Origin: Paenibacillus albicereus
Lineage (GTDB): Bacteria > Bacillota > Bacilli > Paenibacillales > Paenibacillaceae
NCBI RefSeq assembly: GCF_012676905.1
Contig: NZ_CP051428.1
Coordinates: 3,248,001-3,312,000, forward strand
Length of the DNA: 64,000 nucleotides
Direction of reading: 5' to 3'
Shown here: in pieces, positions 1 through 64,000 of the stretch
How positions within the stretch are numbered: position 1 is the stretch's first letter
Layout: each line of letters opens with the position of its first letter
Made by a program: the position numbers and the translations under genes
Notes under the pieces: generated by a model
Told to the model about the DNA's origin: nothing
Seen by the model: only the letters and a program-made list of their open reading frames with translations
Database searches by the model: none

Positions 1-1092
1 GTGAAGGCCGTCCTTCAGCTTGCCGGCGCGGGCGGCGGCGAGGCCGAGCAGCGCCATCAGGCCGGCGCGCAGGATCGACGGAGAGGCGCCGGTCAGCAGC
101 ACGTAAGGCGGCACGGCGAGCAGGAGCAGCACGAGGATGCGCTCCCGCGACAGCCGCAGCAGGCGCAGCAGGCCGGCGAGCAAGCCGAGCATGACCGCCA
201 CATGCATGCCCGATACGGCCATGATGTGCGTCAGGCCGAGCCGGGCGAAGCGGCGGTACAGCTCCGGGTCCGTCTCGTCCTGGCCGCCGAGGACGAGCGC
301 CTGCATGTATCCGGCCTGCTCCGCCGGATACAGCCGCGTCAGCGCGCCGCCGAGCGACGCGCGCGCCGCATCCATGCGGCCGAGCAGCGCGGCGGCGCTC
401 CAAGGGCTGCCTGGCGCGGCCTCGACCGCGCCGGCGCCCTGCACCTGCAGCTGCCAGGCGATGCCCTGGCTGCGCAGGTAGCGGCGGTAGTCGAAGCCGC
501 CGCGATTGGCCGGCGGAGCCGGCACCTCCAGCGTGCCGCGCAGCCGCACGCGGTCCCCGCGCCGCCAGCTGCGGGCGGCGGCAAGCTCTTGCTCGTGCAG
601 CAGCTTCACGCGCACGAGCAGCGTCTCGCGCAGCGGCATCGCCTGCTGCGCGTCCCCCGCGCGGAGGCGATGCGCCTCCACGCGCAGCTGCGCCACGTCG
701 CCGTCGAGCCGGACCGGCGACGCGATCGTCCCCGCCGCCTCGGCGCGCAGCTCCGGCGGCTCCAGCTGCGCCGCAGCGGCGGCGTATTCGGCGGCGAGCG
801 CGGTCACCGACCGCGCCTCCGCCCATTGCCGCTCGCCTGCGGCAAGCGCATAGGCCGCCAGGCAAGCGGCGGCCAGTCCGGGCCTGGCCTGGCCGGCGAG
901 CGCGAGCGCAGCCAGGACCAGGCCGAGCCCGAGCCCGGCGGCGAGCATGCCGCCGGGAGTGGCGTACGCGGCCGCCGAGCTGCCCGCGACGAAGCAGACG
1001 GCCGCCCAGACGAGCGGCCGCCCGTCCAGCCATCCCCTTTTGCGCCGGGGCGGCTCGATCGGCCAGCCCCTCCCTTGCATCGGGTCGATCAT
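1..1092 (-). CDS. comEC: ComEC/Rec2 competence DNA channel, N-terminal part (runs off the window)
   Basis: Codes for the first 364 residues of the inner-membrane channel that carries single-stranded transforming DNA into the cytoplasm. The frame is open to base 1, so the C-terminal part lies outside. A hydrophobic N-terminal region is followed by a soluble stretch, then near residues 286-300 the family signature GLTHIMAVSGMH, the Competence-domain motif usually read HLLAISGLH. The ATG at 1092 has AGGAGG about 9 bases upstream. The gene follows comEB but is separated from it by a strong terminator hairpin (1121-1170), so it probably needs read-through or its own promoter. Family call is firm; start is well supported. 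Confidence 0.9.
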   Translation of the reverse strand, partial: MIDPMQGRGWPIEPPRRKRGWLDGRPLVWAAVCFVAGSSAAAYATPGGMLAAGLGLGLVLAALALAGQARPGLAAACLAAYALAAGERQWAEARSVTALAAEYAAAAAQLEPPELRAEAAGTIASPVRLDGDVAQLRVEAHRLRAGDAQQAMPLRETLLVRVKLLHEQELAAARSWRRGDRVRLRGTLEVPAPPANRGGFDYRRYLRSQGIAWQLQVQGAGAVEAAPGSPWSAAALLGRMDAARASLGGALTRLYPAEQAGYMQALVLGGQDETDPELYRRFARLGLTHIMAVSGMHVAVMLGLLAGLLRLLRLSRERILVLLLLAVPPYVLLTGASPSILRAGLMALLGLAAARAGKLKDGLH

Positions 1093-1120
1093 CCGACAAT
1101 GCCTCCTTCCGCACGCAACG

Positions 1121-1170
1121 AAAAAAGCACCTCCCGGCCATCGCGAACACGCGATGCTCCGAGAGGTGCT
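1121..1170 (-). terminator. Rho-independent terminator or attenuator between comEB and comEC
   Basis: Read on the minus strand, a GC-rich stem (arms AGCACCTCTCGG and CCGGGAGGTGCT, with a second stem CGCG/CGCG-type top) is followed by TTTTTT. It lies downstream of comEB and only about 29 bases before the comEC start. Full termination would isolate comEC, so partial read-through is likely. Confidence 0.8.
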
Positions 1171-1254
1171 TCCTCCCTGCCTGATATCCAATCTTTCCTT
1201 GCCATCATTCGGTCTTGACCCGAACAGCCGTATGCCGAAATCCATGCGGCCCGC

Positions 1255-1440
1255 ATGGTCTCATCCAGGCCTTCCAGACGCCATTATCTGCCCTGGCTGC
1301 CGCTCTCGTCCAGGCGTTCAGCCGCCCTCATCGAGCCTGCAGCCGTTCTCGTCCAAGCCATCCAAACTCTCTCATCCGCCCGACAGCCGCTCTCATCCAG
1401 GCCGTCCGGCCGCGCTCATCTCGACAGGCAGCCGCCGCTC
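1255..1440. repeat. Degenerate short repeats with CTC(A/G)TCCAGGC core
   Basis: Between comEB and its terminator the sequence repeats a core like CTCATCCAGGCCTTCC at about 1259, 1304, 1347, 1370 and 1391, with weaker relatives at about 1327 and 1415. Spacing is irregular, about 20-45 bases. No gene is seen here. It lies in the 3' untranslated part of the comEB transcript. Function unknown. Confidence 0.5.
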
Positions 1441-1445
1441 CGTCC

Positions 1446-1988
1446 TCAATCGACCACCGCGGCGCCCGCTTGCGGAGGCGGCGCGTAGCCGTCCAGCCGG
1501 CGGAACACGATGCCCTTTTGCGCCATCAGCTGCTCCACCTTGGCGGCGTCCTTGGGATAGCCCCGGTGGAACACGATCTCCACGATGCCGCTGTTGGCGA
1601 GCATGTTCGCGCACGTCCAGCAAGGCTGGTCCGTCACGTACACCGTCGAGCCCTCGCGGTCGATCCGGTCGGTGAACAGCAGCAGGTTCTGCTCGGCATG
1701 GATCGTGCGGATGCAGCGCTGCTTCTTGACCATCTCCGGCTCGCCGGCGACGCCCTCGCGCTGCTCCCATTCCTCCACGATCATGCAGCCCGCCTCCGAG
1801 CAGTCGGCGACGCCCATCGGAGCGCCGTTGTACGCCGTCCCGAGCAGCTTCTTGCCCTGGACGAGCAGCGCGCCGACATGACGCCGCGAGCAGCGGGAGC
1901 GGGTCGACACCATGTAGGCGATGTCCATGAAATACGTATCCCAGTCCTTGCGGACCTCATCTTGCTGTCCTGGCATCCGGTCGGGCAT
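1446..1988 (-). CDS. comEB: ComEB, dCMP deaminase family protein
   Basis: A 180-residue zinc-dependent deoxycytidylate deaminase that makes dUMP from dCMP; in Bacillus it is encoded in the comE operon though not needed for DNA uptake. The zinc site is visible as HAEQN (His and catalytic Glu) and PCWTC (two Cys ligands). The frame is open further upstream, but ATG at 1988 has GGAGG about 8 bases ahead and begins the conserved region (MPDRMPGQQ, then DWDTYFMDIAY). The C-terminus ends in a short Pro/Ala-rich tail. Lies downstream of metY on the same strand. Confidence 0.92.
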   Translation of the reverse strand: MPDRMPGQQDEVRKDWDTYFMDIAYMVSTRSRCSRRHVGALLVQGKKLLGTAYNGAPMGVADCSEAGCMIVEEWEQREGVAGEPEMVKKQRCIRTIHAEQNLLLFTDRIDREGSTVYVTDQPCWTCANMLANSGIVEIVFHRGYPKDAAKVEQLMAQKGIVFRRLDGYAPPPQAGAAVVD

Positions 1989-2070
1989 CGAAGCCCCTCC
2001 TCCCTGTCGAATCCTGTCTACAGCCATTATACCGGATTCGAAAGGAAAGTCACACGGGACCCGCTGTCTG

Positions 2071-3432
<1,362 letters not shown>

Positions 3433-3444
3433 TCATCCATTTTC

Positions 3445-3999
3445 TCACATCTCCTGGGAGACGACAACAAGATTTTTCCACTTTTCAAGCAGCTTCGGGC
3501 CGATCCCTTTGACCCGCTCCACCTCGTCCACGCTGGCGAAAGGTCCGTTGCGCTCGCGGTCCTCCACGATCGCCTTCGCTTTGGCTGGACCGACTCCAGG
3601 CAAGCCGTCCAGCTCCTCGGCCGTCGCCCGGTTCAGGTCGAGGCGGCCGTCCGCCGCGTAGCCGCCGGCAGGCTGCGCTTCCGCCTGCCCGCTTCCCGCG
3701 CGGTCTTCCTCCGATCGTCCGCCTCCCGCGCCGTCGACTCGATCCGCATCCGCTGTCCCGTCCCCCTCGTCCTCCTTCGCGATCTTCCCGTCCGCTCCCG
3801 TGCCGGCAGCCAGCGCCGCCCGATCCGCCGCGGCGTCATCGAGCCGGATCCAGCCCGACGGCTCCGGTTCTCTTTCCGACTGGAGGCCGAGCGCGAGCAG
3901 CAAGCCGCCCGATACGGCCAGCGCGGCGACGGCTGCCCGTCCCCTCCATCCTCGCCTCGCCATCGTTCGCTTCTCCATGCGGTTCTGATGGTTTTCCAT
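3445..3999 (-). CDS. comEA: ComEA competence DNA-binding protein
   Basis: A 184-residue membrane-anchored DNA receptor for transformation. An N-terminal anchor (residues about 22-42, AAVAALAVSGGLLLALGL) is followed by a low-complexity Ala/Gly/Asp/Glu linker and a C-terminal helix-hairpin-helix DNA-binding domain beginning LDLNRATAEELDGLPGVG and ending with a second hairpin VKGIGPKLLEKWK. ATG at 3999 is used because AAAGGGTGAAGG lies just upstream; a longer frame to 4176 reads through the intergenic region. The SLBB domain found in Bacillus ComEA is not recognisable, the linker taking its place. comER is transcribed divergently. Confidence 0.9.
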   Translation of the reverse strand: MENHQNRMEKRTMARRGWRGRAAVAALAVSGGLLLALGLQSEREPEPSGWIRLDDAAADRAALAAGTGADGKIAKEDEGDGTADADRVDGAGGGRSEEDRAGSGQAEAQPAGGYAADGRLDLNRATAEELDGLPGVGPAKAKAIVEDRERNGPFASVDEVERVKGIGPKLLEKWKNLVVVSQEM

Positions 4000-4241
4000 G
4001 CCCTTCACCCTTTCGGCTTCAAGTTTTTCCAAAATCCGGCGTGCCTGTCGACATGTTGGCCGGGCCTCGCCGCATACAGTAATAGCGATTCGCCATCCGT
4101 CCGCCCTGCGGTCCCGGATGGCCTGACGGAAATGGGAGGTGCGGCCGCATTGCGGCGGCTTGCCTCCCGGCTCCATGCGAGGCGCCCTGCCAAGCCAGGC
4201 CGGTACAGAGCGCGCTTCAGCCCGCTAGGAGGGATTCGTTC

Positions 4242-5081
4242 ATGAAGGTGGGTTTCATCGGTACCGGCAGCATGGGCAGCCTGCTCGTAAATGCCTTTGT
4301 CCGTTCAGGCGCCCTGGAGGCATCCGATATTGTCGTCGCCAACCGCACCCAGGCCAAAGCGGAGCGGCTCGCCTCCGCCTATCCCGGCATGTTCGCCGCC
4401 GCGACCAACCGCGAGCTCATCCAGCAATGCGACTGCTTGTTCCTCTGCATCAAGCCGTCCGAATTCAAGACCGTGCTGCAGGAGCTTCGCCCCTGGGCGC
4501 GGGAGGATCAGATCGTCGTCTCCATCACGAGCCCGATCCTCATCCAGCAGCTCGAGGATCAGCTGCCGTGCCGCATCGCCAAGGTCATCCCCAGCATCAC
4601 GAGCGGCGTCCTGAGCGGCGTCTCGCTCTGCATGTTCGGCAGCCGCATGGCCGTGGCCGACTGCTGCCTGCTCGAAGGGCTGCTTTCCCATATCAGCGAG
4701 CCTCTGCTCATCGACGAACAGTACACGCGCGTCGTATCCGATCTGTCCAGCTGCGGCCCGGCATTCATGGCGTTCCTCGCGCAGCGGCTCGTCGACGCTG
4801 CGGTCGAGGTGACCGGCATCGACCCGGACGAGGCGGTCGCCATCACGAGCGCCATGCTGCTCGGCACCGGCAAGCTTCTCACCGAGGGCGGCATGACGCC
4901 GAAGGAGCTGATCCAGCGCGTTTCCGTTCCGGGCGGCATCACTCAGCAAGGGCTGCAGCTGCTGCGGCAGGAGACCGACGGCGTGTTCCAGAAGCTGATC
5001 CGGACGACGCATGACAAGTACCGCGAGGATCTCGAGAAGGTTCAAGCGGCCTTATACGGCGAAGAGGTGAACGGTCCCTGA
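4242..5081 (+). CDS. comER: ComER, pyrroline-5-carboxylate reductase-like protein
   Basis: A 279-residue ProC-family protein divergent from comEA, as in Bacillus. The N-terminal Rossmann motif GFIGTGSMGSLL and the family regions KPSEF (for the usual KPQ) and SCGPAFMAFL (usual SCNGSSPAYVF-type motif) place it in the family. GMTPKELIQRVSVPGGIT matches the conserved C-terminal dimer motif of ProC enzymes, with R-V-S-V-P-G-G-I-T in place of V-x-S-P-G-G-T-T. Whether it still makes proline is not shown; ComER proteins have been linked to sporulation and biofilm control rather than to competence. RBS AGGAGGG precedes ATG. The last codons lie inside a large hairpin (5064-5120). Confidence 0.88.
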   Translation: MKVGFIGTGSMGSLLVNAFVRSGALEASDIVVANRTQAKAERLASAYPGMFAAATNRELIQQCDCLFLCIKPSEFKTVLQELRPWAREDQIVVSITSPILIQQLEDQLPCRIAKVIPSITSGVLSGVSLCMFGSRMAVADCCLLEGLLSHISEPLLIDEQYTRVVSDLSSCGPAFMAFLAQRLVDAAVEVTGIDPDEAVAITSAMLLGTGKLLTEGGMTPKELIQRVSVPGGITQQGLQLLRQETDGVFQKLIRTTHDKYREDLEKVQAALYGEEVNGP

Positions 5082-5120
5082 CCGCTTCATCAAGAAGCGG
5101 ACTCAGGGTCCGTTCACCTC
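5064..5120 (+). repeat. Long imperfect palindrome spanning the comER stop codon
   Basis: Arms GAGGTGAACGGTCCCTGA and TCAGGGTCCGTTCACCTC pair with one mismatch, and an inner CCGCTTC/GAAGCGG pair extends the stem. The stop codon of comER is within the left arm. There is no T tail, so it is not a simple terminator; a separate terminator follows at 5148. Confidence 0.75.
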
Positions 5121-5147
5121 TCCGGGATGCTTTCCTCAGGAAAGTTC

Positions 5148-5170
5148 AAGCCCCCGTCGGGGGCTTTTTT
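5148..5170 (+). terminator. Terminator after comER
   Basis: GCCCCC GTC GGGGGC followed by TTTTTT, 67 bases past the comER stop codon. Confidence 0.9.
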
Positions 5171-5597
5171 ACATATAGGGGGTGCTGGTTTTAAACCATA
5201 CACCAAGTCAAGACGTACAGGACAGCCTCTTCCATACCACGATGAACCAGCCGTTCCTGCGATGTAAACGTCTTGTTCGGCTACCATCAGACGCCATCAG
5301 CCCAACCGGCTGTTGCCACACGATCGGACTTCAAGCGCTAGCGATACGACAAGACGCTATTCGCGCCAAAAAGGGGCTGCTGAAGCGTGCAACGAAACCC
5401 GCAAGCGCTATTTGCCGATACATCGCCGAAAATACCGCCAGTAGACCGGAATAACGCTTGAGAGTTTCATTAAATAAAATGGAACGTTTATTTCTAGCTG
5501 AATAGCGTCGCTCCGTTTCGTTAAACGGGCCTGGGGACAAGCAACCGTATTTACAACCCTGCGACTTGATGAATCGTCGGGGGGCTAGGCCCCAGCC
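5171..5597. other. Intergenic region with paired 29-bp dispersed repeat
   Basis: No gene is supported here. Open frames of 69 and 90 codons exist but neither has a convincing ribosome-binding site or a protein-like composition. Two related 29-base copies lie at 5447-5475 and 5497-5525, exactly 50 bases apart, ending TTTCATTAAA and TTTCGTTAAA. A second such pair occurs at 62264-62342 with the same spacing. The region is more AT-rich than its surroundings. Confidence 0.6.
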
Positions 5598-8039
5598 TCA
5601 GTTCGCCACGATGTTGACGAGCTTGCCCTTGACGGCGACGACCTTGCGCACCGTCTTGCCGGCGATCAGCTCGGCGACCTTCGGCAGCTCCTTGGCGACG
5701 CGCTCCATCTCTGCCGTATCCATATCGGCGGCGATCGAGACGCGCTCGGCGATCTTGCCGTTGACCTGCACGACGATCTCGACCTCCTGGTCGACCGTCC
5801 ACTGCTCGTCAAACTCCGGCCAGGCGACGTAGCTGACGGAGCCTTCGCGGCCGAGCTTCTCCCACAGCTCCTCCGCGATATGCGGAGCGAGCGGCGACAG
5901 CAGCTGCACGAAGTTCTCCACCGAGCGGCGCGGCAGCGTCTCCGCCTTGTACGCCTCGTTCACCCAGATCATCAGCTGGCTGATCGCCGTGTTGAAGCGC
6001 AGGTTCTCGAAGTCGTCCGACACCTTCTTGATCGAGCGGTGCCACACGCGGTTGTACGCATCGCTGCCCGCCTCGTCCGAGATGCGCGGGTTCAGCTCGC
6101 CGCCTTCGCCGACGAACAGGCGCCAGACGCGGCTCAGGAAGCGGTGCATGCCCTCGACGCCGCTCTCGTTCCACGGCTTGGTCGCCTCCAGCGGCCCCAT
6201 GAACATCTCGTACAGACGCAGCGTGTCCGCGCCGTACTCGCCGACGATGTCGTCCGGGTTGATGACGTTGCCGCGCGACTTGGACATCTTCTCGTTGTTC
6301 GTGCCGAGGATCATGCCCTGGTTGACGAGCTTGTGGAAAGGCTCCTTGGTGTCGACGGCGCCGATGTCGTACAGCACCTTGTGCCAGAAGCGCGCGTACA
6401 GCAGGTGGAGCACCGCATGCTCCGCGCCGCCGATGTACAGGTCGACCGGCATCCACTCGCGCTGCTTCTCCTTGGAGACGAGCTCCTTGTCGTTGTGCGG
6501 GTCGATGAAGCGCAGGTAGTACCAGCAGCTGCCCGCCCACTGCGGCATCGTGTTCGTCTCGCGCCGCGCCGGCAGGCCGGTCTCCGGATCGGTCGTGTTG
6601 ACCCAGTCCGTCACGTTCGCCAGCGGCGACTCGCCCGTGCCCGACGGCTTGATCGCGTCGACATCCGGCAGCAGCAGCGGCAGCTGGTCCTCCGGCACCG
6701 GCTTCATGCTGCCGTCCTCCAGATGGAGGATCGGGATCGGCTCGCCCCAGTAGCGTTGGCGGCTGAACAGCCAGTCGCGCAGCCGGTACGTCGTCTTGCC
6801 GCGGCCTTTGCCGCTCTCCTCGAGGCGCGCGATCATCGCGGCGATCGCCTCGGCGTTGGACTTGCCGTCCAGGAAGTCCGAGTTCACATGCGGGCCGTCC
6901 CCGGCAAAGGCTTCCTGCTCGACGTCTCCGCCCTGCACGACCTCGATGATCGGCAAGCCGAACTGCTTGGCGAACTCCCAATCGCGCTGGTCGTGGCCCG
7001 GCACCGCCATGATCGCGCCCGTGCCGTAGCCGGCGAGCACGTAGTCGGCGATCCACACCGGCACCTTCGAGCCGCTGACCGGATTGATCGCGTAGGCGCC
7101 GGTGAATACGCCGGACTTTTCCTTCGCCAGATCGGTCCGCTCCAGGTCGCTCTTGCGGGCGGCCGCCTCGCGGTACTCCGCCACGGCGGCGCGCTGCGAG
7201 TCGCTGGCGATGGCGTCGACGAGCTCATGCTCCGGCGCCAGCACGCAGTACGTCGCGCCGAACAGCGTGTCCGGACGCGTCGTGAACACGTGGATCTCGG
7301 CATCCTTGCCGTCCACGGCGAACGCGACTTCGGCGCCGACCGACTTGCCGATCCAGTTGCGCTGCATGTCCTTGATGCTCTCCGACCAGTCGAGCTCCTC
7401 CAGGTCGTCGAGCAGCCGCTCGGCGTACTCGGTGATCTTCAGCACCCATTGGCGCATCGGCTTGCGCACGACCGGATGGTTGCCGCGCTCCGACAGGCCG
7501 TTGATGACCTCCTCGTTGGCCAGCACCGTCCCGAGCGCCTCGCACCAGTTGACCGGAATCTCGGCGACGTAGGCGAGGCCTTTCTTGTACAGCTGGATGA
7601 AGATCCACTGCGTCCACTTGTAGTAGTCCGGATCGGTCGTGCTGATCTCGCGGTCCCAGTCGTAGGAGAAGCCGAGCGACTTGATCTGGCGGCGGAAGTT
7701 GTTGATGTTCTTGACCGTGATGTCGCGCGGATGCTCGCCCGTGTCGAGCGCGTGCTGCTCCGCCGGCAGGCCGAACGCGTCCCAGCCCATCGGATGCAGC
7801 ACGTTGTAGCCCTTCATCCGCTTGTAGCGGGAGACGATGTCGGTCGCCGTGTAGCCCTCGGGATGGCCGACATGGAGGCCGGCGCCGGACGGATACGGGA
7901 ACATGTCGAGCGCGTAGAACTTCGGCTTGCCCGGCTCCTCGGTCGTGGCGAACGTCTTATGCTCATCCCAGTACTGCTGCCATTTCGGCTCCAGCTGCTG
8001 GGGATTGTACCCTTGGTGTTGGTTGCGGTCTTGACTCAT
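5598..8039 (-). CDS. leuS: Leucyl-tRNA synthetase
   Basis: An 813-residue cytoplasmic class I aminoacyl-tRNA synthetase that charges tRNA-Leu. The HIGH motif appears as HVGH within [10 protein letters not shown], and the KMSKS loop as EKMSKSRGN. Between them is the CP1 editing domain with the [11 protein letters not shown] motif. Length matches bacterial LeuRS. ATG at 8039 lies 10 bases after AGGAGG; the frame is open further into the leader, which is regulatory RNA rather than protein. Expression is controlled by a leucine T-box (8083-8360) from a strong promoter at 8367-8396. Confidence 0.97.
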
Positions 8040-8082
8040 CGTTATATGGCCTCCTGTTCGAGTTGAAGCGCTGCAGGCATGC

Positions 8083-8360
8083 AAAAAAACCTCCCGCCCC
8101 AGCGCTGAAACGCTAGGGACGAGAGGTTTGGATTCCCGTGGTACCACCCTAGTTGACGTCCGGCCCACGGCTCGGTCCGCCCACTCATTGACGCCCTTAA
8201 CGCGGGCCGGTCGGCAAGGCTGCGCCCGCGGCGCGGGGATGACCTTGCGGCTCCGAGGCGAGATTCGGCACGCTGCGGCTCCGGCTCGCACCACTTCTCC
8301 GGATCTCTGACTTCCGCTGCGGAGCCTACTGCTCCTCATCAACGCCAATTTTGGCTAATT
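8083..8360 (-). ncRNA. T-box leader of leuS (leucine specifier)
   Basis: Read on the minus strand, the antiterminator T-box sequence AGGGTGGTACCACGGG is at 8150-8135. It is followed by a terminator stem (AACCTCTCGTCCCTAGCG pairing with CGCTGGGGCGGGAGGTT) and TTTTTTT (8128-8083). Upstream are stem I hallmarks: AGTA, AGAGA and the GTGCGAGCCGG region, then GAATCTCGCC, in which CTC is the likely Leu specifier codon. Uncharged tRNA-Leu is expected to favour read-through into leuS. Class is certain; the specifier assignment rests on the downstream gene and its position. Confidence 0.94.
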
Positions 8361-8366
8361 GAACCG

Positions 8367-8396
8367 ATTATAGCGGAACCGCTCGGATCGTGTCAA
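8367..8396 (-). promoter_or_regulatory. Sigma-A promoter for the leuS T-box transcript
   Basis: On the minus strand, TTGACA (8396-8391), an 18-base spacer and a perfect TATAAT (8372-8367), placing transcription start near 8360. Confidence 0.85.
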
Positions 8397-8446
8397 GCCG
8401 GCGGGGCTGGCCGCGAGGCCACGCAAGTAGCCGGCTGGCGCGCCGT

Positions 8447-8476
8447 TTGGCGCAGCCCCGCGGCATCCGATATACT
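8447..8476 (+). promoter_or_regulatory. Probable promoter for the SDR gene
   Basis: TTGGCG, 18-base spacer, TATACT, ending 44 bases before the ATG at 8521. Confidence 0.55.
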
Positions 8477-8520
8477 TAGGCTGAACCTCGATCCATTCGA
8501 GACCAAAGGAGAGATCATTC

Positions 8521-9243
8521 ATGGAGCTCAAAACAAAGACCGCCATCATCACCGGCGCCGGCAAAGGCATCGGCCGCGCCGCAGCCGAAGCGCTCGCCCG
8601 CGAGGGCGTCAGCCTCGGCCTCATCTCGCGCACGGAGTCCGAGCTGGCCGCGCTCGCCAAGCAGCTGTCGGACCGCTACGGCGTCGACGTCCATTATGCG
8701 GTCGCCGACATCTCCGACGCCGCCCAGGCCGCCGAAGCGGCGCAGGGGCTCGCCCAAGAGCTCGGACGCGTCGACATCCTGCTCAACAACGCCGGCGTCG
8801 CCAGCTTCGGCAAGGTCGCCGACATGGACCCGGCCGAGTGGGAGCGCATCGTGCGCGTCAACCTGTTCGGCACCTACTACGTGACGCATGCCGTGCTGCC
8901 GTCCATGCTGGAGCGCCAGTCCGGCTCGATCATCAACGTCGCCTCCACCGCCGGCGAGCGCGGCTTCGCCACCGGCTCCGCCTACAACGCCTCCAAGTTC
9001 GGCGTCATGGGCTTCACCGAGGCGCTCATGCAGGAGGTGCGCAAGTCGGGCATCCGCGTGACGGCGCTGACGCCGAGCACGGTCAACACGCCGCTCGCCT
9101 CGGCCAACGGCCTGCTCAAGGGCGGCGAGCACGACGAGAGCATCCTTCAGCCGGAGGACGTCGCCGAGCTGATCGTCGCCACGCTCAAGCTGCCGGACCG
9201 CGTCTTCATCAAGACGGCCGGCATCTGGACGACGAACCCTTGA
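8521..9243 (+). CDS. Short-chain dehydrogenase/reductase (3-ketoacyl-ACP reductase-like)
   Basis: A 240-residue NAD(P)-dependent oxidoreductase of the classical SDR type. Visible are the cofactor motif TGAGKGIG, the NNAG motif (LLNNAGVASFG), catalytic Ser in INVASTAGERG, and the YNASK pair of Tyr and Lys. It resembles FabG and the YwfD/YkvO-like Firmicute SDRs; the substrate cannot be read from sequence. RBS AAAGGAGAG precedes ATG. It is a single-gene unit, with its own promoter and a strong terminator at 9265. No fatty-acid genes are nearby, so it is unlikely to be the essential fabG. Confidence 0.85.
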   Translation: MELKTKTAIITGAGKGIGRAAAEALAREGVSLGLISRTESELAALAKQLSDRYGVDVHYAVADISDAAQAAEAAQGLAQELGRVDILLNNAGVASFGKVADMDPAEWERIVRVNLFGTYYVTHAVLPSMLERQSGSIINVASTAGERGFATGSAYNASKFGVMGFTEALMQEVRKSGIRVTALTPSTVNTPLASANGLLKGGEHDESILQPEDVAELIVATLKLPDRVFIKTAGIWTTNP

Positions 9244-9264
9244 TTTGACTTCCTCTCCACCAAA

Positions 9265-9319
9265 AGACGCGGCGGCCGTTAGGCCCGGACAGATCCGGGA
9301 GCGGCCGCCGCGTCTTTTT
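9265..9319 (+). terminator. Terminator after the SDR gene
   Basis: A 14-bp perfect stem AGACGCGGCGGCCG / CGGCCGCCGCGTCT with a smaller hairpin in the loop, then TTTTT. Confidence 0.9.
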
Positions 9320-9544
9320 GATCGAGCAGCACAGCATTGCCTCGCACGGGGAGCAGACGAGACAGAAGCCGGCCGCCATTCCCCTTTGAAACGCGAGGAA
9401 TCGTCCTCAAGGTCAGCCGGGCGAGCCCGACGAGCGCCTAGATGAGCTTCGTCTGGCCTGCGGCAATTCGTCGCAATGCAGCGAGTTGCTTGCCGCGCGG
9501 AAAGCAAGCCGATCCGGAAGCGGCGGACGCATCCTGGCGACGCG

Positions 9545-9585
9545 AAAAAAGAGCCGTTCCGGGTCATTGGCCCGGGACGGCTCTT
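9545..9585 (-). terminator. Terminator of the phosphoesterase/ABC operon
   Basis: On the minus strand, AAGAGCCGTCCCGGG pairs with CCCGGAACGGCTCTT and is followed by TTTTTT. It lies immediately after the stop codon of the last gene of the operon. The 225 bases between this and the SDR terminator hold nothing recognisable. Confidence 0.88.
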
Positions 9586-9588
9586 CCG

Positions 9589-10332
9589 TCACGCCATCAG
9601 CAGCTTTTCCCGCAGAGCTCCCAGCTCCTCCTCGCTCAGCCCGATGCCGCGCAGGTACGCCTCCGCTCCGCCGTAACGGCGATGCAGATGCTCCAGCATG
9701 CGCTCCATATGGATCGGCGGGCTGCCGAGGAACGGCTCGTACGCCTCCGCCGGCACCGCCTGCGGCCGCTCGGCGCGCAGCTCCTCCAGCATCGGAGCCA
9801 GGTTGCGCTCCGTCTCGGCGTAGTCCGCGATTATCGTCGCGTCGTCGACGCCCGCCAGCTGCAGGAGCAGGGCGGCGACGACGCCGGTGCGGTCCTTGCC
9901 CCCGGCGCAGTGGAACAGCACGGCGCCCGGCTCGGCGGCGATCAGACCGAATATTTCGCGCAGCCGCTCGGCGCTGCCGTCCAGCATGGCGATATACAGA
10001 TCGCCTAGGCTATAGGCATCCGTCGGAGCCGTCTGCGGCAGCGCGGGATTGAGCAGGCTCACATGGCGGTAGGCCAGCTCCCGGCCGTCCGCGAACACGT
10101 TCGGCTTGGCCGCCAGCTCCCGCTCGGTGCGCAGGTCGATGACGAGCCGGAGTCCGCGGCCGAGCAGCTCGGCGCGGTCCCGGCCGCTCAGCCGGTGCAG
10201 GCCGTCGGCGCGCAGCAGCCGGCCGCAGGCGACCGCGCCTCCGCCGGCAGCGGGGTAGCTGCCGATGTCTCGGACGTTGCAGGCGCCTTCCAGCAGGATG
10301 CGGCGCTCATAGGCTTCGGTAATGGATTCCAT
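9589..10332 (-). CDS. Tyrosine/dual-specificity-type phosphatase (LipA-like, Y_phosphatase3)
   Basis: A 247-residue protein of the cysteine-based phosphatase superfamily. The N-terminus NVRDIGSYP matches the family's N(F/V)RD(L/I)G motif, and the P-loop is HCAGGKDRTG (C-x5-R, with catalytic Cys and Arg). A general-acid Asp lies in the segment YSLGDLYIAML region or nearby. Relatives include Listeria LipA, which removes phosphate from phosphotyrosine and phosphoinositides. It is the last gene of an operon with two metallophosphoesterases and a sugar-type ABC importer, only 3 bases after the permease stop. A role in dephosphorylating an imported compound is more likely than protein signalling, but this is inference. 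Confidence 0.82.
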   Translation of the reverse strand: MESITEAYERRILLEGACNVRDIGSYPAAGGGAVACGRLLRADGLHRLSGRDRAELLGRGLRLVIDLRTERELAAKPNVFADGRELAYRHVSLLNPALPQTAPTDAYSLGDLYIAMLDGSAERLREIFGLIAAEPGAVLFHCAGGKDRTGVVAALLLQLAGVDDATIIADYAETERNLAPMLEELRAERPQAVPAEAYEPFLGSPPIHMERMLEHLHRRYGGAEAYLRGIGLSEEELGALREKLLMA

Positions 10333-10335
10333 CTT

Positions 10336-11202
10336 TTATTTCAGTCCGCCTTTCACGAAAGAATCGATGATGCTGCGCTGCAGCAGCAGGTAGAGGAGGA
10401 GCACAGGCAGGCTCGCGATCGTCGTGCCGGCCATGAGCGCCCCCCACATGTTGCCGTCGGAGGAGATGAACATCTGCAGCCCTTTCTGGATCGTCGAATG
10501 CTCCAGCTTGGTCGTGACGAGCAGCGGCCAGAAGTAGTCGTTCCAGGAGGTGATGAAGAGCAGGATGCCGATCGAGGCGATCGGCGCCTTGAGGTTGGGC
10601 AGGATCGTGCGCCACAGAATCGCGAAGTCGCCGCACCCGTCCAGGCGCGCCGCCTCGATGAGGGCGGAAGGATAGGACTTGAACGCCCCGTACAGCTGCA
10701 TGACGGCGAACGCCGAAGCGAGGTTCGGCACGATCAGGCCAGCGAGCGTGTCGCGCCAGCCGAACCCGCTGATGGCGACATAGTTAGGAATCATGATGAC
10801 CTGAAAAGGCACGAGCCAGGTCAGCGCGATCAGGCCGTAGATAAGGCCGCTGAACCGGAACCGCCAGCGCACGAACGCATACGCGGCAAGAAGGCTCGTC
10901 GCGATCTGGCCGAGCGTCTGCGCCAGCGCGGTCACCCACGAGTTCGAGAGCATGCGCGCCATCGGGATTGAGCTCCACGCCGCCGCGTAGTTGTCCAGCG
11001 TCGGGCGGAGCGGCACCCAGGCCGCCCCGTAGACGTCGGCTTCCGGCTTGAGCGAGGTGGCGATCATCCAGTAGAGCGGGAACACGGCGAGCAGGCTGAG
11101 CGCGAGCAGCGCGGCATGCTTGCCGATGCCGGCAAGAGCGGATGCCGGCCGCAGCGGCCGCGGCGCCGCAGCCCGGTTCCCTGTCCGCAGTACGTCAGAC
11201 AT
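10336..11202 (-). CDS. ABC sugar-type importer permease (MalG/UgpE family)
   Basis: A 288-residue inner-membrane permease with about six transmembrane segments. The binding-protein-dependent transport EAA loop is seen as EAARLDGCGDFAILWRTILP, which contacts the ATPase. The C-terminal end IIDSFVKGGLK is typical of carbohydrate CUT1-family permeases. It pairs with the MalF-type permease 17 bases upstream and with the lipoprotein before that. No ATPase is encoded here, so a shared MsmX/UgpC-type ATPase encoded elsewhere is needed. Confidence 0.93.
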   Translation of the reverse strand: MSDVLRTGNRAAAPRPLRPASALAGIGKHAALLALSLLAVFPLYWMIATSLKPEADVYGAAWVPLRPTLDNYAAAWSSIPMARMLSNSWVTALAQTLGQIATSLLAAYAFVRWRFRFSGLIYGLIALTWLVPFQVIMIPNYVAISGFGWRDTLAGLIVPNLASAFAVMQLYGAFKSYPSALIEAARLDGCGDFAILWRTILPNLKAPIASIGILLFITSWNDYFWPLLVTTKLEHSTIQKGLQMFISSDGNMWGALMAGTTIASLPVLLLYLLLQRSIIDSFVKGGLK

Positions 11203-11219
11203 CGTCGATCCGCCTCCTG

Positions 11220-12191
11220 TCAGTTGTCATAAAAGCTGAGCCTGCGCGAAAGCGCCATGAACGCCGCGGCGAGCACGCCGAAGCCGAGGAAGAACACGAC
11301 GGCGGCGGCGGAGCTCGCCCCGATGTTGAACGTCTCGAAGCCGTTTTGCCAGAGCAGGTAGTAGATATTGGTCGTCGAGTTGAACGGGCCTCCTTGCGTC
11401 AGGACGTTGATGTAGGCGAAGCTCCATTCGGAGGCGAACAGCAGGTTCATCATCGCCAGGAACAGAATCGTCGGCGACAGCAGCGGCATCAGCACGTGCC
11501 GGATGATCTGCCAGCGGCTCGCGCGGTCGATCTGCGCCGCCTCGACGTAATCCTTGCTGATGCCGGTCAGAGCCGCCGACAAGATGAGCGTGCTGAACCC
11601 GATCAGCTTCCAGCCGGTGATGAACGTAATGGACCAGATCGCCCAGCGCTCGTCGGTGAAGAAGCGGATCGGCTCCTCCAGGCCGAGCAGCGGCATGAGC
11701 GCGCGGTTGACGATGCCGTTGACCGGATGCATCATCCAGCGCCATACCGACGATACGGCGACCGGCGCCATCATCATCGGGACGAAGATCAGCGCGCGGT
11801 ACAGGTTGCCCCAACGCCGGGCGATGCGGTCCGTGCCGATGGCGATGACGAGCGGCAGCAGCAGCGAGAACGGCAGTACGCCGATCGTGTAGACGAGCGT
11901 GTTGCGCAGCGCCGCCCCCATCTCCGGCAGCTCCAGCAAGCGGCGGAAGTTGTCCAGTCCGACGAACGTCTTGGGCGAAGTCGGCAGCAGGTTCCATTGA
12001 TAAAAGCTCAGCTCGAACGTTTCGACGAGCGGCTTGTAGATCCAGAATCCGATCGAAAGCAGGGCGGGCAGAAGATACAGATAGGGCTTGAGCCGGCCCG
12101 CGCGGGCAAGCGTCAGCGAACGCGCGGCGGACGCGCGGCGCGCGGAAGGACGCGGCGTCCTTTTGCGGGCTTCGGCCAGATGGATGCTCAT
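11220..12191 (-). CDS. ABC sugar-type importer permease (MalF/UgpA family)
   Basis: A 323-residue inner-membrane permease with six predicted membrane segments after a basic cytosolic N-terminus. The EAA loop reads EAAQIDRASRWQIIRHVLMP, and TQGGPFNST near the C-terminus is a family signature. It resembles UgpA/LacF, suggesting a CUT1 importer for a sugar, a glycerol phosphate or a glycerophosphodiester. Lies between the solute-binding lipoprotein and the MalG-type permease, all on one transcript. Confidence 0.93.
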   Translation of the reverse strand: MSIHLAEARKRTPRPSARRASAARSLTLARAGRLKPYLYLLPALLSIGFWIYKPLVETFELSFYQWNLLPTSPKTFVGLDNFRRLLELPEMGAALRNTLVYTIGVLPFSLLLPLVIAIGTDRIARRWGNLYRALIFVPMMMAPVAVSSVWRWMMHPVNGIVNRALMPLLGLEEPIRFFTDERWAIWSITFITGWKLIGFSTLILSAALTGISKDYVEAAQIDRASRWQIIRHVLMPLLSPTILFLAMMNLLFASEWSFAYINVLTQGGPFNSTTNIYYLLWQNGFETFNIGASSAAAVVFFLGFGVLAAAFMALSRRLSFYDN

Positions 12192-12210
12192 AGGTGAAGC
12201 GCCTCTTTTC

Positions 12211-13533
12211 CTATTGGATCAGCGCCTGGGCGCGCCCGGCGGCATCCCGGAGAAGGACGGCCGGATCCTCCGTGCCGAGGATGGCTTTGGAGACCGCATC
12301 CTGCAGGATCGTCTCGATCTGCTTCCAGTTCGATCCGGGATAGGATACCCAGGGACGGAGCGAATCGAGCTGCTCCAGATTCGGCTTGACGAGCGGATGC
12401 TTCTCGACCCAGTCCTTCAGATACTCCGGGTCGTCGACGATCGAGGGACGCAGCGGCAAGTAGCCGATTTCGGATGTGATGATCGTATAGCCGCGCTTGC
12501 TCGTGACGAACTTCAGGAATTGCCAGGCCGCCTGCTGCTTGGCCTTGTCGTCGCTGAGGATGAAGAGGGCGCTGCCGGAGTTGACCGGCGTCGTCGGCTT
12601 GCCTGCGAAGGCCGGCATCTTGGCGGTGCGCAGCTCCCAGCCTCCGGCTTCGGCGCTCGCCAGGAACGAGCTCTGCAGCGCGCTTGTGAACAGCAGCATG
12701 CCGCTCTTGCCCTGGCTGAACGCCTCCATGGCTTCGCCCTGGTTCATGGAGTTGCTTGCACCGCTTTGAATCATGTCCTGCCACATGGAGATGGCCTCCG
12801 CCGCCTCCGGCTCGCCGAAGCGAATCGTCTTGCGGTCGTCGGACAGCACGGCTCCGCCGTTGCTGCCGATGACGGCCTGGATGATCCAGTCGCCGCCGGT
12901 GGCGCCGTTGATGTGGACGCCGGCCGCGCCGGTTTTCTCCTTGATCGCCAGACCTGCTTCCCTGACTTCTTCCCAGGTCCGGGGCGGCTGCTCGGGATCG
13001 AGGCCCGCCTGGCGGAACAGGTCGGCGTTATAGAACAGCACCGGCGTGCTGAACGTGAACGGCAGGCCGTACGTCTTGCCGTTCAGCTGCCCGAGCTTCA
13101 GGCCGCTCGGGGAGAAGTCCTTGAAGTTCTCCTCCATCTCGTCGGCCGGCACGATGTCCTCGAGCGGCTTGGCGCCAAAGTTGTTCACCGCGAAATCGAG
13201 GCCGTCGAACGTCAGCTGCGCCACGTCCGGGGCGGTGCCCGCGACGATGTCGGCCTGCACCTTGGCGTTGATGTCCGTCGAAGCGACCGGCACCGCGTCG
13301 ATCTTGACGTCCGGATGGGCCGCCTCGAACTCGGCGATCAGCTTTTTGGTGCCCTCCACCTGGCTCGCGATCGCCAGATTGTAGCTGTAGAACTTGAGCG
13401 TAACCGGCTCGCCGCCGCTCTCGGCAGCAGGACCGCTTCCCTCTCCGGTCGCGCCGTTCACGCCGCCGCAGGCGGCGCTCGTCAGCAGGACGGCCGCAGT
13501 CAGCGCGGCGGCTCCGTATCGAATCTTGCTCAT
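12211..13533 (-). CDS. Extracellular solute-binding lipoprotein (UgpB/MalE-like)
   Basis: A 440-residue lipoprotein that captures the substrate outside the membrane. A signal peptide ends in a lipobox at TSAACGG, with Cys22 the probable lipid-modified residue, followed by a Gly/Ser-rich tether. The body matches family 1 solute-binding proteins: IDAVPVASTDINAKVQADI and the later GKSGMLLFTSAL and WQFLKFVTS regions. The ATG overlaps the stop codon of the upstream metallophosphoesterase (ATGA), with GGAGGAG 8 bases ahead, showing tight coupling of substrate capture and a phosphoesterase. Confidence 0.92.
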   Translation of the reverse strand: MSKIRYGAAALTAAVLLTSAACGGVNGATGEGSGPAAESGGEPVTLKFYSYNLAIASQVEGTKKLIAEFEAAHPDVKIDAVPVASTDINAKVQADIVAGTAPDVAQLTFDGLDFAVNNFGAKPLEDIVPADEMEENFKDFSPSGLKLGQLNGKTYGLPFTFSTPVLFYNADLFRQAGLDPEQPPRTWEEVREAGLAIKEKTGAAGVHINGATGGDWIIQAVIGSNGGAVLSDDRKTIRFGEPEAAEAISMWQDMIQSGASNSMNQGEAMEAFSQGKSGMLLFTSALQSSFLASAEAGGWELRTAKMPAFAGKPTTPVNSGSALFILSDDKAKQQAAWQFLKFVTSKRGYTIITSEIGYLPLRPSIVDDPEYLKDWVEKHPLVKPNLEQLDSLRPWVSYPGSNWKQIETILQDAVSKAILGTEDPAVLLRDAAGRAQALIQ

Positions 13534-14336
13534 GCGTGCATCTCCTCCGCTGTGTATTCGAACAGAAGCGTCTGGTCGCCCGGCAGCATCGCCGGATGGC
13601 AGATCATCCGTCCGCTCTTGACGAGAACGAGGTTGTAGGCGCTGCTGTCAATAAAACGCATGCTGCGCCGTGCGGTCGGGTCGATGCCGAACGCCGCCCC
13701 GGACGCCGCGAAGCTCGGGATGCCGCCGAACAGCCCGGCGCTGTGGAAGTGGATGTGCCCGGATAGCAGCCCGATGACGTCGCTGCCCTCGATCGCCTCC
13801 AGCAGCCGCTCGGGACGCTTCAGCAGATGGCTGTCCATCGTCTCCGACGGCGTCTCCACGACCGGATGGTGGAGGCCGATGACCGTGCCGAGCGGAGCCG
13901 GCTCCCGCAGCTCCCGGCGCAGCCAGGCGAGCTGGGTGTCGTCCAGCTCCCCGTCATGCGAGCCGGGAACCTGGGTGCAGAGCATGACGACCCGCAAGCC
14001 CTGCTCCTGCACGGAGTACCAGTACGGCTCCTCGCTCGCTTCCTCGCCGAGATACCCTTCCCGGAACAGCGGCCGCGAATCATGGTTGCCGAGCCCCACA
14101 TGGACCGGCACGCCGAGCTTGCTTCCTTCCTCCTGCAGGAGAGTCCGCAGATGACGGTAATCGTCGGCGTCTCCGTCATGCACGAGGTCGCCGGTGACGA
14201 GCACGAACGCCGGCTTCTCGCCGAGCTCGCCCAGCTGGCCGAAGATGGCGCGCAGCCTTGCTCCGGCGTCGATGCCGAACAGCGGCGTCTGGCCCGGCTT
14301 GTTCACATGTGTATCCGTAATATGGGCAAAGATCAT
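13530..14336 (-). CDS. Calcineurin-like metallophosphoesterase (CpdA-like)
   Basis: A 268-residue dinuclear-metal phosphoesterase. The five metal-binding blocks are present: HITDTHV (Asp and His), LVTGDLVHDGD, GLGNHDSRP, LHHPV and LSGHIHFHS. The layout resembles class III cyclic-nucleotide phosphodiesterases and glycerophosphodiesterases such as GpdQ. No signal peptide is seen, so it acts in the cytoplasm. It overlaps genes on both sides by 4 bases (ATGA), placing it mid-operon. With an importer and a Cys phosphatase next to it, a phosphodiester substrate brought in by the importer is plausible; cAMP is an alternative. Confidence 0.85.
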   Translation of the reverse strand: MIFAHITDTHVNKPGQTPLFGIDAGARLRAIFGQLGELGEKPAFVLVTGDLVHDGDADDYRHLRTLLQEEGSKLGVPVHVGLGNHDSRPLFREGYLGEEASEEPYWYSVQEQGLRVVMLCTQVPGSHDGELDDTQLAWLRRELREPAPLGTVIGLHHPVVETPSETMDSHLLKRPERLLEAIEGSDVIGLLSGHIHFHSAGLFGGIPSFAASGAAFGIDPTARRSMRFIDSSAYNLVLVKSGRMICHPAMLPGDQTLLFEYTAEEMHA

Positions 14337-15340
14337 TTCAAGGCCCCCTCTTGTCCTTCAGGATGATGCGGCTGCGGCGCGTAGCCTTCGATGCGCTTCA
14401 TGCCGCCGAGCTCCAGCACGCGGTAGTCGGGACGGCCGTCCTGCATCGATACCCAGAGCACGAGATGCTCGCTCTCCGGACCGCTGCCGTGCCCGTGGCC
14501 GCCGGTGCGGCCGAGCTGGATCCACTGCTGATCTCCCTCCGCCGTATGCTCCATCGCATGGAGATGGCCGGCGAATACGGTGAACGGCCGGTCATGAAGC
14601 ATCTCCATGATCCGCTCGTAGGCAGGCGATTCGGATTTCCAGCCGGGCTTGTGCATCGTGACGAACGTCCATTGCACGTCGGCGTTGTCCGCCAGCACCT
14701 GCTCGGCGAAGCGCAGCTGCCTCTCCCCGATCGCCACGTCGATGCGGGAGAGGCCGACCAGCTCCGACGGCTCCATCCGCTCCATGATCGACTGGAAAAA
14801 GAGCCGCATATGATCGTCGCCGCGTTCCGGCTCCCGATGGAACCGGTCCGTCGCTTCCTTGATGACATCAATCAGCGCGTCCGGCATCTCGGTCGGCGGG
14901 TCCTCCGTATTCAGCATCAAAAACAGCACGCCGCCGACCCGCAGCGCATAGTGGCCGTACCCCTTGCGCTCCTCCCACACGCGGCGCATCAGCTCGCTGC
15001 CGACGTCGTGGTTGCCGACGACGGGGAAAAACGGCAGGCCCATTTGTTCCACCAGCCCGTCCAGCTCGTCCCATTCGGCATGCGCGCTGTCCACGTCCCG
15101 CCAGTACCCCTCGATCAGATCGCCGACCGCCAGCACCAGATCGGGACGCAGCGCGCGAACGGTTTCCAGCGCCTCCTCGAACACGCCCGGCGTCATCATG
15201 CCGCAGCGGTCGCCGAGCACCGCGAACGATCGCAACTCCCCTTCCAGCTCGCCGAACCATGGCTTGCGCATGGCCCCGGCAGCCATCGTCGGCCGCCCGT
15301 CTCCCCCATCCGTCCAGATCCGAAACGGCTGTTTGTCCAT
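14333..15340 (-). CDS. Metallophosphoesterase, first gene of importer operon
   Basis: A 335-residue calcineurin-like phosphoesterase distinct from its neighbour. Metal-binding blocks are AVGDLIEG, VVGNHDVG, MHKPGW and VFAGHLHAME. The first block is altered: FAVLGDRCGM has Asp but not the usual D-x-H, with Arg two positions on, resembling the purple-acid-like variant that uses D-x-x-Tyr/His differently. A long central insert (about residues 120-200) is unlike the neighbour. Start at 15340 has GAGGAG upstream; an earlier in-frame ATG at 15406 reads through the promoter region. No signal peptide is evident. Confidence 0.8.
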   Translation of the reverse strand: MDKQPFRIWTDGGDGRPTMAAGAMRKPWFGELEGELRSFAVLGDRCGMMTPGVFEEALETVRALRPDLVLAVGDLIEGYWRDVDSAHAEWDELDGLVEQMGLPFFPVVGNHDVGSELMRRVWEERKGYGHYALRVGGVLFLMLNTEDPPTEMPDALIDVIKEATDRFHREPERGDDHMRLFFQSIMERMEPSELVGLSRIDVAIGERQLRFAEQVLADNADVQWTFVTMHKPGWKSESPAYERIMEMLHDRPFTVFAGHLHAMEHTAEGDQQWIQLGRTGGHGHGSGPESEHLVLWVSMQDGRPDYRVLELGGMKRIEGYAPQPHHPEGQEGALK

Positions 15341-15374
15341 TTTCCCCACGCTCCTCGTTCGTCTTTTCTCAACC

Positions 15375-15406
15375 AGTATGCAAGTTGTATGTAAGTAGAG
15401 CGTCAA
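15375..15406 (-). promoter_or_regulatory. Candidate operator: tandem 11-bp repeats with TTGACG at the operon promoter
   Basis: On the minus strand two adjacent 11-base units, ACTTACATACA and ACTTGCATACT (15396-15375), follow TTGACG (15406-15401). No good -10 box is obvious, so a regulator may help RNA polymerase or the true -10 is weak. The GntR gene just upstream is the natural candidate to bind here. Confidence 0.4.
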
Positions 15407-15465
15407 CCGGGCCTAAAGGTATCGTAAACATAGGGGGCTTTCCCGGCAGCATTTGACAGATCAAG

Positions 15466-15493
15466 AAAAAAGACGCCTGCTCAGGGCAGGCGT
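15466..15493 (-). terminator. Terminator after the GntR gene
   Basis: On the minus strand, GACGCCTGCC CTGA GCAGGCGTC followed by TTTTTT, separating the regulator from the phosphoesterase operon. Confidence 0.88.
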
Positions 15494-15528
15494 CCGTCGG
15501 GACAAGTTGGGCTCTGGATGACGATGGA

Positions 15529-16176
15529 TTACATCATCCCGGAATACGCCAGCTGGCGCGTCGTCCGGTCGTAGTTGTCGAGAATGGCTTCCTTGGCGGA
15601 TACGATCCGCCCTTCGCGCAGCGCCTCGTACACCTGATCGTTCGTCCAGCCGCTCCACTGCGGCTTCGGCTCGGGATGCTGCTTGCGGAACGTGACCATC
15701 CGGCAGATGAACTTGCTTCGGCATAGGTCGAGCACCTGCATCATGAATTCGTTGCGGCCTGAACCCAGCATGATGCCGATGAAGTCGAGCGCCGCTTCAT
15801 AATAGCCGGCATAGTCGTCCGCCTCGCGGGCGGCCAGCTGCTTGTCGAGGCAAGCCTTGAGCCGCTCGAGATCGAACGATCGCTGTCCGGCCGCAGCCAG
15901 GTCGAGCGTGAACAGCTGCATGGAGACGAGCACCTCGTAGATCTCGCAAAATTTGCGGAACGAGATTTCCTTGACGAGCACGCCGCGTCCTTTGAAGCTT
16001 TCCAGGAAGCCGTCCCGCTCCAGCAAGGAGATGGCAGCCCGCACCGGCGTGCGGCTCATGCCGAACTCTGTCGCGAGCTCGTTTTCCGAGAGCATGACGC
16101 CGGGCATGTAGACGCCGTAGACGATGCGGTGGCGCAGCTTTTCGTATGCGGTCTTTTCAAGGCTTTCCTGAGTCAT
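15529..16176 (-). CDS. GntR-family transcriptional regulator (FadR/FCD-type)
   Basis: A 215-residue regulator. The N-terminal winged helix shows the GntR signature: LRHRIVYGVYMPGVMLSENE then ATEFGMSRTPVRAAI. An all-helical effector domain follows (residues about 85-210). Most FCD proteins keep a D-x4-H...H...H metal site; here the helices are present but those residues are not clear, so ligand binding may differ. ATG at 16176 is about 10 bases from AAAGGA; ATG at 16185 is the alternative. It lies upstream of, and on the same strand as, the phosphoesterase/ABC operon but ends in its own terminator. It probably controls that operon. Confidence 0.85.
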   Translation of the reverse strand: MTQESLEKTAYEKLRHRIVYGVYMPGVMLSENELATEFGMSRTPVRAAISLLERDGFLESFKGRGVLVKEISFRKFCEIYEVLVSMQLFTLDLAAAGQRSFDLERLKACLDKQLAAREADDYAGYYEAALDFIGIMLGSGRNEFMMQVLDLCRSKFICRMVTFRKQHPEPKPQWSGWTNDQVYEALREGRIVSAKEAILDNYDRTTRQLAYSGMM

Positions 16177-16274
16177 CGGTCGCATGTCCTTTACGCTTGA
16201 GATGGACTGTATGATACCAAACGAAGCCGTTCTTGAAAAGTAAAGAAACGGTAAAGCCGGCGCGCCGCCCGCGG

Positions 16275-17048
16275 CTACTTCACTGCTGCGAAGAACAGCC
16301 GCTCGGACTCTTCGGTCGGCTCCTGGAGCCGGAAGTCCGCGTAGCGGTCGACGCGGGAGAAGCCCGCCGCGCGCAGCGCGGAGACGATCCAGTCCGGATC
16401 GTAGGCGCGCTGCTGATGCACTTCCTCGAAGCGGACGAACCGCCCTTCCCGATCGGACTCGTCGCGCGCGAAGATCGTCAGCTGATGGCGGATCTCGACG
16501 CGCTCGTCGTCGAGCTCGGACGTCCAGATGTAGCCGACGTCGCGCTCGTCGAGCGTGAACGGCTGCTCCTCGGCGTAGCGCCGAAGCGTGAGCGGCGCGT
16601 GCACGTCGAACAGCAGCGCGCCTCCCGGCTTCAGTCCGCGATAGGCGGCGCGGAACGCCGCCTCGACATCTTGCTCTTCCGTCAGGTAGTTGAGGCAGTC
16701 GCAGAAGCTGATCGCCGCGTCGACCGGCTGCGGCAGCTCCCAGTCGCGCATGTCCTGCTGCAGCCAGCGGACCGAGCCTGCGCGCGGACGGATCGCCTGC
16801 TGCGGCGTCTCGTCCCACTTGCTGCGGGCGATCGCCAGCATGTCGGCCGACAGGTCGATGCCGTACACGGTAAAGCCGGACTTAGCGAGCGGAATCGCCA
16901 GGCTGCCGGTGCCGCAGCCGAGATCGGCGACGGTCTCCGGGATGCCGTAGCGGTCCCAGCACTCCCGCATGAAGCGGATCCAGTCCGGATACGGCATGTC
17001 CTCCATGAGCCGGTCGTAGACGCCGGCGAATTGACGGTACGCTCTCAT
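16275..17048 (-). CDS. yqeM: Class I SAM-dependent methyltransferase YqeM
   Basis: A 257-residue Rossmann-fold methyltransferase. The AdoMet motif is ADLGCGTGSLAIPLA, with the acidic ribose contact in GIDLSADML, and motif II near FCDCLNYL. It begins YRQFAGVYDRLM as YqeM proteins do. It closes the conserved yqeG-yqeH-aroE-yhbY-nadD-yqeK-rsfS order known from Bacillus, where comER follows; here about 11 kb of other genes separate it from comER. Substrate unknown. Confidence 0.85.
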   Translation of the reverse strand: MRAYRQFAGVYDRLMEDMPYPDWIRFMRECWDRYGIPETVADLGCGTGSLAIPLAKSGFTVYGIDLSADMLAIARSKWDETPQQAIRPRAGSVRWLQQDMRDWELPQPVDAAISFCDCLNYLTEEQDVEAAFRAAYRGLKPGGALLFDVHAPLTLRRYAEEQPFTLDERDVGYIWTSELDDERVEIRHQLTIFARDESDREGRFVRFEEVHQQRAYDPDWIVSALRAAGFSRVDRYADFRLQEPTEESERLFFAAVK

Positions 17049-17070
17049 CGCGTAAGCATCTCCTTCCTGG

Positions 17071-18429
17071 CTAGCGGCCGCGTTTCGGACTTCCGGGCGG
17101 CCTTTTTCCCGCTCCGCCGTCTTTCGGACCGGAGCGAGCCGGACGGGCCTCGTTCATTCGAGGAGCATCCGGCCGGCCGGCGTTCGGACGCGAGGCGTTC
17201 TGGCGTGCCGCGTCGGGGCGGGAAGCGTCGGGACGGGCAGTGCCGGGACGGGAGACGCTGGGCCGGGCCGCATCGGGACGGGAGACGTTGGGCTGGGCCG
17301 CGTCGGGGCGGGGGGCCTTCGGCGCTTCGGCGCCCGCGCCGGTCGCTTTTTGCATGCCGCCATGCGTCCTGCCCGCATTCGGACGTGCGGCGCTCGAGGC
17401 GCCGGGTTTCGCGGCTTCCGCCTGCGCAGCGCCTGCTCTTGTCCTCGCTTCCGCCTTGGCCGCCTGCGCGGCCGCCCTTTCGGCTTCCGCTTTCGCCGTC
17501 GCCGCTTTGGCCGACTCCGTTTGGAACGCCGCGGCTTCCTCTTCCGTCAGCAGCTTCGTCCAGCTGCCCTCCTGGCGGACGAGCCCGTCGCGCATCAGCT
17601 TGCCGACCGCGCGCTTGAACGCCGACTTGCTGATGCCGAACTTGTTCTTGATGAGCTCGGCCGGCGTCTCGTCAGAGTAAGGCATCGCGCCGCCCGGACG
17701 CTCCTTGATGAAGTCGAGCAGACGGTCCGCGTCCTCGATCCGGCCGACCTGCTTGAGCTTGCCCATCGACAGGTTGACGCGGCCGTCCTCGCGCACGAAC
17801 GTGACGCGCGCGCTGACGCGCTGGCCGAGGCGCAGCGGCTCCGGCCGCTCCGCCGCCGGAATCATGCCGTACGCGCCGAAGCCGACGACGCCCCCGTCGA
17901 GCACGACGAACGAGCCCATCTGCAGCGTGCGGCTCACCCAGCCTTCCTTCCATTCGTTCTTCCAGGCGCCAGGCGCGGCGAACACATGCTTCGCCAGATC
18001 CTCCTCGCGGGCGAGCTTGGCGAGCAGGCGGCCGCTCTTGTCGTGCGTCAGCGTCACGAACACCTCGTCGCCGGGCAGCGGCCGCAGGTCGATCAGCTCC
18101 GGCAGCTCCGAGACCGGCAGCAGCAGCTGGCGCCCGAGCCCGATCTCGAGGAAGCAGCCGAGCCGCGGGTGGATGTCCGCGACGGCGAGACGCTTCAGCT
18201 CGCCGAGCCCGATCAGCGGCTTTTTGAGCGTGGCGGAGAGGCGGTCGTCCGTGTCATGGAACAGGAACGCCTCGACCTCCATGCCCTCCTTGATCTTGAC
18301 GCCGTTCGTCTCGGAATAATGCAGCAGCACTTCCGAATCCTCGGCGTCGCCTAAAGACAAAAAATAGCCGAAGGGCGACACTTCGCGCGCCACCCTCAGC
18401 TTCATCGTCGATCCGGCGTACGTCGTCAT
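17071..18429 (-). CDS. cvfB: CvfB-family S1 RNA-binding protein with long repetitive tail
   Basis: A 452-residue protein. Residues 1-290 match CvfB (YitL): several S1-like domains beginning REVSPFGYFLSLGD and a winged helix (NKFGISKSAFKRAVGKLMRDG) that in relatives bind RNA and affect virulence factor levels. Residues about 300-452 are an Ala/Lys/Glu helix-rich linker followed by a Pro/Arg/Ala tail made of near-repeats of five residues such as RPDAA, RPSVS, RPDAS and RPNAG. CvfB proteins are normally near 280-300 residues, so the tail is extra. The ATG overlaps the rsfS stop codon (ATGA). Confidence 0.85.
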   Translation of the reverse strand: MTTYAGSTMKLRVAREVSPFGYFLSLGDAEDSEVLLHYSETNGVKIKEGMEVEAFLFHDTDDRLSATLKKPLIGLGELKRLAVADIHPRLGCFLEIGLGRQLLLPVSELPELIDLRPLPGDEVFVTLTHDKSGRLLAKLAREEDLAKHVFAAPGAWKNEWKEGWVSRTLQMGSFVVLDGGVVGFGAYGMIPAAERPEPLRLGQRVSARVTFVREDGRVNLSMGKLKQVGRIEDADRLLDFIKERPGGAMPYSDETPAELIKNKFGISKSAFKRAVGKLMRDGLVRQEGSWTKLLTEEEAAAFQTESAKAATAKAEAERAAAQAAKAEARTRAGAAQAEAAKPGASSAARPNAGRTHGGMQKATGAGAEAPKAPRPDAAQPNVSRPDAARPSVSRPGTARPDASRPDAARQNASRPNAGRPDAPRMNEARPARSGPKDGGAGKRPPGSPKRGR

Positions 18430-18773
18430 GCGAACTCCACGACTTTGGCATCGGACCAGAGCCTCTCCAGGCTGTAATAATCCCGCTCGTCGCGGTGGAA
18501 CACATGCACGACGACGTCGCCCAGGTCGATCAGCACCCAGCGGGCCGTGTCCATGCCCTCGATGCCGCGGATCGTCACGCCGCCCTCCTGGGCGCGCTTG
18601 CGGATTTCAGTGGCGATCGCCTGCACCTGCGTATCGGAGTTGCCGTGGCAGATGACGAAATAATCCGCGACGAGCGAAACTTCCTTGAGATTCAGGGCGA
18701 CGACGTTGCCGGCTTTTTTGTCTTCGGCCGCTTCGACGGCGGCTTGCAGCAGTTGTTCGGGATTCAGGGCCAT
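18426..18773 (-). CDS. rsfS: Ribosomal silencing factor RsfS
   Basis: A 115-residue factor that binds uL14 on the 50S subunit and blocks subunit joining in starvation. The family regions NVVALNLKEVSLVADYFVIC, GNSDTQVQAIA and VLIDLGDVVVHVFH are intact, and YYSLERLWSDA matches the typical end. RBS AAGGAGG lies 7 bases before ATG. It is located between yqeK and cvfB in the conserved cluster. Confidence 0.95.
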   Translation of the reverse strand: MALNPEQLLQAAVEAAEDKKAGNVVALNLKEVSLVADYFVICHGNSDTQVQAIATEIRKRAQEGGVTIRGIEGMDTARWVLIDLGDVVVHVFHRDERDYYSLERLWSDAKVVEFA

Positions 18774-18792
18774 TCCGTTGCCTCCTTGGGCT

Positions 18793-19365
18793 TTAAGTGA
18801 TTGTATTGGTGCGAATGAGGCCGTTGCGGGCCGTTACGGTCAGCGGATAGATGCGCTTGCCCTTGTCGAGCAGGAAGCGGATCGTCGAGTCGAAGCCGGC
18901 CGCCAGCGCGGCGTCCAGATCGCTCTCGGCGAGCTCGCGGATGCGCTCGACGCCGGGAAATTCGCGGCTCGGCTCCATGTAGTCCGCGAGGCAGACGACG
19001 CGGTCAAGCCGCGTCATGGACTCGCGGCCGGACGTATGCCAGCGCACGGCGTCCAGCACTTCGGCGTCGGCCACGCCGAAGTCCTTGGCCGCGGCATAGG
19101 CGCCGGCAGGAGCATGCCACAGCTCCTTGTCATAGTCCAGCACGTCCAGATCGACGCCCTCCTCGCGGATATAGGCTTCCATCCGGTCTACCGGCCAATA
19201 CTTGGCCAGGTCGTGCAGGATGGCGGCCAGCTCGGCCTTGGCGGGGTCGGCGCCGAAACGCTCGGCCAGCACGATCGACGTCTCGATGACGCCCTGCACA
19301 TGGCGCCAGCGGCGCTCCGGCATGCCGGAGCGGATCGTCTCGATCATGCGCTCCTTATCCATCAT
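18793..19365 (-). CDS. yqeK: YqeK, HD-domain diadenosine tetraphosphate hydrolase
   Basis: A 190-residue HD-superfamily protein; characterised relatives split Ap4A symmetrically into two ADP. The metal site is visible in RRWRHVQGV (first His), AAILHDLAK (HD pair), DAVRWHTSG (later His) and LADYMEP (Asp). It overlaps nadD by 11 bases, indicating coupled translation; nadD-yqeK pairing is widespread in Firmicutes. Confidence 0.93.
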   Translation of the reverse strand: MMDKERMIETIRSGMPERRWRHVQGVIETSIVLAERFGADPAKAELAAILHDLAKYWPVDRMEAYIREEGVDLDVLDYDKELWHAPAGAYAAAKDFGVADAEVLDAVRWHTSGRESMTRLDRVVCLADYMEPSREFPGVERIRELAESDLDAALAAGFDSTIRFLLDKGKRIYPLTVTARNGLIRTNTIT

Positions 19366-19966
19366 GGCGGTACAGCCCCTTTGCGGTCAGATAGCCGAGC
19401 ACGGCGTCCGGCACGAGATAACGCGCGGACAGTCCCGCGGCGAGCCGGGTGCGGATCGCCGTCGAGGAAATGTCCAGCTGCGGCATCGGCACGCGGATGA
19501 CGCGCTCGCGCAGAGGCTCCGGCAGCGGCGGCATGAGCGCCGGGTCGGCCGGCTTGCCGTCGTCCGGACGATCGACGCCGATGAAGCGGATGCGCTGCGC
19601 CAGCTCGTCGATCCGGTGCCAGAGCGGCAGATCGCGGATGCGGTCGGTGCCGACGATCAGGTGGAACTCGGCGTCCGGCTCCAGCCGGCTCAGCTCGTCC
19701 ACCGTATCGTACGTGTAGCTGATACCGCCTCGCCGCAGCTCCAGGTCGAGCACGCGGAAGGCCGGATGGTCCTCCGTCGCGAGCTCTGCCATGCGCAGCC
19801 GCTCCTCCGGCGAAGCGCCGGGCGCTCGCTCCTTGAGCGGCGGCCCGGCGTTGGGAATGAACCAGACCTGCTCGAGCCCGCAAGCCTCCATGGATCGCTC
19901 GGCGGCGACGAGATGCCCGATATGGATCGGGTCGAACGTGCCGCCCATCAGTCCGATCTTGCGCAT
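19355..19966 (-). CDS. nadD: Nicotinate-nucleotide adenylyltransferase
   Basis: A 203-residue NAD biosynthesis enzyme joining nicotinate mononucleotide and ATP. It has the nucleotidyltransferase motif GGTFDPIHIGH near the N-terminus and ISSTAIR near the C-terminus, both needed for ATP binding. RBS AAGGAGG precedes ATG. Essential in most bacteria. Confidence 0.96.
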   Translation of the reverse strand: MRKIGLMGGTFDPIHIGHLVAAERSMEACGLEQVWFIPNAGPPLKERAPGASPEERLRMAELATEDHPAFRVLDLELRRGGISYTYDTVDELSRLEPDAEFHLIVGTDRIRDLPLWHRIDELAQRIRFIGVDRPDDGKPADPALMPPLPEPLRERVIRVPMPQLDISSTAIRTRLAAGLSARYLVPDAVLGYLTAKGLYRHDG

Positions 19967-20016
19967 CCGCCTTCCTCCTTGTCGCGATCTCCGCTCGGCT
20001 CACGCGGCGGCGAGCC

Positions 20017-20313
20017 TTAGCGCGGGAGCTCGATCGTCTTGTGGTCCTTGGACTCCTTGTACAGGACGATCGTCTTGCCGATCACCTGCACGAGATGCGA
20101 TCCGGAGCCTTCGGCCAGCTGGGCGCCGACCTCGCGCGGATCCTCGTCGCAGTTGTTGAGCAGGTTCACCTTGAGCAGCTCCCGCTTCTCGATCGCTTCC
20201 TCGATATGCTTCACCAGCTGCTCGTTGTAGCCGCCTTTGCCGATCTGGAAGATCGGGGTCAGGTGGTGGGCCAGCGCGCGCAGATGGCGCTTTTGCTTGC
20301 CGGTCAATGTCAT
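20017..20313 (-). CDS. yhbY: YhbY-family RNA-binding (CRM domain) protein
   Basis: A 98-residue protein made of a single CRM domain, associated with pre-50S ribosome assembly. It begins LTGKQKRHLRALAH and carries the glycine loop QIGKGG and the region LLKVNLLNNC. ATG at 20313 is chosen; a GTG three codons earlier, closer to GAGAGG, is an alternative start. Conserved position between aroE and nadD. Confidence 0.93.
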   Translation of the reverse strand: MTLTGKQKRHLRALAHHLTPIFQIGKGGYNEQLVKHIEEAIEKRELLKVNLLNNCDEDPREVGAQLAEGSGSHLVQVIGKTIVLYKESKDHKTIELPR

Positions 20314-20357
20314 GAACGTCACGGTTCCTCTCTGTTTCGTCCGCCCGAAGGCGGAAA

Positions 20358-21257
20358 TCAAGTCGCGGACGGGACCTGCAGCGCCTGCAGCACGGTCTCG
20401 CGCATCGCTTGCGCGGGGGCCGTCAGTCCCGTCCAATATTCGAAGGCGTAGGCGCCTTGGTAGATGAACATCCCGAGGCCGCCGTGCGTGCGGCAGCCGC
20501 GCTCGCGCGCGCCGGCCAGCCAGGCCGTCTCCAGCGGATTGTAGATGAGATCGCTGCAGACGGCGTCCGGCCGCAGCAGCGAGATGTCGACCGGCATGTC
20601 GGCCACGTACGGATACATGCCGATGGACGTCGTGTTGACGACCAAGTCGGCCCGGCGGATCGCTTCGTCGGCGTCCGCGCCTGCCGAGGCCAGCGCTTCG
20701 ATGTTCCCGCGCCCGGCGAAGGCGGCCGCCAGCTCGCTTGCCCGCGACTCCGTGCGGTTGAGCAGGCTCACCCGCTCCGGCTCCTCGCCGAGCAGCGCGT
20801 GCAGGATGCCGCGCGCCGCGCCGCCGGCGCCGATGACGGCGATGCGCTTGCCCTTCAGCTCCGGCATGGCTTCTTCCTTGAGCGAGCGGACGTAGCCGAT
20901 GCCGTCCGTATTGTAGCCCGTCAGCATGCCGCCGTTGTTGACGACCGTGTTGACGGCTCCGATCAGGCGCGCCCCTTCGTCGACGAAGTCGAGATGCCGC
21001 ATGACGTCGAGCTTATGCGGAATCGTGACGTTGACGCCGCGGATGCCCATCGCCCGCACGCCGAGCCAGAAGTCGCCGAGCTTGTCGGGAGTCACGTGGA
21101 ACGCCGCATAGACGCCGTTCACGCCCGTCTCGCGGAAGGCGCGGTTCATCATGATCGGAGATTTGGAATGGCGGATCGGATCGCCGATGACGCCGAACAG
21201 CGTCGTCGAGCTGTCGACGGCGATCCGCTCCGATCCGTCAAGTCGGGTCTGCATCAT
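20358..21257 (-). CDS. aroE: Shikimate dehydrogenase
   Basis: A 299-residue enzyme reducing 3-dehydroshikimate with NADPH. Substrate-binding HSKSP and catalytic Lys in NVTIPHK are present, along with GYNTDGIG, the NADP motif GAGGAARGI and NRTESRA, and YNPLETAWL near the end. AGGAGG lies just before ATG at 21257; the ATG one codon on (21254) has better spacing. The N-terminus has about 15 extra residues before the core. Confidence 0.96.
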   Translation of the reverse strand: MMQTRLDGSERIAVDSSTTLFGVIGDPIRHSKSPIMMNRAFRETGVNGVYAAFHVTPDKLGDFWLGVRAMGIRGVNVTIPHKLDVMRHLDFVDEGARLIGAVNTVVNNGGMLTGYNTDGIGYVRSLKEEAMPELKGKRIAVIGAGGAARGILHALLGEEPERVSLLNRTESRASELAAAFAGRGNIEALASAGADADEAIRRADLVVNTTSIGMYPYVADMPVDISLLRPDAVCSDLIYNPLETAWLAGARERGCRTHGGLGMFIYQGAYAFEYWTGLTAPAQAMRETVLQALQVPSAT

Positions 21258-21290
21258 AAGTCCTCCTGCTTGCGGAATGTGGCGCGGCTG

Positions 21291-22430
21291 CTAGATGAGC
21301 GCTTCGCGGACGAGCACCTTGACGCCTTTGGACACGTACACTTCGACCTGGGCGCCGCTCGTGCCGTTGACCCGGATCCAGCCGAGGCCGGAGATGAACA
21401 CATCGGACTCGCTGCCGCGCGGAATCCGCAGCGAATGGCGCGTCCAGGCCGGCATCTGCTCCAGCTCCTCGGCCGTCGGAGGCGCGAGCAGCTCGCCTTT
21501 GTGCTGGGCGTACAGGTCGTCGGCGCGTTCCAGCTTCGTGCGGTGCACCTTGAGCCCGTTGGCCGTATACAGCGTGAAGCTGAGGTTCGCGCCCCGCGTG
21601 TAGTCGAAGCGGACGAGGCTGCCGAAGAACAGCGTCTGCCCCGCATCGAGCTGGTACACGAGCGGCTTGATCGGCTTGTCGGGCAGCAAGGCGCCGAGCA
21701 CGCCGCGCGGCACGAGCTCCGTCAGCCGCGACGGATAGACGATGCCCGGCGTGTCGACGATCGCCTTGCCGTCGTCGAGCGGGATGCGGATCTCGTCGAG
21801 CGTCGTGCCGGGGAACCGCGACACGGTCAGCTCCCGGTCCAGATCGCTGTAGTCGGAGATGAGACGGTTGATGAGCGTCGACTTGCCGACGTTCGTCGCG
21901 CCCACGACGTAGACGTCGCGGCGGCCGCGCAGCTGCTCCACGGACTCGACGACGCGCTCGAAGCCCATGCCTTTCTTGGCGCTGCACAGGACGACGTCGA
22001 CCGTTCGCAGCCCCTGAGCCTTGGCCTGGCGCTGCACCCAGTTGCGGATGCGGTTGTAGTTCGTGCCCTTGGGCAGCAGATCGATCTTGTTGACGACGAG
22101 CAGCACCGGATTGGCGCCGACGAACCGCTGCAGGCCCGAGATCAGGCTGCCCTCGAAGTCGAACAGGTCCACGATATGCACGACAAGGCTGTCGGTGGAC
22201 GCGATGCCGCCGAGCAGCCTCAGGAACTCGTCGTGATCCATCGATACCTGAGCCGCGTCATTGTAGTTGCGGATGCGGAAGCACCGCTGGCAGATCGCCC
22301 CTTCCGCTCCGAGCGCGGTGGCGGGCACATAGCCCGGCCGATCCTTGCTCAGCGTCTGCAGCTCCGCGCCGCAGCCGGCGCAGGACGGCTTGTCCTTCTC
22401 TTTTCCTAATGGCTTCCCTTGCTTGCTCAC
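21291..22430 (-). CDS. yqeH: YqeH, circularly permuted ribosome-assembly GTPase
   Basis: A 379-residue GTPase needed for 30S assembly and 16S rRNA maturation in Bacillus. A zinc ribbon (SCAGCG and CQRCF) comes first. The G motifs are permuted: G4 NKIDLLPKG and G5 CSAKKG precede G1 GATNVGKST and G3 DTPGI. The C-terminal domain follows. GTG at 22430 is preferred because it overlaps the yqeG stop (GTGA) about 9 bases after AGGAGGAGG; an ATG at 22454 is also in frame. Confidence 0.95.
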   Translation of the reverse strand: MSKQGKPLGKEKDKPSCAGCGAELQTLSKDRPGYVPATALGAEGAICQRCFRIRNYNDAAQVSMDHDEFLRLLGGIASTDSLVVHIVDLFDFEGSLISGLQRFVGANPVLLVVNKIDLLPKGTNYNRIRNWVQRQAKAQGLRTVDVVLCSAKKGMGFERVVESVEQLRGRRDVYVVGATNVGKSTLINRLISDYSDLDRELTVSRFPGTTLDEIRIPLDDGKAIVDTPGIVYPSRLTELVPRGVLGALLPDKPIKPLVYQLDAGQTLFFGSLVRFDYTRGANLSFTLYTANGLKVHRTKLERADDLYAQHKGELLAPPTAEELEQMPAWTRHSLRIPRGSESDVFISGLGWIRVNGTSGAQVEVYVSKGVKVLVREALI

Positions 22431-22954
22431 TTGCCTGTTTCCTCCTCCTGCCACAGGCCCTTGCGGCGCAGCCGCGTCAGGGCGATCCGCTCCAGCACTC
22501 GGTTGATCCGGGTGCCGAAGCCTTCGTCCAGCGGCGCGATCGGGGAGACGAGGATCGTGTACAGTCCCATCCGCTTGCCGCCGAGCACGTCGGTCATCAT
22601 CTGGTCGCCGATGACGACCGTCTGCTCCGCCTCCAGCCCGAGCACGACGAGCGCCTTGCGAAAGGCGCGCGTCGATGGCTTGCGGGCGGCGTGGATGAAC
22701 GGAATCGACAGCGGCAGCGCGAAGCGCGACACCCGGGTCTCGTGATTGTTGGACACGACGACGACCTGGAAGCCGAGCTCGCGCACCTGGTCGAGCCAGG
22801 CGATCAGCTCCGGCGTGGCGAGCGGAATCTTCGATCCGACAAGCGTGTTGTCGAGATCGGTGATGATGCCCTTGACGCCTTTGCGGGCGAGCAGATCCAG
22901 ATCGATATCATATATAGATTTCACGCGCATGTGCGGCACCAGCCGTTCGAACAT
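22427..22954 (-). CDS. yqeG: YqeG, HAD-superfamily phosphatase (IIIA type)
   Basis: A 175-residue HAD-fold protein resembling mitochondrial-type phosphatidylglycerophosphatase Gep4. The nucleophile motif is TDLDNTLVG, motif II VVVSNN, the Lys in RKPS, and motif IV VIGDQMMTDVLGG. It is first in the conserved cluster and has its own probable promoter at 22996-23025. Precise substrate in Firmicutes is not settled. Confidence 0.9.
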   Translation of the reverse strand: MFERLVPHMRVKSIYDIDLDLLARKGVKGIITDLDNTLVGSKIPLATPELIAWLDQVRELGFQVVVVSNNHETRVSRFALPLSIPFIHAARKPSTRAFRKALVVLGLEAEQTVVIGDQMMTDVLGGKRMGLYTILVSPIAPLDEGFGTRINRVLERIALTRLRRKGLWQEEETGK

Positions 22955-22995
22955 CGCTTAGTCTCCCTTGCTATAGAGCCTGCTTGTCTTACGAA

Positions 22996-23025
22996 ACTAT
23001 ACCATAGTACAGGATGCGGGCGCAA
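22996..23025 (-). promoter_or_regulatory. Probable promoter for the yqeG cluster
   Basis: On the minus strand, TTGCGC (23025-23020), 18-base spacer, TATAGT (23001-22996), about 42 bases upstream of the yqeG start. Confidence 0.5.
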
Positions 23026-23051
23026 AATGGAACCTCCCGCGAAAAAGCGCG

Positions 23052-23096
23052 AAAAACCCCGAACCAGGGGCTGGGTCTCCAGCTCCTCGTTCGGGG
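23052..23096 (-). terminator. Terminator of the moxR-DUF58-transglutaminase operon
   Basis: On the minus strand, CCCCGAAC...GTTCGGGG with an inner AGCTGG/CCAGCC stem, followed by TTTTTC. Confidence 0.82.
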
Positions 23097-23192
23097 TGTG
23101 GAATCGCTCTCGGCGCAGCTTCGGAGCAGCCACTTCGCGGACTGCGGCCGGCTGCCCGGCCGTCCGAGGCGGATGGCGCAGCCGGCCGGCGA

Positions 23193-25448
23193 TCAGCCCG
23201 GCGAACGCAGCCGTCCGCTCAGCTCGCGGATTTTGGCGGCATACGAGTCGGCTTCCTCGCGGGTCGCCGGCCGAGCGCCGTACTTCGTGCGCTCGAACAA
23301 GGCGAGCACCTCGCTCAGCTCCTGCTTCAAGAAGCGGCGCTGGCCCGACCAGCGCTCCACCGCCTCGCGCAGCGTCTCGTGCTCCGCCTTGGCGAGGCCG
23401 TGGCGGCGGGCCGAGCGGATGAGCCGCTCGGTCTCCCAGACGATGCGCTGCTCGGCTGTGAGCGAGCGGGTCCGATAGCCTCGCCACAGGGCGGCGAGCT
23501 GCTCGCGGCGGAGGAAGGCGAACCCCGCCGCAGCGGCCGCCAGCAGGCCGAGCCCCGTCCAGCCGAGCCATCTCGGCAGGAGCGGACCGGCGGCGTCGGT
23601 TGGAGCCTCCGTCGGTTGCGGCGCTTCGGAAGGAACCGGCAGGGCGCTCGGCTCCGGAGCTTCCTCGGCCGCGGCCGAGGCGTACGGGAAGGCGAAGCCC
23701 GGCGTCGGCTCGAACGGAATCCAGCCATAGCCCTCGAAATAAATCTCCACCCAGGAGTGGGCGTCCGAGTTGCGCACGGTATACGTGTCCTCGCCGCTGG
23801 AGTCGACCCTCTCCGCCGCCTCGCGGCCCCCTCGCATCATCGCTTCGGGGTCGATCGTGCCGGAGCCCGGGGCGTAGCCCTTCACCCATCTGGAAGGCAG
23901 ACCGACGGAACGGGCCAGCACGGCCATCGCGCTCGAGAAGTAGTCGCAGTAGCCTTCCTGGATCTCGAACAGGAACGAATCGACGAAGTCTGCGCTCTTC
24001 TTCTTGGTGAGGTCGGGCTCGTTCGTGTACGGATACGTCGTGCTGAGATACGTCTCGATCGCTTTCGCCTTGTCGTAGTCGGACGACGCGCCGGCCGTAA
24101 TCTCGCGGGCGAGATCGGCGACCCGGCTCGGCGTTTTTGAAGGCACCTGGGTAAAATATGAAGCGATTGAACCTTGCATGGCAGCTGGAGCCAATTTAAG
24201 TTCATCCGTCAGCACGACCTGCTCGGAGCGGATCGCATAGCTGGATGGGTAATCGTTTTGAGTTGGATCCGGAATGAGCTTTTCCTGCCCGTAATCATAG
24301 AGTATCCGTACGCGAACGCCGTCTTCGCGTTCCGCCAAATGGACCGAAAGCACGGAAGGCGCAGCAAACAGCACCGGGAACTTGTCCTCGCGCAGCATCT
24401 TGAACGTCTGGCCAATTTCAACTGTCTCTGCTTTAGTTAGCTCGACCGGATTGCCGATTTCAGTATTCGGCGACAAGTCAATGACCGCATTCAACGACTC
24501 GCTGGCCTTCCATCCCTCACCGCTGTAATAATCCTTCGTCTCTCCCCGCCAGTAGCTCTTATGGGTGGACGTCACCTCCATGACCGGCGAGTAGTCGAAG
24601 TTGAAGCCGCCGCCGAGCTTGCTGTCGTCCCGGCTGTAGCCGGACTTGGCCGATTTCTTGGAGGAGGCCGGGGCGATGCCCTTGTCGCCGACGAAATTCT
24701 GCACCGCCAGCCCTCTCGACTCTTGCCACGCGGTATATGGGTCCTTGAGCAGCGGCGGGATTTCCGGCGCCGCGAGGCCCGCCGCCATGACGAGCGACAG
24801 CACGAGCACGATCGGCAGCAGCAGCTGCAGCGGGTAGCGCAGCAGCCGCCGCCAGCTGACCGGATGCCGCTGCTGGAAGCCGGCGTAATGCTCGGCGACC
24901 AGCCAGACGAGTCCGGAGAAGACGACGATCGCTACGCTGTCCCACAGATAGATCGGCGTGAACGAGTCGGAGATCGCCAGCACGAGCAGGTTGACCGTCG
25001 TGAAGCCGATGATGCGGATCCTCGCCCGGTTCCATGCCGCGAACATCGCATAGACGACCCACACGGCAAGCGCGATCTCCCAAAACGGATGCAGCAGCTC
25101 CGCCCCGGCGCGGATCGTCTCGCCGATGCCGGCTTGAGGCGGCTGCGTGCTCCAGTCGACCGGAGCGAGCTGCAGCACGACGACGACGACCGCGAGCAGC
25201 TGCGCGGGAAGCCGCAGCAGCCGGCGCACCGGCAGCAGCTCCAGCAGCGCGGAGACAGCCAGCACCACGTACACGATCGTATAGGTTTCTTCCCACCACA
25301 GCTCCTCCAGCACCGAGACCGTGCTGCCGATCATGACGGCAGTCAGCAGGCTGGACAGCGCGAGGAACCAGCGCGCCCGCGCCGGCGGCAGCAGCCGCTC
25401 CAGACCGCGTGCGCCCTCTTGCCTGCGCATCGGCTCAGCTTCCAGCAT
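23193..25448 (-). CDS. Transglutaminase-like membrane protein (TgpA type)
   Basis: A 751-residue membrane protein. Five to seven hydrophobic segments fill residues 1-230, followed by a large extracytoplasmic part with a transglutaminase core. Catalytic Cys is in EGYCDYFSSAMAVLAR, His in NSDAHSWVEIYFEG, and Asp in GWIPFEPTPG. After a Pro/Ala/Glu linker there is one more membrane segment and a DUF4129-like cytosolic tail. The moxR-DUF58-tgpA trio is common and thought to handle cell-envelope processes; substrate unknown. Starts at 25448 or, just after the upstream stop codon, 25430. Confidence 0.88.
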   Translation of the reverse strand: MLEAEPMRRQEGARGLERLLPPARARWFLALSSLLTAVMIGSTVSVLEELWWEETYTIVYVVLAVSALLELLPVRRLLRLPAQLLAVVVVVLQLAPVDWSTQPPQAGIGETIRAGAELLHPFWEIALAVWVVYAMFAAWNRARIRIIGFTTVNLLVLAISDSFTPIYLWDSVAIVVFSGLVWLVAEHYAGFQQRHPVSWRRLLRYPLQLLLPIVLVLSLVMAAGLAAPEIPPLLKDPYTAWQESRGLAVQNFVGDKGIAPASSKKSAKSGYSRDDSKLGGGFNFDYSPVMEVTSTHKSYWRGETKDYYSGEGWKASESLNAVIDLSPNTEIGNPVELTKAETVEIGQTFKMLREDKFPVLFAAPSVLSVHLAEREDGVRVRILYDYGQEKLIPDPTQNDYPSSYAIRSEQVVLTDELKLAPAAMQGSIASYFTQVPSKTPSRVADLAREITAGASSDYDKAKAIETYLSTTYPYTNEPDLTKKKSADFVDSFLFEIQEGYCDYFSSAMAVLARSVGLPSRWVKGYAPGSGTIDPEAMMRGGREAAERVDSSGEDTYTVRNSDAHSWVEIYFEGYGWIPFEPTPGFAFPYASAAAEEAPEPSALPVPSEAPQPTEAPTDAAGPLLPRWLGWTGLGLLAAAAAGFAFLRREQLAALWRGYRTRSLTAEQRIVWETERLIRSARRHGLAKAEHETLREAVERWSGQRRFLKQELSEVLALFERTKYGARPATREEADSYAAKIRELSGRLRSPG

Positions 25449-26724
25449 CGGCGGCCGCCTCCCTTCCGCTCAGCGCCGCAGGCAGCTCTTCCAGGCTGCG
25501 GATCGCGTAGATCGGGCCTGCGGCATAGTCGGCCAAGCCGTCGGCAGGCTGCGCCTGGCCCTCCGCCAGCACCCGGATGCAGCACGGGTTGTGGCCGCGC
25601 CGCGCCAGCCAGCCCATCGCCTGCCGGATCTCGTCCAGCGGGGCATCGGTCACGAGCAGCGTCATCGATCCGGCTTCCAGGATCGGGTCCGCCCTCAGCA
25701 CCGCCTGCGCCAGCCGGTCGGAGCCGTCGCGGCCCGCCTCGGTCAGCAGCTCCATCGCCCGGTGCAGCTGATCGCCGCCGCTGCGCGCCTTGAGCGCGGC
25801 CGGGACCGCCGAAGAGCACCACAGCCCCATCGACGTGCCGCGCTTCATGCCGTGCTCGAACAGCGAGGCCGCAGCCGATACGGCCGTCTCGAACCGCTCC
25901 GACTCGCCCGCTCCGCCGCGGACGCAGGCGTCAAGCAGCACGATGGTGCGGGGAAGCGCTTCCCGCTCGAATTCCTTGGACTTCCACTGGCCGGTCTTCG
26001 CCGTCGCGCCCCAGTGGATGCGCGAGAGGCGATCGCCCGGAATGAACTCGCGGATGCCGTTGATCTGGGTCGTCTCGCGCGAGGAGCGCGGCGCTGCCGA
26101 GTGGGAAAAATGCCCCTTGGCTCCCCGGCTGACGCGGTCCCAGCCGGGCACCGCGATCGTACTCGGCCGGACGGAGAATTCTTGCTCCTCGACGAAGCTG
26201 CCTTCATGCTCGAGGAATCCGAAGACGTCCTTCGTCGCGCAGAGCGTCGGCAGGAAGCGGTAGACGCCCCGCCGCAGCGGCGGCGTCGCGAAGTCGACCG
26301 AGCCGCTGCGGCGCATGCTCGGGACGAAGCTCACCTCGAACGGAATCGTCTCCCCGCCGTTGCGCTCGAGCCTTTCCTGGACGAGCACGTAGGGGACGGG
26401 ATAATAGCCGGGCAGCCGCAGCTCCATCTCCACGAGCAAGCTGTCGCCCGCCGCCAGCACCCGGCTGTCGGAGCTGCCTGCGGCCGGTCCGGCCGCTGCG
26501 GATGCGGAGATCCGGCGCGTGCCGGAGATGCGTCGGATGCCGCTCCAATACCCGAGGATCAAATAGAGGATAAGGCCGTTGAAAATGCAGAACAGCATGA
26601 CGGCGGTCTTGCCGCCCTGGAACAGCATGTACAGCAGGCTGCTGACGTAGAGCGAGGCCATCAGCCCCCAGCGGCGCCGCGAGCGGACAGGGCGTCGATC
26701 CGTGGCTGGCCGTGCCATGCTCAT
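25435..26724 (-). CDS. DUF58 domain protein
   Basis: A 429-residue protein with two N-terminal membrane segments (residues about 21-60) and a DUF58/von Willebrand factor A-like region. The DUF58 signature is INGIREFIPGDRLSRIHWGA then KSKEFEREA. A MIDAS-like region follows at TIVLLDAC. It usually works with a MoxR AAA+ ATPase, here directly upstream with an ATGA overlap (26721-26724). Overlaps the transglutaminase gene by 14 bases. Confidence 0.88.
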   Translation of the reverse strand: MSMARPATDRRPVRSRRRWGLMASLYVSSLLYMLFQGGKTAVMLFCIFNGLILYLILGYWSGIRRISGTRRISASAAAGPAAGSSDSRVLAAGDSLLVEMELRLPGYYPVPYVLVQERLERNGGETIPFEVSFVPSMRRSGSVDFATPPLRRGVYRFLPTLCATKDVFGFLEHEGSFVEEQEFSVRPSTIAVPGWDRVSRGAKGHFSHSAAPRSSRETTQINGIREFIPGDRLSRIHWGATAKTGQWKSKEFEREALPRTIVLLDACVRGGAGESERFETAVSAAASLFEHGMKRGTSMGLWCSSAVPAALKARSGGDQLHRAMELLTEAGRDGSDRLAQAVLRADPILEAGSMTLLVTDAPLDEIRQAMGWLARRGHNPCCIRVLAEGQAQPADGLADYAAGPIYAIRSLEELPAALSGREAAADAGS

Positions 26725-27677
26725 CGCTCCAGCCGGACCGGAGCCTTGGTCCGCTCGACGACATCCTGGACGACCGTCTCGGGACGCACGCCCCTGAGCC
26801 TGGCGGACGGCTGCAGCAGCAGCCGGTGGGACAGCACATGCGGCGACAGCTGCTTGACATCGTCGGGGATGACGTATTCGCGCTGCTCGACAAGCGCACG
26901 AGCCTTGGCCGCGCGCATGAGCGATACGGCCGCGCGCGGACTGGCGCCGAGCTGCACGCCCTCATGCTCGCGCGTGCCTCGCACGATGCGCACGAGATAA
27001 TCGGCCACGGCTTCGTCGGCATGAATCCGCTCCGCCTGCTTCTGCAGGTCGATGATATCGGAGATGGACGCGACGCGCTCCAGCGCATCGGCAGGATGGC
27101 CGCTCTGACGTCCCAGCACCATCCGCTTCTCGTCCGCCTCGTCCGGATACCCGAGCGACAGCTTCATCATGAAGCGGTCCATCTGCGCCTCGGGCAGCAG
27201 ATAGGTGCCTTCGAACTCGATCGGGTTCTGGGTGGCGATGAGGATGAACGGGGCCGGAAGCGCATGCGTCTCGCCGTCGACCGTCACGCTGCCTTCCTCC
27301 ATCGCCTCGAGCAGCGCGGACTGCGTCTTGGTCGTGGCGCGGTTGATCTCGTCGGCCAGCACGAGATGGGACATGATGGGACCAGGACGGAAAATGAACT
27401 GTTCTTCGCGGGGATGATAGATGGTGAGGCCGGTAATATCGGTAGGCAGCAGGTCCGGATTGCATTGGATACGCCGGAAATCGCCGCCGATGGAACGGGC
27501 AAGAGCTTTGACCAGCTGGGTTTTGCCGGTGCCGGGAACGTCCTCCAGCAGCAGATGGCCGCCGGCCAGAAGCGCGATCAGGACTAGCTCGATCTCCCTC
27601 TCCTTGCCGAGGATGACGGATTCCAGGTTGCTGCGGATGGACGAGCATAGCCGCATGTGAGGGGCATAGACTTCCAA
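26721..27677 (-). CDS. MoxR-family AAA+ ATPase
   Basis: A 318-residue ATPase chaperone. Walker A is DVPGTGKTQLV, Walker B LVLADEINR, sensor 1 ATQNPIE, and the arginine-finger region EAQMDRF. The C-terminal lid contains GASPRAAVSLMRAAKA. It starts with TTG at 27677, 8 bases after AAGGAG; no ATG upstream fits. It probably remodels a complex containing the DUF58 protein next door. Confidence 0.92.
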   Translation of the reverse strand: MEVYAPHMRLCSSIRSNLESVILGKEREIELVLIALLAGGHLLLEDVPGTGKTQLVKALARSIGGDFRRIQCNPDLLPTDITGLTIYHPREEQFIFRPGPIMSHLVLADEINRATTKTQSALLEAMEEGSVTVDGETHALPAPFILIATQNPIEFEGTYLLPEAQMDRFMMKLSLGYPDEADEKRMVLGRQSGHPADALERVASISDIIDLQKQAERIHADEAVADYLVRIVRGTREHEGVQLGASPRAAVSLMRAAKARALVEQREYVIPDDVKQLSPHVLSHRLLLQPSARLRGVRPETVVQDVVERTKAPVRLER

Positions 27678-27740
27678 GTCGACAACTCCTTCCCGAATTC
27701 AACATCGAGTGCGCCAGCGATATGGGACGCTGGTCTTATT

Positions 27741-27769
27741 AGTTTACAGGAACCGGGATGACTCAACAA
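27741..27769 (-). promoter_or_regulatory. Possible promoter for the moxR operon
   Basis: On the minus strand, TTGTTG (27769-27764), 17-base spacer, TAAACT (27746-27741), about 60 bases before the TTG start codon. Confidence 0.4.
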
Positions 27770-27794
27770 CAAATCCCAATCCGCGCGAAATGCC

Positions 27795-27836
27795 AAAAAA
27801 AATTGGAGAATCCTCCAATACGGAGGATTCTCCAAT
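27795..27836 (-). terminator. Terminator after spoVAE
   Basis: A perfect 15-bp stem ATTGGAGAATCCTCC / GGAGGATTCTCCAAT with a short loop, then eight Ts on the minus strand. Confidence 0.93.
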
Positions 27837-27861
27837 CAACGATTCACCGGGCCGAAAGGTT

Positions 27862-28212
27862 TCATCCTTTCGGACGGACGATCAGCGCCGCGAGGAACGA
27901 GAAGATGATGGCGGAGCTGATGCCCGCGCTCGTCACCTTGAAAATGCCGGAAATGACGCCGATCCAGCCGGTGTCATGCAGCTCCGTCAGCGCTCCGTGC
28001 ACGAGCGCGTTGCCGAAGCTGGTAATCGGCACCGTCACCCCCGCGCCGGCGAACTTGACGAGCGGCTCGTACCAGCCGAACCCGTCGGCGATCGCGCCGA
28101 GCACGACGAGCAGCGACATCGTATGCGCCGGAGTCAGCTTGACGATGTCGAACAGCAGCTGCCCGAATACGCAGATCGCTCCGCCTATGACAAACGCCCA
28201 CAGGTAGATCAT
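27862..28212 (-). CDS. spoVAE: Stage V sporulation protein AE (SpoVAE/AEB)
   Basis: A 116-residue hydrophobic protein with about four membrane segments; part of the SpoVA channel that moves Ca-dipicolinate across the spore inner membrane. It begins [18 protein letters not shown] and has the conserved [19 protein letters not shown]. Overlaps spoVAD by 4 bases. Expected in the forespore under sigma-G. Confidence 0.95.
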
Positions 28213-29228
28213 GGCTGCACCTCGTTTCTTTCAATGGATACGGCATGAGCGATGCACGGAATGCTCTCTCCCTGCTGGAACGAGAGCGGTGATAGCAGAG
28301 CGCCGGTGGCGACGACCAAAATCCGCTTCAGCTCGCCTTTCTCGATCCGCTTGAGCAGATGGCCGTACGTGACGACAGCCGAGCAGGCGCAGCCGCTGCC
28401 GCCCGCCTGGACTTTTTGGCGATCGACGTCATACACCATGAGGCCGCAATCGGCGAACACGGTCTGCTCCATCGGCACGCCGCCGCGCTTGAGCAGGTCG
28501 GTCGCGATCCGGTGGCCGACCGTCGCCAGGTCGCCGGTGACGATCATGTCGTAATCGCCGGGCGAGCGTCCGGTGTCGGTCAGATGCGCCTGGATCGTAT
28601 CGACCGCGGCCGGAGCCATCGCCGCCCCCATGTTGAACGGGTCCTTGACCCCGAGATCGACGATGCGGCCGATCGTCGCGCATTCGACGACCGGCCCGCT
28701 GCCTGCGGGAGCGACGATCGCCGCGCCGGCTCCCGTAATCGTGTACTGGGCGGTCGGCGGCTTCTGCGAGCCGTATTCCGTCGGATAGCGGAACTGCTTT
28801 TCCGCTGTGCAGTTATGGCTGCAGGTTCCCGCGAGCACATGCTTGCCGTTGCCGGAATTGACGATCATCGAGGCGATCGCCAGCGACTCCATCGAGGTGG
28901 AGCAGGCGCCGAAGACGCCCAGATACGGCACCCCGAGCGTGCGGGCCGCGAACGTGTTGCTGATGATCTGGTTCATCAGATCGCCGCCGACGTAGAACTC
29001 CAGCTCGTCCTTGCCGATGCCCGCTTTTTTGATCGCCAGATCGGAAGCTTGCTCCAGCAGCAGCCGCTCGGCTTTCTCCCAGCTTTTCTGCTGCAGGTCG
29101 AGCTCCGGGTGGACCAGGTCGAAGTCGGCCGCAAGCGGCCCGTCTCCCTCGTCCGGTCCGACGACCGTCGCCGTGCCGATGATGACGGGCCGGTTCTCGA
29201 ACCACCAGGTCTGCTTGCCCTTCTTCAT
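28209..29228 (-). CDS. spoVAD: Stage V sporulation protein AD
   Basis: A 339-residue thiolase-fold protein that binds dipicolinic acid on the spore inner membrane. Conserved stretches are [35 protein letters not shown] around the thiolase-like Cys, and [15 protein letters not shown]. Sits between spoVAC and spoVAE with only a base between the spoVAC stop and its own start region. Confidence 0.97.
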
Positions 29229-29229
29229 G

Positions 29230-29721
29230 TCACTGCCCCCCTGTGCCGAGGATCAGATGCGCGATGCCGACGAAAAATGCCGCGACGGTGCCGAAAACGA
29301 TGACCGATCCCGCCAGCTTGAACATGTTGGCGCCGACGCCGAGGACAAGTCCCTCGCTCCGATGCTCCAGAGCGGCGGAGCACATCGAGTTGGCGAAGCC
29401 CGTCACCGGCACGGCCGTTCCTGCTCCCGCCCACTGGGCGATCTTGTCGTAGACGCCGAGGCAAGTCAAAATGACCGACAGCAGAATCATGACCGCAACG
29501 GTCGGGTTGGCCGCCTTTTCGGCATCGAAGCCGAACGCGTGCATGAAGAATTCCTGGACGCCTTGGCCGATCAGGCAGATGAACCCGCCGACAAGAAACG
29601 CGCGGATGCAGTTGCCGAGCACCGAGCGCGCCGGTTCCCGATTTTTCGCGAACGCCTTGTACTCCTTGGGAGACATCGTCATCTTTTTGTAGTCTCCGCC
29701 TTTATCGCTGTTGTCTGGCAT
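29230..29721 (-). CDS. spoVAC: Stage V sporulation protein AC
   Basis: A 163-residue membrane protein with a hydrophilic N-terminus and about four membrane segments; in Bacillus it behaves as a mechanosensitive channel component for dipicolinate. Recognised by EYKAFAKNREP, GGFICLIGQGVQEFF and GAGTAVPVTGFANSMCSAA. First gene of spoVAC-AD-AE; spoVAA, AB and AF are not adjacent. Confidence 0.96.
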   Translation of the reverse strand: MPDNSDKGGDYKKMTMSPKEYKAFAKNREPARSVLGNCIRAFLVGGFICLIGQGVQEFFMHAFGFDAEKAANPTVAVMILLSVILTCLGVYDKIAQWAGAGTAVPVTGFANSMCSAALEHRSEGLVLGVGANMFKLAGSVIVFGTVAAFFVGIAHLILGTGGQ

Positions 29722-29792
29722 GTCGAATCCCCCTGTCTGGCCGCTTGGATCGGCACGCGGTCCGCCGCGGCAATCGGCCCATGGTTTGACGA

Positions 29793-29822
29793 TAGTATGA
29801 GCTTAGCCGTCAGGCCTTATCC
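29793..29822 (-). promoter_or_regulatory. Candidate sigma-G promoter for spoVAC-AD-AE
   Basis: On the minus strand, CATACTA (29799-29793) fits the sigma-G/F -10 pattern, with GGATA (29822-29818) 18 bases upstream as a weak -35. Context supports it: spoVA is sigma-G-dependent in Bacillus. Confidence 0.4.
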
Positions 29823-30051
29823 TTCCGTTCCCGAACGCCTATCCCTCAAAAACCTTCCGCTCGTGAACGAGGACGGCGAAGGGAATCCTACTTCCGCAGG
29901 CCGCTACCGGCCCTTCGCCGCTTTACATCTATGCCGAAAAGCCTGCCAACCGTTTACGAAAAGGTCCAGATGCGCTATAGTACGTGTCAGACCGTTTCAA
30001 GACCTTACATCTTATGTCACGACAGGCATGTCAGAAAGAAGGGCTTTATCC

Positions 30052-31305
30052 ATGACTACTCTCTCCTCTCCATCCGGACGGCGTCCGGCATGGCTCCTCA
30101 TCGCGGGCATCCTGCTCATCGCCGCCAACATGCGCGCGGCCATCACCTCGGTCGGTCCGCTGCTCGACCGCATCGCCGCGGACTACCGCCTGAGCAGCGA
30201 GATGTCCGGCCTGCTCACCTCGCTGCCGCTGCTCGCCTTCGGCGCGATGTCGCTGCTGGCGCCCCGCCTGGCCGAGAAGCTCGGCTCCGAGCGCTCGCTG
30301 CTGTACGGCCTGGCGCTGCTGCTCGCCGGCATGCTGGTGCGGGCGCTGCCCGGAACGGAGGCGCTGTTCGCCGGCACTGCCCTGCTCGGCCTGGCGATCG
30401 CCGTCAGCAACGTGCTGCTACCGAGCCTCATCAAGCGCGATTTCCCTGCCCAGATCGGACTGCTGACGGGATCCTACTCCGTGACGATGAGCGTGTTCGC
30501 GGCGATCGCCTCCGGCGTGTCGGTGCCGCTCGCGGCGCTTCCCGGCTGGGGCTGGAGCCGCTCGCTGCTGCTTTGGGCACTGCTCGCCGCGCTGGCGTTC
30601 GCGGTCTGGCTGCCGATCAGCCTGCGCTCCAAGAGCCATCCTGCCGCCGTGTCTCCGCAATCGCCCGCGCGCATGCTGCGCTCGCCGCTCGCCTGGCGGA
30701 TCACGCTCTACATGGGCCTGCAGTCGCTCACGTTCTACGCGACGATCACCTGGCTGCCGGTGCTTTTCCATGAGCGCGGCTTCAGCGCCGCCTCGGCGGG
30801 CTGGCTACTCATGCTGATGCAGCTCGTCAGCTTGCCAACCTCGTTCTTCGTTCCGGTCTGGGCGAGCCGCATGCGTTCCCAGGTGCCGCTCGTCGCCATC
30901 GCGGGCGCTTTGTCGCTGAGCGGCTATGCCGGATTGCTCTGGGGCTCGACATCGCTGTCCCTGCTCTGGATCACGCTGCTGGGACTGAGCCAAGGCGCCA
31001 CGATTTCGCTGGCGCTGACGTTCTTCGGCCTCCGGACCCGGACGGCGGCAGAGGCCGCCCGGCTGTCGGGCATGGCCCAGTCGATCGGCTATCTGCTCGC
31101 CGCGTTCGGTCCGGTGCTGCTCGGCACGCTTCACGACCGGACCGGCTCGTGGAATCCGGTGCTGGCGGTATTGCTGCTCGTATCGCTCGTCGTCGTCGCG
31201 CTCGGCCTCGGCGCCGGCCGTCCCGGCACGATCAGCGAGCCGGACGGCGGCAGCGAGCTGCGTTCCCCGGCCGGCAGCGGCAAGCTGACCGGACCGGCAC
31301 GTTGA
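30052..31305 (+). CDS. MFS transporter (CynX/NimT-like)
   Basis: A 417-residue 12-segment major facilitator. The start region ILLIAANMRAAITSVGPLLD is characteristic of the cyanate/nitroimidazole (CynX/NimT/YeaN) family, as are ERSLLYGLALLLAGMLVRAL and SLIKRDFP. Substrate not known. ATG at 30052 follows AGAAAGAAGGG; an ATG at 30029 is possible. The frame stays open far upstream over the intergenic region and spoVAC but this is not coding. Its last codons run into the repeat at 31294. Confidence 0.85.
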   Translation: MTTLSSPSGRRPAWLLIAGILLIAANMRAAITSVGPLLDRIAADYRLSSEMSGLLTSLPLLAFGAMSLLAPRLAEKLGSERSLLYGLALLLAGMLVRALPGTEALFAGTALLGLAIAVSNVLLPSLIKRDFPAQIGLLTGSYSVTMSVFAAIASGVSVPLAALPGWGWSRSLLLWALLAALAFAVWLPISLRSKSHPAAVSPQSPARMLRSPLAWRITLYMGLQSLTFYATITWLPVLFHERGFSAASAGWLLMLMQLVSLPTSFFVPVWASRMRSQVPLVAIAGALSLSGYAGLLWGSTSLSLLWITLLGLSQGATISLALTFFGLRTRTAAEAARLSGMAQSIGYLLAAFGPVLLGTLHDRTGSWNPVLAVLLLVSLVVVALGLGAGRPGTISEPDGGSELRSPAGSGKLTGPAR

Positions 31306-31416
31306 CGGACCGGCTAGGCATGATGGCGGACCTGTCCGGCAGGAACGGCGCGGCATGTTGACGGATCGGTCCGGCATGAACCGCACGGCATGTTGACGGA
31401 TCGGTCCGGCATATGG
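31294..31416. repeat. Tandem ~35-bp repeats at the 3' end of the MFS gene
   Basis: Two copies starting CGGCATGTTGACGGATCGG share 27 identical bases (31351 and 31386, 35 bases apart). A diverged copy starts at about 31295 and a poor one near 31330. The first copy supplies the stop codon of the MFS gene (GTTGA). A terminator follows directly. Confidence 0.75.
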
Positions 31417-31451
31417 AAAATCCCCGTCCTCGAGGAGGACGGGGATTTTTT
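31417..31451. terminator. Bidirectional terminator after the MFS gene
   Basis: Perfect palindrome ATCCCCGTCCTC GAG GAGGACGGGGAT-type stem with A-run on the left and TTTTTT on the right. Confidence 0.92.
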
Positions 31452-32236
31452 GCATGGGGAAGTCTTTGGAGTTGAATTTGACAGCCATCTGCGGATTCAC
31501 CTAAAAGACGCCTCTGAGTGAATGCTTCCCGCATTAAAAGTGGAGGAGGACCTCTTGGAAATACAGAAGCAGCATGGCGGCTGATTCTAGCGCGATTGAG
31601 CGGATTGGCGAGCAGGAGGGACGCAGCGACGGCACATTTTTGCCCTGGATCCGCCTGGGGCGGCCCGATGATTGAGATCCAGGGCACTTTCCTGACTTGG
31701 ATCCGCCTGGGGCGGCCTGAACCGGTTCAGCCTGGGGCGGGCCGATGGTTGAGATCCAGGGCACTTTTCTGCCCTGGTTCCGCCTGGGGCGGCCCGTTGG
31801 TTAAGATCCAGGTCACTTTTCTGACTTGAATTCACGGAGCGGCACGCCAAGGAAGGCAGCCCTCCAAGGTCGGTCGTGGATCCAGGGCACTATTCTGCCT
31901 TGGGATTCACGAGAGCGGCGCGACCAGAGGGACAGCTCTCCAGGCTCGCTCATGCAATCTCCGGCGACGACGCTTCCTGACTCCGTTTTGCAAGCTGCGA
32001 AGGCGTCCCCCTGCCGCTGGGCCAGCTTGGAGAGCGTGAAGGAACGGATAGCGGCTCGGATTTTTACCGTTCAAAACCAAACCCCTTTCGAAAATCGACC
32101 TCAAATCAATCTCAAATCAATTTCAATCCAATCGCACCACGCTCATAAATGTTCGTGTTTTGACCATTAATCTTCGTCATGACCCAAAATACTCTTTAAT
32201 TTCATTAATATTAACGAATGTTTACAAGAAAACCCG
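31452..32236. other. 785-bp intergenic region without a supported gene
   Basis: Holds the hairpin repeat array at 31632-31900 and then an AT-rich stretch. Near 32099-32130 is a short tandem of three 11-base units (TCAAATCAATC-like). A PurBox-like sequence AAACACGAACATTTAT lies on the minus strand at about 32158-32143. Open frames here are built from the repeats and are not credible genes. Confidence 0.6.
31632..31900. repeat. Array of five hairpin-forming repeat modules
   Basis: The module GATCCAGGGCACTTTTCTG followed by CCCTGGATCC is an inverted repeat with a loop of about 8-10 bases. Repeated starts lie near 31632, 31684, 31761, 31813 and 31886, at 52-77 base intervals. The spacer CGCCTGGGGCGGCC is shared by the first three; the last two have diverged spacers. 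Not a CRISPR: units are too degenerate and spacers are themselves repeated. Confidence 0.75.
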
Positions 32237-32265
32237 TTGACACATCCGTCTTCATGGGATACCAT
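32237..32265 (+). promoter_or_regulatory. Sigma-A promoter for the purine riboswitch transcript
   Basis: TTGACA, 17-base spacer, TACCAT, ending about 22 bases before the aptamer. Confidence 0.75.
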
Positions 32266-32286
32266 AACACCTGTCGCCGATAGGCG

Positions 32287-32354
32287 CGTTCGTATATCCT
32301 CGGGGATCGGCCCGAGGGTCTCTACAAGGAACCGTAAATTCCTGGCTACGAACG
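32287..32354 (+). ncRNA. Purine riboswitch aptamer, guanine type
   Basis: P1 is CGTTCGTA (32287-32294) pairing with TACGAACG (32347-32354). P2 is CCTCGGG/CCCGAGG with loop GATCGG; J2/3 contains TCTCTAC; P3 is AGGAA/TTCCT with the exact conserved loop CCGTAAA. J3/1 reads GGCTACG, and the C before UA corresponds to position C74, which selects guanine or hypoxanthine rather than adenine. L2 is one base shorter than usual. Lies 64 bases before the FAD dehydrogenase start codon. Confidence 0.9.
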
Positions 32355-32393
32355 GGTTGCTCTTTGCCTACCCGTTTGCAGCCGGGAATTTTT
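32339..32393 (+). terminator. Riboswitch expression platform: terminator overlapping the aptamer
   Basis: TTCCTGGCT pairs with AGCCGGGAA and AACGGGT with ACCCGTT, followed by TTTTT. The 5' strand consumes the 3' half of P3 and P1 of the aptamer, so ligand binding and terminator formation would seem to compete. As drawn, ligand-bound aptamer blocks the lower stem but leaves AACGGGT/ACCCGTT; the exact switching logic needs folding. Confidence 0.75.
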
Positions 32394-32417
32394 GCGTCCA
32401 AAAGGAGAATGAAGGTC

Positions 32418-33890
32418 ATGGGAAAATATGATGTCATCGTCGTCGGGGCCGGTCCGGCCGGAATCTTCGCCTGCTACGAGCTCACGCTCAAGGCTCCGCA
32501 GCTGAAAGTGCTGCTCGTCGACAAAGGCCACTCGATCGACCGCCGCAGCTGCCCGATTCTCGAAGAGAAGATCCAGCTCTGTCCTCCGCCTGCGGGCAAG
32601 AAGGAATTCGCCGGCTGCCTGCCGGCCTGCTCGATTACGGCCGGGTTCGGCGGAGCAGGCGCGTACAGCGACGGCAAGTTCAACATCACGACCGAGTTCG
32701 GCGGCTGGCTGACGGACTATCTGCCTCCTTCCCAGGTGCTGGAGCTCATCCGCTACGTGGACGGCATCAATCTCGAGCACGGGGCGACGACCGCGATCAC
32801 CGATCCGACGACCGATACGATCCGCGACATCGAGCAGCGCGGCTATGCCGCCGGCCTCAAGCTGCTGCGCGCCGAGGTGCGCCATCTGGGCACAGAGCAG
32901 AATCTCGCGATCCTGAAGTCGATCTTCGATTATCTGCAGACTCGCGTCGACATGCGCTTCAAGACCGAGGTCGAGGACCTGGTTACCGTCAAGGAGAACG
33001 GCGCGCACCGCGTGACCGGCATCGCGATCCGCGAAGGCGAGACGCATGAAGCCGATGTCGTCATGGTCGCCCCCGGCCGCGACGGCTCCGCCTGGCTGAC
33101 CGAGGTGCTGAAGCGCCGCCGGCTCAAGATGCACAACAACCAGGTCGACGTCGGCGTGCGCGTGGAGACGAGCGACGTCGTCATGCGCGAGATCAACGAG
33201 CATCTATACGAGGGCAAATTCATCTACAACACCTCCGTCGGCACGCGCGTGCGCACGTTCTGCAGCAATCCGTCCGGCCATGTCGTCGTCGAGAACCATA
33301 GCGGCGTGATGGCGGCCAACGGCCATTCCTACAAGGACCCGGCGCTCGGCTCGTCCAATACGAACTTCGCGCTGCTCGTCTCGCACCGCTTTACCGAGCC
33401 GTTCGACAAGCCGAACGAGTACGCGCGGGAAATCTGCCAAAGGGCCAACGACCTGTCGAGCGGCGGCGTCATCGTGCAGAAGTACGGCGACATCCTTCGG
33501 GGACGCCGCTCCACCTCGAGCCGCATCCGCGAAGGCTTCCTGGAGCCGACGCTGCATGAGGCGGTGCCGGGCGACCTCGGTCTCGTGCTGCCCTACAACA
33601 CGATGCGGAGCCTGATCGAGATGGTCGAGGCGCTGGAAAAGGTGACGCCGGGCATCGCGTCCGAGCACACGCTGTTCTACGGCGTCGAAGCGAAGTTCTA
33701 CTCCGCCCGACCGAAGCTGACGAACGACCTGGAGACGGAGATTGCCGGCTTGTACTGCGGCGGCGACGGAGCCGGAATCACGCGCGGCCTCGCCCAGGCC
33801 GGCGCGGCCGGCGTCTGGATCGCGCGCGCCATGCTGCGCCGAAAAACCGGCAGCGCCGCCGGAACGGAAGCGGCTGTGCCGGCGCTCTGA
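32418..33890 (+). CDS. FAD-dependent dehydrogenase (COG2509-like)
   Basis: A 490-residue flavoprotein. The FAD Rossmann motif is VIVVGAGPAGIFACYEL; cysteines follow in RSCPILEEK, LCPPPAG and FAGCLPACSI; the second FAD motif is LYCGGDGAGITRGLAQAG. It matches the uncharacterised FAD-dependent dehydrogenases often found near purine genes. ATG at 32418 follows AAAGGAG by 10 bases. A guanine-type riboswitch lies in its leader, tying it to purine supply, but the reaction is unknown. No purine biosynthetic gene is adjacent in this window. Confidence 0.85.
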   Translation: MGKYDVIVVGAGPAGIFACYELTLKAPQLKVLLVDKGHSIDRRSCPILEEKIQLCPPPAGKKEFAGCLPACSITAGFGGAGAYSDGKFNITTEFGGWLTDYLPPSQVLELIRYVDGINLEHGATTAITDPTTDTIRDIEQRGYAAGLKLLRAEVRHLGTEQNLAILKSIFDYLQTRVDMRFKTEVEDLVTVKENGAHRVTGIAIREGETHEADVVMVAPGRDGSAWLTEVLKRRRLKMHNNQVDVGVRVETSDVVMREINEHLYEGKFIYNTSVGTRVRTFCSNPSGHVVVENHSGVMAANGHSYKDPALGSSNTNFALLVSHRFTEPFDKPNEYAREICQRANDLSSGGVIVQKYGDILRGRRSTSSRIREGFLEPTLHEAVPGDLGLVLPYNTMRSLIEMVEALEKVTPGIASEHTLFYGVEAKFYSARPKLTNDLETEIAGLYCGGDGAGITRGLAQAGAAGVWIARAMLRRKTGSAAGTEAAVPAL

Positions 33891-33969
33891 TCGGACTCTT
33901 TTTCCCGAGACGGCTGCCAGCTGTTGCGGCCCCCACAGCCGCTTTCAGCGAAAGCATCCAAAAACATGC

Positions 33970-34002
33970 AGGACGAAGCCGAATGCCGGCTCGTCCTTTT
34001 TT
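33970..34002 (+). terminator. Terminator after the FAD dehydrogenase
   Basis: AGGACGA(A)GCCG pairs with CGGCTCGTCCT around AATGC, one base bulged, followed by TTTTTT. Confidence 0.75.
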
Positions 34003-34040
34003 GCCGTTCGGGGTAAAAGAAGAAAAGGAGCTGATGTGCC

Positions 34041-34823
34041 ATGCGAACGGTCCGACTCTCGCGGGAAACTGTCCTATGGAATCTCAAGCGGTTGGACTCC
34101 GCCTTGCCGTTGCAGGCATGCCTCAACGGAGCCCGTTCTCCCGGCAGCCACCCGGCCTTGCCGCTGTCGCCGGAAGAGCTCGCCGCAGACGCCGCCGAGG
34201 CGATCCGGGCGGGCGCCTCCTCCCTCCATCTCCATCCGCGCGGCGCCGATGGAAAAGAGACGCTGGCCGCGGCGGCGGTCGCAGACGCGCTGGCGGCCGT
34301 CCGCCGGGCGGCGCCGGACGGTCCGGCCGGCGTATCGACGGGAGCGTGGATCGTCCCCGACATTCGGGAAAGGCTCGCCTGCATCGCTTCATGTACCGTC
34401 CTGCCCGACTTCGTGTCGGTGAACTGGCATGAGGAGGGCGCCGAGCTCGTCGCCGCGGCTTGCCTGGAGCGCGGCATCGGCATCGAAGCCGGCTTGTTCC
34501 ATCCCGCTGCGCTGCAGGCATGGGCCACATGGAGAGGCGCTGCTTCCTGCCTCCGCGCGCTCGTGGAGCTGCCGGACGGCCTCGACGAGGACGCGACGGC
34601 TGCGAAGGCCAAGCGGATGCTCGCTGATCTGGATCAGACCGGACTCGGAGTGCCCGTGCTGCTGCACGGCGAGGGCAGCTCCTGCTGGCCGGCGCTTCGC
34701 CTCGCCGCCTCGCGCGGACTCGGCACGAGGATCGGCCTCGAGGATACGCTCCGGCTGCCGGACGGCTCCCCCGCTTCCGGCAATCGCGAGCTTGTGGCCG
34801 TCGGGGCGGCTTTTTACCGCTGA
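34041..34823 (+). CDS. BKACE family protein (beta-keto acid cleavage enzyme, DUF849)
   Basis: A 260-residue TIM-barrel protein of the family of 3-keto-5-aminohexanoate cleavage enzymes, which split a beta-keto acid with acetyl-CoA using a zinc ion. Visible are the zinc-binding SLHLHPRG (His-x-His), SVNWHEEGA and the C-terminal GLEDTLRLPDG. It is shorter than typical members (about 275-310) and lacks the usual N-terminal (I/V)(A)xNG start, having QACLNGARSP instead. RBS AAGGAG is 10 bases before ATG. Substrate cannot be deduced. Confidence 0.82.
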   Translation: MRTVRLSRETVLWNLKRLDSALPLQACLNGARSPGSHPALPLSPEELAADAAEAIRAGASSLHLHPRGADGKETLAAAAVADALAAVRRAAPDGPAGVSTGAWIVPDIRERLACIASCTVLPDFVSVNWHEEGAELVAAACLERGIGIEAGLFHPAALQAWATWRGAASCLRALVELPDGLDEDATAAKAKRMLADLDQTGLGVPVLLHGEGSSCWPALRLAASRGLGTRIGLEDTLRLPDGSPASGNRELVAVGAAFYR

Positions 34824-34831
34824 GGAGCGCC

Positions 34832-34867
34832 AAAAAAGCCGTCCCCGTAATGCCGGGGACGGCTTTT
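34832..34867. terminator. Bidirectional terminator between the BKACE gene and metQ
   Basis: AAAAGCCGTCCCC / GGGGACGGCTTTT stem with A- and T-runs on each side serves the two convergent units. Confidence 0.92.
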
Positions 34868-34879
34868 GGTTGATGCGGT

Positions 34880-35728
34880 TTAGAAAGCAGCGACGATCGC
34901 GCCTTTGTACGTCTCGTCGATGAAGGCCTTCACTTCTTCGCTATTGAGCGCCTTGGCGAGCTTCTGGATCGCCTCGGAGTCCTTGTTGTCCGGACGGGCG
35001 ACGAGGATGTTGGCGTATGGGGAATCCTTGCTCTCGATGAAGAGGGCGTCCGCTGTCGGGTTCAGGTCGGCTTCGAGCGCATAGTTCGTGTTGATGACGG
35101 CCAGATCGACTTCGCCGAGCACGCGCGGCAGCGTAGCGGCTTCCAGCTCCTTGAACTCGAGATTCTTGGTGTTTTCCGTCACGTCCTTCACCGTAGCGGC
35201 GATGCCGACGCCATCCTTGAGTTTGATGAGGCCGTTCTCGGCCAGCAGCGCCAGCGCGCGGCCGCCGTTCGTCGCGTCGTTCGGGATGGCGACGGTCGCG
35301 CCGTCCTTCAGCTCGTCGACGGACTTGATCTTGTCGGAGTAAGCGCCCATCGGCTCGACATGCACGTTCACGACCTTCACGAGGTCATAGCCGCGCTCCT
35401 TGTTCTGATCGTCCAGGTAAGGCACATGCTGGAAGAAGTTGGCGTCCAGCTGCTTCTCATACAATTGCACGTTCGGCTGCACGTAGTCGGTGAACTCCTT
35501 CACGACGAGGTCGACACCTTCCTTGGCCAGCTGATCCTTGATGTGATTGAGGATCTCGGCATGCGGGACCGCAGTCGCTCCGACCGTAATCGTAACCGGC
35601 TCGGCAGCGGCGCCTCCGCTGTTCGCGGCGTTGTCCGCCGGAGCATTGTTGCCTTCGTTCTTGGCGCCGCAAGCGGCGAGCGATACGGCCAGCGCCGCGA
35701 CGGTGATTCCTTTGAGCCATTTGTTCAT
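34880..35728 (-). CDS. metQ: Methionine-binding lipoprotein MetQ
   Basis: A 282-residue NlpA-family lipoprotein. A signal peptide ends in the lipobox AVSLAACGA, so Cys20 is probably lipidated. The body shows VGATAVPHAEIL, the FTDYVQPN region and NANFFQH-like LDANFFQHVPYL, all typical of MetQ. Third gene of metN-metI-metQ; binds D- or L-methionine. Confidence 0.94.
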   Translation of the reverse strand: MNKWLKGITVAALAVSLAACGAKNEGNNAPADNAANSGGAAAEPVTITVGATAVPHAEILNHIKDQLAKEGVDLVVKEFTDYVQPNVQLYEKQLDANFFQHVPYLDDQNKERGYDLVKVVNVHVEPMGAYSDKIKSVDELKDGATVAIPNDATNGGRALALLAENGLIKLKDGVGIAATVKDVTENTKNLEFKELEAATLPRVLGEVDLAVINTNYALEADLNPTADALFIESKDSPYANILVARPDNKDSEAIQKLAKALNSEEVKAFIDETYKGAIVAAF

Positions 35729-35781
35729 GGTTAACCCTCCTGTAGGTTCTCTCTATTTTCTAAAGAATGGATCGCTTAGGT

Positions 35782-36477
35782 TCACTTGCGGCTGATCTTG
35801 CGCACGAGCCAGTCGCCTAGCATCTGCAGCAGCTGGACCAGGAGGATCAGCACGACGACCGCGACGATCATGACCTCGGTCTGGTACCTCTGGTAGCCGT
35901 AGCGGATCGCCAGGTCTCCGAGACCGCCGCCGCCGACGACGCCCGCCATCGCGGTGTACGAGACGAGCGTGATCGCCGTCACCGTGACGGCCGCCAGCAG
36001 GCCGGGACGGGATTCGCGCAGCAGCACGCGCCGCACGATGTCCCACTTGGACGCGCCCATCGCCTGGGCCGCTTCGATGATGCCGCGGTCGATCTCGCGC
36101 AGCGCCGTCTCGACGAGCCGGCCGAAAAACGGCGCGGCGCCGATAACAAGCGGCGGAATCGTGCCCGCGACGCCGATCGTCGTGCCCGCGATCTCCTTGG
36201 TGAGCGGCATGACGGCGATCATCAGGATGATGAACGGCACGGAGCGCAAAATATTGACGACGAAGGAGAGGAAGGAGTAGATCACCGGTAGGTAGAGCAG
36301 CTGCCGGCTGGACGTCAGATAGAGCAGGACCCCGATAACAAGGCCGAGCGCGATCGTGAACACGAGCGACAGGCCGAGCATCGACAGGGTGTCCTGCGTC
36401 GCCGTCCAGATCTCGGCCGGATCGATGCGGCTCCAGTCCATGCCGTTCGAGCGGAGCGCCGGGATGAAGCCGGTCAT
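35782..36477 (-). CDS. metI: Methionine ABC importer permease MetI
   Basis: A 231-residue permease with five membrane segments. The EAA loop reads EAAQAMGASKWDIVRRVLL, and AMAGVVGGGGLGDLAIRYGYQRY is the MetI signature. ATG at 36477 overlaps the metN stop codon (ATGA); an internal ATG at residue 13 is another possible start. Confidence 0.94.
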   Translation of the reverse strand: MTGFIPALRSNGMDWSRIDPAEIWTATQDTLSMLGLSLVFTIALGLVIGVLLYLTSSRQLLYLPVIYSFLSFVVNILRSVPFIILMIAVMPLTKEIAGTTIGVAGTIPPLVIGAAPFFGRLVETALREIDRGIIEAAQAMGASKWDIVRRVLLRESRPGLLAAVTVTAITLVSYTAMAGVVGGGGLGDLAIRYGYQRYQTEVMIVAVVVLILLVQLLQMLGDWLVRKISRK

Positions 36478-37478
36478 GGCAGCACCTCCACGTCGATGCC
36501 GCTGCTTTTCAGCGAGGCGATCGCTCCGTCGATGTCCGCCGGACTGCCGCTCAGCTCGACGAGCAGCTGGCCGTACGGCGTATGCTTCATCCGCGACACC
36601 GTCCCTTGCAGGATGGCGCACTGGACCGCGCTGCCCTTGACCGCCTCGAACAGCACCGGCTCGTACGTCTCCTCGCCGACGAAGTGCAGCCTCGCCAGCT
36701 TGGATCCGGCACGCCGGGGAAGCGCGGCGCCGCCCTCGAGCTCGGACAGCTCGTCCGCGAACTGCTTGGTCACGCCATGCGAAGGACGCAGGAACACGTC
36801 CAGCACCGGCCCTGCCTCGACGATGCGCCCGGCGTCCATGACCGCGACGCGGTCGCAGATCGAACGGATGACCTGCATCTCATGGGTAATGAGGATGATC
36901 GTCAGGCCGAGCTGCTCGTTGATGCGGAGCAGCAGCGAGAGGATCGAGCTGGTCGTCTGCGGATCGAGCGCCGAGGTCGCCTCGTCGCACAGCAGCACGG
37001 CCGGCTCGGCCGCGAGAGCCCGCGCGATGCCGACACGCTGCTTCTGCCCCCCGGACAGCTGCGACGGATACTTGTCTCCATGCGCCTGCAGCCCGACGAG
37101 CTCCAGCAGCTCGTCCACGCGCGCCGCCTGCTCGATGCGGCTCTGGCCCGCCAGCACGAGCGGGAACGCGATGTTCTCCCGCACGGTGGCGCTCGTCAGC
37201 AGGTTGAAATGCTGGAAGATCATGCCGATCCGCCGGCGCTCCGCCTGCAGCTGGCGCTGGCCGAGCGCCGTCAGATTCCGGCCGCCGAACAGCACCGTGC
37301 CGGAGCTCGGACGCTCCAGCAGGTTCATGCAGCGGATCAGCGAGCTCTTGCCCGCGCCGGAATGGCCGATGATCCCGAAGATTTCCCCCGGCTCCACCTT
37401 GAGCGAGACGTCCTTGACGGCTTCGACTGCTCCACCTCGTCCTGAATAGGACTTGGTCACATGCTGCAACTCAATCAG
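36474..37478 (-). CDS. metN: Methionine ABC importer ATPase MetN, probable CTG start
   Basis: A 334-residue ATPase. Walker A GHSGAGKSS, signature LSGGQKQRVGIARAL, Walker B LLCDEATSALDP and the H-loop ITHEM are intact; residues about 255-334 form the NIL/ACT-like regulatory domain. MetN proteins begin MIEL; here the codons CTG ATT GAG TTG encode exactly that if CTG at 37478 is the start, 7 bases after GGAGG. A TTG at 37469 is the only other near start but is 16 bases from the RBS. No S-box is visible in the leader. Confidence 0.92.
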   Translation of the reverse strand: MIELQHVTKSYSGRGGAVEAVKDVSLKVEPGEIFGIIGHSGAGKSSLIRCMNLLERPSSGTVLFGGRNLTALGQRQLQAERRRIGMIFQHFNLLTSATVRENIAFPLVLAGQSRIEQAARVDELLELVGLQAHGDKYPSQLSGGQKQRVGIARALAAEPAVLLCDEATSALDPQTTSSILSLLLRINEQLGLTIILITHEMQVIRSICDRVAVMDAGRIVEAGPVLDVFLRPSHGVTKQFADELSELEGGAALPRRAGSKLARLHFVGEETYEPVLFEAVKGSAVQCAILQGTVSRMKHTPYGQLLVELSGSPADIDGAIASLKSSGIDVEVLP

Positions 37479-37541
37479 GCTAATCCCTCCTGGACAACAC
37501 CGCCCGTCAATATTCCTACAAAACCAAGTGATTTAAGTGGT

Positions 37542-37570
37542 ATTATAGAGTCTGACCTATTATTTGTCTA
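37542..37570 (-). promoter_or_regulatory. Sigma-A promoter for metNIQ
   Basis: On the minus strand, TAGACA (37570-37565), 17-base spacer, perfect TATAAT (37547-37542), about 60 bases before the start codon. Confidence 0.8.
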
Positions 37571-37639
37571 TAGCGGCTTGCATGAATTTTAGATTGCGAA
37601 AGGAGCAGCCAAAGCATACCCCAGATTATCAAACAACTT

Positions 37640-37668
37640 ATTTTAAAGGTACCCGAAAATAGTGTCAA
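37640..37668 (-). promoter_or_regulatory. Second, distal promoter candidate for metNIQ
   Basis: On the minus strand, perfect TTGACA (37668-37663), 17-base spacer, TAAAAT (37645-37640). A transcript from here would have a leader of about 155 bases. Confidence 0.55.
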
Positions 37669-37772
37669 TGCACCTCTTCACCGCGCGGATGCACCAAAAG
37701 AGAAGCTTGCGCAGGTGGCGGCTTCTCCTCAATGATAGAATCAGTCCGGATTCGTCCTGAAAGAGGTGTCCC

Positions 37773-38531
37773 TTGATCTACTTCATTAAAGCCGTCTACA
37801 GCTTCCTGCTGCCGCCCGGCCTGTTCGTGCTGCTGCTCGGCGCCGCCTCCTGGCGCATGCTCCGGCGCGACCGCCGCTGGGCGGCGCTCCCGCTCGCGGC
37901 GCTGCTGCTGCTCTACGCGCTCTCCTCCCCCTGGGTGGCCGACGGGCTGGCGCGCAGCCTCGAGCAGCGCTATCCCCAGCCTGCGGCAGGCGAAACGGAG
38001 GGAGACGTCATCGTCGTGCTCGGAGCCGGCGCCGTGCCGGACACGCCGGATGTCGGCGGCCGGGGCAACATGTCCGCCACCGCCGAGGCGCGGCTGCTCG
38101 CCGCGGTCCGCCTGTCGCGCGCGACCGGGCTGCAGGTGCTGTTCAGCGGCGGCCAGGTGTACCCGGACAGCGGCAAAGAGGCCGACATCGCCGGCCGCCA
38201 GCTGCGGGAGCTCGGCTTCCCCCCGGACCGCATCCTGCTGGAGAACCGTTCCCTCAATACGGAGCAGAACGCGCAGCTGACGCGCCGCCTCCTGGACGAG
38301 CGCGGCCTGAGCCGGCCCGTGCTGCTGACGAGCGCCCTGCACCTGCCCCGGGCCCTGGAGCAGTTCCGCAAGGCCGGCCTCGATCCGCTCCCCTATCCGG
38401 TCGACTACGCCGCTCCGATCCGGCCTCGCTGGTACTGGAGCAAGCTCCTGCCCTCCGCTCCAGCGCTCGCGCTCAGCCAGGCGGCGCTCAAGGAGCATCT
38501 CGGCCTGGCCGCCTTGAAGCTCGGTCTGTGA
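37773..38531 (+). CDS. YdcF/ElyC-family membrane protein (DUF218)
   Basis: A 252-residue protein with two N-terminal membrane segments (residues about 8-55) and a DUF218 domain. Conserved parts are DVIVVLGAG, TAEARLLAAVRL, LFSGGQV, ILLENRSLNTEQNA and VLLTSALHLPRA. E. coli ElyC of this family affects envelope and peptidoglycan assembly. Starts with TTG at 37773, about 6 bases after AGAGGTG. Upstream gap to metNIQ holds divergent promoters. Confidence 0.85.
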   Translation: MIYFIKAVYSFLLPPGLFVLLLGAASWRMLRRDRRWAALPLAALLLLYALSSPWVADGLARSLEQRYPQPAAGETEGDVIVVLGAGAVPDTPDVGGRGNMSATAEARLLAAVRLSRATGLQVLFSGGQVYPDSGKEADIAGRQLRELGFPPDRILLENRSLNTEQNAQLTRRLLDERGLSRPVLLTSALHLPRALEQFRKAGLDPLPYPVDYAAPIRPRWYWSKLLPSAPALALSQAALKEHLGLAALKLGL

Positions 38532-38659
38532 AGGCTTCGCTTCCGGGAACAATTCCCTCTTCGGCGCAACTTTTCCAGCCGGGGCGCGTTCTTAGTTACG
38601 GGAGTCTTACGGGGAATCACACTGCATGCAGGATGCGCGAAAAGGAGTCGTTCACGTTC

Positions 38660-40627
38660 ATGAAATGGTTAAAAAGCTTGGCCCTGCTCAGCCTGGCCGC
38701 CGCGCCGCTCTACGGAGCCGCCGGTCAAGCCAGCGCCGAGGCCGGAATCAACACGATCACGCTGACCAAAGGCAGCAAGCAGATGGACAAGGACGGCGCG
38801 GCGATCACGGCGGTGCAGCCGCTGACGATCAAGAACAGCGTCAGCTACGTCGCGTTCAGCACGCTCGCCCAGCTGTACGGCTACAAGACGTCCTACGACG
38901 CCAAGACCAAGGAATCGATCGCCAAGACGCCGAGCGGCGAGATCCGGTTCCGGATGAACACGAAGGATATCTGGGTCGACGGCACCAAATGGACCGGCGA
39001 GGCGGCGAGCTACTCCGAAAAAGGCTCGCTCATGATCCCGATCCGCACCTGGGCCAAGATCAGCGGCAGCGGCATCAGCTTCAGCGGCAAGCAGATCCTG
39101 CTCCGGTGGACGGAGCAGCAGGCTCCGACTGCCGGATTCCAGGTGCAGCCCGCCGTCCTCTACGCCGGCGCTCCGGTGACCTATATCGACCAGTACGCCT
39201 CTCCTTCCGGGGCGCCGCTGCTGAATGAAGAATGGACGGGGCGCCAGGACGTCTTCGCCGAGGCTGGGACGTATACGGTGACGCGGCGCGTTCAGGATGC
39301 GAACGGGACCTGGAGCGAGCCGTTCAGCGTCACGGTGCAGGTGATCGGGGTCAACCAGCCGCCGGTGGCCGACTTCACGACCGACAAGACGTCTTACCGT
39401 CAAGGCGAGAAAATCTCGTACACGGATCTGAGCTCCGACGACAACAGCTCCATCAATCCCGCCAAGACGAAATGGACGGGCAAGCAGGACGCCTTCTTCT
39501 CGGCCGGAGACCATACGGTCACGCTGACCGTCACCGATGCGCAGGGACTGACCTCGACCGTCAGCAAGACGATCTCGGTTACGGATGAGGTGCTTTACAC
39601 GGCGGAGGAATTCGGCCTCCTGTTCGCCCAGCCGGGCGAGAAGATCCGCGTCGACGGCGATCAGGTGTCGGCGATTCCGACGCTCAGCTACGACTTCGAC
39701 TCCGAGCCGTCCAAGATGATCCGCAGCAACAGCCCGGAGACCTGGACCAAGGAAGGCATCGTCTTCGACGACCAGTTCGACGGCAAGGTGCGGCTGCTGT
39801 TCCACAACAAGAACAGCATGTCCGGCAACGTGCGCATGTACCTGGCCGTCACCAACGAGGGCTACCAGACGGCGCGCTTCGGCGTCGGCGCGATCGGCAC
39901 CGGCGGTCCCGACCCGTCCGAGATCCGTACCGGCAAGCTGTCGACGATCCGCTATCTGACGGCAATCAACGCGAATGGTCCGGAGACGTACTCGGACATC
40001 AAGCCGGGCGAGACGAAGCTGGTCTTGAATGAAATCTCGCAAAGCGCGATCAAGCCGGGCATGGTGTACTCCGCCTACGCGGACGTCACCGCCGACCGCA
40101 CGCTGCGCTTCCGCGTCATCGTCGTGCAGGACGGCCGCGAGCCGATCGCCGCGCTCGACCAGCTCTCGCTGCTGCCGGCCGACGGCAACCATACGCGCGG
40201 CTCGTTCAACAACACGACGCGCGACATCCACATCGACGGCGTGCTCGGCGAAGGAGGCAAGGCGGAGCGCGTCGTGCTCGGCGACAACAAGCTCGATCCG
40301 TACCTGGACGGCTACGACAACTCCGACGGCTCGCTGCAGCTGAACCGAGGCAATTTCGGCGTGCTGTACAAGATGACGGTCACGCTGGCTCCGCGCACGG
40401 TCATCTATCTCAATCCGCGCGGCGGCCTGTATGCGGGAGCGTTCATCGTGAACGGGCAGATCGTGCCGGTGACGAACAACGAGCAGCTCAAGAACTCCAG
40501 CGAGGCGGCCGTGCTGCACCGCTCCGGCGACAGCACGGAGACAGTCGAGCTCAAGTACTTGATCGCTTCCGGCAGTTACCTGCCGATCACGATGGTGTTC
40601 CAGCCGACGCCTCCGCTCAAGAGCTAG
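38660..40627 (+). CDS. Secreted protein with copper amine oxidase-like N-domain and PKD repeats
   Basis: A 655-residue exported protein. A signal peptide (MKWLKSLALLSLAAAPLYG..., likely cut after ASA) precedes a stalk resembling the copper amine oxidase N-terminal domain: PLTIKNSVSYVAFSTLAQLYGY and LMIPIRTWAKISG. Two PKD-like beta domains follow (residues about 160-230 and 235-315), each with WTG-x-QD-x-F and a G-x-[HY]-T-V-T motif. The rest (about 320-655) is a conserved unknown region, beta-rich by composition, seen in Paenibacillus surface proteins. ATG at 38660 is 12 bases after AAGGAG. Followed closely by a membrane protein gene. Confidence 0.8.
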   Translation: MKWLKSLALLSLAAAPLYGAAGQASAEAGINTITLTKGSKQMDKDGAAITAVQPLTIKNSVSYVAFSTLAQLYGYKTSYDAKTKESIAKTPSGEIRFRMNTKDIWVDGTKWTGEAASYSEKGSLMIPIRTWAKISGSGISFSGKQILLRWTEQQAPTAGFQVQPAVLYAGAPVTYIDQYASPSGAPLLNEEWTGRQDVFAEAGTYTVTRRVQDANGTWSEPFSVTVQVIGVNQPPVADFTTDKTSYRQGEKISYTDLSSDDNSSINPAKTKWTGKQDAFFSAGDHTVTLTVTDAQGLTSTVSKTISVTDEVLYTAEEFGLLFAQPGEKIRVDGDQVSAIPTLSYDFDSEPSKMIRSNSPETWTKEGIVFDDQFDGKVRLLFHNKNSMSGNVRMYLAVTNEGYQTARFGVGAIGTGGPDPSEIRTGKLSTIRYLTAINANGPETYSDIKPGETKLVLNEISQSAIKPGMVYSAYADVTADRTLRFRVIVVQDGREPIAALDQLSLLPADGNHTRGSFNNTTRDIHIDGVLGEGGKAERVVLGDNKLDPYLDGYDNSDGSLQLNRGNFGVLYKMTVTLAPRTVIYLNPRGGLYAGAFIVNGQIVPVTNNEQLKNSSEAAVLHRSGDSTETVELKYLIASGSYLPITMVFQPTPPLKS

Positions 40628-40649
40628 GCAGCCGGAAGGAGCCAGAGCC

Positions 40650-41423
40650 GTGACGATGAAATGGCGGGATGAGTACGAGCCGGAGCAGCCGGAGGACAGC
40701 CGGCCGAATAGATGGAAAGCGTGGCTCCGCGACGGAATCCTGGCAGCGCTGCTGCTGGCCGTCTGCGTGCAGGCGGCGATGTACTTCTCGACCCGCGTCT
40801 TCGAGCTGGACGGCATCCGCTACAAGCTGGAGTCGGCGGTAGGCGAGACGAGGCGGTACGCGCCGGTGACCAGCCGCGAGGCCGGAGCGGTCATCGCGGC
40901 CGGCTCGGACACGGAGAGGGTCGTGACGGCTGGCGGCTATCAGTTCCGGATCGAGGAGCAGGTCGACAAGGCGGGCAAGCCGCCTGCCATGGCCGACGCG
41001 GTGTTCCGAATCGCCTATCCCGGAGGCGAGATGTTCTGGGTCGAGCTTGCGCAAGGCCTTCTGCTGGCCTATGACGCCAAAGGAGAGTTCTATGCCGGCG
41101 CGGCGGCCTATTCGAACGGAGCTCCCGCCGGCGGCGGCACGCCCGCAGACCGGTTCCATCCTGCGGGCGTACTGGCGGCAGCCTATCCGGATTTCCAGGA
41201 AAGGCGCGGCCAGCCGATCCAGTTCGCACTCGCCGTGCTGCTGCTCGTTCTTGGCTGGGCTCTGCTGCGCTTCGAGCGGGTGGGAGCAGCCTTCTACTGG
41301 CTCTCCCTCGACTGGTTTCGCCGGAGCGATCCCGAGCCTGAGGAAGGCGAAATAGGGGCTTACAAGCTATCCGGCATCGCCTTGCTGGTCGGAGGCGCCC
41401 TGCTGGGATTGTCCTCGCTCTAG
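40650..41423 (+). CDS. Membrane protein of unknown function
   Basis: A 257-residue protein not recognised as a known family. One membrane segment is at residues about 28-47; an extracytoplasmic region of about 140 residues follows, then two C-terminal segments (about 193-212 and 240-257). It begins with GTG, 8 bases after AAGGAG, with an ATG two codons later. It starts 22 bases after the PKD-protein gene, so the two are probably co-transcribed and may act together at the cell surface. Confidence 0.7.
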   Translation: MTMKWRDEYEPEQPEDSRPNRWKAWLRDGILAALLLAVCVQAAMYFSTRVFELDGIRYKLESAVGETRRYAPVTSREAGAVIAAGSDTERVVTAGGYQFRIEEQVDKAGKPPAMADAVFRIAYPGGEMFWVELAQGLLLAYDAKGEFYAGAAAYSNGAPAGGGTPADRFHPAGVLAAAYPDFQERRGQPIQFALAVLLLVLGWALLRFERVGAAFYWLSLDWFRRSDPEPEEGEIGAYKLSGIALLVGGALLGLSSL

Positions 41424-41445
41424 TCCGGGCCAACATACGCATGCC

Positions 41446-41489
41446 AAAAACCCCCTCCCTTCGGAAGCGATCCGAAGGGAGGGGGTTTT
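41446..41489. terminator. Bidirectional terminator between the PKD operon and the MerR/AKR operon
   Basis: AAAACCCCCTCCCTTCGG / CCGAAGGGAGGGGGTTTT, a perfect 18-bp stem with A and T runs, between convergent units. Confidence 0.94.
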
Positions 41490-41602
41490 CGCGCGAGCTG
41501 CTTTTTATGCGTTCTTTGAGCGTGCCGGAAGCAAACGGATGCCAGAGACTTGCCGAAGAAGGCTGTCCAGCCGCTCGCCGATGCCGGCGGCCGCTTGCCG
41601 GC

Positions 41603-41992
41603 CTACGGCGCTCGCAGCGCCTGCTCCTTGCCTCCGATCGTCTGCTCGTAGCGGGCGATCTTGTCGTCGAGGCGCCGGAGCGTGCTCGTCATGTCGTCGA
41701 TCTTGTCCGCCAGTCGGGCGCGCTGCTCGACGAGCAGCGCCTTGCGCGCATCCAGCGTGCCGTCTCCCTGCTGGAACAGCGCCAGATACTCGATCAGCAT
41801 CTCCACCGGCAGGCCGGCTTTCTGCCGCATGCACTTGACGAAGTCGATCCATTTCAAGTCTTCTTCCCCATAATCGCGAATCCCGCTGGCGTTCCGGCCC
41901 ACCGGAGGAATGAGTCCGATGCGTTCGTAATAGCGGAGCGTATCCTGCGACAGCCCGAACCGCTCGCTGACTTCCGATATGGTCATCGGCAT
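41603..41992 (-). CDS. MerR-family regulator
   Basis: A 129-residue regulator. The winged helix reads TISEVSERFGLSQDTLRYYERIGLIPPV, followed by YGEEDLKWIDFVKCMRQKAG, then a long dimer coiled coil. No metal-binding cysteine pair is seen, fitting the AdhR/aldehyde-responsive group. Its ATG shares a base with the stop codon of the aldo-keto reductase (TGATG) and no separate RBS is seen, so it depends on that gene's translation and probably controls it. Confidence 0.85.
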   Translation of the reverse strand: MPMTISEVSERFGLSQDTLRYYERIGLIPPVGRNASGIRDYGEEDLKWIDFVKCMRQKAGLPVEMLIEYLALFQQGDGTLDARKALLVEQRARLADKIDDMTSTLRRLDDKIARYEQTIGGKEQALRAP

Positions 41993-42972
41993 CACTGCGG
42001 ACCGACGACCGGATGCGGGACGTACGGCTCTTCAAGCGCCGCAGCCTCTTGCGGCGTCAGCTGGACCGACAGCGCGGCCATGGCCGCTTCGAGATGGGCG
42101 GCCTTCGTCGCGCCGACGATCGGAGCGGATACCGGCGACTGCTGCAGCAGCCAGGCGAGAGCGACCTGGGCGCGAGGAACACCCCGCTGCTCGGCGATGG
42201 CCGCGAGCCGCTCGACGATGAGCCGATCGGCATCGGCCATGCGGTCGTATTTCGACTTCTGCACCTGGTCCGTCTCCGAGCGGTGCGTCGTCTCGCTCCA
42301 GTCGCGCGTCAGCCGTCCTCCCGCGAGCGGGCTGTAGGGGATGACGCCGATGCCCTCCTCCCGGCAGAGCGGGAGCATCTCGCGCTCTTCCTCGCGATAG
42401 ATGAGGTTGTAATGGTTCTGCATCGTGACGAACTTCGTCCATCCGCGCTTATCGGCCACATGCAGCGCCTTCTGGAACTGCCAGGCGAACATGGCGGAAG
42501 CGCCGATGTACCGCGCCTTGCCTGCCTTGACGACGTCATGCAGAGCCTCCATCGTCTCCTCGATCGGCGTGTCGTAGTCCCAGCGGTGGATCTGGTACAA
42601 GTCCACGTAATCCGTTCCGAGCCGGCTCAGGCTCTTGTCGATCTCGCTCAGGATCGCCTTGCGGGAGAGGCCCGCCCCGTTCGGACCTTCGTGCATGCGG
42701 AAATGAACCTTCGTCGCGATGACGACCTCATCCCGGTTCGCGTAGTCCCGCAGCGCGCGCCCGAGGTATTCCTCGCTCGTGCCGGCCGAGTAGACGTTCG
42801 CCGTATCAAAGAAATTGATGCCGAGCTCCAGCGCCTGACGGATCACTTCCCGGCTCCGCTCCTCGTCCAGCACCCACGGATGCACCCAGCGCGACGCGTC
42901 GCCGAAGCCCATGCAGCCCAGGCAAATCCGCGAGACGTCCAATCCGGTCTTCCCCAGCTTGACGTAGTCCAT
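41992..42972 (-). CDS. Aldo-keto reductase
   Basis: A 326-residue NADPH-dependent TIM-barrel reductase. Catalytic residues are visible: Asp in FFDTANVYS with the Tyr, Lys in ATKVHF, and His in YQIHRWD. The cofactor end reads SAPIVGATKAAHLE. It resembles YcsN/Tas-type reductases of aldehydes; substrate unknown. Paired with a MerR gene, consistent with an aldehyde-stress unit. Confidence 0.9.
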   Translation of the reverse strand: MDYVKLGKTGLDVSRICLGCMGFGDASRWVHPWVLDEERSREVIRQALELGINFFDTANVYSAGTSEEYLGRALRDYANRDEVVIATKVHFRMHEGPNGAGLSRKAILSEIDKSLSRLGTDYVDLYQIHRWDYDTPIEETMEALHDVVKAGKARYIGASAMFAWQFQKALHVADKRGWTKFVTMQNHYNLIYREEEREMLPLCREEGIGVIPYSPLAGGRLTRDWSETTHRSETDQVQKSKYDRMADADRLIVERLAAIAEQRGVPRAQVALAWLLQQSPVSAPIVGATKAAHLEAAMAALSVQLTPQEAAALEEPYVPHPVVGPQ

Positions 42973-43088
42973 TTTTTTGCAGCGCTCCCTTGGCTTTTAT
43001 CGTGTCATGCCTAACCAGAGTCTACCGCCTGGAGCCCACTCCAAGTCAAGCCTTGGCGTCTCAAAGCGCTTCGCTTTTTTATTGAAGC

Positions 43089-43125
43089 GAAAAAAGCCGT
43101 CCCGCCGGGGATGGCGGAAACGGCC
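43089..43125 (-). terminator. Terminator after the Gfo/Idh/MocA gene
   Basis: On the minus strand, GCCGTTTCCGCC pairs imperfectly with GGCGGGACGGC, followed by TTTTTT. Confidence 0.78.
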
Positions 43126-43149
43126 GCGAAGCATGCGTTAAGCCGTGGA

Positions 43150-44259
43150 TCAGACCGATGCGGGCTGATCCTGGTTCTGATTCAGATACACCGTCTTCCC
43201 CGTACGGGCCGACTCGTAGATCGCCTCGAGAATCTCGGTGACGACGAGCGCCTGCTCCGGCAGCACGACCGGGTCTTTGTCCTGCAGGATCGCGTCGATC
43301 CAGGCCGCGCACTCGACGTCGATGTCGCGCGCGCTGCTGCCGCTGTAGAACGCGACGCCGCCGGCGTTCAGGTCGATCTCCTTGACGAACAGGCGGCTGT
43401 TCTCCTCGCCGTTGATGCGCAGGCCGCCCTTCATGTCGGCTCCGCCCTCCGTGCCGCTGAGCGAGCATTTGGCCTCGTCGATGTCCAGCGTGTTGAGCGC
43501 CCAGCTCGCCTCGAGCGTGATCGTCGCGCCGTTCTCCATCTTGATGAAGCCCATCGCGGAGTCCTCGACCGTGAACTTCGCCGGATCCCAAGGTCCCCAG
43601 GCGTTGGCGGCGTTCTCCTTGGAGCCGAGCTTGTGGTACACCGAGCCCGTCACGGACACCGGCTTGTAATTGTCCATCATCCACAGCGTCAGGTCGAGCG
43701 CATGCGTGCCGATGTCGATGAGCGGTCCTCCGCCTTGCTTCTCCTCGTCGAGGAAGACGCCCCAGGTCGGCACCGCGCGGCGGCGGATCGCGTGGGCGCG
43801 GGCATAGTAGATGTCGCCGAGCTCGCCCGCCTCGCACACTTTCTTGAGATGCTGGCTATCGCCGCGGAAGCGGTTGTTGTAGCCGATCGTCAGCTTCTTG
43901 CCGGTGCGCTTCGCGGCGTCCAGCATCGCGCGGGCTTCCGCCGCCGTCTTGGCCATCGGCTTTTCGCACATGACATGCTTGCCCGCCTCGAGCGAGGCGA
44001 TCGAGATCGACGCATGGGAATCGTTCGGCGTGCAGACGTGGATGACGTCGAGGCTTCCGTCCTTCAGCAGCTCGCGGTAGTCGGCATAGACGCCGGCCCC
44101 CTCGATGCCGTATTTCTCCGCAGCGTCGCGGGCTTTGTCCACCTCGATATCGCAAAAAGCGGCGAGCACGACGTGCTTGTTCTGGCTGAGCGCAGGCAGA
44201 TGCTTGCCGTTCGCGATGCCGCCGCAGCCGATGATGCCGATTCGGAGCGTTTGGGTCAT
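43150..44259 (-). CDS. Gfo/Idh/MocA family oxidoreductase
   Basis: A 369-residue NAD(P)-dependent sugar or inositol-type dehydrogenase. The cofactor motif is GIIGCGGIANGKH, the substrate-binding EKPMAK follows (EKP motif), and IDIGTHALDLTLW holds the catalytic His region. Single-gene unit with RBS GGGAGG; neighbours give no pathway clue. Confidence 0.88.
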   Translation of the reverse strand: MTQTLRIGIIGCGGIANGKHLPALSQNKHVVLAAFCDIEVDKARDAAEKYGIEGAGVYADYRELLKDGSLDVIHVCTPNDSHASISIASLEAGKHVMCEKPMAKTAAEARAMLDAAKRTGKKLTIGYNNRFRGDSQHLKKVCEAGELGDIYYARAHAIRRRAVPTWGVFLDEEKQGGGPLIDIGTHALDLTLWMMDNYKPVSVTGSVYHKLGSKENAANAWGPWDPAKFTVEDSAMGFIKMENGATITLEASWALNTLDIDEAKCSLSGTEGGADMKGGLRINGEENSRLFVKEIDLNAGGVAFYSGSSARDIDVECAAWIDAILQDKDPVVLPEQALVVTEILEAIYESARTGKTVYLNQNQDQPASV

Positions 44260-44388
44260 GTCGGTGTTCCTCCCGATTGGATAGTCTCGGACTTCGCGTC
44301 CCTGCTCCTACTGTAGCACACGGCCTCATGCGCCGGGACTAGCGGAATCGGACATCGGGGGTGCGTAATCGCGACATGTTGGGCACCC

Positions 44389-44817
44389 TCAAGCTTGCGG
44401 CCTGCGGGCGGAGACGAGCATCTGCACGCCGAACCGGTCCGTCACGATGCCGTAGGCAGGGCTGAAATGGACCGGCTGAAGGGGCAGCGCCACCTGCCCG
44501 CCGTCCGCCAGCAGGTCGAACAAGATGCGGGCTTGCTCCGCGTCGGACGTCTCGACGCAAAGCGAAACCTTGCTGCCGTGCGACGCCGCCATGCCCGGCT
44601 CGACGTCGGCGACGAACAGCGTCGACTCGCCTGCCTGGAGCACCGAATGGGCGACAAGCCGCTGCCGCTCGGCCGGCAATTCCTTGCCGGAGCCGTCCGG
44701 AGCCTCCCCGTAGGTCTGCTTGAACACCAGCTTCGCTCCCAGCGCCTTTCCATAAAACTCGATCGCTTCTTCCGCCTGTCCGTCCACATATAGGAACGGG
44801 GTCCAGGTCATCGTCAT
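44389..44817 (-). CDS. VOC-family protein (PhnB/glyoxalase-like)
   Basis: A 142-residue vicinal-oxygen-chelate fold protein of the 3-demethylubiquinone-methyltransferase-like PhnB type. Visible are TPFLYVDGQAEEAIEFYGKAL, LVAHSVLQAGESTLFVAD and the end FSPAYGIVTDRFGVQM. ATG at 44817 is 9 bases after GGGAG; an ATG three codons earlier is possible. Function unknown. A divergent WYL regulator begins 120 bases away and may regulate it. Confidence 0.82.
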   Translation of the reverse strand: MTMTWTPFLYVDGQAEEAIEFYGKALGAKLVFKQTYGEAPDGSGKELPAERQRLVAHSVLQAGESTLFVADVEPGMAASHGSKVSLCVETSDAEQARILFDLLADGGQVALPLQPVHFSPAYGIVTDRFGVQMLVSARRPQA

Positions 44818-44938
44818 CGAATCCATCTCCCTTCACGTCTCAGCGGCGAATGCGGGATCGATCCGCTGGACTTGAACCCTATCGTACCGGATAATGGTGT
44901 CAGATTCTGTCATCATTGGGAAAAAGGAGGAATCCGGC

Positions 44939-45916
44939 ATGAACAAGGCTCAGCGTCTCGTAGAGCTGATGATGACGGTGAACCGCAGGCGCAAATTTAC
45001 GGCGGGGGAGCTCGCGCAGCAGTTCGGCGTCTCGAAGCGCACGATCTTGAGGGACCTGCAGGAGCTGGGCGAGATCGGCGTGCCCCTCTATTCGGAGGCG
45101 GGACCGCATGGCGGCTACCAGGTCGTCCGGGAACGGATGCTGCCGGCGATCGCGTTCACGCTGGAAGAAGCGACGGCCCTCTTTTTCGCAAGCCACGCGC
45201 TCCGGCATTATGCCTCCCTTCCGTTCGAGGAAGCGGCCGCTTCCGCCCTCGGCAAGTTCTATCTCTGTCTCCCCGGCGAAGTCCGCGAGCGCATCGATCG
45301 GATGAAGGACCGGTTCGACCTCGTCATCCCCGAGCGGCTGGCTGAGGCTCCGCTGCTGCCGCGCCTGCTGGAGGCGGCGGTCGGCCAGGAAACGCTGCTC
45401 ATCACGTACACGTCCGAGGAACGCGGAACCGAGCGGCTCATCCAACCCGTGGGCATTTATGCCGACCGGGGGTTCTGGTATTGCCCGGCCTATTGCTTCC
45501 TGAGGGGCGGATACCGGCTGTTCCGCTGCGATCGGATCCTGTCCGCCGAAGCGGCGGAGCGGCCGGATGACGCGGCGGAACTCCGGGACGTGCATCTGGG
45601 CAATTGGGAGGCCAGGAGGCGAACGCCAAAAGCCTCGCTTCTCGTAGAAGCGAGGCTTAGCGAGCAAGGCGTCATCCGCTGCCAGGCGGAGCGGCACCTC
45701 GCACCGCTGATTCGGCGGAGCCCGGACGGCGGCGGGCAGCTGCAAGGGCATGTGGCGGCGAGCGAGCTGGACTATATGGCCGGCTTGCTCGCCGGACTTG
45801 GCCTGGACGCGAGCGTGCAAGGCCCGCCCGAGCTCATTGGCCTCGTCCGTCGGCGGCTAACGGACTGGCTCGATCATTATGGCGGCATTGAGAAGGGAGC
45901 GGAAGATCCGGCCTGA
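44939..45916 (+). CDS. WYL-domain transcriptional regulator (YafY/DeoR-like HTH)
   Basis: A 325-residue regulator. The N-terminal helix-turn-helix (AGELAQQFGVSKRTILRDLQ) leads to a WYL domain where the usual W-Y-L is replaced by GFWYCPAYC and RLFRCDRI, and a C-terminal WCX extension. WYL domains sense small ligands or nucleic acids. ATG at 44939 is 8 bases after AAGGAGG. A perfect 13-bp inverted repeat lies inside the gene at 45630-45658. Probably controls the divergent VOC gene or itself. Confidence 0.88.
   Translation: MNKAQRLVELMMTVNRRRKFTAGELAQQFGVSKRTILRDLQELGEIGVPLYSEAGPHGGYQVVRERMLPAIAFTLEEATALFFASHALRHYASLPFEEAAASALGKFYLCLPGEVRERIDRMKDRFDLVIPERLAEAPLLPRLLEAAVGQETLLITYTSEERGTERLIQPVGIYADRGFWYCPAYCFLRGGYRLFRCDRILSAEAAERPDDAAELRDVHLGNWEARRRTPKASLLVEARLSEQGVIRCQAERHLAPLIRRSPDGGGQLQGHVAASELDYMAGLLAGLGLDASVQGPPELIGLVRRRLTDWLDHYGGIEKGAEDPA
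45630..45658 (-). repeat. Perfect 13-bp inverted repeat inside the WYL gene
   Basis: AAGCCTCGCTTCT CGT AGAAGCGAGGCTT. On the minus strand the stem is followed by TTTT, giving a terminator shape antisense to the gene. It encodes the segment ASLLVEARL of the WYL protein. Confidence 0.8.
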
Positions 45917-46071
45917 CGAGCGGAAAGCAACCTTCCCGACGGGAGGATAAAAGCAATTCGTCTCCTGACGCACGGCCGGCCATGCCGCTGACGGGCCGGT
46001 TCAGCGGCGCAGCGCTTCCGGACGGACTGGCCCCGTCAGGAGCATGGGAACCGTCAGCGGCGCCGTCCGAA
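45917..46071. other. Short convergent intergenic region
   Basis: 155 bases between the WYL gene and the kinase gene; no gene and no clear terminator seen. Confidence 0.5.
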
Positions 46072-47259
46072 TCAGCCGAGCGACCGGACCGCGGGACGCT
46101 CCGGCAGCGGCAGCTCCAGCGTCATCCTGGCCCCGCCGGCAGAGGAGCGCTCCGCGCGCAGCGAGCCGCCATGCGCCTCGGCGAGCTGGCGCGCGATCGC
46201 GAGGCCGAGGCCGCTGCCCGAGCCTGCGCCCTGCGGGAACGCGAACGGACTCGCGGGCTGCCTCGCGCGATAGAAGCGCTCGAACACATGCGGCAGGTCC
46301 TCCTCGGGAATGCCGCAGCCTTCATCCTCGACGATCAGCGCGAGCATGCGCTTGCCGCGGGCAGCCCGCAGCACGACGCCGCCGCCGGGCGGCGTATGCT
46401 TGACCGCATTGTCGAGCAGATTGTGCAGGATCTGCCCGACTCGCACCGCATCCGCTATGATCGTCCAGCCCTCCGGGACGGGCTCCAGCCGCAGCTGAAT
46501 GCCGGCTGCCGCGCAGCGGGCCTCGAAGCCGGCCGCGGCTTCTGCAAGCAGACGGCCAGCGGCATGAAGCGACGGTTCCAGACGGAACTCCGGCCGTCCG
46601 TAATCATTCAGCTTCTCCAGCTCTTCGACCAGACGGCTCAAGCGCCGCACTTCCGCGCAGCTGGCGGCCAGCCGCTCCGGCGTCGCCTCCCAGACGCCGT
46701 CCTCCATCGCGCGGAGGGCGGCGCCGAGCGTGGCGAGCGGCGTGCGCAGCTCATGCGCGATGTTCTCGCTCATGCGGCGCCGCAGCTGCTCCTGCTGCTG
46801 CAGCCGGGCGGCCAGACCGTTCATCGAAGCGGCCAGCTCCGCCAGCTCGGCCGGTCCTTCCGCATGGACGCGCGCGGAATATGCGCCCCGCTCCATGTCG
46901 GCGGCGGCCTCCTTCATCCGCACGAGCGGACGCGCCAGCCTTCCCGCGGCGAAATACGCGATCCCGGCGGCGATCAGCACCGAGCCGAGCAGCGTCCAAA
47001 GGACCGACTCGGCGATCGCCCGCTCCAGATGGCCGCTCAGCGACGGCTCCGCCGCATGAGGCGCAAGCTGCATCTCCCGCTCGTACATGCCCACATGCAC
47101 ATGCAGCCCGGCCAGCACCGTGCCTGCGAACAGCAGCAGCACGAGCGCCGCGAAGGCGAGCAGCAGCAGCGTCAGCCGGCCATGCAGGCCGTCTTGGCGG
47201 AACAGCCGCGAGCGGCTCCGCCCTCCCTTCTTCCCGCCGGCTTCCCGGCCGCCGGTCAC
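46072..47259 (-). CDS. Sensor histidine kinase of copper-linked two-component system
   Basis: A 395-residue membrane kinase. Two membrane segments (residues about 28-50 and 85-105) flank a short outside loop that contains HVHVGMYEREM, rich in His and Met and able to bind a metal. HAMP follows, then the phospho-acceptor box SENIAHELRTPLATL and ATPase motifs LLDNAVKHT (N box), VEDEGCGIP (G1) and GSGLGLAIARQL (G2). GTG at 47259 overlaps the response regulator stop (GTGA). Encoded behind copZ and a CsoR-like operator. Confidence 0.9.
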   Translation of the reverse strand: MTGGREAGGKKGGRSRSRLFRQDGLHGRLTLLLLAFAALVLLLFAGTVLAGLHVHVGMYEREMQLAPHAAEPSLSGHLERAIAESVLWTLLGSVLIAAGIAYFAAGRLARPLVRMKEAAADMERGAYSARVHAEGPAELAELAASMNGLAARLQQQEQLRRRMSENIAHELRTPLATLGAALRAMEDGVWEATPERLAASCAEVRRLSRLVEELEKLNDYGRPEFRLEPSLHAAGRLLAEAAAGFEARCAAAGIQLRLEPVPEGWTIIADAVRVGQILHNLLDNAVKHTPPGGGVVLRAARGKRMLALIVEDEGCGIPEEDLPHVFERFYRARQPASPFAFPQGAGSGSGLGLAIARQLAEAHGGSLRAERSSAGGARMTLELPLPERPAVRSLG

Positions 47260-47945
47260 GGCGCACCTCCGAAGCGATAGCCGCGGCCGTATACCGTCTC
47301 GATGAACGGCGGCTCGCCCGCCGGCAGCTCCAGCTTCTGGCGGATATTCTTGACATGCTGGTCGATCGTGCGGGCGTCTCCCTCGTAATTCGGCCCGAGC
47401 GCAAGCTCCGCCAGCTCCTCGCGGGCGTACACGCGCGACGGACGCCGGGCAAGCGTCTGCAGCAGCCGCTGCTCCGCCGGCGTCAACGCTACCGTCCTTC
47501 CGGCGCATCGCGCCTCGCCCGACACCGTATCGAGCTCCAGCAGCCCGCCTCGGAAGCTGAGCCGCTCCGCCAGCAGCGCTCCCGGATCGGCTCGCCTCAG
47601 AATCGCGCGGATGCGGGCGACGATCTCAAGCGGATCGAACGGCTTGAGGACATAGTCGTCCGCGCCGAGAGCCAGTCCCTGCAGCCGGCTTTCGCGCGAA
47701 GACTTGGCCGTCAGCATCAGCACGGGCACCGGACTGAAGCGGCGGATGTCCCGGCATACGTCCTCGCCGCTGCCGTCCGGCAGCATCAAATCGAGCACGA
47801 CGAGATCGATCTGCCCCTCGCGGACATGACGAAGAGCCTCCGCGCCGCTCGCGGCCTCGGAGGTCTCGTATCCTTCGCGCCGCAGATAGGAGGCTAGCGC
47901 CTCCCGGATGAGCGGCTCATCATCGACGATCAGGACCGTCGCCAT
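47256..47945 (-). CDS. OmpR-family response regulator
   Basis: A 229-residue DNA-binding response regulator. Receiver residues: DDE near the start, phospho-acceptor Asp in VVLDLMLPDG, conserved Thr/Ala LTAKS, and Lys in YVLKPFDP. The C-terminal winged helix shows LTPAEQRLLQTLAR and VDQHVKNIRQKL-like DQHVKNIRQKLE. Its ATG shares one base with the copZ stop codon (TGATG), so it is translated with copZ. Partner kinase is the next gene. Confidence 0.93.
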   Translation of the reverse strand: MATVLIVDDEPLIREALASYLRREGYETSEAASGAEALRHVREGQIDLVVLDLMLPDGSGEDVCRDIRRFSPVPVLMLTAKSSRESRLQGLALGADDYVLKPFDPLEIVARIRAILRRADPGALLAERLSFRGGLLELDTVSGEARCAGRTVALTPAEQRLLQTLARRPSRVYAREELAELALGPNYEGDARTIDQHVKNIRQKLELPAGEPPFIETVYGRGYRFGGAP

Positions 47946-48145
47946 CAAACGACGTCGTAGCCCTGCTCCTCGATCGCTTCCTTGATGGATTGGAGCGAGA
48001 GCTTCGCCTCGTCATATTCGACCGTCACCTTGCCCGCGGACAGATCGACCTTGGCCGCGCCGCCGGCTTCCTTGACCGCGGACTCGACCGAATTCACGCA
48101 ATGGCCGCACGACATGCCTTTCACTTGCAGCGTTTCCGTTTTCAT
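47945..48145 (-). CDS. copZ: Copper chaperone CopZ
   Basis: A 66-residue heavy-metal-associated domain. The copper site is GMSCGHC (C-x2-C) near the N-terminus and the fold ends with GYDVV. In Bacillus CopZ delivers Cu(I) to the CopA exporter. ATG at 48145 follows AAGGAG by 9 bases. The promoter carries a palindrome typical of CsoR. Neither csoR nor copA is in the window; downstream are a response regulator and kinase instead. Confidence 0.92.
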   Translation of the reverse strand: MKTETLQVKGMSCGHCVNSVESAVKEAGGAAKVDLSAGKVTVEYDEAKLSLQSIKEAIEEQGYDVV

Positions 48146-48203
48146 GAACAGCATCTCCTTCATGCTCGATTCCGAGCGGATAGTGGGTGTTTTCTTCTCC
48201 CCC

Positions 48204-48232
48204 AATATACCCCATGGGGGTATATATGTCAA
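48204..48232 (-). promoter_or_regulatory. copZ promoter with CsoR-like operator
   Basis: On the minus strand, TTGACA (48232-48227), 17-base spacer, TATATT (48209-48204). The perfect palindrome ATATACCCC ATG GGGGTATAT (48205-48225) fills the spacer and overlaps the -10, the usual layout for repression by CsoR relieved by Cu(I). Confidence 0.85.
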
Positions 48233-48346
48233 TGATAGCGAACGCCCTTATGCCAGACAGGCCTCTTCCATTTCCAGTCATAATGAGGCCGATTTTACAT
48301 AACCTACATCGTCAGGGAAGATACAATCAGAAAAAGGAGTGAAATG

Positions 48347-48814
48347 ATGAAAAAACGTATGGTTTATTCCATGGTTCTGCTCTTCTCCATCTTTCTTATG
48401 GGCATTACCATCAGCAGCTCGGCCGCTCCATCGACGTATGTCCACGGCATTTTTTCGCAAAAGCCCTTGTATGTCCTGGATGGAACGACAGGAAATATGC
48501 TTACTGCAACAAGCGGCAATGCGATTGCAAGCTGGACGGAAAACCCGCTGGCATCGGGAAACCAGGCTTTTTTCAACGCGATATCCGAGGTCGGGCCGGA
48601 CCGGTTCGAGTTCCGCCTTGTCAGTCTTGGTTCGACCACAGCGGATCAGATCTTTGGCAAATTTGATATTTACAAGAATAATGTGAAGGTCGCCTCCGCC
48701 ATTCCCGGCACGGTATACGGCTTGAGCCAGCCGGTCGGCAGCTATTTCAAGTTTTACAGCAGCACCAACACCTGGCACGTATCCGGCTACATTACGGACC
48801 GTCTCGATTACTGA
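48347..48814 (+). CDS. Small secreted protein of unknown function
   Basis: A 155-residue protein with a clear signal peptide (KKRMVYSMVLLFSIFLMG, cut near SSA-AP). The mature part is beta-rich by composition with many Ser, Thr, Gly, Tyr and Phe, contains no cysteine and matches no family I recognise. RBS AAGGAG is 7 bases before this ATG; another ATG is one codon earlier. It stands alone between the copZ operon and a strong terminator. The coding sequence is less GC-rich than its neighbours. Confidence 0.72.
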   Translation: MKKRMVYSMVLLFSIFLMGITISSSAAPSTYVHGIFSQKPLYVLDGTTGNMLTATSGNAIASWTENPLASGNQAFFNAISEVGPDRFEFRLVSLGSTTADQIFGKFDIYKNNVKVASAIPGTVYGLSQPVGSYFKFYSSTNTWHVSGYITDRLDY

Positions 48815-48865
48815 CATCCGGCTGGATCGACCCGCACCGGAAGCAGCGTTCTCTCCTCCCCGTTT

Positions 48866-48900
48866 GAAACAGGACATCCTCGAGGATGTCCTGTTTCTTT
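48866..48900. terminator. Terminator after the small secreted protein gene
   Basis: GAAACAGGACATCC TCGA GGATGTCCTGTTTC, a perfect stem, followed by TTT. Confidence 0.88.
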
Positions 48901-48923
48901 GTTGTAGATGATTTTAATAGCAG

Positions 48924-48950
48924 CCTATTCACAATAGTTGTGCGACCTAC
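48924..48950 (+). repeat. Degenerate upstream copy of the padR promoter sequence
   Basis: CCTATTCACAATAG...TGTGCGACCTAC resembles the padR promoter segment at 49085-49110, with one inserted base and a lost palindrome half. It lacks a -10 box. The bases between (about 48951-49084) hold no gene. Confidence 0.6.
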
Positions 48951-49088
48951 CCTGCTCAAGGCCAAGATGAGGCTTCAGCGGAGCAAGGCGCTGCTTTTTT
49001 TTGCCCAAGACGCTCCGCTGCCCGAGCGCGCCAGTCCCTAGGCTCCGGATGTTTAGCCAATCATTGTGCAGAACTTATCAGTATCCTA

Positions 49089-49118
49089 TTTACAATAGTG
49101 TGCGACATACACTATAAT
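49089..49118 (+). promoter_or_regulatory. padR promoter with palindromic operator
   Basis: TTTACA, 18-base spacer, perfect TATAAT. The palindrome ATAGTGT GCGACAT ACACTAT (49095-49115) fills the spacer and runs into the -10, as expected for autoregulation by PadR. Confidence 0.75.
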
Positions 49119-49138
49119 CATTTCCAGGAGCTGATGAT

Positions 49139-49504
49139 ATGGCAGATGGGAATGAAACGGTAGCGGGCCTGCTCAGCGAGCTGCGCCGAGGCACGGTCGT
49201 CATGGGCGTGCTCAGCCAGCTGGCCGAGCCGCAGTATGGCTACTCGCTGGTGTCGTTATTGGAGGAAAAGGGAATCGCGGTCGAGCCGGGCACCTTGTAC
49301 CCGCTGCTGCGAAGGCTCGAGAAGCAGGAGCTGCTGGAGAGCCGCTGGGATACGAACGAATCCCGCCCTCGCAAGTACTACCTGCTCAGCGAGCTCGGGA
49401 AGCAAGTATTCGCGGAGCTGAAGCAGGAGTGGCGTAAGCTGGTAGCCAGCATGCAAGACATGATGAATGAATCCGAAGGGGGAGATCGGCATGGAGATCG
49501 TTGA
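49139..49504 (+). CDS. PadR-family transcriptional regulator
   Basis: A 121-residue winged-helix regulator. Key regions: RGTVVMGVLSQLAEPQYGYSLV, VEPGTLYPLLRRLEKQELLESRW and RKYYLLSELGKQVF. The short C-terminal helix is of the PadR-s2 type. It overlaps the downstream membrane-protein gene by 14 bases, the usual pairing with HAAS-domain proteins. Confidence 0.92.
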   Translation: MADGNETVAGLLSELRRGTVVMGVLSQLAEPQYGYSLVSLLEEKGIAVEPGTLYPLLRRLEKQELLESRWDTNESRPRKYYLLSELGKQVFAELKQEWRKLVASMQDMMNESEGGDRHGDR

Positions 49505-50537
49505 TCGTTATATTCATGCGGTGACGGTGCGTCTGCCTGAGGCGCAAAGAAAGGACATCAAGCGGGAACTGCAAAGCTTGATCGAAGACATGCTGGAGGA
49601 GCGCAGGCCGGATGGACCGCCGACCGGCGAAGACGCGGAGAGCGTGCTGCTGGAGCTGGGCCATCCGAGCGAGCTGGCCGCGAAGTATCGCGGGTACGAG
49701 CGTTATTTGATCGGACCGGCGCTGATCGATGCCTACTGGACGACGCTCAAGATCGTGATGGCCGCGATCGCCCTCGGCTTGGCCGCTTCCCTGGCTATCG
49801 AGTCGTTCCAGTCTGATTCCGGCACGCTGGACAGCGCCCTGTCCTTCCTCGCCTCGCTCGTCTCGAGCATAGCTCAAGGCTTTCTCTGGGTCACCTTGAT
49901 CTTCGTCTGCATCGAGCGCAGCCAACGGAGCAGAACGGCCGGGAGCGGGACCGCGAAGAAGGCATGGAAGCCTTCCGAGCTGCCGACCATTCCTGAGGCT
50001 GACCAGAAGTTCAAGAAGAGCGGACCGGTGTTCGGCATCTTCTTTACCGTCGCCGCCATCATGTTCGCCCTCTTCTCGCCCGATCTGATCGGCGCATGGA
50101 GAATCCACGACGGCACCGCCACGAGCGTTCCTTTCTTTGATCGCGATGTGCTCGGCCATTATGCGCCGCTTCTGTGCGGGCTGGCCGCGATCGCCATCCT
50201 CAAGGACAGCGTGCGGCTGATCGCGCAGCGAAGATCGGGCCGGCTGCTCGGCTTCCATATCGCGATGACGATCCTCATCACGACGCTGGCATGCCTCATG
50301 CTTGCCGACGACGCCCTCTGGAATCCGACGTTCATTCAGGACCTGGCCGCCGCGAGCCCCCTGCCTTCCGACGGCGAAGGCTTCAATACGATGGTGTCGG
50401 TCTGGCCCCGCCTGAACGGACTGCTCGTGAACGTTCTCCTCGTCTATGCCTTGGTCGACATCGTGCTGGAATTCATGGCATGGTACCGCAGCAAAACCCC
50501 CGTTTCTCCAAAGCTGAAGCAAAAGCCGCTCCTGTGA
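49491..50537 (+). CDS. HAAS-domain membrane protein
   Basis: A 348-residue protein. Residues 1-75 match the HAAS signalling region encoded after padR genes (VDRYIHAVTVRLPEAQRKDIKREL and LGHPSELAAKYRG). Membrane segments lie at residues about 86-105, 115-145, 180-205, 220-240, 250-275 and 300-330. Function is unknown; the pair is thought to sense envelope conditions. ATG at 49491 follows GGGGGAG. The stop codon sits inside the terminator hairpin at 50522. Confidence 0.82.
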   Translation: MEIVDRYIHAVTVRLPEAQRKDIKRELQSLIEDMLEERRPDGPPTGEDAESVLLELGHPSELAAKYRGYERYLIGPALIDAYWTTLKIVMAAIALGLAASLAIESFQSDSGTLDSALSFLASLVSSIAQGFLWVTLIFVCIERSQRSRTAGSGTAKKAWKPSELPTIPEADQKFKKSGPVFGIFFTVAAIMFALFSPDLIGAWRIHDGTATSVPFFDRDVLGHYAPLLCGLAAIAILKDSVRLIAQRRSGRLLGFHIAMTILITTLACLMLADDALWNPTFIQDLAAASPLPSDGEGFNTMVSVWPRLNGLLVNVLLVYALVDIVLEFMAWYRSKTPVSPKLKQKPLL

Positions 50538-50548
50538 GCGGCTTTTTT
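50522..50548 (+). terminator. Terminator overlapping the end of the HAAS gene
   Basis: AAGCCGCTC CTGT GAGCGGCTT followed by TTTTTT; the gene's stop codon is in the loop/right arm. Confidence 0.9.
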
Positions 50549-50634
50549 CTTGCAACTTGGACATGTCATAGACTTCCAAAAGGTGGTACTATTTGTCTAC
50601 CGCTTTGTCTTATTTTAGAGGAGGTCACGCCTGC

Positions 50635-51147
50635 ATGAAAAAGCTCGTTGTCCTTCTGTTCGTGCTTTCCTTGCTGCTGGCAAGCAGCTGCTCGCTGCGA
50701 GAGCCTGATTTCATCGGCTACATCTACAAGTACGACAAGGAGAACAAACAAACCGTCCTTGTCGCCGCGAACAGCGAGGAGAATCCGATCGTCCTGCTCC
50801 GGAAAGGAATCACCCGGCTGAGAATCGGAACGAAAGTAGAGGTGTTTTACGAGGAAGATGCCGTCAATTCGTCCTTTCCCCTCCGGGCTCCGGCAAACCT
50901 GTACGAGATCGATGTTCCTGCGGCTGACAAAAAGGCGATCGAGCGGCTCTTCACGTTCATGCACGTAAAGCACGAGCGGAATTTCTACCCGTCCATCCTC
51001 TCCATAGCCGAGCAGGAATCCTTGTGGGAAGTGACCGTGGGCGAGTATTCGATGAACGCGGAAGGAAGCGACCGGTTCGACACGATGCTGTACAAGCTCG
51101 ACAAGAGCGACGAAGGAAACATCGATTCTGCCCCTCTTGATTCGTAG
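50635..51147 (+). CDS. Putative lipoprotein (DUF3221-like)
   Basis: A 170-residue protein with a lipoprotein signal (KKLVVLLFVLSLLLASSC, Cys19 likely lipidated). The following region (FIGYIYKYDKENKQTVLVAA ... RIGTKVEVFYE ... SFPLRAPANLYEI) resembles the small beta domain of DUF3221. Function unknown. GGAGG is 10 bases before ATG. It ends directly against the helD stop codon (51147/51148), convergent, with no terminator between. Confidence 0.72.
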   Translation: MKKLVVLLFVLSLLLASSCSLREPDFIGYIYKYDKENKQTVLVAANSEENPIVLLRKGITRLRIGTKVEVFYEEDAVNSSFPLRAPANLYEIDVPAADKKAIERLFTFMHVKHERNFYPSILSIAEQESLWEVTVGEYSMNAEGSDRFDTMLYKLDKSDEGNIDSAPLDS

Positions 51148-53571
51148 TCAACTCAAGTCTTCCCTCTCATACAAAGACGGCTCGACGCCTTGCAGGAACG
51201 GCGTCCCTTCTCCTGCCGCATACAGCTGCAGGCGGTGCATGGCGCGCGTGCACGCCGTATAGAACAGCTTTCGCTCGCTTTCCCGATGATAGGTCCGCGA
51301 GGAAGCGTCGTAGATCAGCACGGCGTCGAACTCGACGCCTTTGGCCAGATAGGCCGGGATGACCTGCGTTCCGTTCTCGAACGTCGGCGTCTCCTTGGTC
51401 ACGAGCCGCAGCGGCGGGCAGCCCTGCGCGGTCAGGAGCTCATGCGCCTCGCGGCTTTCGGCAGCGGTCTTCGTGATGACGGCGATCGAGGCGAAGCCAT
51501 CCGCTTGCAGCGCGGCAATATCCTCGGCCATGCGAGCCGCCAGGCTCCGGCTGTCGGCCGCCTGGATCAGCAGCGGCTTGTGTCCGCTCCGGGCGAAGGG
51601 CACGATCTCCCTCGCGCTCGGCAGCAGCGCTTTGGTGAATTCGACGATCTCGCGCGTGGACCGATAGCTGCGGACGAGGCGGATCAGCCTCGTGTCCGGC
51701 TCGCCGTACAGCCGCATCAGCGGAGAGTCCTCGCCGTCGAGTTCCGTCGCTTGGGTGAAGATCGCCTGGCCGAAGTCGCCCAGCACGGTCATGCGGGCGC
51801 GGGGAAACAGCTTGCGCAAGTATTCATATTGAACCATCGAGTAATCCTGGCCCTCATCGACGAACACATGCCGCACTTGCGTATTCGTCCGCATGCCCTC
51901 CACCAGCTCCCTCAAATAAAGGAACGGCGTCGCATCCTCGCTGAACAGCTCCCCTCGCGCCAGCTTCTCCCGAGTCTGGCTGCAGATGTCCGGCCAAAGC
52001 TCCGGCACGTCCTCCTGCCCGGCTAGAGCCGCATAAGCCTCCTCCGAAGCGAACAGCTGCGCGTACAGGTCGACCTTGTCGACGAACTGCATCCGCTTCA
52101 CGCTTCGCCTCAGCGGCTCGAACTGCTCTTGGACGATGGCGCCGGCCAGCAGCTCCTCTTCCCTCTCCGCATAGTCGAAATCTCCTTCGTCCCGGCGCCG
52201 CTTGTTCTGCACGATCTCCTGGATGCGCTCGTACTGCTCGGCGAAGTCGAACACGCCCCTTTCCTTATGCAGCTCCCGGTGTACGGCGTCGTAGCGGTCG
52301 TTGTCGAGATAGTCGAGCTCCTCGCTCACCCAGCGCGCGCCGCGCTCTTTGCGCTCCAGCACGGCCAGCTCCTTGAGCAGCCATTCTTGGAGCATGGCGA
52401 CGCGATTGGCCAAGCGGATCGAAGGATCATATCCGTAAAACCGCTCCGTCATCCGGCTGGCCGAAATGAGCTCGCGCTCCCTGAACCGGATGCCGCTGAA
52501 GCGCATGCCGGCCTGACCCAGTCCGTCGGCATAATGACGCAGCGCCTGCAGGAACGCTCCCGACGCCTTGTACCGGATGCCTGCCACCCGCGCCTCATGC
52601 TCGCGCGAGCCGGCTTCCTTCAGGACATATTCGATGGCATCGAACGGATCCTCGAGATGCAGCATCGAGCCGAGGCCATGCTCCAGGTATTCCTGGAACG
52701 TCGTCTGCTGCATGTTCTCTTCGCCGAGCTCGGGAAGCACGGTCGAGACGTAGCTGTTGAACATCGGGTTGGGCGAAAACAGGACGATCTGGTCCGCCTT
52801 CAGCCGATCCCGGTTTTTGTAGAGCAGATAGGCCACCCGCTGAAGGGCCGCGGACGTCTTGCCGCTGCCTGCCGCCCCCTGCACGAGGAGCATGCGGCTC
52901 GTGTCGTCGCGGATGATGGCGTTCTGCTCCTTCTGGATCGTCGCGACGATGCTCTTCATCTGCGAGTCCGCGCCCTGTCCGAGCGCCTGCTGCAGCAGCT
53001 CGTCGCCGATCGTCAGGCTCGTGTCGAATACGTTCAGCAGCCGGCCTTGGCGGATCTGATACTGGCGCTTCAGCTCCATGACGCCCGGTACCGTCCCGTC
53101 CGGCGTGTCGTAGGCCGCGGGGCCGGGAGAATGGTCGTAGTACAGGCTCGCGATCGGCGTGCGCCAGTCGTAGACGAGGAAGTCCATTCCTTTCGCGTCG
53201 ACGAAGGAGGAGACGCCGATATAGACCGGCTCGGCGGCGCTCAGGCCTTGCTCGCGGAAGTCGATGCGTCCGAAGTACGGAGAGGGCAGCAGCCGGGTCA
53301 TGCTTTTCCATTGCTGCAGCCGCAGGCGGTGGCTGCGCTCCCGTTCCGAGAGCAGCGCCTCCTGCTGCCGGATGCTGTAGAACGTTTCCTCGAAGTCCTC
53401 GTCCGTGGCCGTGTTGACCGTCACTTCTTCCCAAAAGCGCCTGCGGAGGTCTCCCGCTTGCCCATGCAGGCCGGCAACCTCCGGCTCCAGCTCGGCGATC
53501 CTCTCCCGCAGCTTATCGGCTACTCGTTCCAGCCATGCCCGCTCCTCGTTCCAGTCGCGCTCGTTCCGCAT
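51148..53571 (-). CDS. helD: HelD-like RNA polymerase-associated UvrD-type helicase
   Basis: An 807-residue SF1 ATPase. An N-terminal coiled coil (residues about 1-90, for HelD the arm that enters the RNAP secondary channel) precedes Walker A GAAGSGKTSAALQ and Walker B VFVDEGQDYS; later motifs QATELDG, VRSYRSTREI and FYTACTRAMH are in order. In Bacillus HelD removes stalled RNA polymerase from DNA. ATG at 53571 is chosen because GGGAGGAG lies about 12 bases upstream; an ATG at 53634 is also in frame. Confidence 0.9.
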   Translation of the reverse strand: MRNERDWNEERAWLERVADKLRERIAELEPEVAGLHGQAGDLRRRFWEEVTVNTATDEDFEETFYSIRQQEALLSERERSHRLRLQQWKSMTRLLPSPYFGRIDFREQGLSAAEPVYIGVSSFVDAKGMDFLVYDWRTPIASLYYDHSPGPAAYDTPDGTVPGVMELKRQYQIRQGRLLNVFDTSLTIGDELLQQALGQGADSQMKSIVATIQKEQNAIIRDDTSRMLLVQGAAGSGKTSAALQRVAYLLYKNRDRLKADQIVLFSPNPMFNSYVSTVLPELGEENMQQTTFQEYLEHGLGSMLHLEDPFDAIEYVLKEAGSREHEARVAGIRYKASGAFLQALRHYADGLGQAGMRFSGIRFRERELISASRMTERFYGYDPSIRLANRVAMLQEWLLKELAVLERKERGARWVSEELDYLDNDRYDAVHRELHKERGVFDFAEQYERIQEIVQNKRRRDEGDFDYAEREEELLAGAIVQEQFEPLRRSVKRMQFVDKVDLYAQLFASEEAYAALAGQEDVPELWPDICSQTREKLARGELFSEDATPFLYLRELVEGMRTNTQVRHVFVDEGQDYSMVQYEYLRKLFPRARMTVLGDFGQAIFTQATELDGEDSPLMRLYGEPDTRLIRLVRSYRSTREIVEFTKALLPSAREIVPFARSGHKPLLIQAADSRSLAARMAEDIAALQADGFASIAVITKTAAESREAHELLTAQGCPPLRLVTKETPTFENGTQVIPAYLAKGVEFDAVLIYDASSRTYHRESERKLFYTACTRAMHRLQLYAAGEGTPFLQGVEPSLYEREDLS

Positions 53572-53748
53572 ATTCCGTACCGACTCCTCCCGTTTTCCTC
53601 TGAAAAAGGCATTTGACATCCAGCCGCATCCCATGGTAATATTGAATTAAAGGTAAGATGCATTATCTATGACCTAAAATAGAAAAAGTAGCGACTGGTT
53701 TTTTGATGATACCATAGCTTCGTTTTGCGCGCAATGCCGCGCATCAAT

Positions 53749-53783
53749 AAAACGCCCCCCGATCCTTGGATCAGGGGGCGTTT
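53749..53783. terminator. Bidirectional terminator between helD upstream region and merR
   Basis: AAAACGCCCCC...GGGGGCGTTT with inner GATCC/GGATC stem; serves the minus-strand merR gene. Confidence 0.88.
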
Positions 53784-53789
53784 GGATTT

Positions 53790-54143
53790 CTAACGGCAAA
53801 AGGTCTGGAAGTTCGCCTTGCCCTCCAACACCTCTCTCAGCAAAGCTTTCGAAGCTTTCATTTGTTTTTCCATTTTCTGAATATGGATGATCTTATCCCT
53901 GACCAGCTCTTCCTTTTCTTCGGTGGAGCTTTCGCTGATAAGCAAGGACAATTCCTTGATCGTAAACCCCAAGGCAAGCAGCATTTTCAAATCCTGCAAA
54001 TAAGCCACCACGTCCTCGCGATACACGCGGTAATTATGCTCATCTCTCGAGATGAACGGCTCCGGAATCAACTCGTTGCGTTCGTAGAATCTCAGGGTGG
54101 ATATGGGCAGCCCCGTCAACCGGGACACTTCATTCGCTTTCAT
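53790..54143 (-). CDS. MerR-family regulator of the nitroreductase gene
   Basis: A 117-residue regulator. HTH reads KANEVSRLTGLPISTLRFYERNELIPEP, then a helical region and coiled coil. A single Cys (next to last residue) makes metal sensing unlikely. It is divergent from a nitroreductase gene and the promoter holds a GACATC GAG GATGTC palindrome. Less GC-rich than the neighbourhood, as is the nitroreductase gene, so the pair may have been acquired together. Confidence 0.85.
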   Translation of the reverse strand: MKANEVSRLTGLPISTLRFYERNELIPEPFISRDEHNYRVYREDVVAYLQDLKMLLALGFTIKELSLLISESSTEEKEELVRDKIIHIQKMEKQMKASKALLREVLEGKANFQTFCR

Positions 54144-54207
54144 CGCGCCATCCCTACTTCCCATCAAAATAATCGCTTGCTATAAACAAAGGTTCATCGT
54201 TCATCCT

Positions 54208-54236
54208 AGGATAACCAGAGACATCGAGGATGTCAA
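54208..54236 (-). promoter_or_regulatory. merR promoter with GACATC-GAG-GATGTC palindrome
   Basis: On the minus strand, TTGACA (54236-54231), 17-base spacer, TATCCT (54213-54208). The palindrome at 54220-54234 overlaps the -35. A promoter for the divergent nitroreductase gene must lie in the same 123 bases. Confidence 0.6.
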
Positions 54237-54266
54237 AACCACTGGTCGATCCAAAGGAGAGATTCC

Positions 54267-54905
54267 ATGCTGGAGCAAATTCGAAACAACGACTTCGTCG
54301 ACATTATTTCCGGCCGCCGGTCCGTACGATGGTATGAGGAAGAGGTCAAAATTGCGCAGGAAGAGCTGCGCGAGATCATTCAAGAAGCCAGCTTGGCTCC
54401 TTCTTCCGCCAATATACAGCCCTGGCGCGTTATCGTCGTAGCTTCCCCGGAAGGAAAGCAGAAGCTTCGTCCTCTGGTCCAGTTCAACACGCGGCAAAAT
54501 GATACCTCTGCGGCGATGCTCGTTATCTTGGGCGATACCCAGAGCGAACGATACGTGGAAGAGATTTACGATGCGGCTGTGGAACAAGGCAAAATGCCCA
54601 AGGAAGTGCGCGACAAGCAAGTCTCTCAAATCCAGAGCATGTTTCCTCATCTCTCCCAGGAACAAAAGATCGAAATCGCCAAGATCGATGCAAGCCTGTT
54701 CGCCATGCAGCTGATGCTGGTCGCGCGAGCCCACGGCTACGACACCAACCCGATGGCAGGCTTTGAACGCGATCAGGTCGTTGGCGCGTTCGACCTGGAT
54801 GCCGAACGGTACGTGCCGGTCATGATCCTCTCCATCGGGAAGGCGAAAGAGGAGGGCCATGAATCGGTGCGCTTGCCCAGCGAGCGTATCACGTTCTGGC
54901 GTTGA
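54267..54905 (+). CDS. Nitroreductase-family FMN protein
   Basis: A 212-residue oxidoreductase. FMN-binding GRRSVRWYEEE (RRS/T-x-R) starts the domain, with LAPSSANIQPWRVIVV as the second phosphate/FMN contact and the region YDTNPMAGFERD near the end. It resembles YdgI/YodC-type nitroreductases. RBS AAAGGAGAG precedes ATG. Controlled by the divergent MerR gene by inference. Confidence 0.9.
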   Translation: MLEQIRNNDFVDIISGRRSVRWYEEEVKIAQEELREIIQEASLAPSSANIQPWRVIVVASPEGKQKLRPLVQFNTRQNDTSAAMLVILGDTQSERYVEEIYDAAVEQGKMPKEVRDKQVSQIQSMFPHLSQEQKIEIAKIDASLFAMQLMLVARAHGYDTNPMAGFERDQVVGAFDLDAERYVPVMILSIGKAKEEGHESVRLPSERITFWR

Positions 54906-54918
54906 CGGAACGATCGAA

Positions 54919-54957
54919 AAAAGCCAAAGGCACCCCGTACCGGTGCCTTTGGCTTTT
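54919..54957. terminator. Bidirectional terminator between the nitroreductase and the sugar-acid operon
   Basis: AAAAGCCAAAGGCACC / GGTGCCTTTGGCTTTT with an 7-base loop; ends both convergent units. Confidence 0.94.
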
Positions 54958-55007
54958 GCCTGGAAAGGAGTGGAGCCGGCGTGGCCGACGGACGAAAAGC
55001 CGGCTCC

Positions 55008-55898
55008 CTACTCCGCCGTCATCCGGTTGCGCAGCGTGCCGAGCTTCTCGATCGCAATCTCCACGACATCGCCCGGCTGCAGGTACACCCGCCGCTCCGG
55101 AGGCAGGCCGAGCACGACGCCCTCCGGCGTGCCGGTGAGGATGATGTCGCCCGGCGACAGCGTCATATGCCGCGAGATGTAGCTGACGATCTCGTCGCAG
55201 CGGAAGATCATGTCCGACGTGCTCGACGACTGGCGCGTCTCTCCGTTCACGACGGCCGAGATCGCCAGCGCGTTCGGGTCGCCGACCTCGTCGGCCGTGA
55301 CCAGGTACGGGCCGAGCGGGCTGAACTTGTCGCAGGTCTTGCCGAGCAGCCACTGCGGCGTGCGCATCTGCAGGTCGCGGGCCGACAGGTCGTTGACGCA
55401 GCAATACCCGTACACATGGTCCAGAGCCTGCTCGCGCCCGACGTTCTTGGCGGTGCGGCCGATGACGACGACGAGCTCCGCCTCGTAGTCGACCTCCGAG
55501 CTGACGCGCGGCAGCGGGATGTCCTCGCCGTGGGCAGCCAGCGTATTGTTGAACTTGTTGAACAGGATCGGATAGGCCGGGATCGCCGCGTTCGTCTCCT
55601 CCGCATGCTTGCGGTAGTTGAGGCCCACGCAGATGATCTTGCCCGGAGCCGTCACGCACGGTCCGAGCTGCAGCGCGTCCTCGTCCAGCCACAGCTCCGC
55701 GTCGCCGTCCGCCTGGGCAGCCAGCGCCTCCAGCGTCCGCCGCGCTTCGTCTCCGCCCTCGATCGCGGCCCCGATCGTCATCGGCACCTGCCGCCCCTCG
55801 CCTCTTGTCGCGGCAGCAGCCGTCACGTCCAGCACTCCCTGCTCCGTACGCATGCCGAGCGCCAGCCGTCCTTCCCTGTGAAATGTCAGCAGCTTCAT
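55008..55898 (-). CDS. FAH-family hydrolase (probable 2,4-diketo-3-deoxy-sugar-acid hydrolase)
   Basis: A 296-residue fumarylacetoacetate hydrolase-fold enzyme. Metal ligands are in EVDYEAELVVVIG (two Glu) with the later Asp in VNDLSARDLQ; KTCDKFSPLGPYLV and LTGTPEGV complete the active site. In the non-phosphorylative L-fucose and L-rhamnose routes, members of this family split 2,4-diketo-3-deoxy-aldonates to pyruvate and lactate. It is the last gene of the operon, directly after the SDR that could make its substrate. Confidence 0.87.
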   Translation of the reverse strand: MKLLTFHREGRLALGMRTEQGVLDVTAAAATRGEGRQVPMTIGAAIEGGDEARRTLEALAAQADGDAELWLDEDALQLGPCVTAPGKIICVGLNYRKHAEETNAAIPAYPILFNKFNNTLAAHGEDIPLPRVSSEVDYEAELVVVIGRTAKNVGREQALDHVYGYCCVNDLSARDLQMRTPQWLLGKTCDKFSPLGPYLVTADEVGDPNALAISAVVNGETRQSSSTSDMIFRCDEIVSYISRHMTLSPGDIILTGTPEGVVLGLPPERRVYLQPGDVVEIAIEKLGTLRNRMTAE

Positions 55899-55955
55899 GA
55901 TGGCCGATTCCCCTTTCGCTTGCTTCGCTTGCTTTCTCTTGCCTTCGCTCGCCGT

Positions 55956-56729
55956 CTAGGCGTTCTTGCCGAATACGACGCCCCCGTCCAAATAAAGCGG
56001 CGAGCCCATCATGAACTTCGACTCGTCGGAGGCGAGGAACAGCGCGCCCTCGGCGACGTCCTCCGGCCGGCCGAGATCGCCGCTCAGCTGGCGGCTGCGG
56101 ATGCCGGCCAAGCCTTCCTCCAGGTCCTCGTACGATTCGCGCAAATACTTCTCCACGAACGGCGTCAGGATCGTGCCCGGCAGCAGCGCGTTCACGCGGA
56201 TGCCGTACGGCGCGTAGTCGACCTGCATCGACTTGGTAAGCGCAAGGATGGCGCCTTTGGTCGCGGCGTAGGAAGCCCGGCGGGCGAGGCCGATCTCGGC
56301 GATGCACGAGCTCATGTTGATGATGACGCCGCCGCGCCGCTCCATCATCGACGGCAGCGCCGCCCGGCTCGGCAGGTATGTGCCGCGGATGTTCACGTTG
56401 ATGACGCGATCCCAGGCGTCCGGCTCCACCTCGTGCAGCGCGCCGACGCCGCTGATGCCCGCGTTGTTGAAGAGCACGTCGATGCGGCCGTGCCGCGCGA
56501 GCGTCTGCTGCGCCATCGCCTCCGCCGAGGCGGGATCGGTGACGTCGCAGCCGACGGCGGATGCCTGGCCGCCCGCCTCGGCGATCAGGGCGACCGTTTC
56601 TTCGGCCGCCTCCACGTTGATGTCCGCGACGACGACGGCCGCCCCCTCCGAGGCGAAGCGCAGGGCGGAGCAGCGCCCGATGCCCGAGCCCGCTCCGGTT
56701 ATGAGCGCGATCTTGTCCTTCAGTCTCAT
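55956..56729 (-). CDS. SDR dehydrogenase (probable 2-keto-3-deoxy-sugar-acid 4-dehydrogenase)
   Basis: A 257-residue classical SDR. Motifs: TGAGSGIGR, NNAGISGVG, catalytic Ser in INMSSCIAEIG, and YAATK. The C-terminal LYLDGGVVFGKNA is usual for sugar-acid SDRs. In L-fucose/L-rhamnose pathways an SDR oxidises the 2-keto-3-deoxy acid at C4. ATG at 56729 follows AAGGAGG by 9 bases. Lies between the lactonase and the diketo-acid hydrolase. Confidence 0.87.
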   Translation of the reverse strand: MRLKDKIALITGAGSGIGRCSALRFASEGAAVVVADINVEAAEETVALIAEAGGQASAVGCDVTDPASAEAMAQQTLARHGRIDVLFNNAGISGVGALHEVEPDAWDRVINVNIRGTYLPSRAALPSMMERRGGVIINMSSCIAEIGLARRASYAATKGAILALTKSMQVDYAPYGIRVNALLPGTILTPFVEKYLRESYEDLEEGLAGIRSRQLSGDLGRPEDVAEGALFLASDESKFMMGSPLYLDGGVVFGKNA

Positions 56730-56851
56730 CGTCCGTTTCCTCCTTGTATAGCGCCTCCAGCGCATTTTTCCCGCTCGGCGGCCTTGCGTTCCCGCTCATG
56801 CGGCGGCAGGCCCGGATGAGCCCAAGTGAACCCCGCCTGCCCGCATGCAGC

Positions 56852-57718
56852 CTAGCGTGAAGCCCGCCCCCGCCAGCCGGACGCCACGCCGAGGCCATAC
56901 CAGCGCGCCGCATTGCCGCCGAACGCATCCCGCCGCTGCGCCTCGCTCCACGAAGCCGGCAGCAGCGTGCGCGCCAGCTCGGCGACCTCGCCGTACTCCG
57001 CCGCCGGCAGGCAGACCGGCCAGTCGCTGCCGAACAGGACGCGCTCCGGACCGAACCGCTCCAACGCTTCCTCCGCATGGGGCCGAACCGTCTCCGGGCT
57101 CCAGCCCGCGCCCGCTTCCGTAACGAGGCCGGACAGCTTGCAGGCGGTGCGCGGCCGCGCGGCCAGCTCGCGCAGGCCGTCGCTCCAGACGCGCCGACGG
57201 CTTCCGGCCGCCATGTCCGGCTTGCCGATGTGGTCGAGCACGGCGCGCAGCTCGGGCACCTGCTCCAGCGCTCGCGCGGCTGCCGCCATCTGCGGCGGCC
57301 GCACGAGCACGTCGAGCGTCAGTCCGCGCTCGCTCGCGGCGCGCAGCCCGCGGATGACGCGCGGACGCTCGATCCAGCGGTCGTCGGCCAGATCCTGCAG
57401 CATCGGCCGGATGCCGAGCAGATAGGGCGATGCCAGGAGCCTATCCAGCGTCTCCTCGACGCGCTCCTCTTCCAGATCGACCCAGCCGACCGCGCCGGCG
57501 AGCGTAGCCTCCCTTTCGCACAGGTCCAGCAGATATTCCGTCTCGGCCAACGTCGGCGCGGCCTGCACGACGATCGAGCGGAAGAAGCCCTCCCGAGCGA
57601 GCAGCGGAGCCAGCTCATCCGGCCCATAGTCGCGGTACAGCGGCCCCAGCTCCGGCGTCAGCCAGCCGTAGTCGCCGCGCGACAGCTTCCAATAATGCTG
57701 ATGCGCGTCGATGTTCAC
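56852..57718 (-). CDS. Amidohydrolase-2 family lactonase (L-fuconolactonase-like)
   Basis: A 288-residue metal-dependent hydrolase of the COG3618 type. N-terminal metal motif DAHQHYWKLSRGDYGWL, then VVQAAPTLAETEYLL, GIRPMLQD, LDHIGKP and LFGSDWPV (catalytic Asp). Such proteins open L-fucono- or L-rhamnono-lactones. GTG start at 57718 overlaps the fucU stop codon (GTGA). Confidence 0.87.
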   Translation of the reverse strand: MNIDAHQHYWKLSRGDYGWLTPELGPLYRDYGPDELAPLLAREGFFRSIVVQAAPTLAETEYLLDLCEREATLAGAVGWVDLEEERVEETLDRLLASPYLLGIRPMLQDLADDRWIERPRVIRGLRAASERGLTLDVLVRPPQMAAAARALEQVPELRAVLDHIGKPDMAAGSRRRVWSDGLRELAARPRTACKLSGLVTEAGAGWSPETVRPHAEEALERFGPERVLFGSDWPVCLPAAEYGEVAELARTLLPASWSEAQRRDAFGGNAARWYGLGVASGWRGRASR

Positions 57719-58146
57719 GTCCGCACCACGCCTTTCGTCAGGATGAGGTTGCCGTACGGGGCCGGCTCGCTCGTCGCGACGACGGCATAAGCCCGGCCCG
57801 CCCGCTCGTAAAAGGCGAACCGCTCCAGCTCGGCGATGCCGACCTCGCGCCGTTCATGGAGACGCAGCAGCTCCCGGTACCGCTCCCAGACAGCAGGCGC
57901 CGGCGGATCGCCGGGTACGGCCGCCATGACGGCGGCCGGCTGCGGCACGTACGTGTCCACCGGCAGCAGCGTCAGGATCGCCTCCAGCAGCTCCGGGATG
58001 CCGTGGCCGTCCGCCCGGATGAGCCGCGCGGCCGTCGACGCCGCCGGAAAGTTGGCGTCGGCGAGCACGAGCTCGTCGCCGTGGCCCATCGCCCGCAGCG
58101 CGGCGAGCAGCTCCGGCGAGAGCAGCGGCGAGATTCCCTTCAGCAT
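57715..58146 (-). CDS. fucU: L-fucose mutarotase FucU
   Basis: A 143-residue RbsD/FucU-fold enzyme that interconverts sugar anomers. It closely follows FucU: LKGISPLLSPELLAALRAMG then HGDELVLADANFP with the catalytic His, IRADG, LPVDTY, RFAFYERA with the second active-site residues, and YGNLILTKGV. The fit to FucU rather than RbsD points to L-fucose or a close stereo-relative. ATG overlaps the end of the dehydrogenase gene by 7 bases with GGAGGAGG ahead. Confidence 0.92.
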   Translation of the reverse strand: MLKGISPLLSPELLAALRAMGHGDELVLADANFPAASTAARLIRADGHGIPELLEAILTLLPVDTYVPQPAAVMAAVPGDPPAPAVWERYRELLRLHERREVGIAELERFAFYERAGRAYAVVATSEPAPYGNLILTKGVVRT

Positions 58147-59258
58147 GCCGCCTCCTCCTCTTCCTCCGCCGCGATCTCGCGCAGCGCGACCGGTCGGTCC
58201 TCGCTCATCGAGCGGTACGCCGCGAAGACGAGCTGCATCGTCTCGAGGTTGTCGCGCACGGAATGCTCCGGCTCGCGGTCCTCCTCGATCGCCCGCAGCA
58301 GCTCGCCCATCGTGCCGAGGAAGGCGTCGGGGAACCATTTGCCGTGCAGCGTCGGAACGAACCAATAATCGGGATGGAGGAGCCGCGAGTGGAACCGAAG
58401 CGTGTCCTCCCGTCCGACCGGATAGTCGTACAGCGAGCCGTTCGTGCCCTGGACGATGCCCTCCGTGCCCTCGAACCGGTACGTCGCGTGCCAGTCCTCC
58501 TCGCCGGCGATATGGTTGTGGTTGTCGTGGATGAGCGCGCGCCGCTCGCCGGGATAGCGCAGCGACAGCATCGTGCGCGTCTCGCCGACAGTGCGCTGGC
58601 CGGGGAAGCGGGCTCCGTCGGCGTAGATCGAGTCCGGCGTGCCGAACAGGAAGCGGATGCTGTCGAGGTAATGGATGCTGTGGTACATGACCTCCAGCGT
58701 CGGCATCTCCCGCAGCCAGCTCCACGCGGCGAAATCCTGGCGGACGTCGACCGAGATCGTCGCCTGCAGCGGCTCTCCGAGCCAGCCTCGGCTCAGGATC
58801 GCATGGCTGGCGCGGATGCCGGGCGACCAGCGCATCTGCTGGTTGACCGCGCCGCGCACGCCATGCTCCCGGCAAGCCCGCTCGATGGCCGCCGCCTCGC
58901 GGTAGCTTTCGGCGAGCGGCTTCTGGCAGAGCATGTGCTTGCCGGCGCGGGCCGCCTGCAGCGCGATCGCCGGCTGCGCCTTGGCGGGCACGGCGATGTC
59001 GACGACGCGCACGGCGGGATCGGCGAGCAGCGCCTCGAGCGAGCGATACACGCGGGGCAGGCCGAAGGCGGCAGCGAGCGCGGCGGCTCGCTCCTCCTCG
59101 AGATCGTAGATGCCGACGACGTTCAAGCCGCCTTGGCGGTAGGCGGGCAGATGGCAGGAGCCGACGATTTCGCCGGCTCCGATGATGGCGATGCCGGCAG
59201 AGCGGTCTTGCGGGAGCTTGGGCTTGTAGTCGAGCTCCAGATAGTCGATGGCGTTCAT
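58140..59258 (-). CDS. Gfo/Idh/MocA sugar dehydrogenase in the fucU operon
   Basis: A 372-residue NAD(P)-dependent oxidoreductase. The cofactor motif reads AIIGAGEIVGSCHLPAY and the substrate motif CQKPLAES (usual EKP with Gln for Glu). YHSIHYLDSIRFLFG holds the catalytic His. It ends with a run of Glu. In this operon it is the best candidate for oxidising the sugar at C1 to a lactone. RBS AAAGGAGGAG. Family certain; the step is inferred. Confidence 0.87.
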   Translation of the reverse strand: MNAIDYLELDYKPKLPQDRSAGIAIIGAGEIVGSCHLPAYRQGGLNVVGIYDLEEERAAALAAAFGLPRVYRSLEALLADPAVRVVDIAVPAKAQPAIALQAARAGKHMLCQKPLAESYREAAAIERACREHGVRGAVNQQMRWSPGIRASHAILSRGWLGEPLQATISVDVRQDFAAWSWLREMPTLEVMYHSIHYLDSIRFLFGTPDSIYADGARFPGQRTVGETRTMLSLRYPGERRALIHDNHNHIAGEEDWHATYRFEGTEGIVQGTNGSLYDYPVGREDTLRFHSRLLHPDYWFVPTLHGKWFPDAFLGTMGELLRAIEEDREPEHSVRDNLETMQLVFAAYRSMSEDRPVALREIAAEEEEEAAC

Positions 59259-59268
59259 AGCTCCTCCT

Positions 59269-60513
59269 TTACAGGCTCGGGCCGATGCGGTTGATGGAAA
59301 ATTCCTGATGCCCGAGTATCTCCGCCTTCGTGAGCTTTCCTGCCGCGACCTCGACGATCTCCTGCCAGATCCTCTCGCCGGCCGCCTCCACGTCGAGCGA
59401 CCCGTCCAGCATCGGGCTGACGTCGACGTCCATATTGTCCTCCATGAGCGAGAACGTCCTATCGTTGCCGGTAATCTTGACGACCGGGACGACGGCCGCG
59501 CCCGTCGGCGTGCCGCGGCCGGTCGTGAAGCAGACGATATGCGCGCCCGCCGCCGCCATGCCGGAGACGCATTCGATGTCGTTGCCGGGAGAGTCCATGA
59601 AATAGAGCCCGCCCTCCGGCAGCCGCTCGGCATACTCGGTCACGCCGAGAATCGGGGACGTGCCGCATTTGCTGATGCAGCCGAGCGATTTCTCCTCGAT
59701 CGTCGACAGTCCGCCGGCGATGTTGCCCGGGCTCGGATTGCCGCCGCGCATGTCGGCGCCCATCCGCTCCACCTCGCGCTCGAAGCGGCCGACGATCGCG
59801 TACAGCCGCTCCCGGACCGCCGGGTCCGGACAGCGCTCGGCGAGCACATGCTCGGCGCCGATGATTTCCGTCGTCTCGCCGATGACGACCGTGCCGCCTG
59901 CCCGGACGAGCGCATCGGCTGCGGCGCCTAGAGCCGGGTTGGACGCGAGCCCCGAGGTCGCGTCCGAGCCGCCGCATTTGACGCCGACCTTCAGCTTGGA
60001 CAGCGGCACCGGCACCTGCGGCTGGCGCATGAGGTCCGACTGCAGCTGCCGCGCCAGCTTCGCGCCGTGCTCGATCGCCTTCACCGATCCGCCGACGCTC
60101 TGGATGTCGAACCATTCGACAGGTTTACCGGTAACGCGGATCGCATCGGCCAGCTGCTGCGGGTCGACGACCTCGCAGCCGAGGCTGACGATGAGCACCG
60201 CGCCGACGTTCGGGTTGGCCCCCGTCCCCGCCAGCACGGCGAACGTGCGGTCCTTGTCCGCGCCGATCTGGCTGCAGCCGTGCGGATGCGGCACGGCGAC
60301 CGCCCCCGGCACGAGCTGCGCGATGCGGCTGCACACTTGATTCGAGCAGATGACGGTCGGGATGATAAGCAGATGATTGCGGATGCCGATATCGCCGTTC
60401 GCCCGCTCGTACGCCAGGATCGTCGAGGCTGACTGCTCTCCCGCCGGCGCTGCTCCTGCCTGTGCCTCGCCTGCTGTCTTTGCCGCTTGCGCTCCCTCGC
60501 CTGCTTCGCTCAT
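59269..60513 (-). CDS. UxaA-type sugar-acid dehydratase, large (C-terminal) subunit
   Basis: A 414-residue protein of the altronate/galactarate dehydratase family. After an Ala/Gly-rich leader of about 30 residues it shows YERANGDIGIRNHLLIIPTV, VPHPHGCSQIG, SLGCEVVD, KCGGSDATSGLASNPALG, and ISKCGTSPILGV. Conserved Cys residues (HGCSQ, LGCE, KCGGSD, SKCGT) suggest an iron-dependent site as in UxaA. It should remove water from an aldonate to give the 2-keto-3-deoxy acid. Pairs with the SAF subunit gene, overlapping by ATGA. Confidence 0.9.
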   Translation of the reverse strand: MSEAGEGAQAAKTAGEAQAGAAPAGEQSASTILAYERANGDIGIRNHLLIIPTVICSNQVCSRIAQLVPGAVAVPHPHGCSQIGADKDRTFAVLAGTGANPNVGAVLIVSLGCEVVDPQQLADAIRVTGKPVEWFDIQSVGGSVKAIEHGAKLARQLQSDLMRQPQVPVPLSKLKVGVKCGGSDATSGLASNPALGAAADALVRAGGTVVIGETTEIIGAEHVLAERCPDPAVRERLYAIVGRFEREVERMGADMRGGNPSPGNIAGGLSTIEEKSLGCISKCGTSPILGVTEYAERLPEGGLYFMDSPGNDIECVSGMAAAGAHIVCFTTGRGTPTGAAVVPVVKITGNDRTFSLMEDNMDVDVSPMLDGSLDVEAAGERIWQEIVEVAAGKLTKAEILGHQEFSINRIGPSL

Positions 60514-60848
60514 GCTTCTCCTCCTCCCGGTCTGCCCGAGGCGGCCTGGTCGCCGCGCCCGCGGATGCCCTCGATGTTGTGCACGTGCACATGGCATCCC
60601 GGCTCGATCGGGACGACGGCGCGGCCGATCACCTCGCCGTACTTGCGCACCTCTCCGCCCGCGCTCACCGCCGAGATCGCGATCTTGTGGCCGAACGCGA
60701 CCGGCTCCGTCAGGACGACGCTCCCCTCTCGCCCGCCGGCCTTGTACCGGATCGTCTCTCCGGCCGCCGCATCCCGCAGCGCGGTCGCGACATGATCGCG
60801 GACATCCATGACGATCGCGTCCGCTCCCGCTTCGAACGCATGCTCCAT
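60510..60848 (-). CDS. UxaA-type dehydratase, small SAF-domain subunit
   Basis: A 112-residue protein equal to the N-terminal SAF domain of altronate dehydratase. It contains DAIVMDVRDHVATAL, GHKIAISAVSAGGEVRKYGE and the metal-contact-like GCHVHVHNIEGIRGRG. In UxaA the two parts are fused; here they are separate genes overlapping by four bases. First gene of the operon, with AGGAGGAGG before ATG. Confidence 0.9.
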   Translation of the reverse strand: MEHAFEAGADAIVMDVRDHVATALRDAAAGETIRYKAGGREGSVVLTEPVAFGHKIAISAVSAGGEVRKYGEVIGRAVVPIEPGCHVHVHNIEGIRGRGDQAASGRPGGGEA

Positions 60849-60907
60849 GTCCTCGCCTCCTCCTAGCGCATGGCGGACGACGCAGGTCGGCCCGCCATGC
60901 CTTCCCT

Positions 60908-60931
60908 ATTTGAGTTATCGGTAACTCAAAT
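60908..60931. promoter_or_regulatory. LacI-type operator between the sugar-acid operon and lacI
   Basis: Perfect palindrome ATTTGAGTTA TCGG TAACTCAAAT (10-bp arms). It overlaps the -10 of the minus-strand operon promoter and lies about 80 bases upstream of lacI. Likely bound by the adjacent LacI protein. Confidence 0.85.
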
Positions 60932-60957
60932 GTAAGCGACTTCATGCTTGCTGTCAA
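60929..60957 (-). promoter_or_regulatory. Promoter of the sugar-acid operon
   Basis: On the minus strand, TTGACA (60957-60952), 17-base spacer, TACATT (60934-60929); the -10 abuts the operator palindrome. Confidence 0.75.
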
Positions 60958-61012
60958 TAGACCGCATTCGCTACAATGAGGGCAGCCTGGTCTTTGGAAA
61001 CGGAGGAGCTTC

Positions 61013-62023
61013 ATGGTCACCATCTACGACATCGCCCGCGCGGCCGGCGTCTCCGCCATGACCGTATCACGGGTCATCAACGAGACGGGCCGTGTCGGCG
61101 AAGCGACGAGAAAGCGGGTGCGGCAGGTGATGGAGGAGCTGCAGTACGTGCCGAACTCCAACGCCCGCAGCCTCGTCCTGCAGAAAACGAACATCCTCTC
61201 CCTGCTCATCGCGGACATCACCAACCCGTTCTATACGACGCTGGCGCGGGGAGCGGAGGATACGGCCAAACGGCTCGGCTACCGGCTGCTGCTCGGCAAC
61301 AGCGACGAGGATTACGGCAAGGAAAAGGACTACGTGGACATGATCCTGTCCACGCGGGTCGACGGCGTGCTGTTCGCCCCGGCGGGAGACGGATCCGCCC
61401 CGCATCTGCGGCTGCTGGAGCAGCACCGCATTCCTTACGTGCTGCTCGACCGGGACGTGCCCGGCATCCAGGCGGACCGCATCCTCGGCGAGAGCCGCGA
61501 CGGCGCGCGCCGGCTCGTCGAGCATCTGATCGCGCTCGGCCATGAGCGCATCGCGCTCGTGAACGGCTCCGAGGACGTCTCGACCGCACGCGAGCGCCAT
61601 GCCGGCTACCGCGACGCGCTCAAGCTGAACGACCTCCCGTACGACGAGGCGCTCGTCCGCCATCTCGACTATTCGGACGGCTTCAATCCGAGCGATCTCG
61701 ATCCGCTGCTCGCGCTGGCCTCCCCGCCGACGGCGATCTTCGCCGCCAACAACTTCCTCGCCCTCGGCGTCATCCAGTCGCTGCGCGAGCGCGGCCTGGC
61801 GGTGCCGGACGATCTGTCGGTCGTCTGCTTCGACGACCTCGGCTTCGCCAGCGTGCTGAGCCCGTTCCTGACGGTGGCGGCGCAGCCGGCCTATCAGTTC
61901 GGCGCGCTCGGCCTGGAGCGGCTCGTCGACCGGATCGAGAACGGCGACGGCAGCGGCCCGCGCACGCTCATCCTGCCGGCGGAGCTGATCGTGCGCTCGT
62001 CGAGCCGGATGCGGGGGCGCTGA
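61013..62023 (+). CDS. LacI-family regulator of the sugar-acid operon
   Basis: A 336-residue repressor. The DNA-binding head is TIYDIARAAGVSAMTVSRVIN with the hinge YVPNSNARSLV; the periplasmic-binding-protein-like domain follows (LLIADITNPFYTTLARG, VDGVLFAP, AIFAANNFLALGV, VVCFDDLGF). It is divergent from the operon and next to a perfect palindrome, so it probably represses it until a sugar or sugar-acid intermediate binds. RBS GGAGG before ATG. Confidence 0.92.
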   Translation: MVTIYDIARAAGVSAMTVSRVINETGRVGEATRKRVRQVMEELQYVPNSNARSLVLQKTNILSLLIADITNPFYTTLARGAEDTAKRLGYRLLLGNSDEDYGKEKDYVDMILSTRVDGVLFAPAGDGSAPHLRLLEQHRIPYVLLDRDVPGIQADRILGESRDGARRLVEHLIALGHERIALVNGSEDVSTARERHAGYRDALKLNDLPYDEALVRHLDYSDGFNPSDLDPLLALASPPTAIFAANNFLALGVIQSLRERGLAVPDDLSVVCFDDLGFASVLSPFLTVAAQPAYQFGALGLERLVDRIENGDGSGPRTLILPAELIVRSSSRMRGR

Positions 62024-62147
62024 TTGTAGAAGGGGGAACGGAAACGCTCCGCATGCGGAAACGCTTCATGTAGGAGAAGAGCAGAACCTCCCCACGTGCA
62101 GGCGTGTTGTGAAAATGGAACCGACCTGCTTCACGCTTAAAGGTATG

Positions 62148-62200
62148 ACAAAGGGCTGCTCCCATGATCCGCTTCACGGATGATGGGAGCAGCCCCTTGT
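62148..62200. repeat. Large stem-loop downstream of lacI
   Basis: Arms of 24 bases (ACAAAGGGCTGCTCCCATGA... and its complement) with two mismatches and a 5-base loop. There is no T-run of more than two bases, so it is an unusual terminator at best. It lies 125 bases after the lacI stop codon. Confidence 0.7.
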
Positions 62201-62263
62201 ACGTTTGGGCTCTCCTTCCAGCGCGTTCTCGGGTGCTGAACGCCCGATTATCCCGCTCCAGCG

Positions 62264-62342
62264 GCTGAATGGCGCTTGTCCGTTTCGTTCGAATGGATGA
62301 GACGCCCATAGAGGCCCAATCGCGTCTCTATGTTTCGTTAAA
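62264..62342. repeat. Second pair of the 29-bp dispersed repeat
   Basis: Copies at 62264-62292 (starts GCTGAATGGCGC, ends TTTCGTTCGA) and 62314-62342 (ends TTTCGTTAAA), 50 bases apart, match the pair at 5447 and 5497. No gene is supported between lacI and fosB. Confidence 0.7.
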
Positions 62343-62370
62343 GTCCTCGTCCAAGCAAAATCTCCTGCCG

Positions 62371-62793
62371 CTAGTCGAAAAACTCCATATGCGGCTTGGT
62401 CTCGCGATAATAGGCCATCCGGTCGGCCAGCGTGCCGGTATGGAATTCGAACTTGTGTCCGTCCGGGTCGGCGAAGTAGACCGAACGCCGGTCCCGCTCG
62501 TCCCGCTCCCGCCCCGGCAGGATATCCGCGCCGATGCGCCGCAGCCGGGACAACGCCTCGTCGAAGTCCTCCTCGTTCACAGAGAAGGCCATATGGGTGT
62601 ACGACAGCCGGATCTCCTCGCGCGGAAGACCCTTTTCTTCGTTCAGAGCCAGCCACAGTCCGTCGAGATCGAAATAGGCGGTCGTCCGCCCGCGCACGAG
62701 CAGCCTCGCGCCGAGCGCCTCCCGATAAAACGAGATCGACCGCTCCAGCGACGAGACGCTGAACAGCAGATGATTGATGCCTTGCAGCTTCAT
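62371..62793 (-). CDS. fosB: FosB metallothiol transferase (fosfomycin resistance)
   Basis: A 140-residue VOC-fold enzyme that adds bacillithiol or cysteine to fosfomycin. It matches FosB almost throughout: [67 protein letters not shown] and [14 protein letters not shown]. Metal ligands are His7, His64-region (SYTH) and Glu in KFEFH. AAGGAGG precedes ATG by 8 bases. Intrinsic copies are usual in Bacillus and Paenibacillus chromosomes. Confidence 0.95.
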
Positions 62794-62945
62794 GATCGCA
62801 GCCTCCTTCTGGCCGAAAACAACGAGCCCGCCTAGGCAGGCCGCTTCGGCGCTTTTTCTATTTCTGTGGCATGGAGCATCAAGCCCCGCTTCCACTCAGC
62901 AGCCAGGGAGCCGGATGAACGCCGCCACCGCCTGCCCGAAGTCGC

Positions 62946-62973
62946 AAAAAGCCCCGGCAGCCTGGCTGCCGGG
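62946..62973 (-). terminator. Terminator after the NlpC/P60 gene
   Basis: On the minus strand, CCCGGCAGC CAG GCTGCCGGG followed by GCTTTTT. Confidence 0.85.
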
Positions 62974-62989
62974 ACCTCGCCTGTGATTC

Positions 62990-63481
62990 TTATTCCTCGC
63001 CGGCGACGTCCTCGCCGTCATCCTCGCCGATCAACTTGCTGTAGTCCTCTCCGGTCACGACGCGGCGGGCGGTGACGTACCGCTTGGCGTAGTAGGATTC
63101 GCTCAGCTTCGTGTAGCGCACGCCCTTGTTGGAGGAGTGGGCGAACTTGCCGTCGCCGACGTAAATGCCGGCATGCGAGATGCCGCGGCCGCTCGTATTG
63201 AAGAACACGAGATCGCCGGGACGAAGGTCGTCCTTGTCCACCTTCGAGCCGATCTGAGCCTGCGACTTGGACGTGCGGGGCAGCTTGACGTCGAACTGGT
63301 TGAAAATGTGACGGATGAAGCCGGAGCAGTCGAAGCCGGCCGTCGTCGTGCCCCCGTACTTGTAAGGCGTGCCGATGACTTTCTTGATCGCGCTGTCGAG
63401 ATCCGGCGTATTCGCGAACGCGCTGGTGCTGAACGTCAGAAGCATGAACAGGCTGAGCATGGATAAGATGACTTTCTTCAC
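62990..63481 (-). CDS. Secreted NlpC/P60 peptidoglycan endopeptidase
   Basis: A 163-residue exported hydrolase. The signal peptide (KKVILSMLSLFMLLTFSTSAFA) is followed by an NlpC/P60 domain alone. Catalytic Cys is in GFDCSGFIRH, His in ISHAGIYVGDGKFAHSS, and the third polar residue follows. It ends in an acidic tail. It lacks the LysM or SH3 domains that usually anchor such enzymes. GTG at 63481 is 9 bases after GGGAG. A c-di-AMP riboswitch lies directly upstream, a common control for cell-wall hydrolases. Confidence 0.92.
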   Translation of the reverse strand: MKKVILSMLSLFMLLTFSTSAFANTPDLDSAIKKVIGTPYKYGGTTTAGFDCSGFIRHIFNQFDVKLPRTSKSQAQIGSKVDKDDLRPGDLVFFNTSGRGISHAGIYVGDGKFAHSSNKGVRYTKLSESYYAKRYVTARRVVTGEDYSKLIGEDDGEDVAGEE

Positions 63482-63499
63482 GAGTTGCTTCTCCCTTCG

Positions 63500-63612
63500 G
63501 ATGCCTACGAAGTTAGCTGTGGGTTCGGTTGAAGGTTCCCTAGAATCCTCTCTTGCAAGATTCATTCACCCGGTATGGTTCCCCCGTTTTTCTCCTCGAA
63601 AATTCGGCACGA
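63500..63612 (-). ncRNA. c-di-AMP riboswitch (ydaO/yuaA type)
   Basis: On the minus strand the hallmarks appear in order: GCCGAAT, GAGGAG, GGGGGAACC, GGGTGAATGAATC, GAGAGGATTC, GGGAACC, and the diagnostic 3' block CCGAACCCACAGCTAACTTC then GTAGGC (63528-63503). P1 is GTGCC/GGCAT. The ribosome-binding site GGGAG (63495-63491) lies only 5 bases beyond P1 and no terminator separates it from the gene, so control may act on translation. Confidence 0.92.
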
Positions 63613-63937
63613 TGATTCATAAATTTTGGTAAAGGTTAATATTCGTAGTTTCGTGTCGAATCCCTGCCTAGGAATTATTAGAAGTCCCTCATCAAATCCC
63701 TTACTTTTCTCATAAATCGGAATAGGCCCTTTCTCCCATATCATCGAATCGCGTCGATTTCCCTCTCGTTCTTCCTACCTAGAGGAAGAAATGGATATTT
63801 CCCCCTCCGACTCTGTGAAAATATCCTTTTTGCAGTATGTATTTAATAGGATAATAATGGCACCTTCCGATCGAAAGGAGGCCAGCCGCCGAAGCCGTCT
63901 TCTTGCCTTCATCTCTCATCCAAAAAGGAGGACTCTC
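63613..63937. other. AT-rich divergent intergenic region
   Basis: About 325 bases between the riboswitch and the last gene. It must hold the promoter of the riboswitch transcript (minus) and one for the gene at 63938 (plus). A weak plus-strand candidate is TTGCAG, 16 bases, TAATAA near 63832-63859. No gene is seen; a 60-codon frame on the minus strand lies in the riboswitch leader and has no convincing start. Confidence 0.5.
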
Positions 63938-64000
63938 ATGTCCGCAACTTCCCGCTTCAACAAGCCCCGCTTCACGGCGCTGCGCGCGCTGCTGCTCGCC
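63938..64000 (+). CDS. Start of a probable secreted protein (runs off the window)
   Basis: Only 21 codons are inside: MSATSRFNKPRFTALRALLL and on. A strong RBS AAGGAGG lies 7 bases before ATG. The basic residues followed by a hydrophobic run look like the start of a signal peptide. Family cannot be told. Confidence 0.65.
   Translation, partial: MSATSRFNKPRFTALRALLLA

Follow-up and report, generated by a model that had tools for sequence, protein, structure and literature searches.

The non-phosphorylating L-fucose route 3, found for example in Xanthomonas campestris, consists of FucM, FucA, FucB, FucC, FucF and FucG (PMC11199699), and its dehydratase in X. campestris belongs to the enolase superfamily. 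A second kind of dehydratase has also been described. In 2019, L-fuconate dehydration was assigned to a heteromeric enzyme of the UxaA type (PMC6336799), and in Campylobacter jejuni the L-fuconate dehydration step has been hypothesised to be the work of cj0482-cj0483, which are listed as the two ends of an altronate hydrolase (PMC12566272). This pair and Paraburkholderia mimosarum A19U_RS0100650/0100655 are both two-gene, UxaA-type dehydratases assigned from their context in a fucose cluster. Both organisms belong to other phyla, the C. jejuni locus also lists DapA and the SDR FucX, and we liken them to the present genes by description.

We analysed a 64,000-nucleotide stretch of the Paenibacillus albicereus genome (the window) and confirmed an operon of seven co-directional genes on its minus strand (60848-55008), with a LacI regulator gene on the opposite strand. 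The features are as follows.

61013-62023, plus strand: divergent LacI-family regulator, 336 aa (PF00356 and PF13377)
60908-60931, no strand: predicted 24-bp palindromic operator, non-coding
60510-60848, minus strand: SAF-domain small subunit of a UxaA-type dehydratase, 112 aa (PF08666, E 8.4e-11)
59269-60513, minus strand: UxaA-type dehydratase large subunit, 414 aa, proposed L-fuconate dehydratase (PF04295 and PF20629)
58140-59258, minus strand: Gfo/Idh/MocA oxidoreductase, 372 aa, proposed L-fucose 1-dehydrogenase
57715-58146, minus strand: FucU, L-fucose mutarotase, 143 aa (NCBIfam profile; best PDB match FucU 3mvk)
56852-57718, minus strand: COG3618-type amidohydrolase, 288 aa, GTG start, proposed L-fucono-1,5-lactonase (PF04909; best PDB match 4dlf)
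55956-56729, minus strand: SDR, 257 aa, predicted type-2 L-2-keto-3-deoxyfuconate 4-dehydrogenase (R-T-Y-R pattern; best PDB match 4dqx)
55008-55898, minus strand: FAH-family hydrolase, 296 aa, proposed L-2,4-diketo-3-deoxyfuconate hydrolase (PF01557; best PDB match 8gsr)
54917-54955, minus strand: terminator-like hairpin 3' of the last gene (FAH), with a 14-bp stem, a 7-nt loop and a T run

Pfam matches and a codon-model gene call, which returned identical starts and stops for all seven genes, bore out the families and the single strand given in the preliminary description. The 4-7 base overlaps it reported hold for three of the six junctions (SAF/UxaA, 4 nt; Gfo/FucU, 7 nt; FucU/lactonase, 4 nt), and the other three are gaps of 10, 122 and 57 nt. 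Its span of 55008-60931 captured the gene set but runs past the start of the first gene at 60848 to include the non-coding operator. The LacI regulator gene also belongs to the unit. The hairpin was read by eye; the scanner reported only its inner five pairs, and the terminator scan count of 2 was not above that of shuffles (mean 2.1). No transporter gene lies within the operon.

By family and position, genes for all six steps of route 3 are present in this one cluster. The six reactions are those of X. campestris, with a homologous mutarotase, COG3618-type lactonase, SDR C4 dehydrogenase and FAH hydrolase, whereas here a UxaA pair takes the place of the enolase-superfamily dehydratase and a Gfo/Idh/MocA protein would carry out the C1 step. 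We consider it probable that this is a LacI-controlled operon for the route, leading from L-fucose to pyruvate and L-lactate without a kinase. FucU would interconvert the anomers of L-fucose, the Gfo protein would oxidise C1 with NAD(P)+ to give L-fucono-1,5-lactone, and the COG3618-type enzyme would open the lactone ring. The SAF and UxaA pair would then dehydrate L-fuconate to L-2-keto-3-deoxyfuconate (L-KDF), the SDR would oxidise C4 of L-KDF, and the FAH enzyme would split the diketo acid into pyruvate and L-lactate. The earlier claim of a closed route by which a sugar of the L-fucose type would reach pyruvate with neither kinase nor aldolase is supported; as a whole, the earlier interpretation is partly supported. 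What the analysis shows directly is the gene content, its conservation, the residue pattern of the SDR, the operator and the exchange of enzymes in one slot, whereas the catalysis at each step, the identity of substrate, inducer and transporter, and control by repression are what we infer.

Pfam found the SAF domain and the GD_AH second and C-terminal domains of the UxaA/GarD superfamily (COG2721) divided between the two dehydratase genes. The SAF orthologue lies directly 5' of the large-subunit gene in 81 of 81 loci (gene counts in loci are from the codon-model call). Four conserved cysteines are reported for the superfamily and are missing in sulfolactate sulfo-lyase (PMC6336799). Cys80, Cys113, Cys180 and Cys279 occur in all 81 loci (82 rows, the window's own gene appearing twice), in an alignment that does not include the UxaA-type enzyme C785_RS13685. 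A group of UxaA proteins at 43% (L122, L127, L128) retains only Cys180 of these four, and a group at 44-48% is without Cys279. We dropped the 43% group as a second fucose set on its different neighbours and missing cysteines; it presumably has a sulfolactate role. The two-subunit UxaA-type L-fuconate dehydratase had been put forward as new, and it was already in print (PMC6336799, PMC12566272). Novelty of a split UxaA is ruled out by these published cases and by adjacent small and large genes elsewhere. Of six plasmid neighbourhoods examined, one carries no annotation, and the five annotated ones all have a small 'UxaA family hydrolase' gene next to a large one, in one case with an extra large copy; 319 plasmid records match the large subunit. 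A further study, going by its title, reportedly deals with proteins of the UxaA family in L-fucose breakdown and may anticipate more of these findings.

The large subunit is the sole match to itself in the genome at E 0.001. As the only UxaA-type protein found there, in a genome that also has the uronate isomerase UxaC, it would suit a hexuronate pathway in which the pair is an ordinary altronate dehydratase. We regard this as very improbable and rejected it on the context of UxaC, the presence of UxuA and the gene content of the operon. UxaC has a LacI-like neighbour of its own, and none of the genes called in the 18 kb covered there is a dehydratase (gene names read by eye). The genome also encodes the mannonate dehydratase UxuA, which could handle glucuronate. 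Furthermore, altronate needs no mutarotase, lactonase, C4 dehydrogenase or diketo hydrolase, and the operon has all four. A less remote but still unlikely alternative is L-galactose or D-arabinose as the main substrate of these enzymes, with pyruvate and L-glycerate or glycolate as the products. These sugars have their C2-C4 configuration in common with L-fucose, and C. jejuni fuc mutants also fail on D-arabinose (PMC6946681). The activities given for C785_RS13685 are 100% with D-arabinonate, 12% with D-altronate, 5.6% with L-fuconate and 2.4% with L-galactonate, the expected product spectrum not being found in one weak case (PMC6336799).

Evidence for L-fucose over these two sugars came from the mutarotase and the SDR. 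FucU scored 146.8 bits against the NCBIfam L-fucose mutarotase profile (PRK15420), above the curated cutoff of 141, and 39.7 bits against the D-ribose pyranase profile. The SDR has R151-T186-Y195-R213, the type-2 pattern (PMC11199699), and the triad Ser141, Tyr154 and Lys158, positions that were placed via 4dqx and not via the H. huttiense sequence. We found the R-T-Y-R pattern in 55 of the 56 loci with an orthologue (57 rows, own gene twice). A type-2 enzyme from Paenibacillus ehimensis NBRC 15659, PEH01S_RS21285, is active on L-KDF and was placed in a fucose pathway by gene context (PMC11199699), and assay of this SDR type on L-KDF argues against L-galactose or D-arabinose as the main substrate. 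The SDR counterpart in that strain, which we infer to be the same locus tag, is 70% identical and also has R-T-Y-R. It shares one cluster with orthologues of FAH (67%), SAF (59%) and UxaA (77%); the cluster differs in its IclR regulator, in its gene order and in having SDR2, an aldose-dehydrogenase-like SDR, in the slot that Gfo occupies in the window. No FucU or COG3618 match was found in its 19-kb stretch. Two profile scores count against our assignments: 231.2 bits for the lactonase with L-fucono-1,5-lactonase NF052480 (curated cutoff 400), and 238.4 bits for FAH with 2,4-didehydro-3-deoxy-L-rhamnonate hydrolase NF053535 (curated cutoff 500). So does the absence of the lactonase from the relatives L033, L034 and L106. 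The best PDB match of FAH, 8gsr, is an L-2,4-diketo-3-deoxyrhamnonate hydrolase.

The NAD-binding domain, the (E/Q)KP lysine and the fold of the Gfo/Idh/MocA family are all present in the third protein. The gene directly 3' of UxaA encodes Gfo in 20 of the 81 loci and SDR2 in 42, and no locus has both. Each enzyme, wherever it occurs, is in this slot (20/20 and 42/42 loci; hypergeometric 1.5e-8 for the exclusion, relatedness ignored). Because the two exchange in the slot and are never found together, Gfo probably performs the C1 oxidation. Neither enzyme is in the slot in the other 19 loci, which counts against the L-fucose reading; two of these, L060 and L075, end 825 and 705 bases past UxaA with part of an SDR-like frame. 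Gfo orthologues with at least 67% identity occur in 22 of 295 family genomes, 21 of them beside UxaA and the 22nd near IclR-SDR-FAH.

Those 19 loci would also fit a Gfo protein that acts on another position or on a glycoside, with C1 oxidation encoded elsewhere in the genome, as would its nearest solved relatives, which include 1,5-anhydrofructose reductase, levoglucosan dehydrogenase and NAD-dependent glycoside hydrolases. The family has a D-x3-H motif, the aspartate of which some members of the superfamily lack. In the Gfo rows the lysine (QKP) and HSIHY are retained, and all 27 have Tyr or Asn, not Asp, four residues before the His, which counts against a C1 dehydrogenase. L-arabinose dehydrogenase uses an Asp in its sugar site (PMC9795676), and no counterpart was identified in the operon protein. 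We nevertheless judge the non-C1 role distinctly unlikely, given the strict exchange with an aldose-1-dehydrogenase-like SDR and a COG3618-type gene no more than three genes away from four of five more distant Gfo homologues (54-64%). Moreover, the titles of 5yap and 5ya8 describe a Gfo-fold scyllo-inositol dehydrogenase with L-glucose dehydrogenase activity. These structures, 6ktj (scyllo-inositol/L-glucose) and 6jnj (L-arabinose 1-dehydrogenase) share the fold and aldose C1 oxidation with the proposed enzyme; they act on other sugars in other pathways, and identity to 5yap is about 23% over the aligned structure. The use of this unrelated family for the C1 step, pointed out in the preliminary description, is still unusual for L-fucose but has parallels, C1 oxidation of other aldoses by Gfo/Idh/MocA enzymes being known (PMC9795676). 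In the open-licence literature, including the excerpts of PMC5507952 and PMC9795676, we found no Gfo-type enzyme for L-fucose; PMC5507952 predicts a non-orthologous fucose dehydrogenase, FucO-II.

UxaA orthologues with at least 72% identity are present in 56 of 295 genomes of the family. The search for the gene set in other Paenibacillaceae that had been suggested earlier found all seven genes in 3 of 81 loci, the present one included, and six of seven in G058, where the small SAF gene was not called. The operon is therefore not a chance arrangement. Counting against the L-fucose reading, only 10 of the 20 Gfo loci carry SDR and FAH genes in the fetched stretch. The G genomes and the named L loci are partly the same records, and the two sets are not independent. 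Among the loci, FucU and RbsD-type genes are mutually exclusive, and so are COG3618 and cyclase genes. It is an evenly balanced proposition that Gfo is an L-fucose 1-dehydrogenase of a family new to this sugar and that the Paenibacillaceae L-fucose route is a mosaic. In such a mosaic the UxaA pair would be the constant part, often accompanied by the L-KDF dehydrogenase and diketo hydrolase, and unrelated enzymes would fill the three opening steps, Gfo alternating with SDR, FucU with an RbsD type and COG3618 with a PF04199 cyclase; the regulator would be of the LacI, IclR or AraC kind. On this reading the 'cyclase' would be a sugar-acid lactonase that has so far escaped recognition, and the RbsD-type protein would act as a mutarotase of the fucose type. 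No cyclase-type fuconolactonase was found in the open-licence literature, the excerpts of PMC10746189 being on other matters.

The LacI regulator has an orthologue in 20 of the 81 loci, and the operator core lies upstream of the SAF gene in 19 of these 20. In the window, a sigma-70-like site (60957-60929) shares part of its second hexamer with the operator. The only other genome site with at most two mismatches is 25 nt before a GH95 gene, which counts in favour of the L-fucose reading. Counting against that reading, a reversed control pattern gave one match per strand, and the search at the orthologous GH95 genes of G058 and G036 did not recover the operator. A wider regulon in the genus was considered and set aside: the 3-kb loci of further matches in G036, G023, G047 and G004 (L134, L139-L142) contain neither GH95 nor any gene of the operon, and the genes called there look unrelated by eye, with none called in L139 and L141, so these matches look like chance.

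L-fucose itself would be released by the genome's own GH95 and GH29 enzymes. Four of the 81 loci hold five GH95 genes between them, and L107 has one some 90 nt downstream of its SDR gene. This is only mild support because GH95 is widespread (91 of 98 family genomes, often in several copies), which counts against the L-fucose reading. Some GH95 enzymes act on L-galactosides, a point in favour of L-galactose as the main substrate. A GH29 match was found in 53 of the 56 genomes with the UxaA orthologue and in 173 of the 239 without it (Fisher p 1.7e-4; 295 genomes, hand-counted from lists), and this enrichment argues for L-fucose instead. Also in favour of the route, Fucose_iso_C had no match in the genome.

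Together, the L-fucose route and the two-part dehydratase are already known, and Gfo as the first enzyme seems to be the new part; judged from sequence, its family seems to have had no link to L-fucose until now. If this is true, one more unrelated protein family would be added for one reaction, and the known chemistry of L-fucose breakdown would stay unchanged. The Gfo, cyclase and RbsD-type genes of Paenibacillaceae, unnamed by the family libraries used, would gain a testable function, and the locus would show on a small scale how enzymes are replaced around a core that stays fixed.

The Pfam families of all seven genes were confirmed. The arrangement of the locus is as follows.

Features of the operon and its flanks (window positions; genes in order of transcription)
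Start at 61013, plus strand: LacI gene, opposite to the operon
60957-60929: sigma-70-like site, overlapped by the palindrome
60931-60908: 24-bp palindrome
60848-60510, minus strand: SAF, small dehydratase subunit
60513-59269, minus strand: UxaA, large dehydratase subunit
59258-58140, minus strand: Gfo/Idh/MocA oxidoreductase (Gfo)
58146-57715, minus strand: FucU
57718-56852, minus strand: COG3618-type amidohydrolase
56729-55956, minus strand: SDR
55898-55008, minus strand: FAH
54955-54917, downstream of the FAH gene: 14-bp hairpin with a T tail, found by eye

The single transcription unit proposed in the preliminary description is credible, but the gene overlaps reported there hold at three of the six junctions and fail at the others, one of which is a 122-nt gap. 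The Paenibacillus host is close to P. pasadenensis, with UxaA, Gfo, SDR and LacI 94-96% identical in L106, the locus of strain DSM 19293. A FosB-like metallothiol transferase gene (62371-62793, minus strand; PRK04101, 222.8 bits, cutoff 171) lies beyond the LacI gene, and occupies the same position in L106.

The assignment to a non-phosphorylating L-fucose pathway is very probably right. FucU passed the cutoff of the L-fucose mutarotase profile (146.8 bits against 141) while scoring just 39.7 as a D-ribose pyranase. The nearest solved structures are FucU 3mvk for FucU, 4dlf, a Burkholderia multivorans lactonase, for the amidohydrolase, diketo-deoxyrhamnonate hydrolase 8gsr for FAH and 4dqx for SDR. 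The SDR carries R151-T186-Y195-R213, and R-T-Y-R was found in 55 of 56 loci with an SDR orthologue, the remaining one having R-T-F-R. In PMC11199699, R-T-Y-R at four positions is the hallmark of type-2 L-KDF 4-dehydrogenases, 4DQX is placed near them, and the type-2 enzyme of Paenibacillus ehimensis NBRC 15659 was assayed. The locus of that strain, L069, resembles the window in SDR (70%), FAH (67%), SAF (59%) and UxaA (77%) and differs in having IclR and a second SDR; we infer that its SDR is the assayed PEH01S_RS21285.

As to the sugar source, the host genome has one GH95 match and a pair of GH29 genes, spaced by about 9 kb, that sit among ABC importer, CBM9 and GH18 genes; no Fucose_iso_C match was found in it by a search that was positive in E. 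coli. GH29 matches (E 0.001) occurred in 53/56 genomes with a UxaA orthologue compared with 173/239 without (295 genomes), a comparison by UxaA rather than full operon that ignores relatedness. Of the 81 UxaA loci, 4 contain GH95 genes (L041, with two, L107, L110 and L072). This supports the sugar link only mildly, because GH95 is common (91 of 98 genomes, most with one to several genes). L107 and L041 stand apart, their GH95 genes being in an operon-like arrangement, about 90 nt after SDR in L107, or within a stretch holding operator cores. That stretch (L041:13087-19167), downstream of the operon, contains a second LacI, cyclase, AKR-like and Zn-dehydrogenase-like genes (by eye) and GH95; operator cores precede the cyclase and recur deeper inside the stretch.

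Of the 20 LacI-bearing loci, all but L104 have the operator core (at most one mismatch) upstream of SAF, 19 in total. Among the other 61, the only two with a site immediately ahead of SAF are L037 and L058, which contain LacI pieces; in L110 one precedes the first gene of the cluster, and the remaining one-mismatch matches are scattered. A genome scan with the 16-bp site (up to two mismatches) revealed a single further site: a near-palindrome of 20 bp whose end lies 25 nt ahead of the GH95 start. The reversed control pattern matched once per strand, so the number of matches is unremarkable; the position before GH95 is remarkable. At the GH95 orthologues in genomes G058 and G036, no such site was found.

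The early steps may form a mosaic. No locus has both FucU (8 loci) and an RbsD-type mutarotase (10 loci), or both the COG3618-type protein (6 loci) and a PF04199 cyclase (11 loci, including 8 of the 10 RbsD loci). The RbsD-type protein scores above the cutoff for D-ribose pyranase, and the cyclase scores below that for arylformamidase, so position is what suggests their roles here. All seven genes occur in L035, L036 and the window's own locus, and six called genes plus LacI in G058 (L129). The lactonase is missing from L033, L034 and L106, so this step is dispensable or carried out elsewhere. SDR and FAH are missing from the fetched stretch in 10 of 20 Gfo loci, which weakens the simple pathway reading for those.

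Several other arrangements were observed. L117-L121 (five genomes) have distant Gfo homologues beside CaiB-like CoA transferase and MaoC-like genes (by eye), with a COG3618-type gene in four of the five clusters. Of the UxaA loci that have neither Gfo nor SDR2, the second SDR found after UxaA elsewhere, thirteen encode a protein of some 460 aa (L042, L050, L054, L057, L059, L061, L062, L065, L068, L081, L093, L109, L111); the one copy that was scanned gave PhyH and HEAT-repeat matches. In L116 (G027), about 950 nt in which no gene was called separate IclR-SDR-FAH from the Gfo gene behind it, suggesting that the UxaA pair has been lost or has decayed there.

The preliminary description held for the genes and very probably holds for the pathway. 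Its central claim of novelty, the dehydratase, fails, as two papers already assign a heteromeric UxaA-type L-fuconate dehydratase of Paraburkholderia mimosarum from context (PMC6336799) and propose Campylobacter jejuni cj0482-cj0483 for L-fuconate dehydration (PMC12566272). Also in print (PMC11199699) are the route, the names of its genes and the SDR type of Paenibacillus. The open-licence literature searched gave nothing on point about Gfo in this route; what remains new is this protein in place of an SDR or AKR, a plausible candidate for the C1 step.
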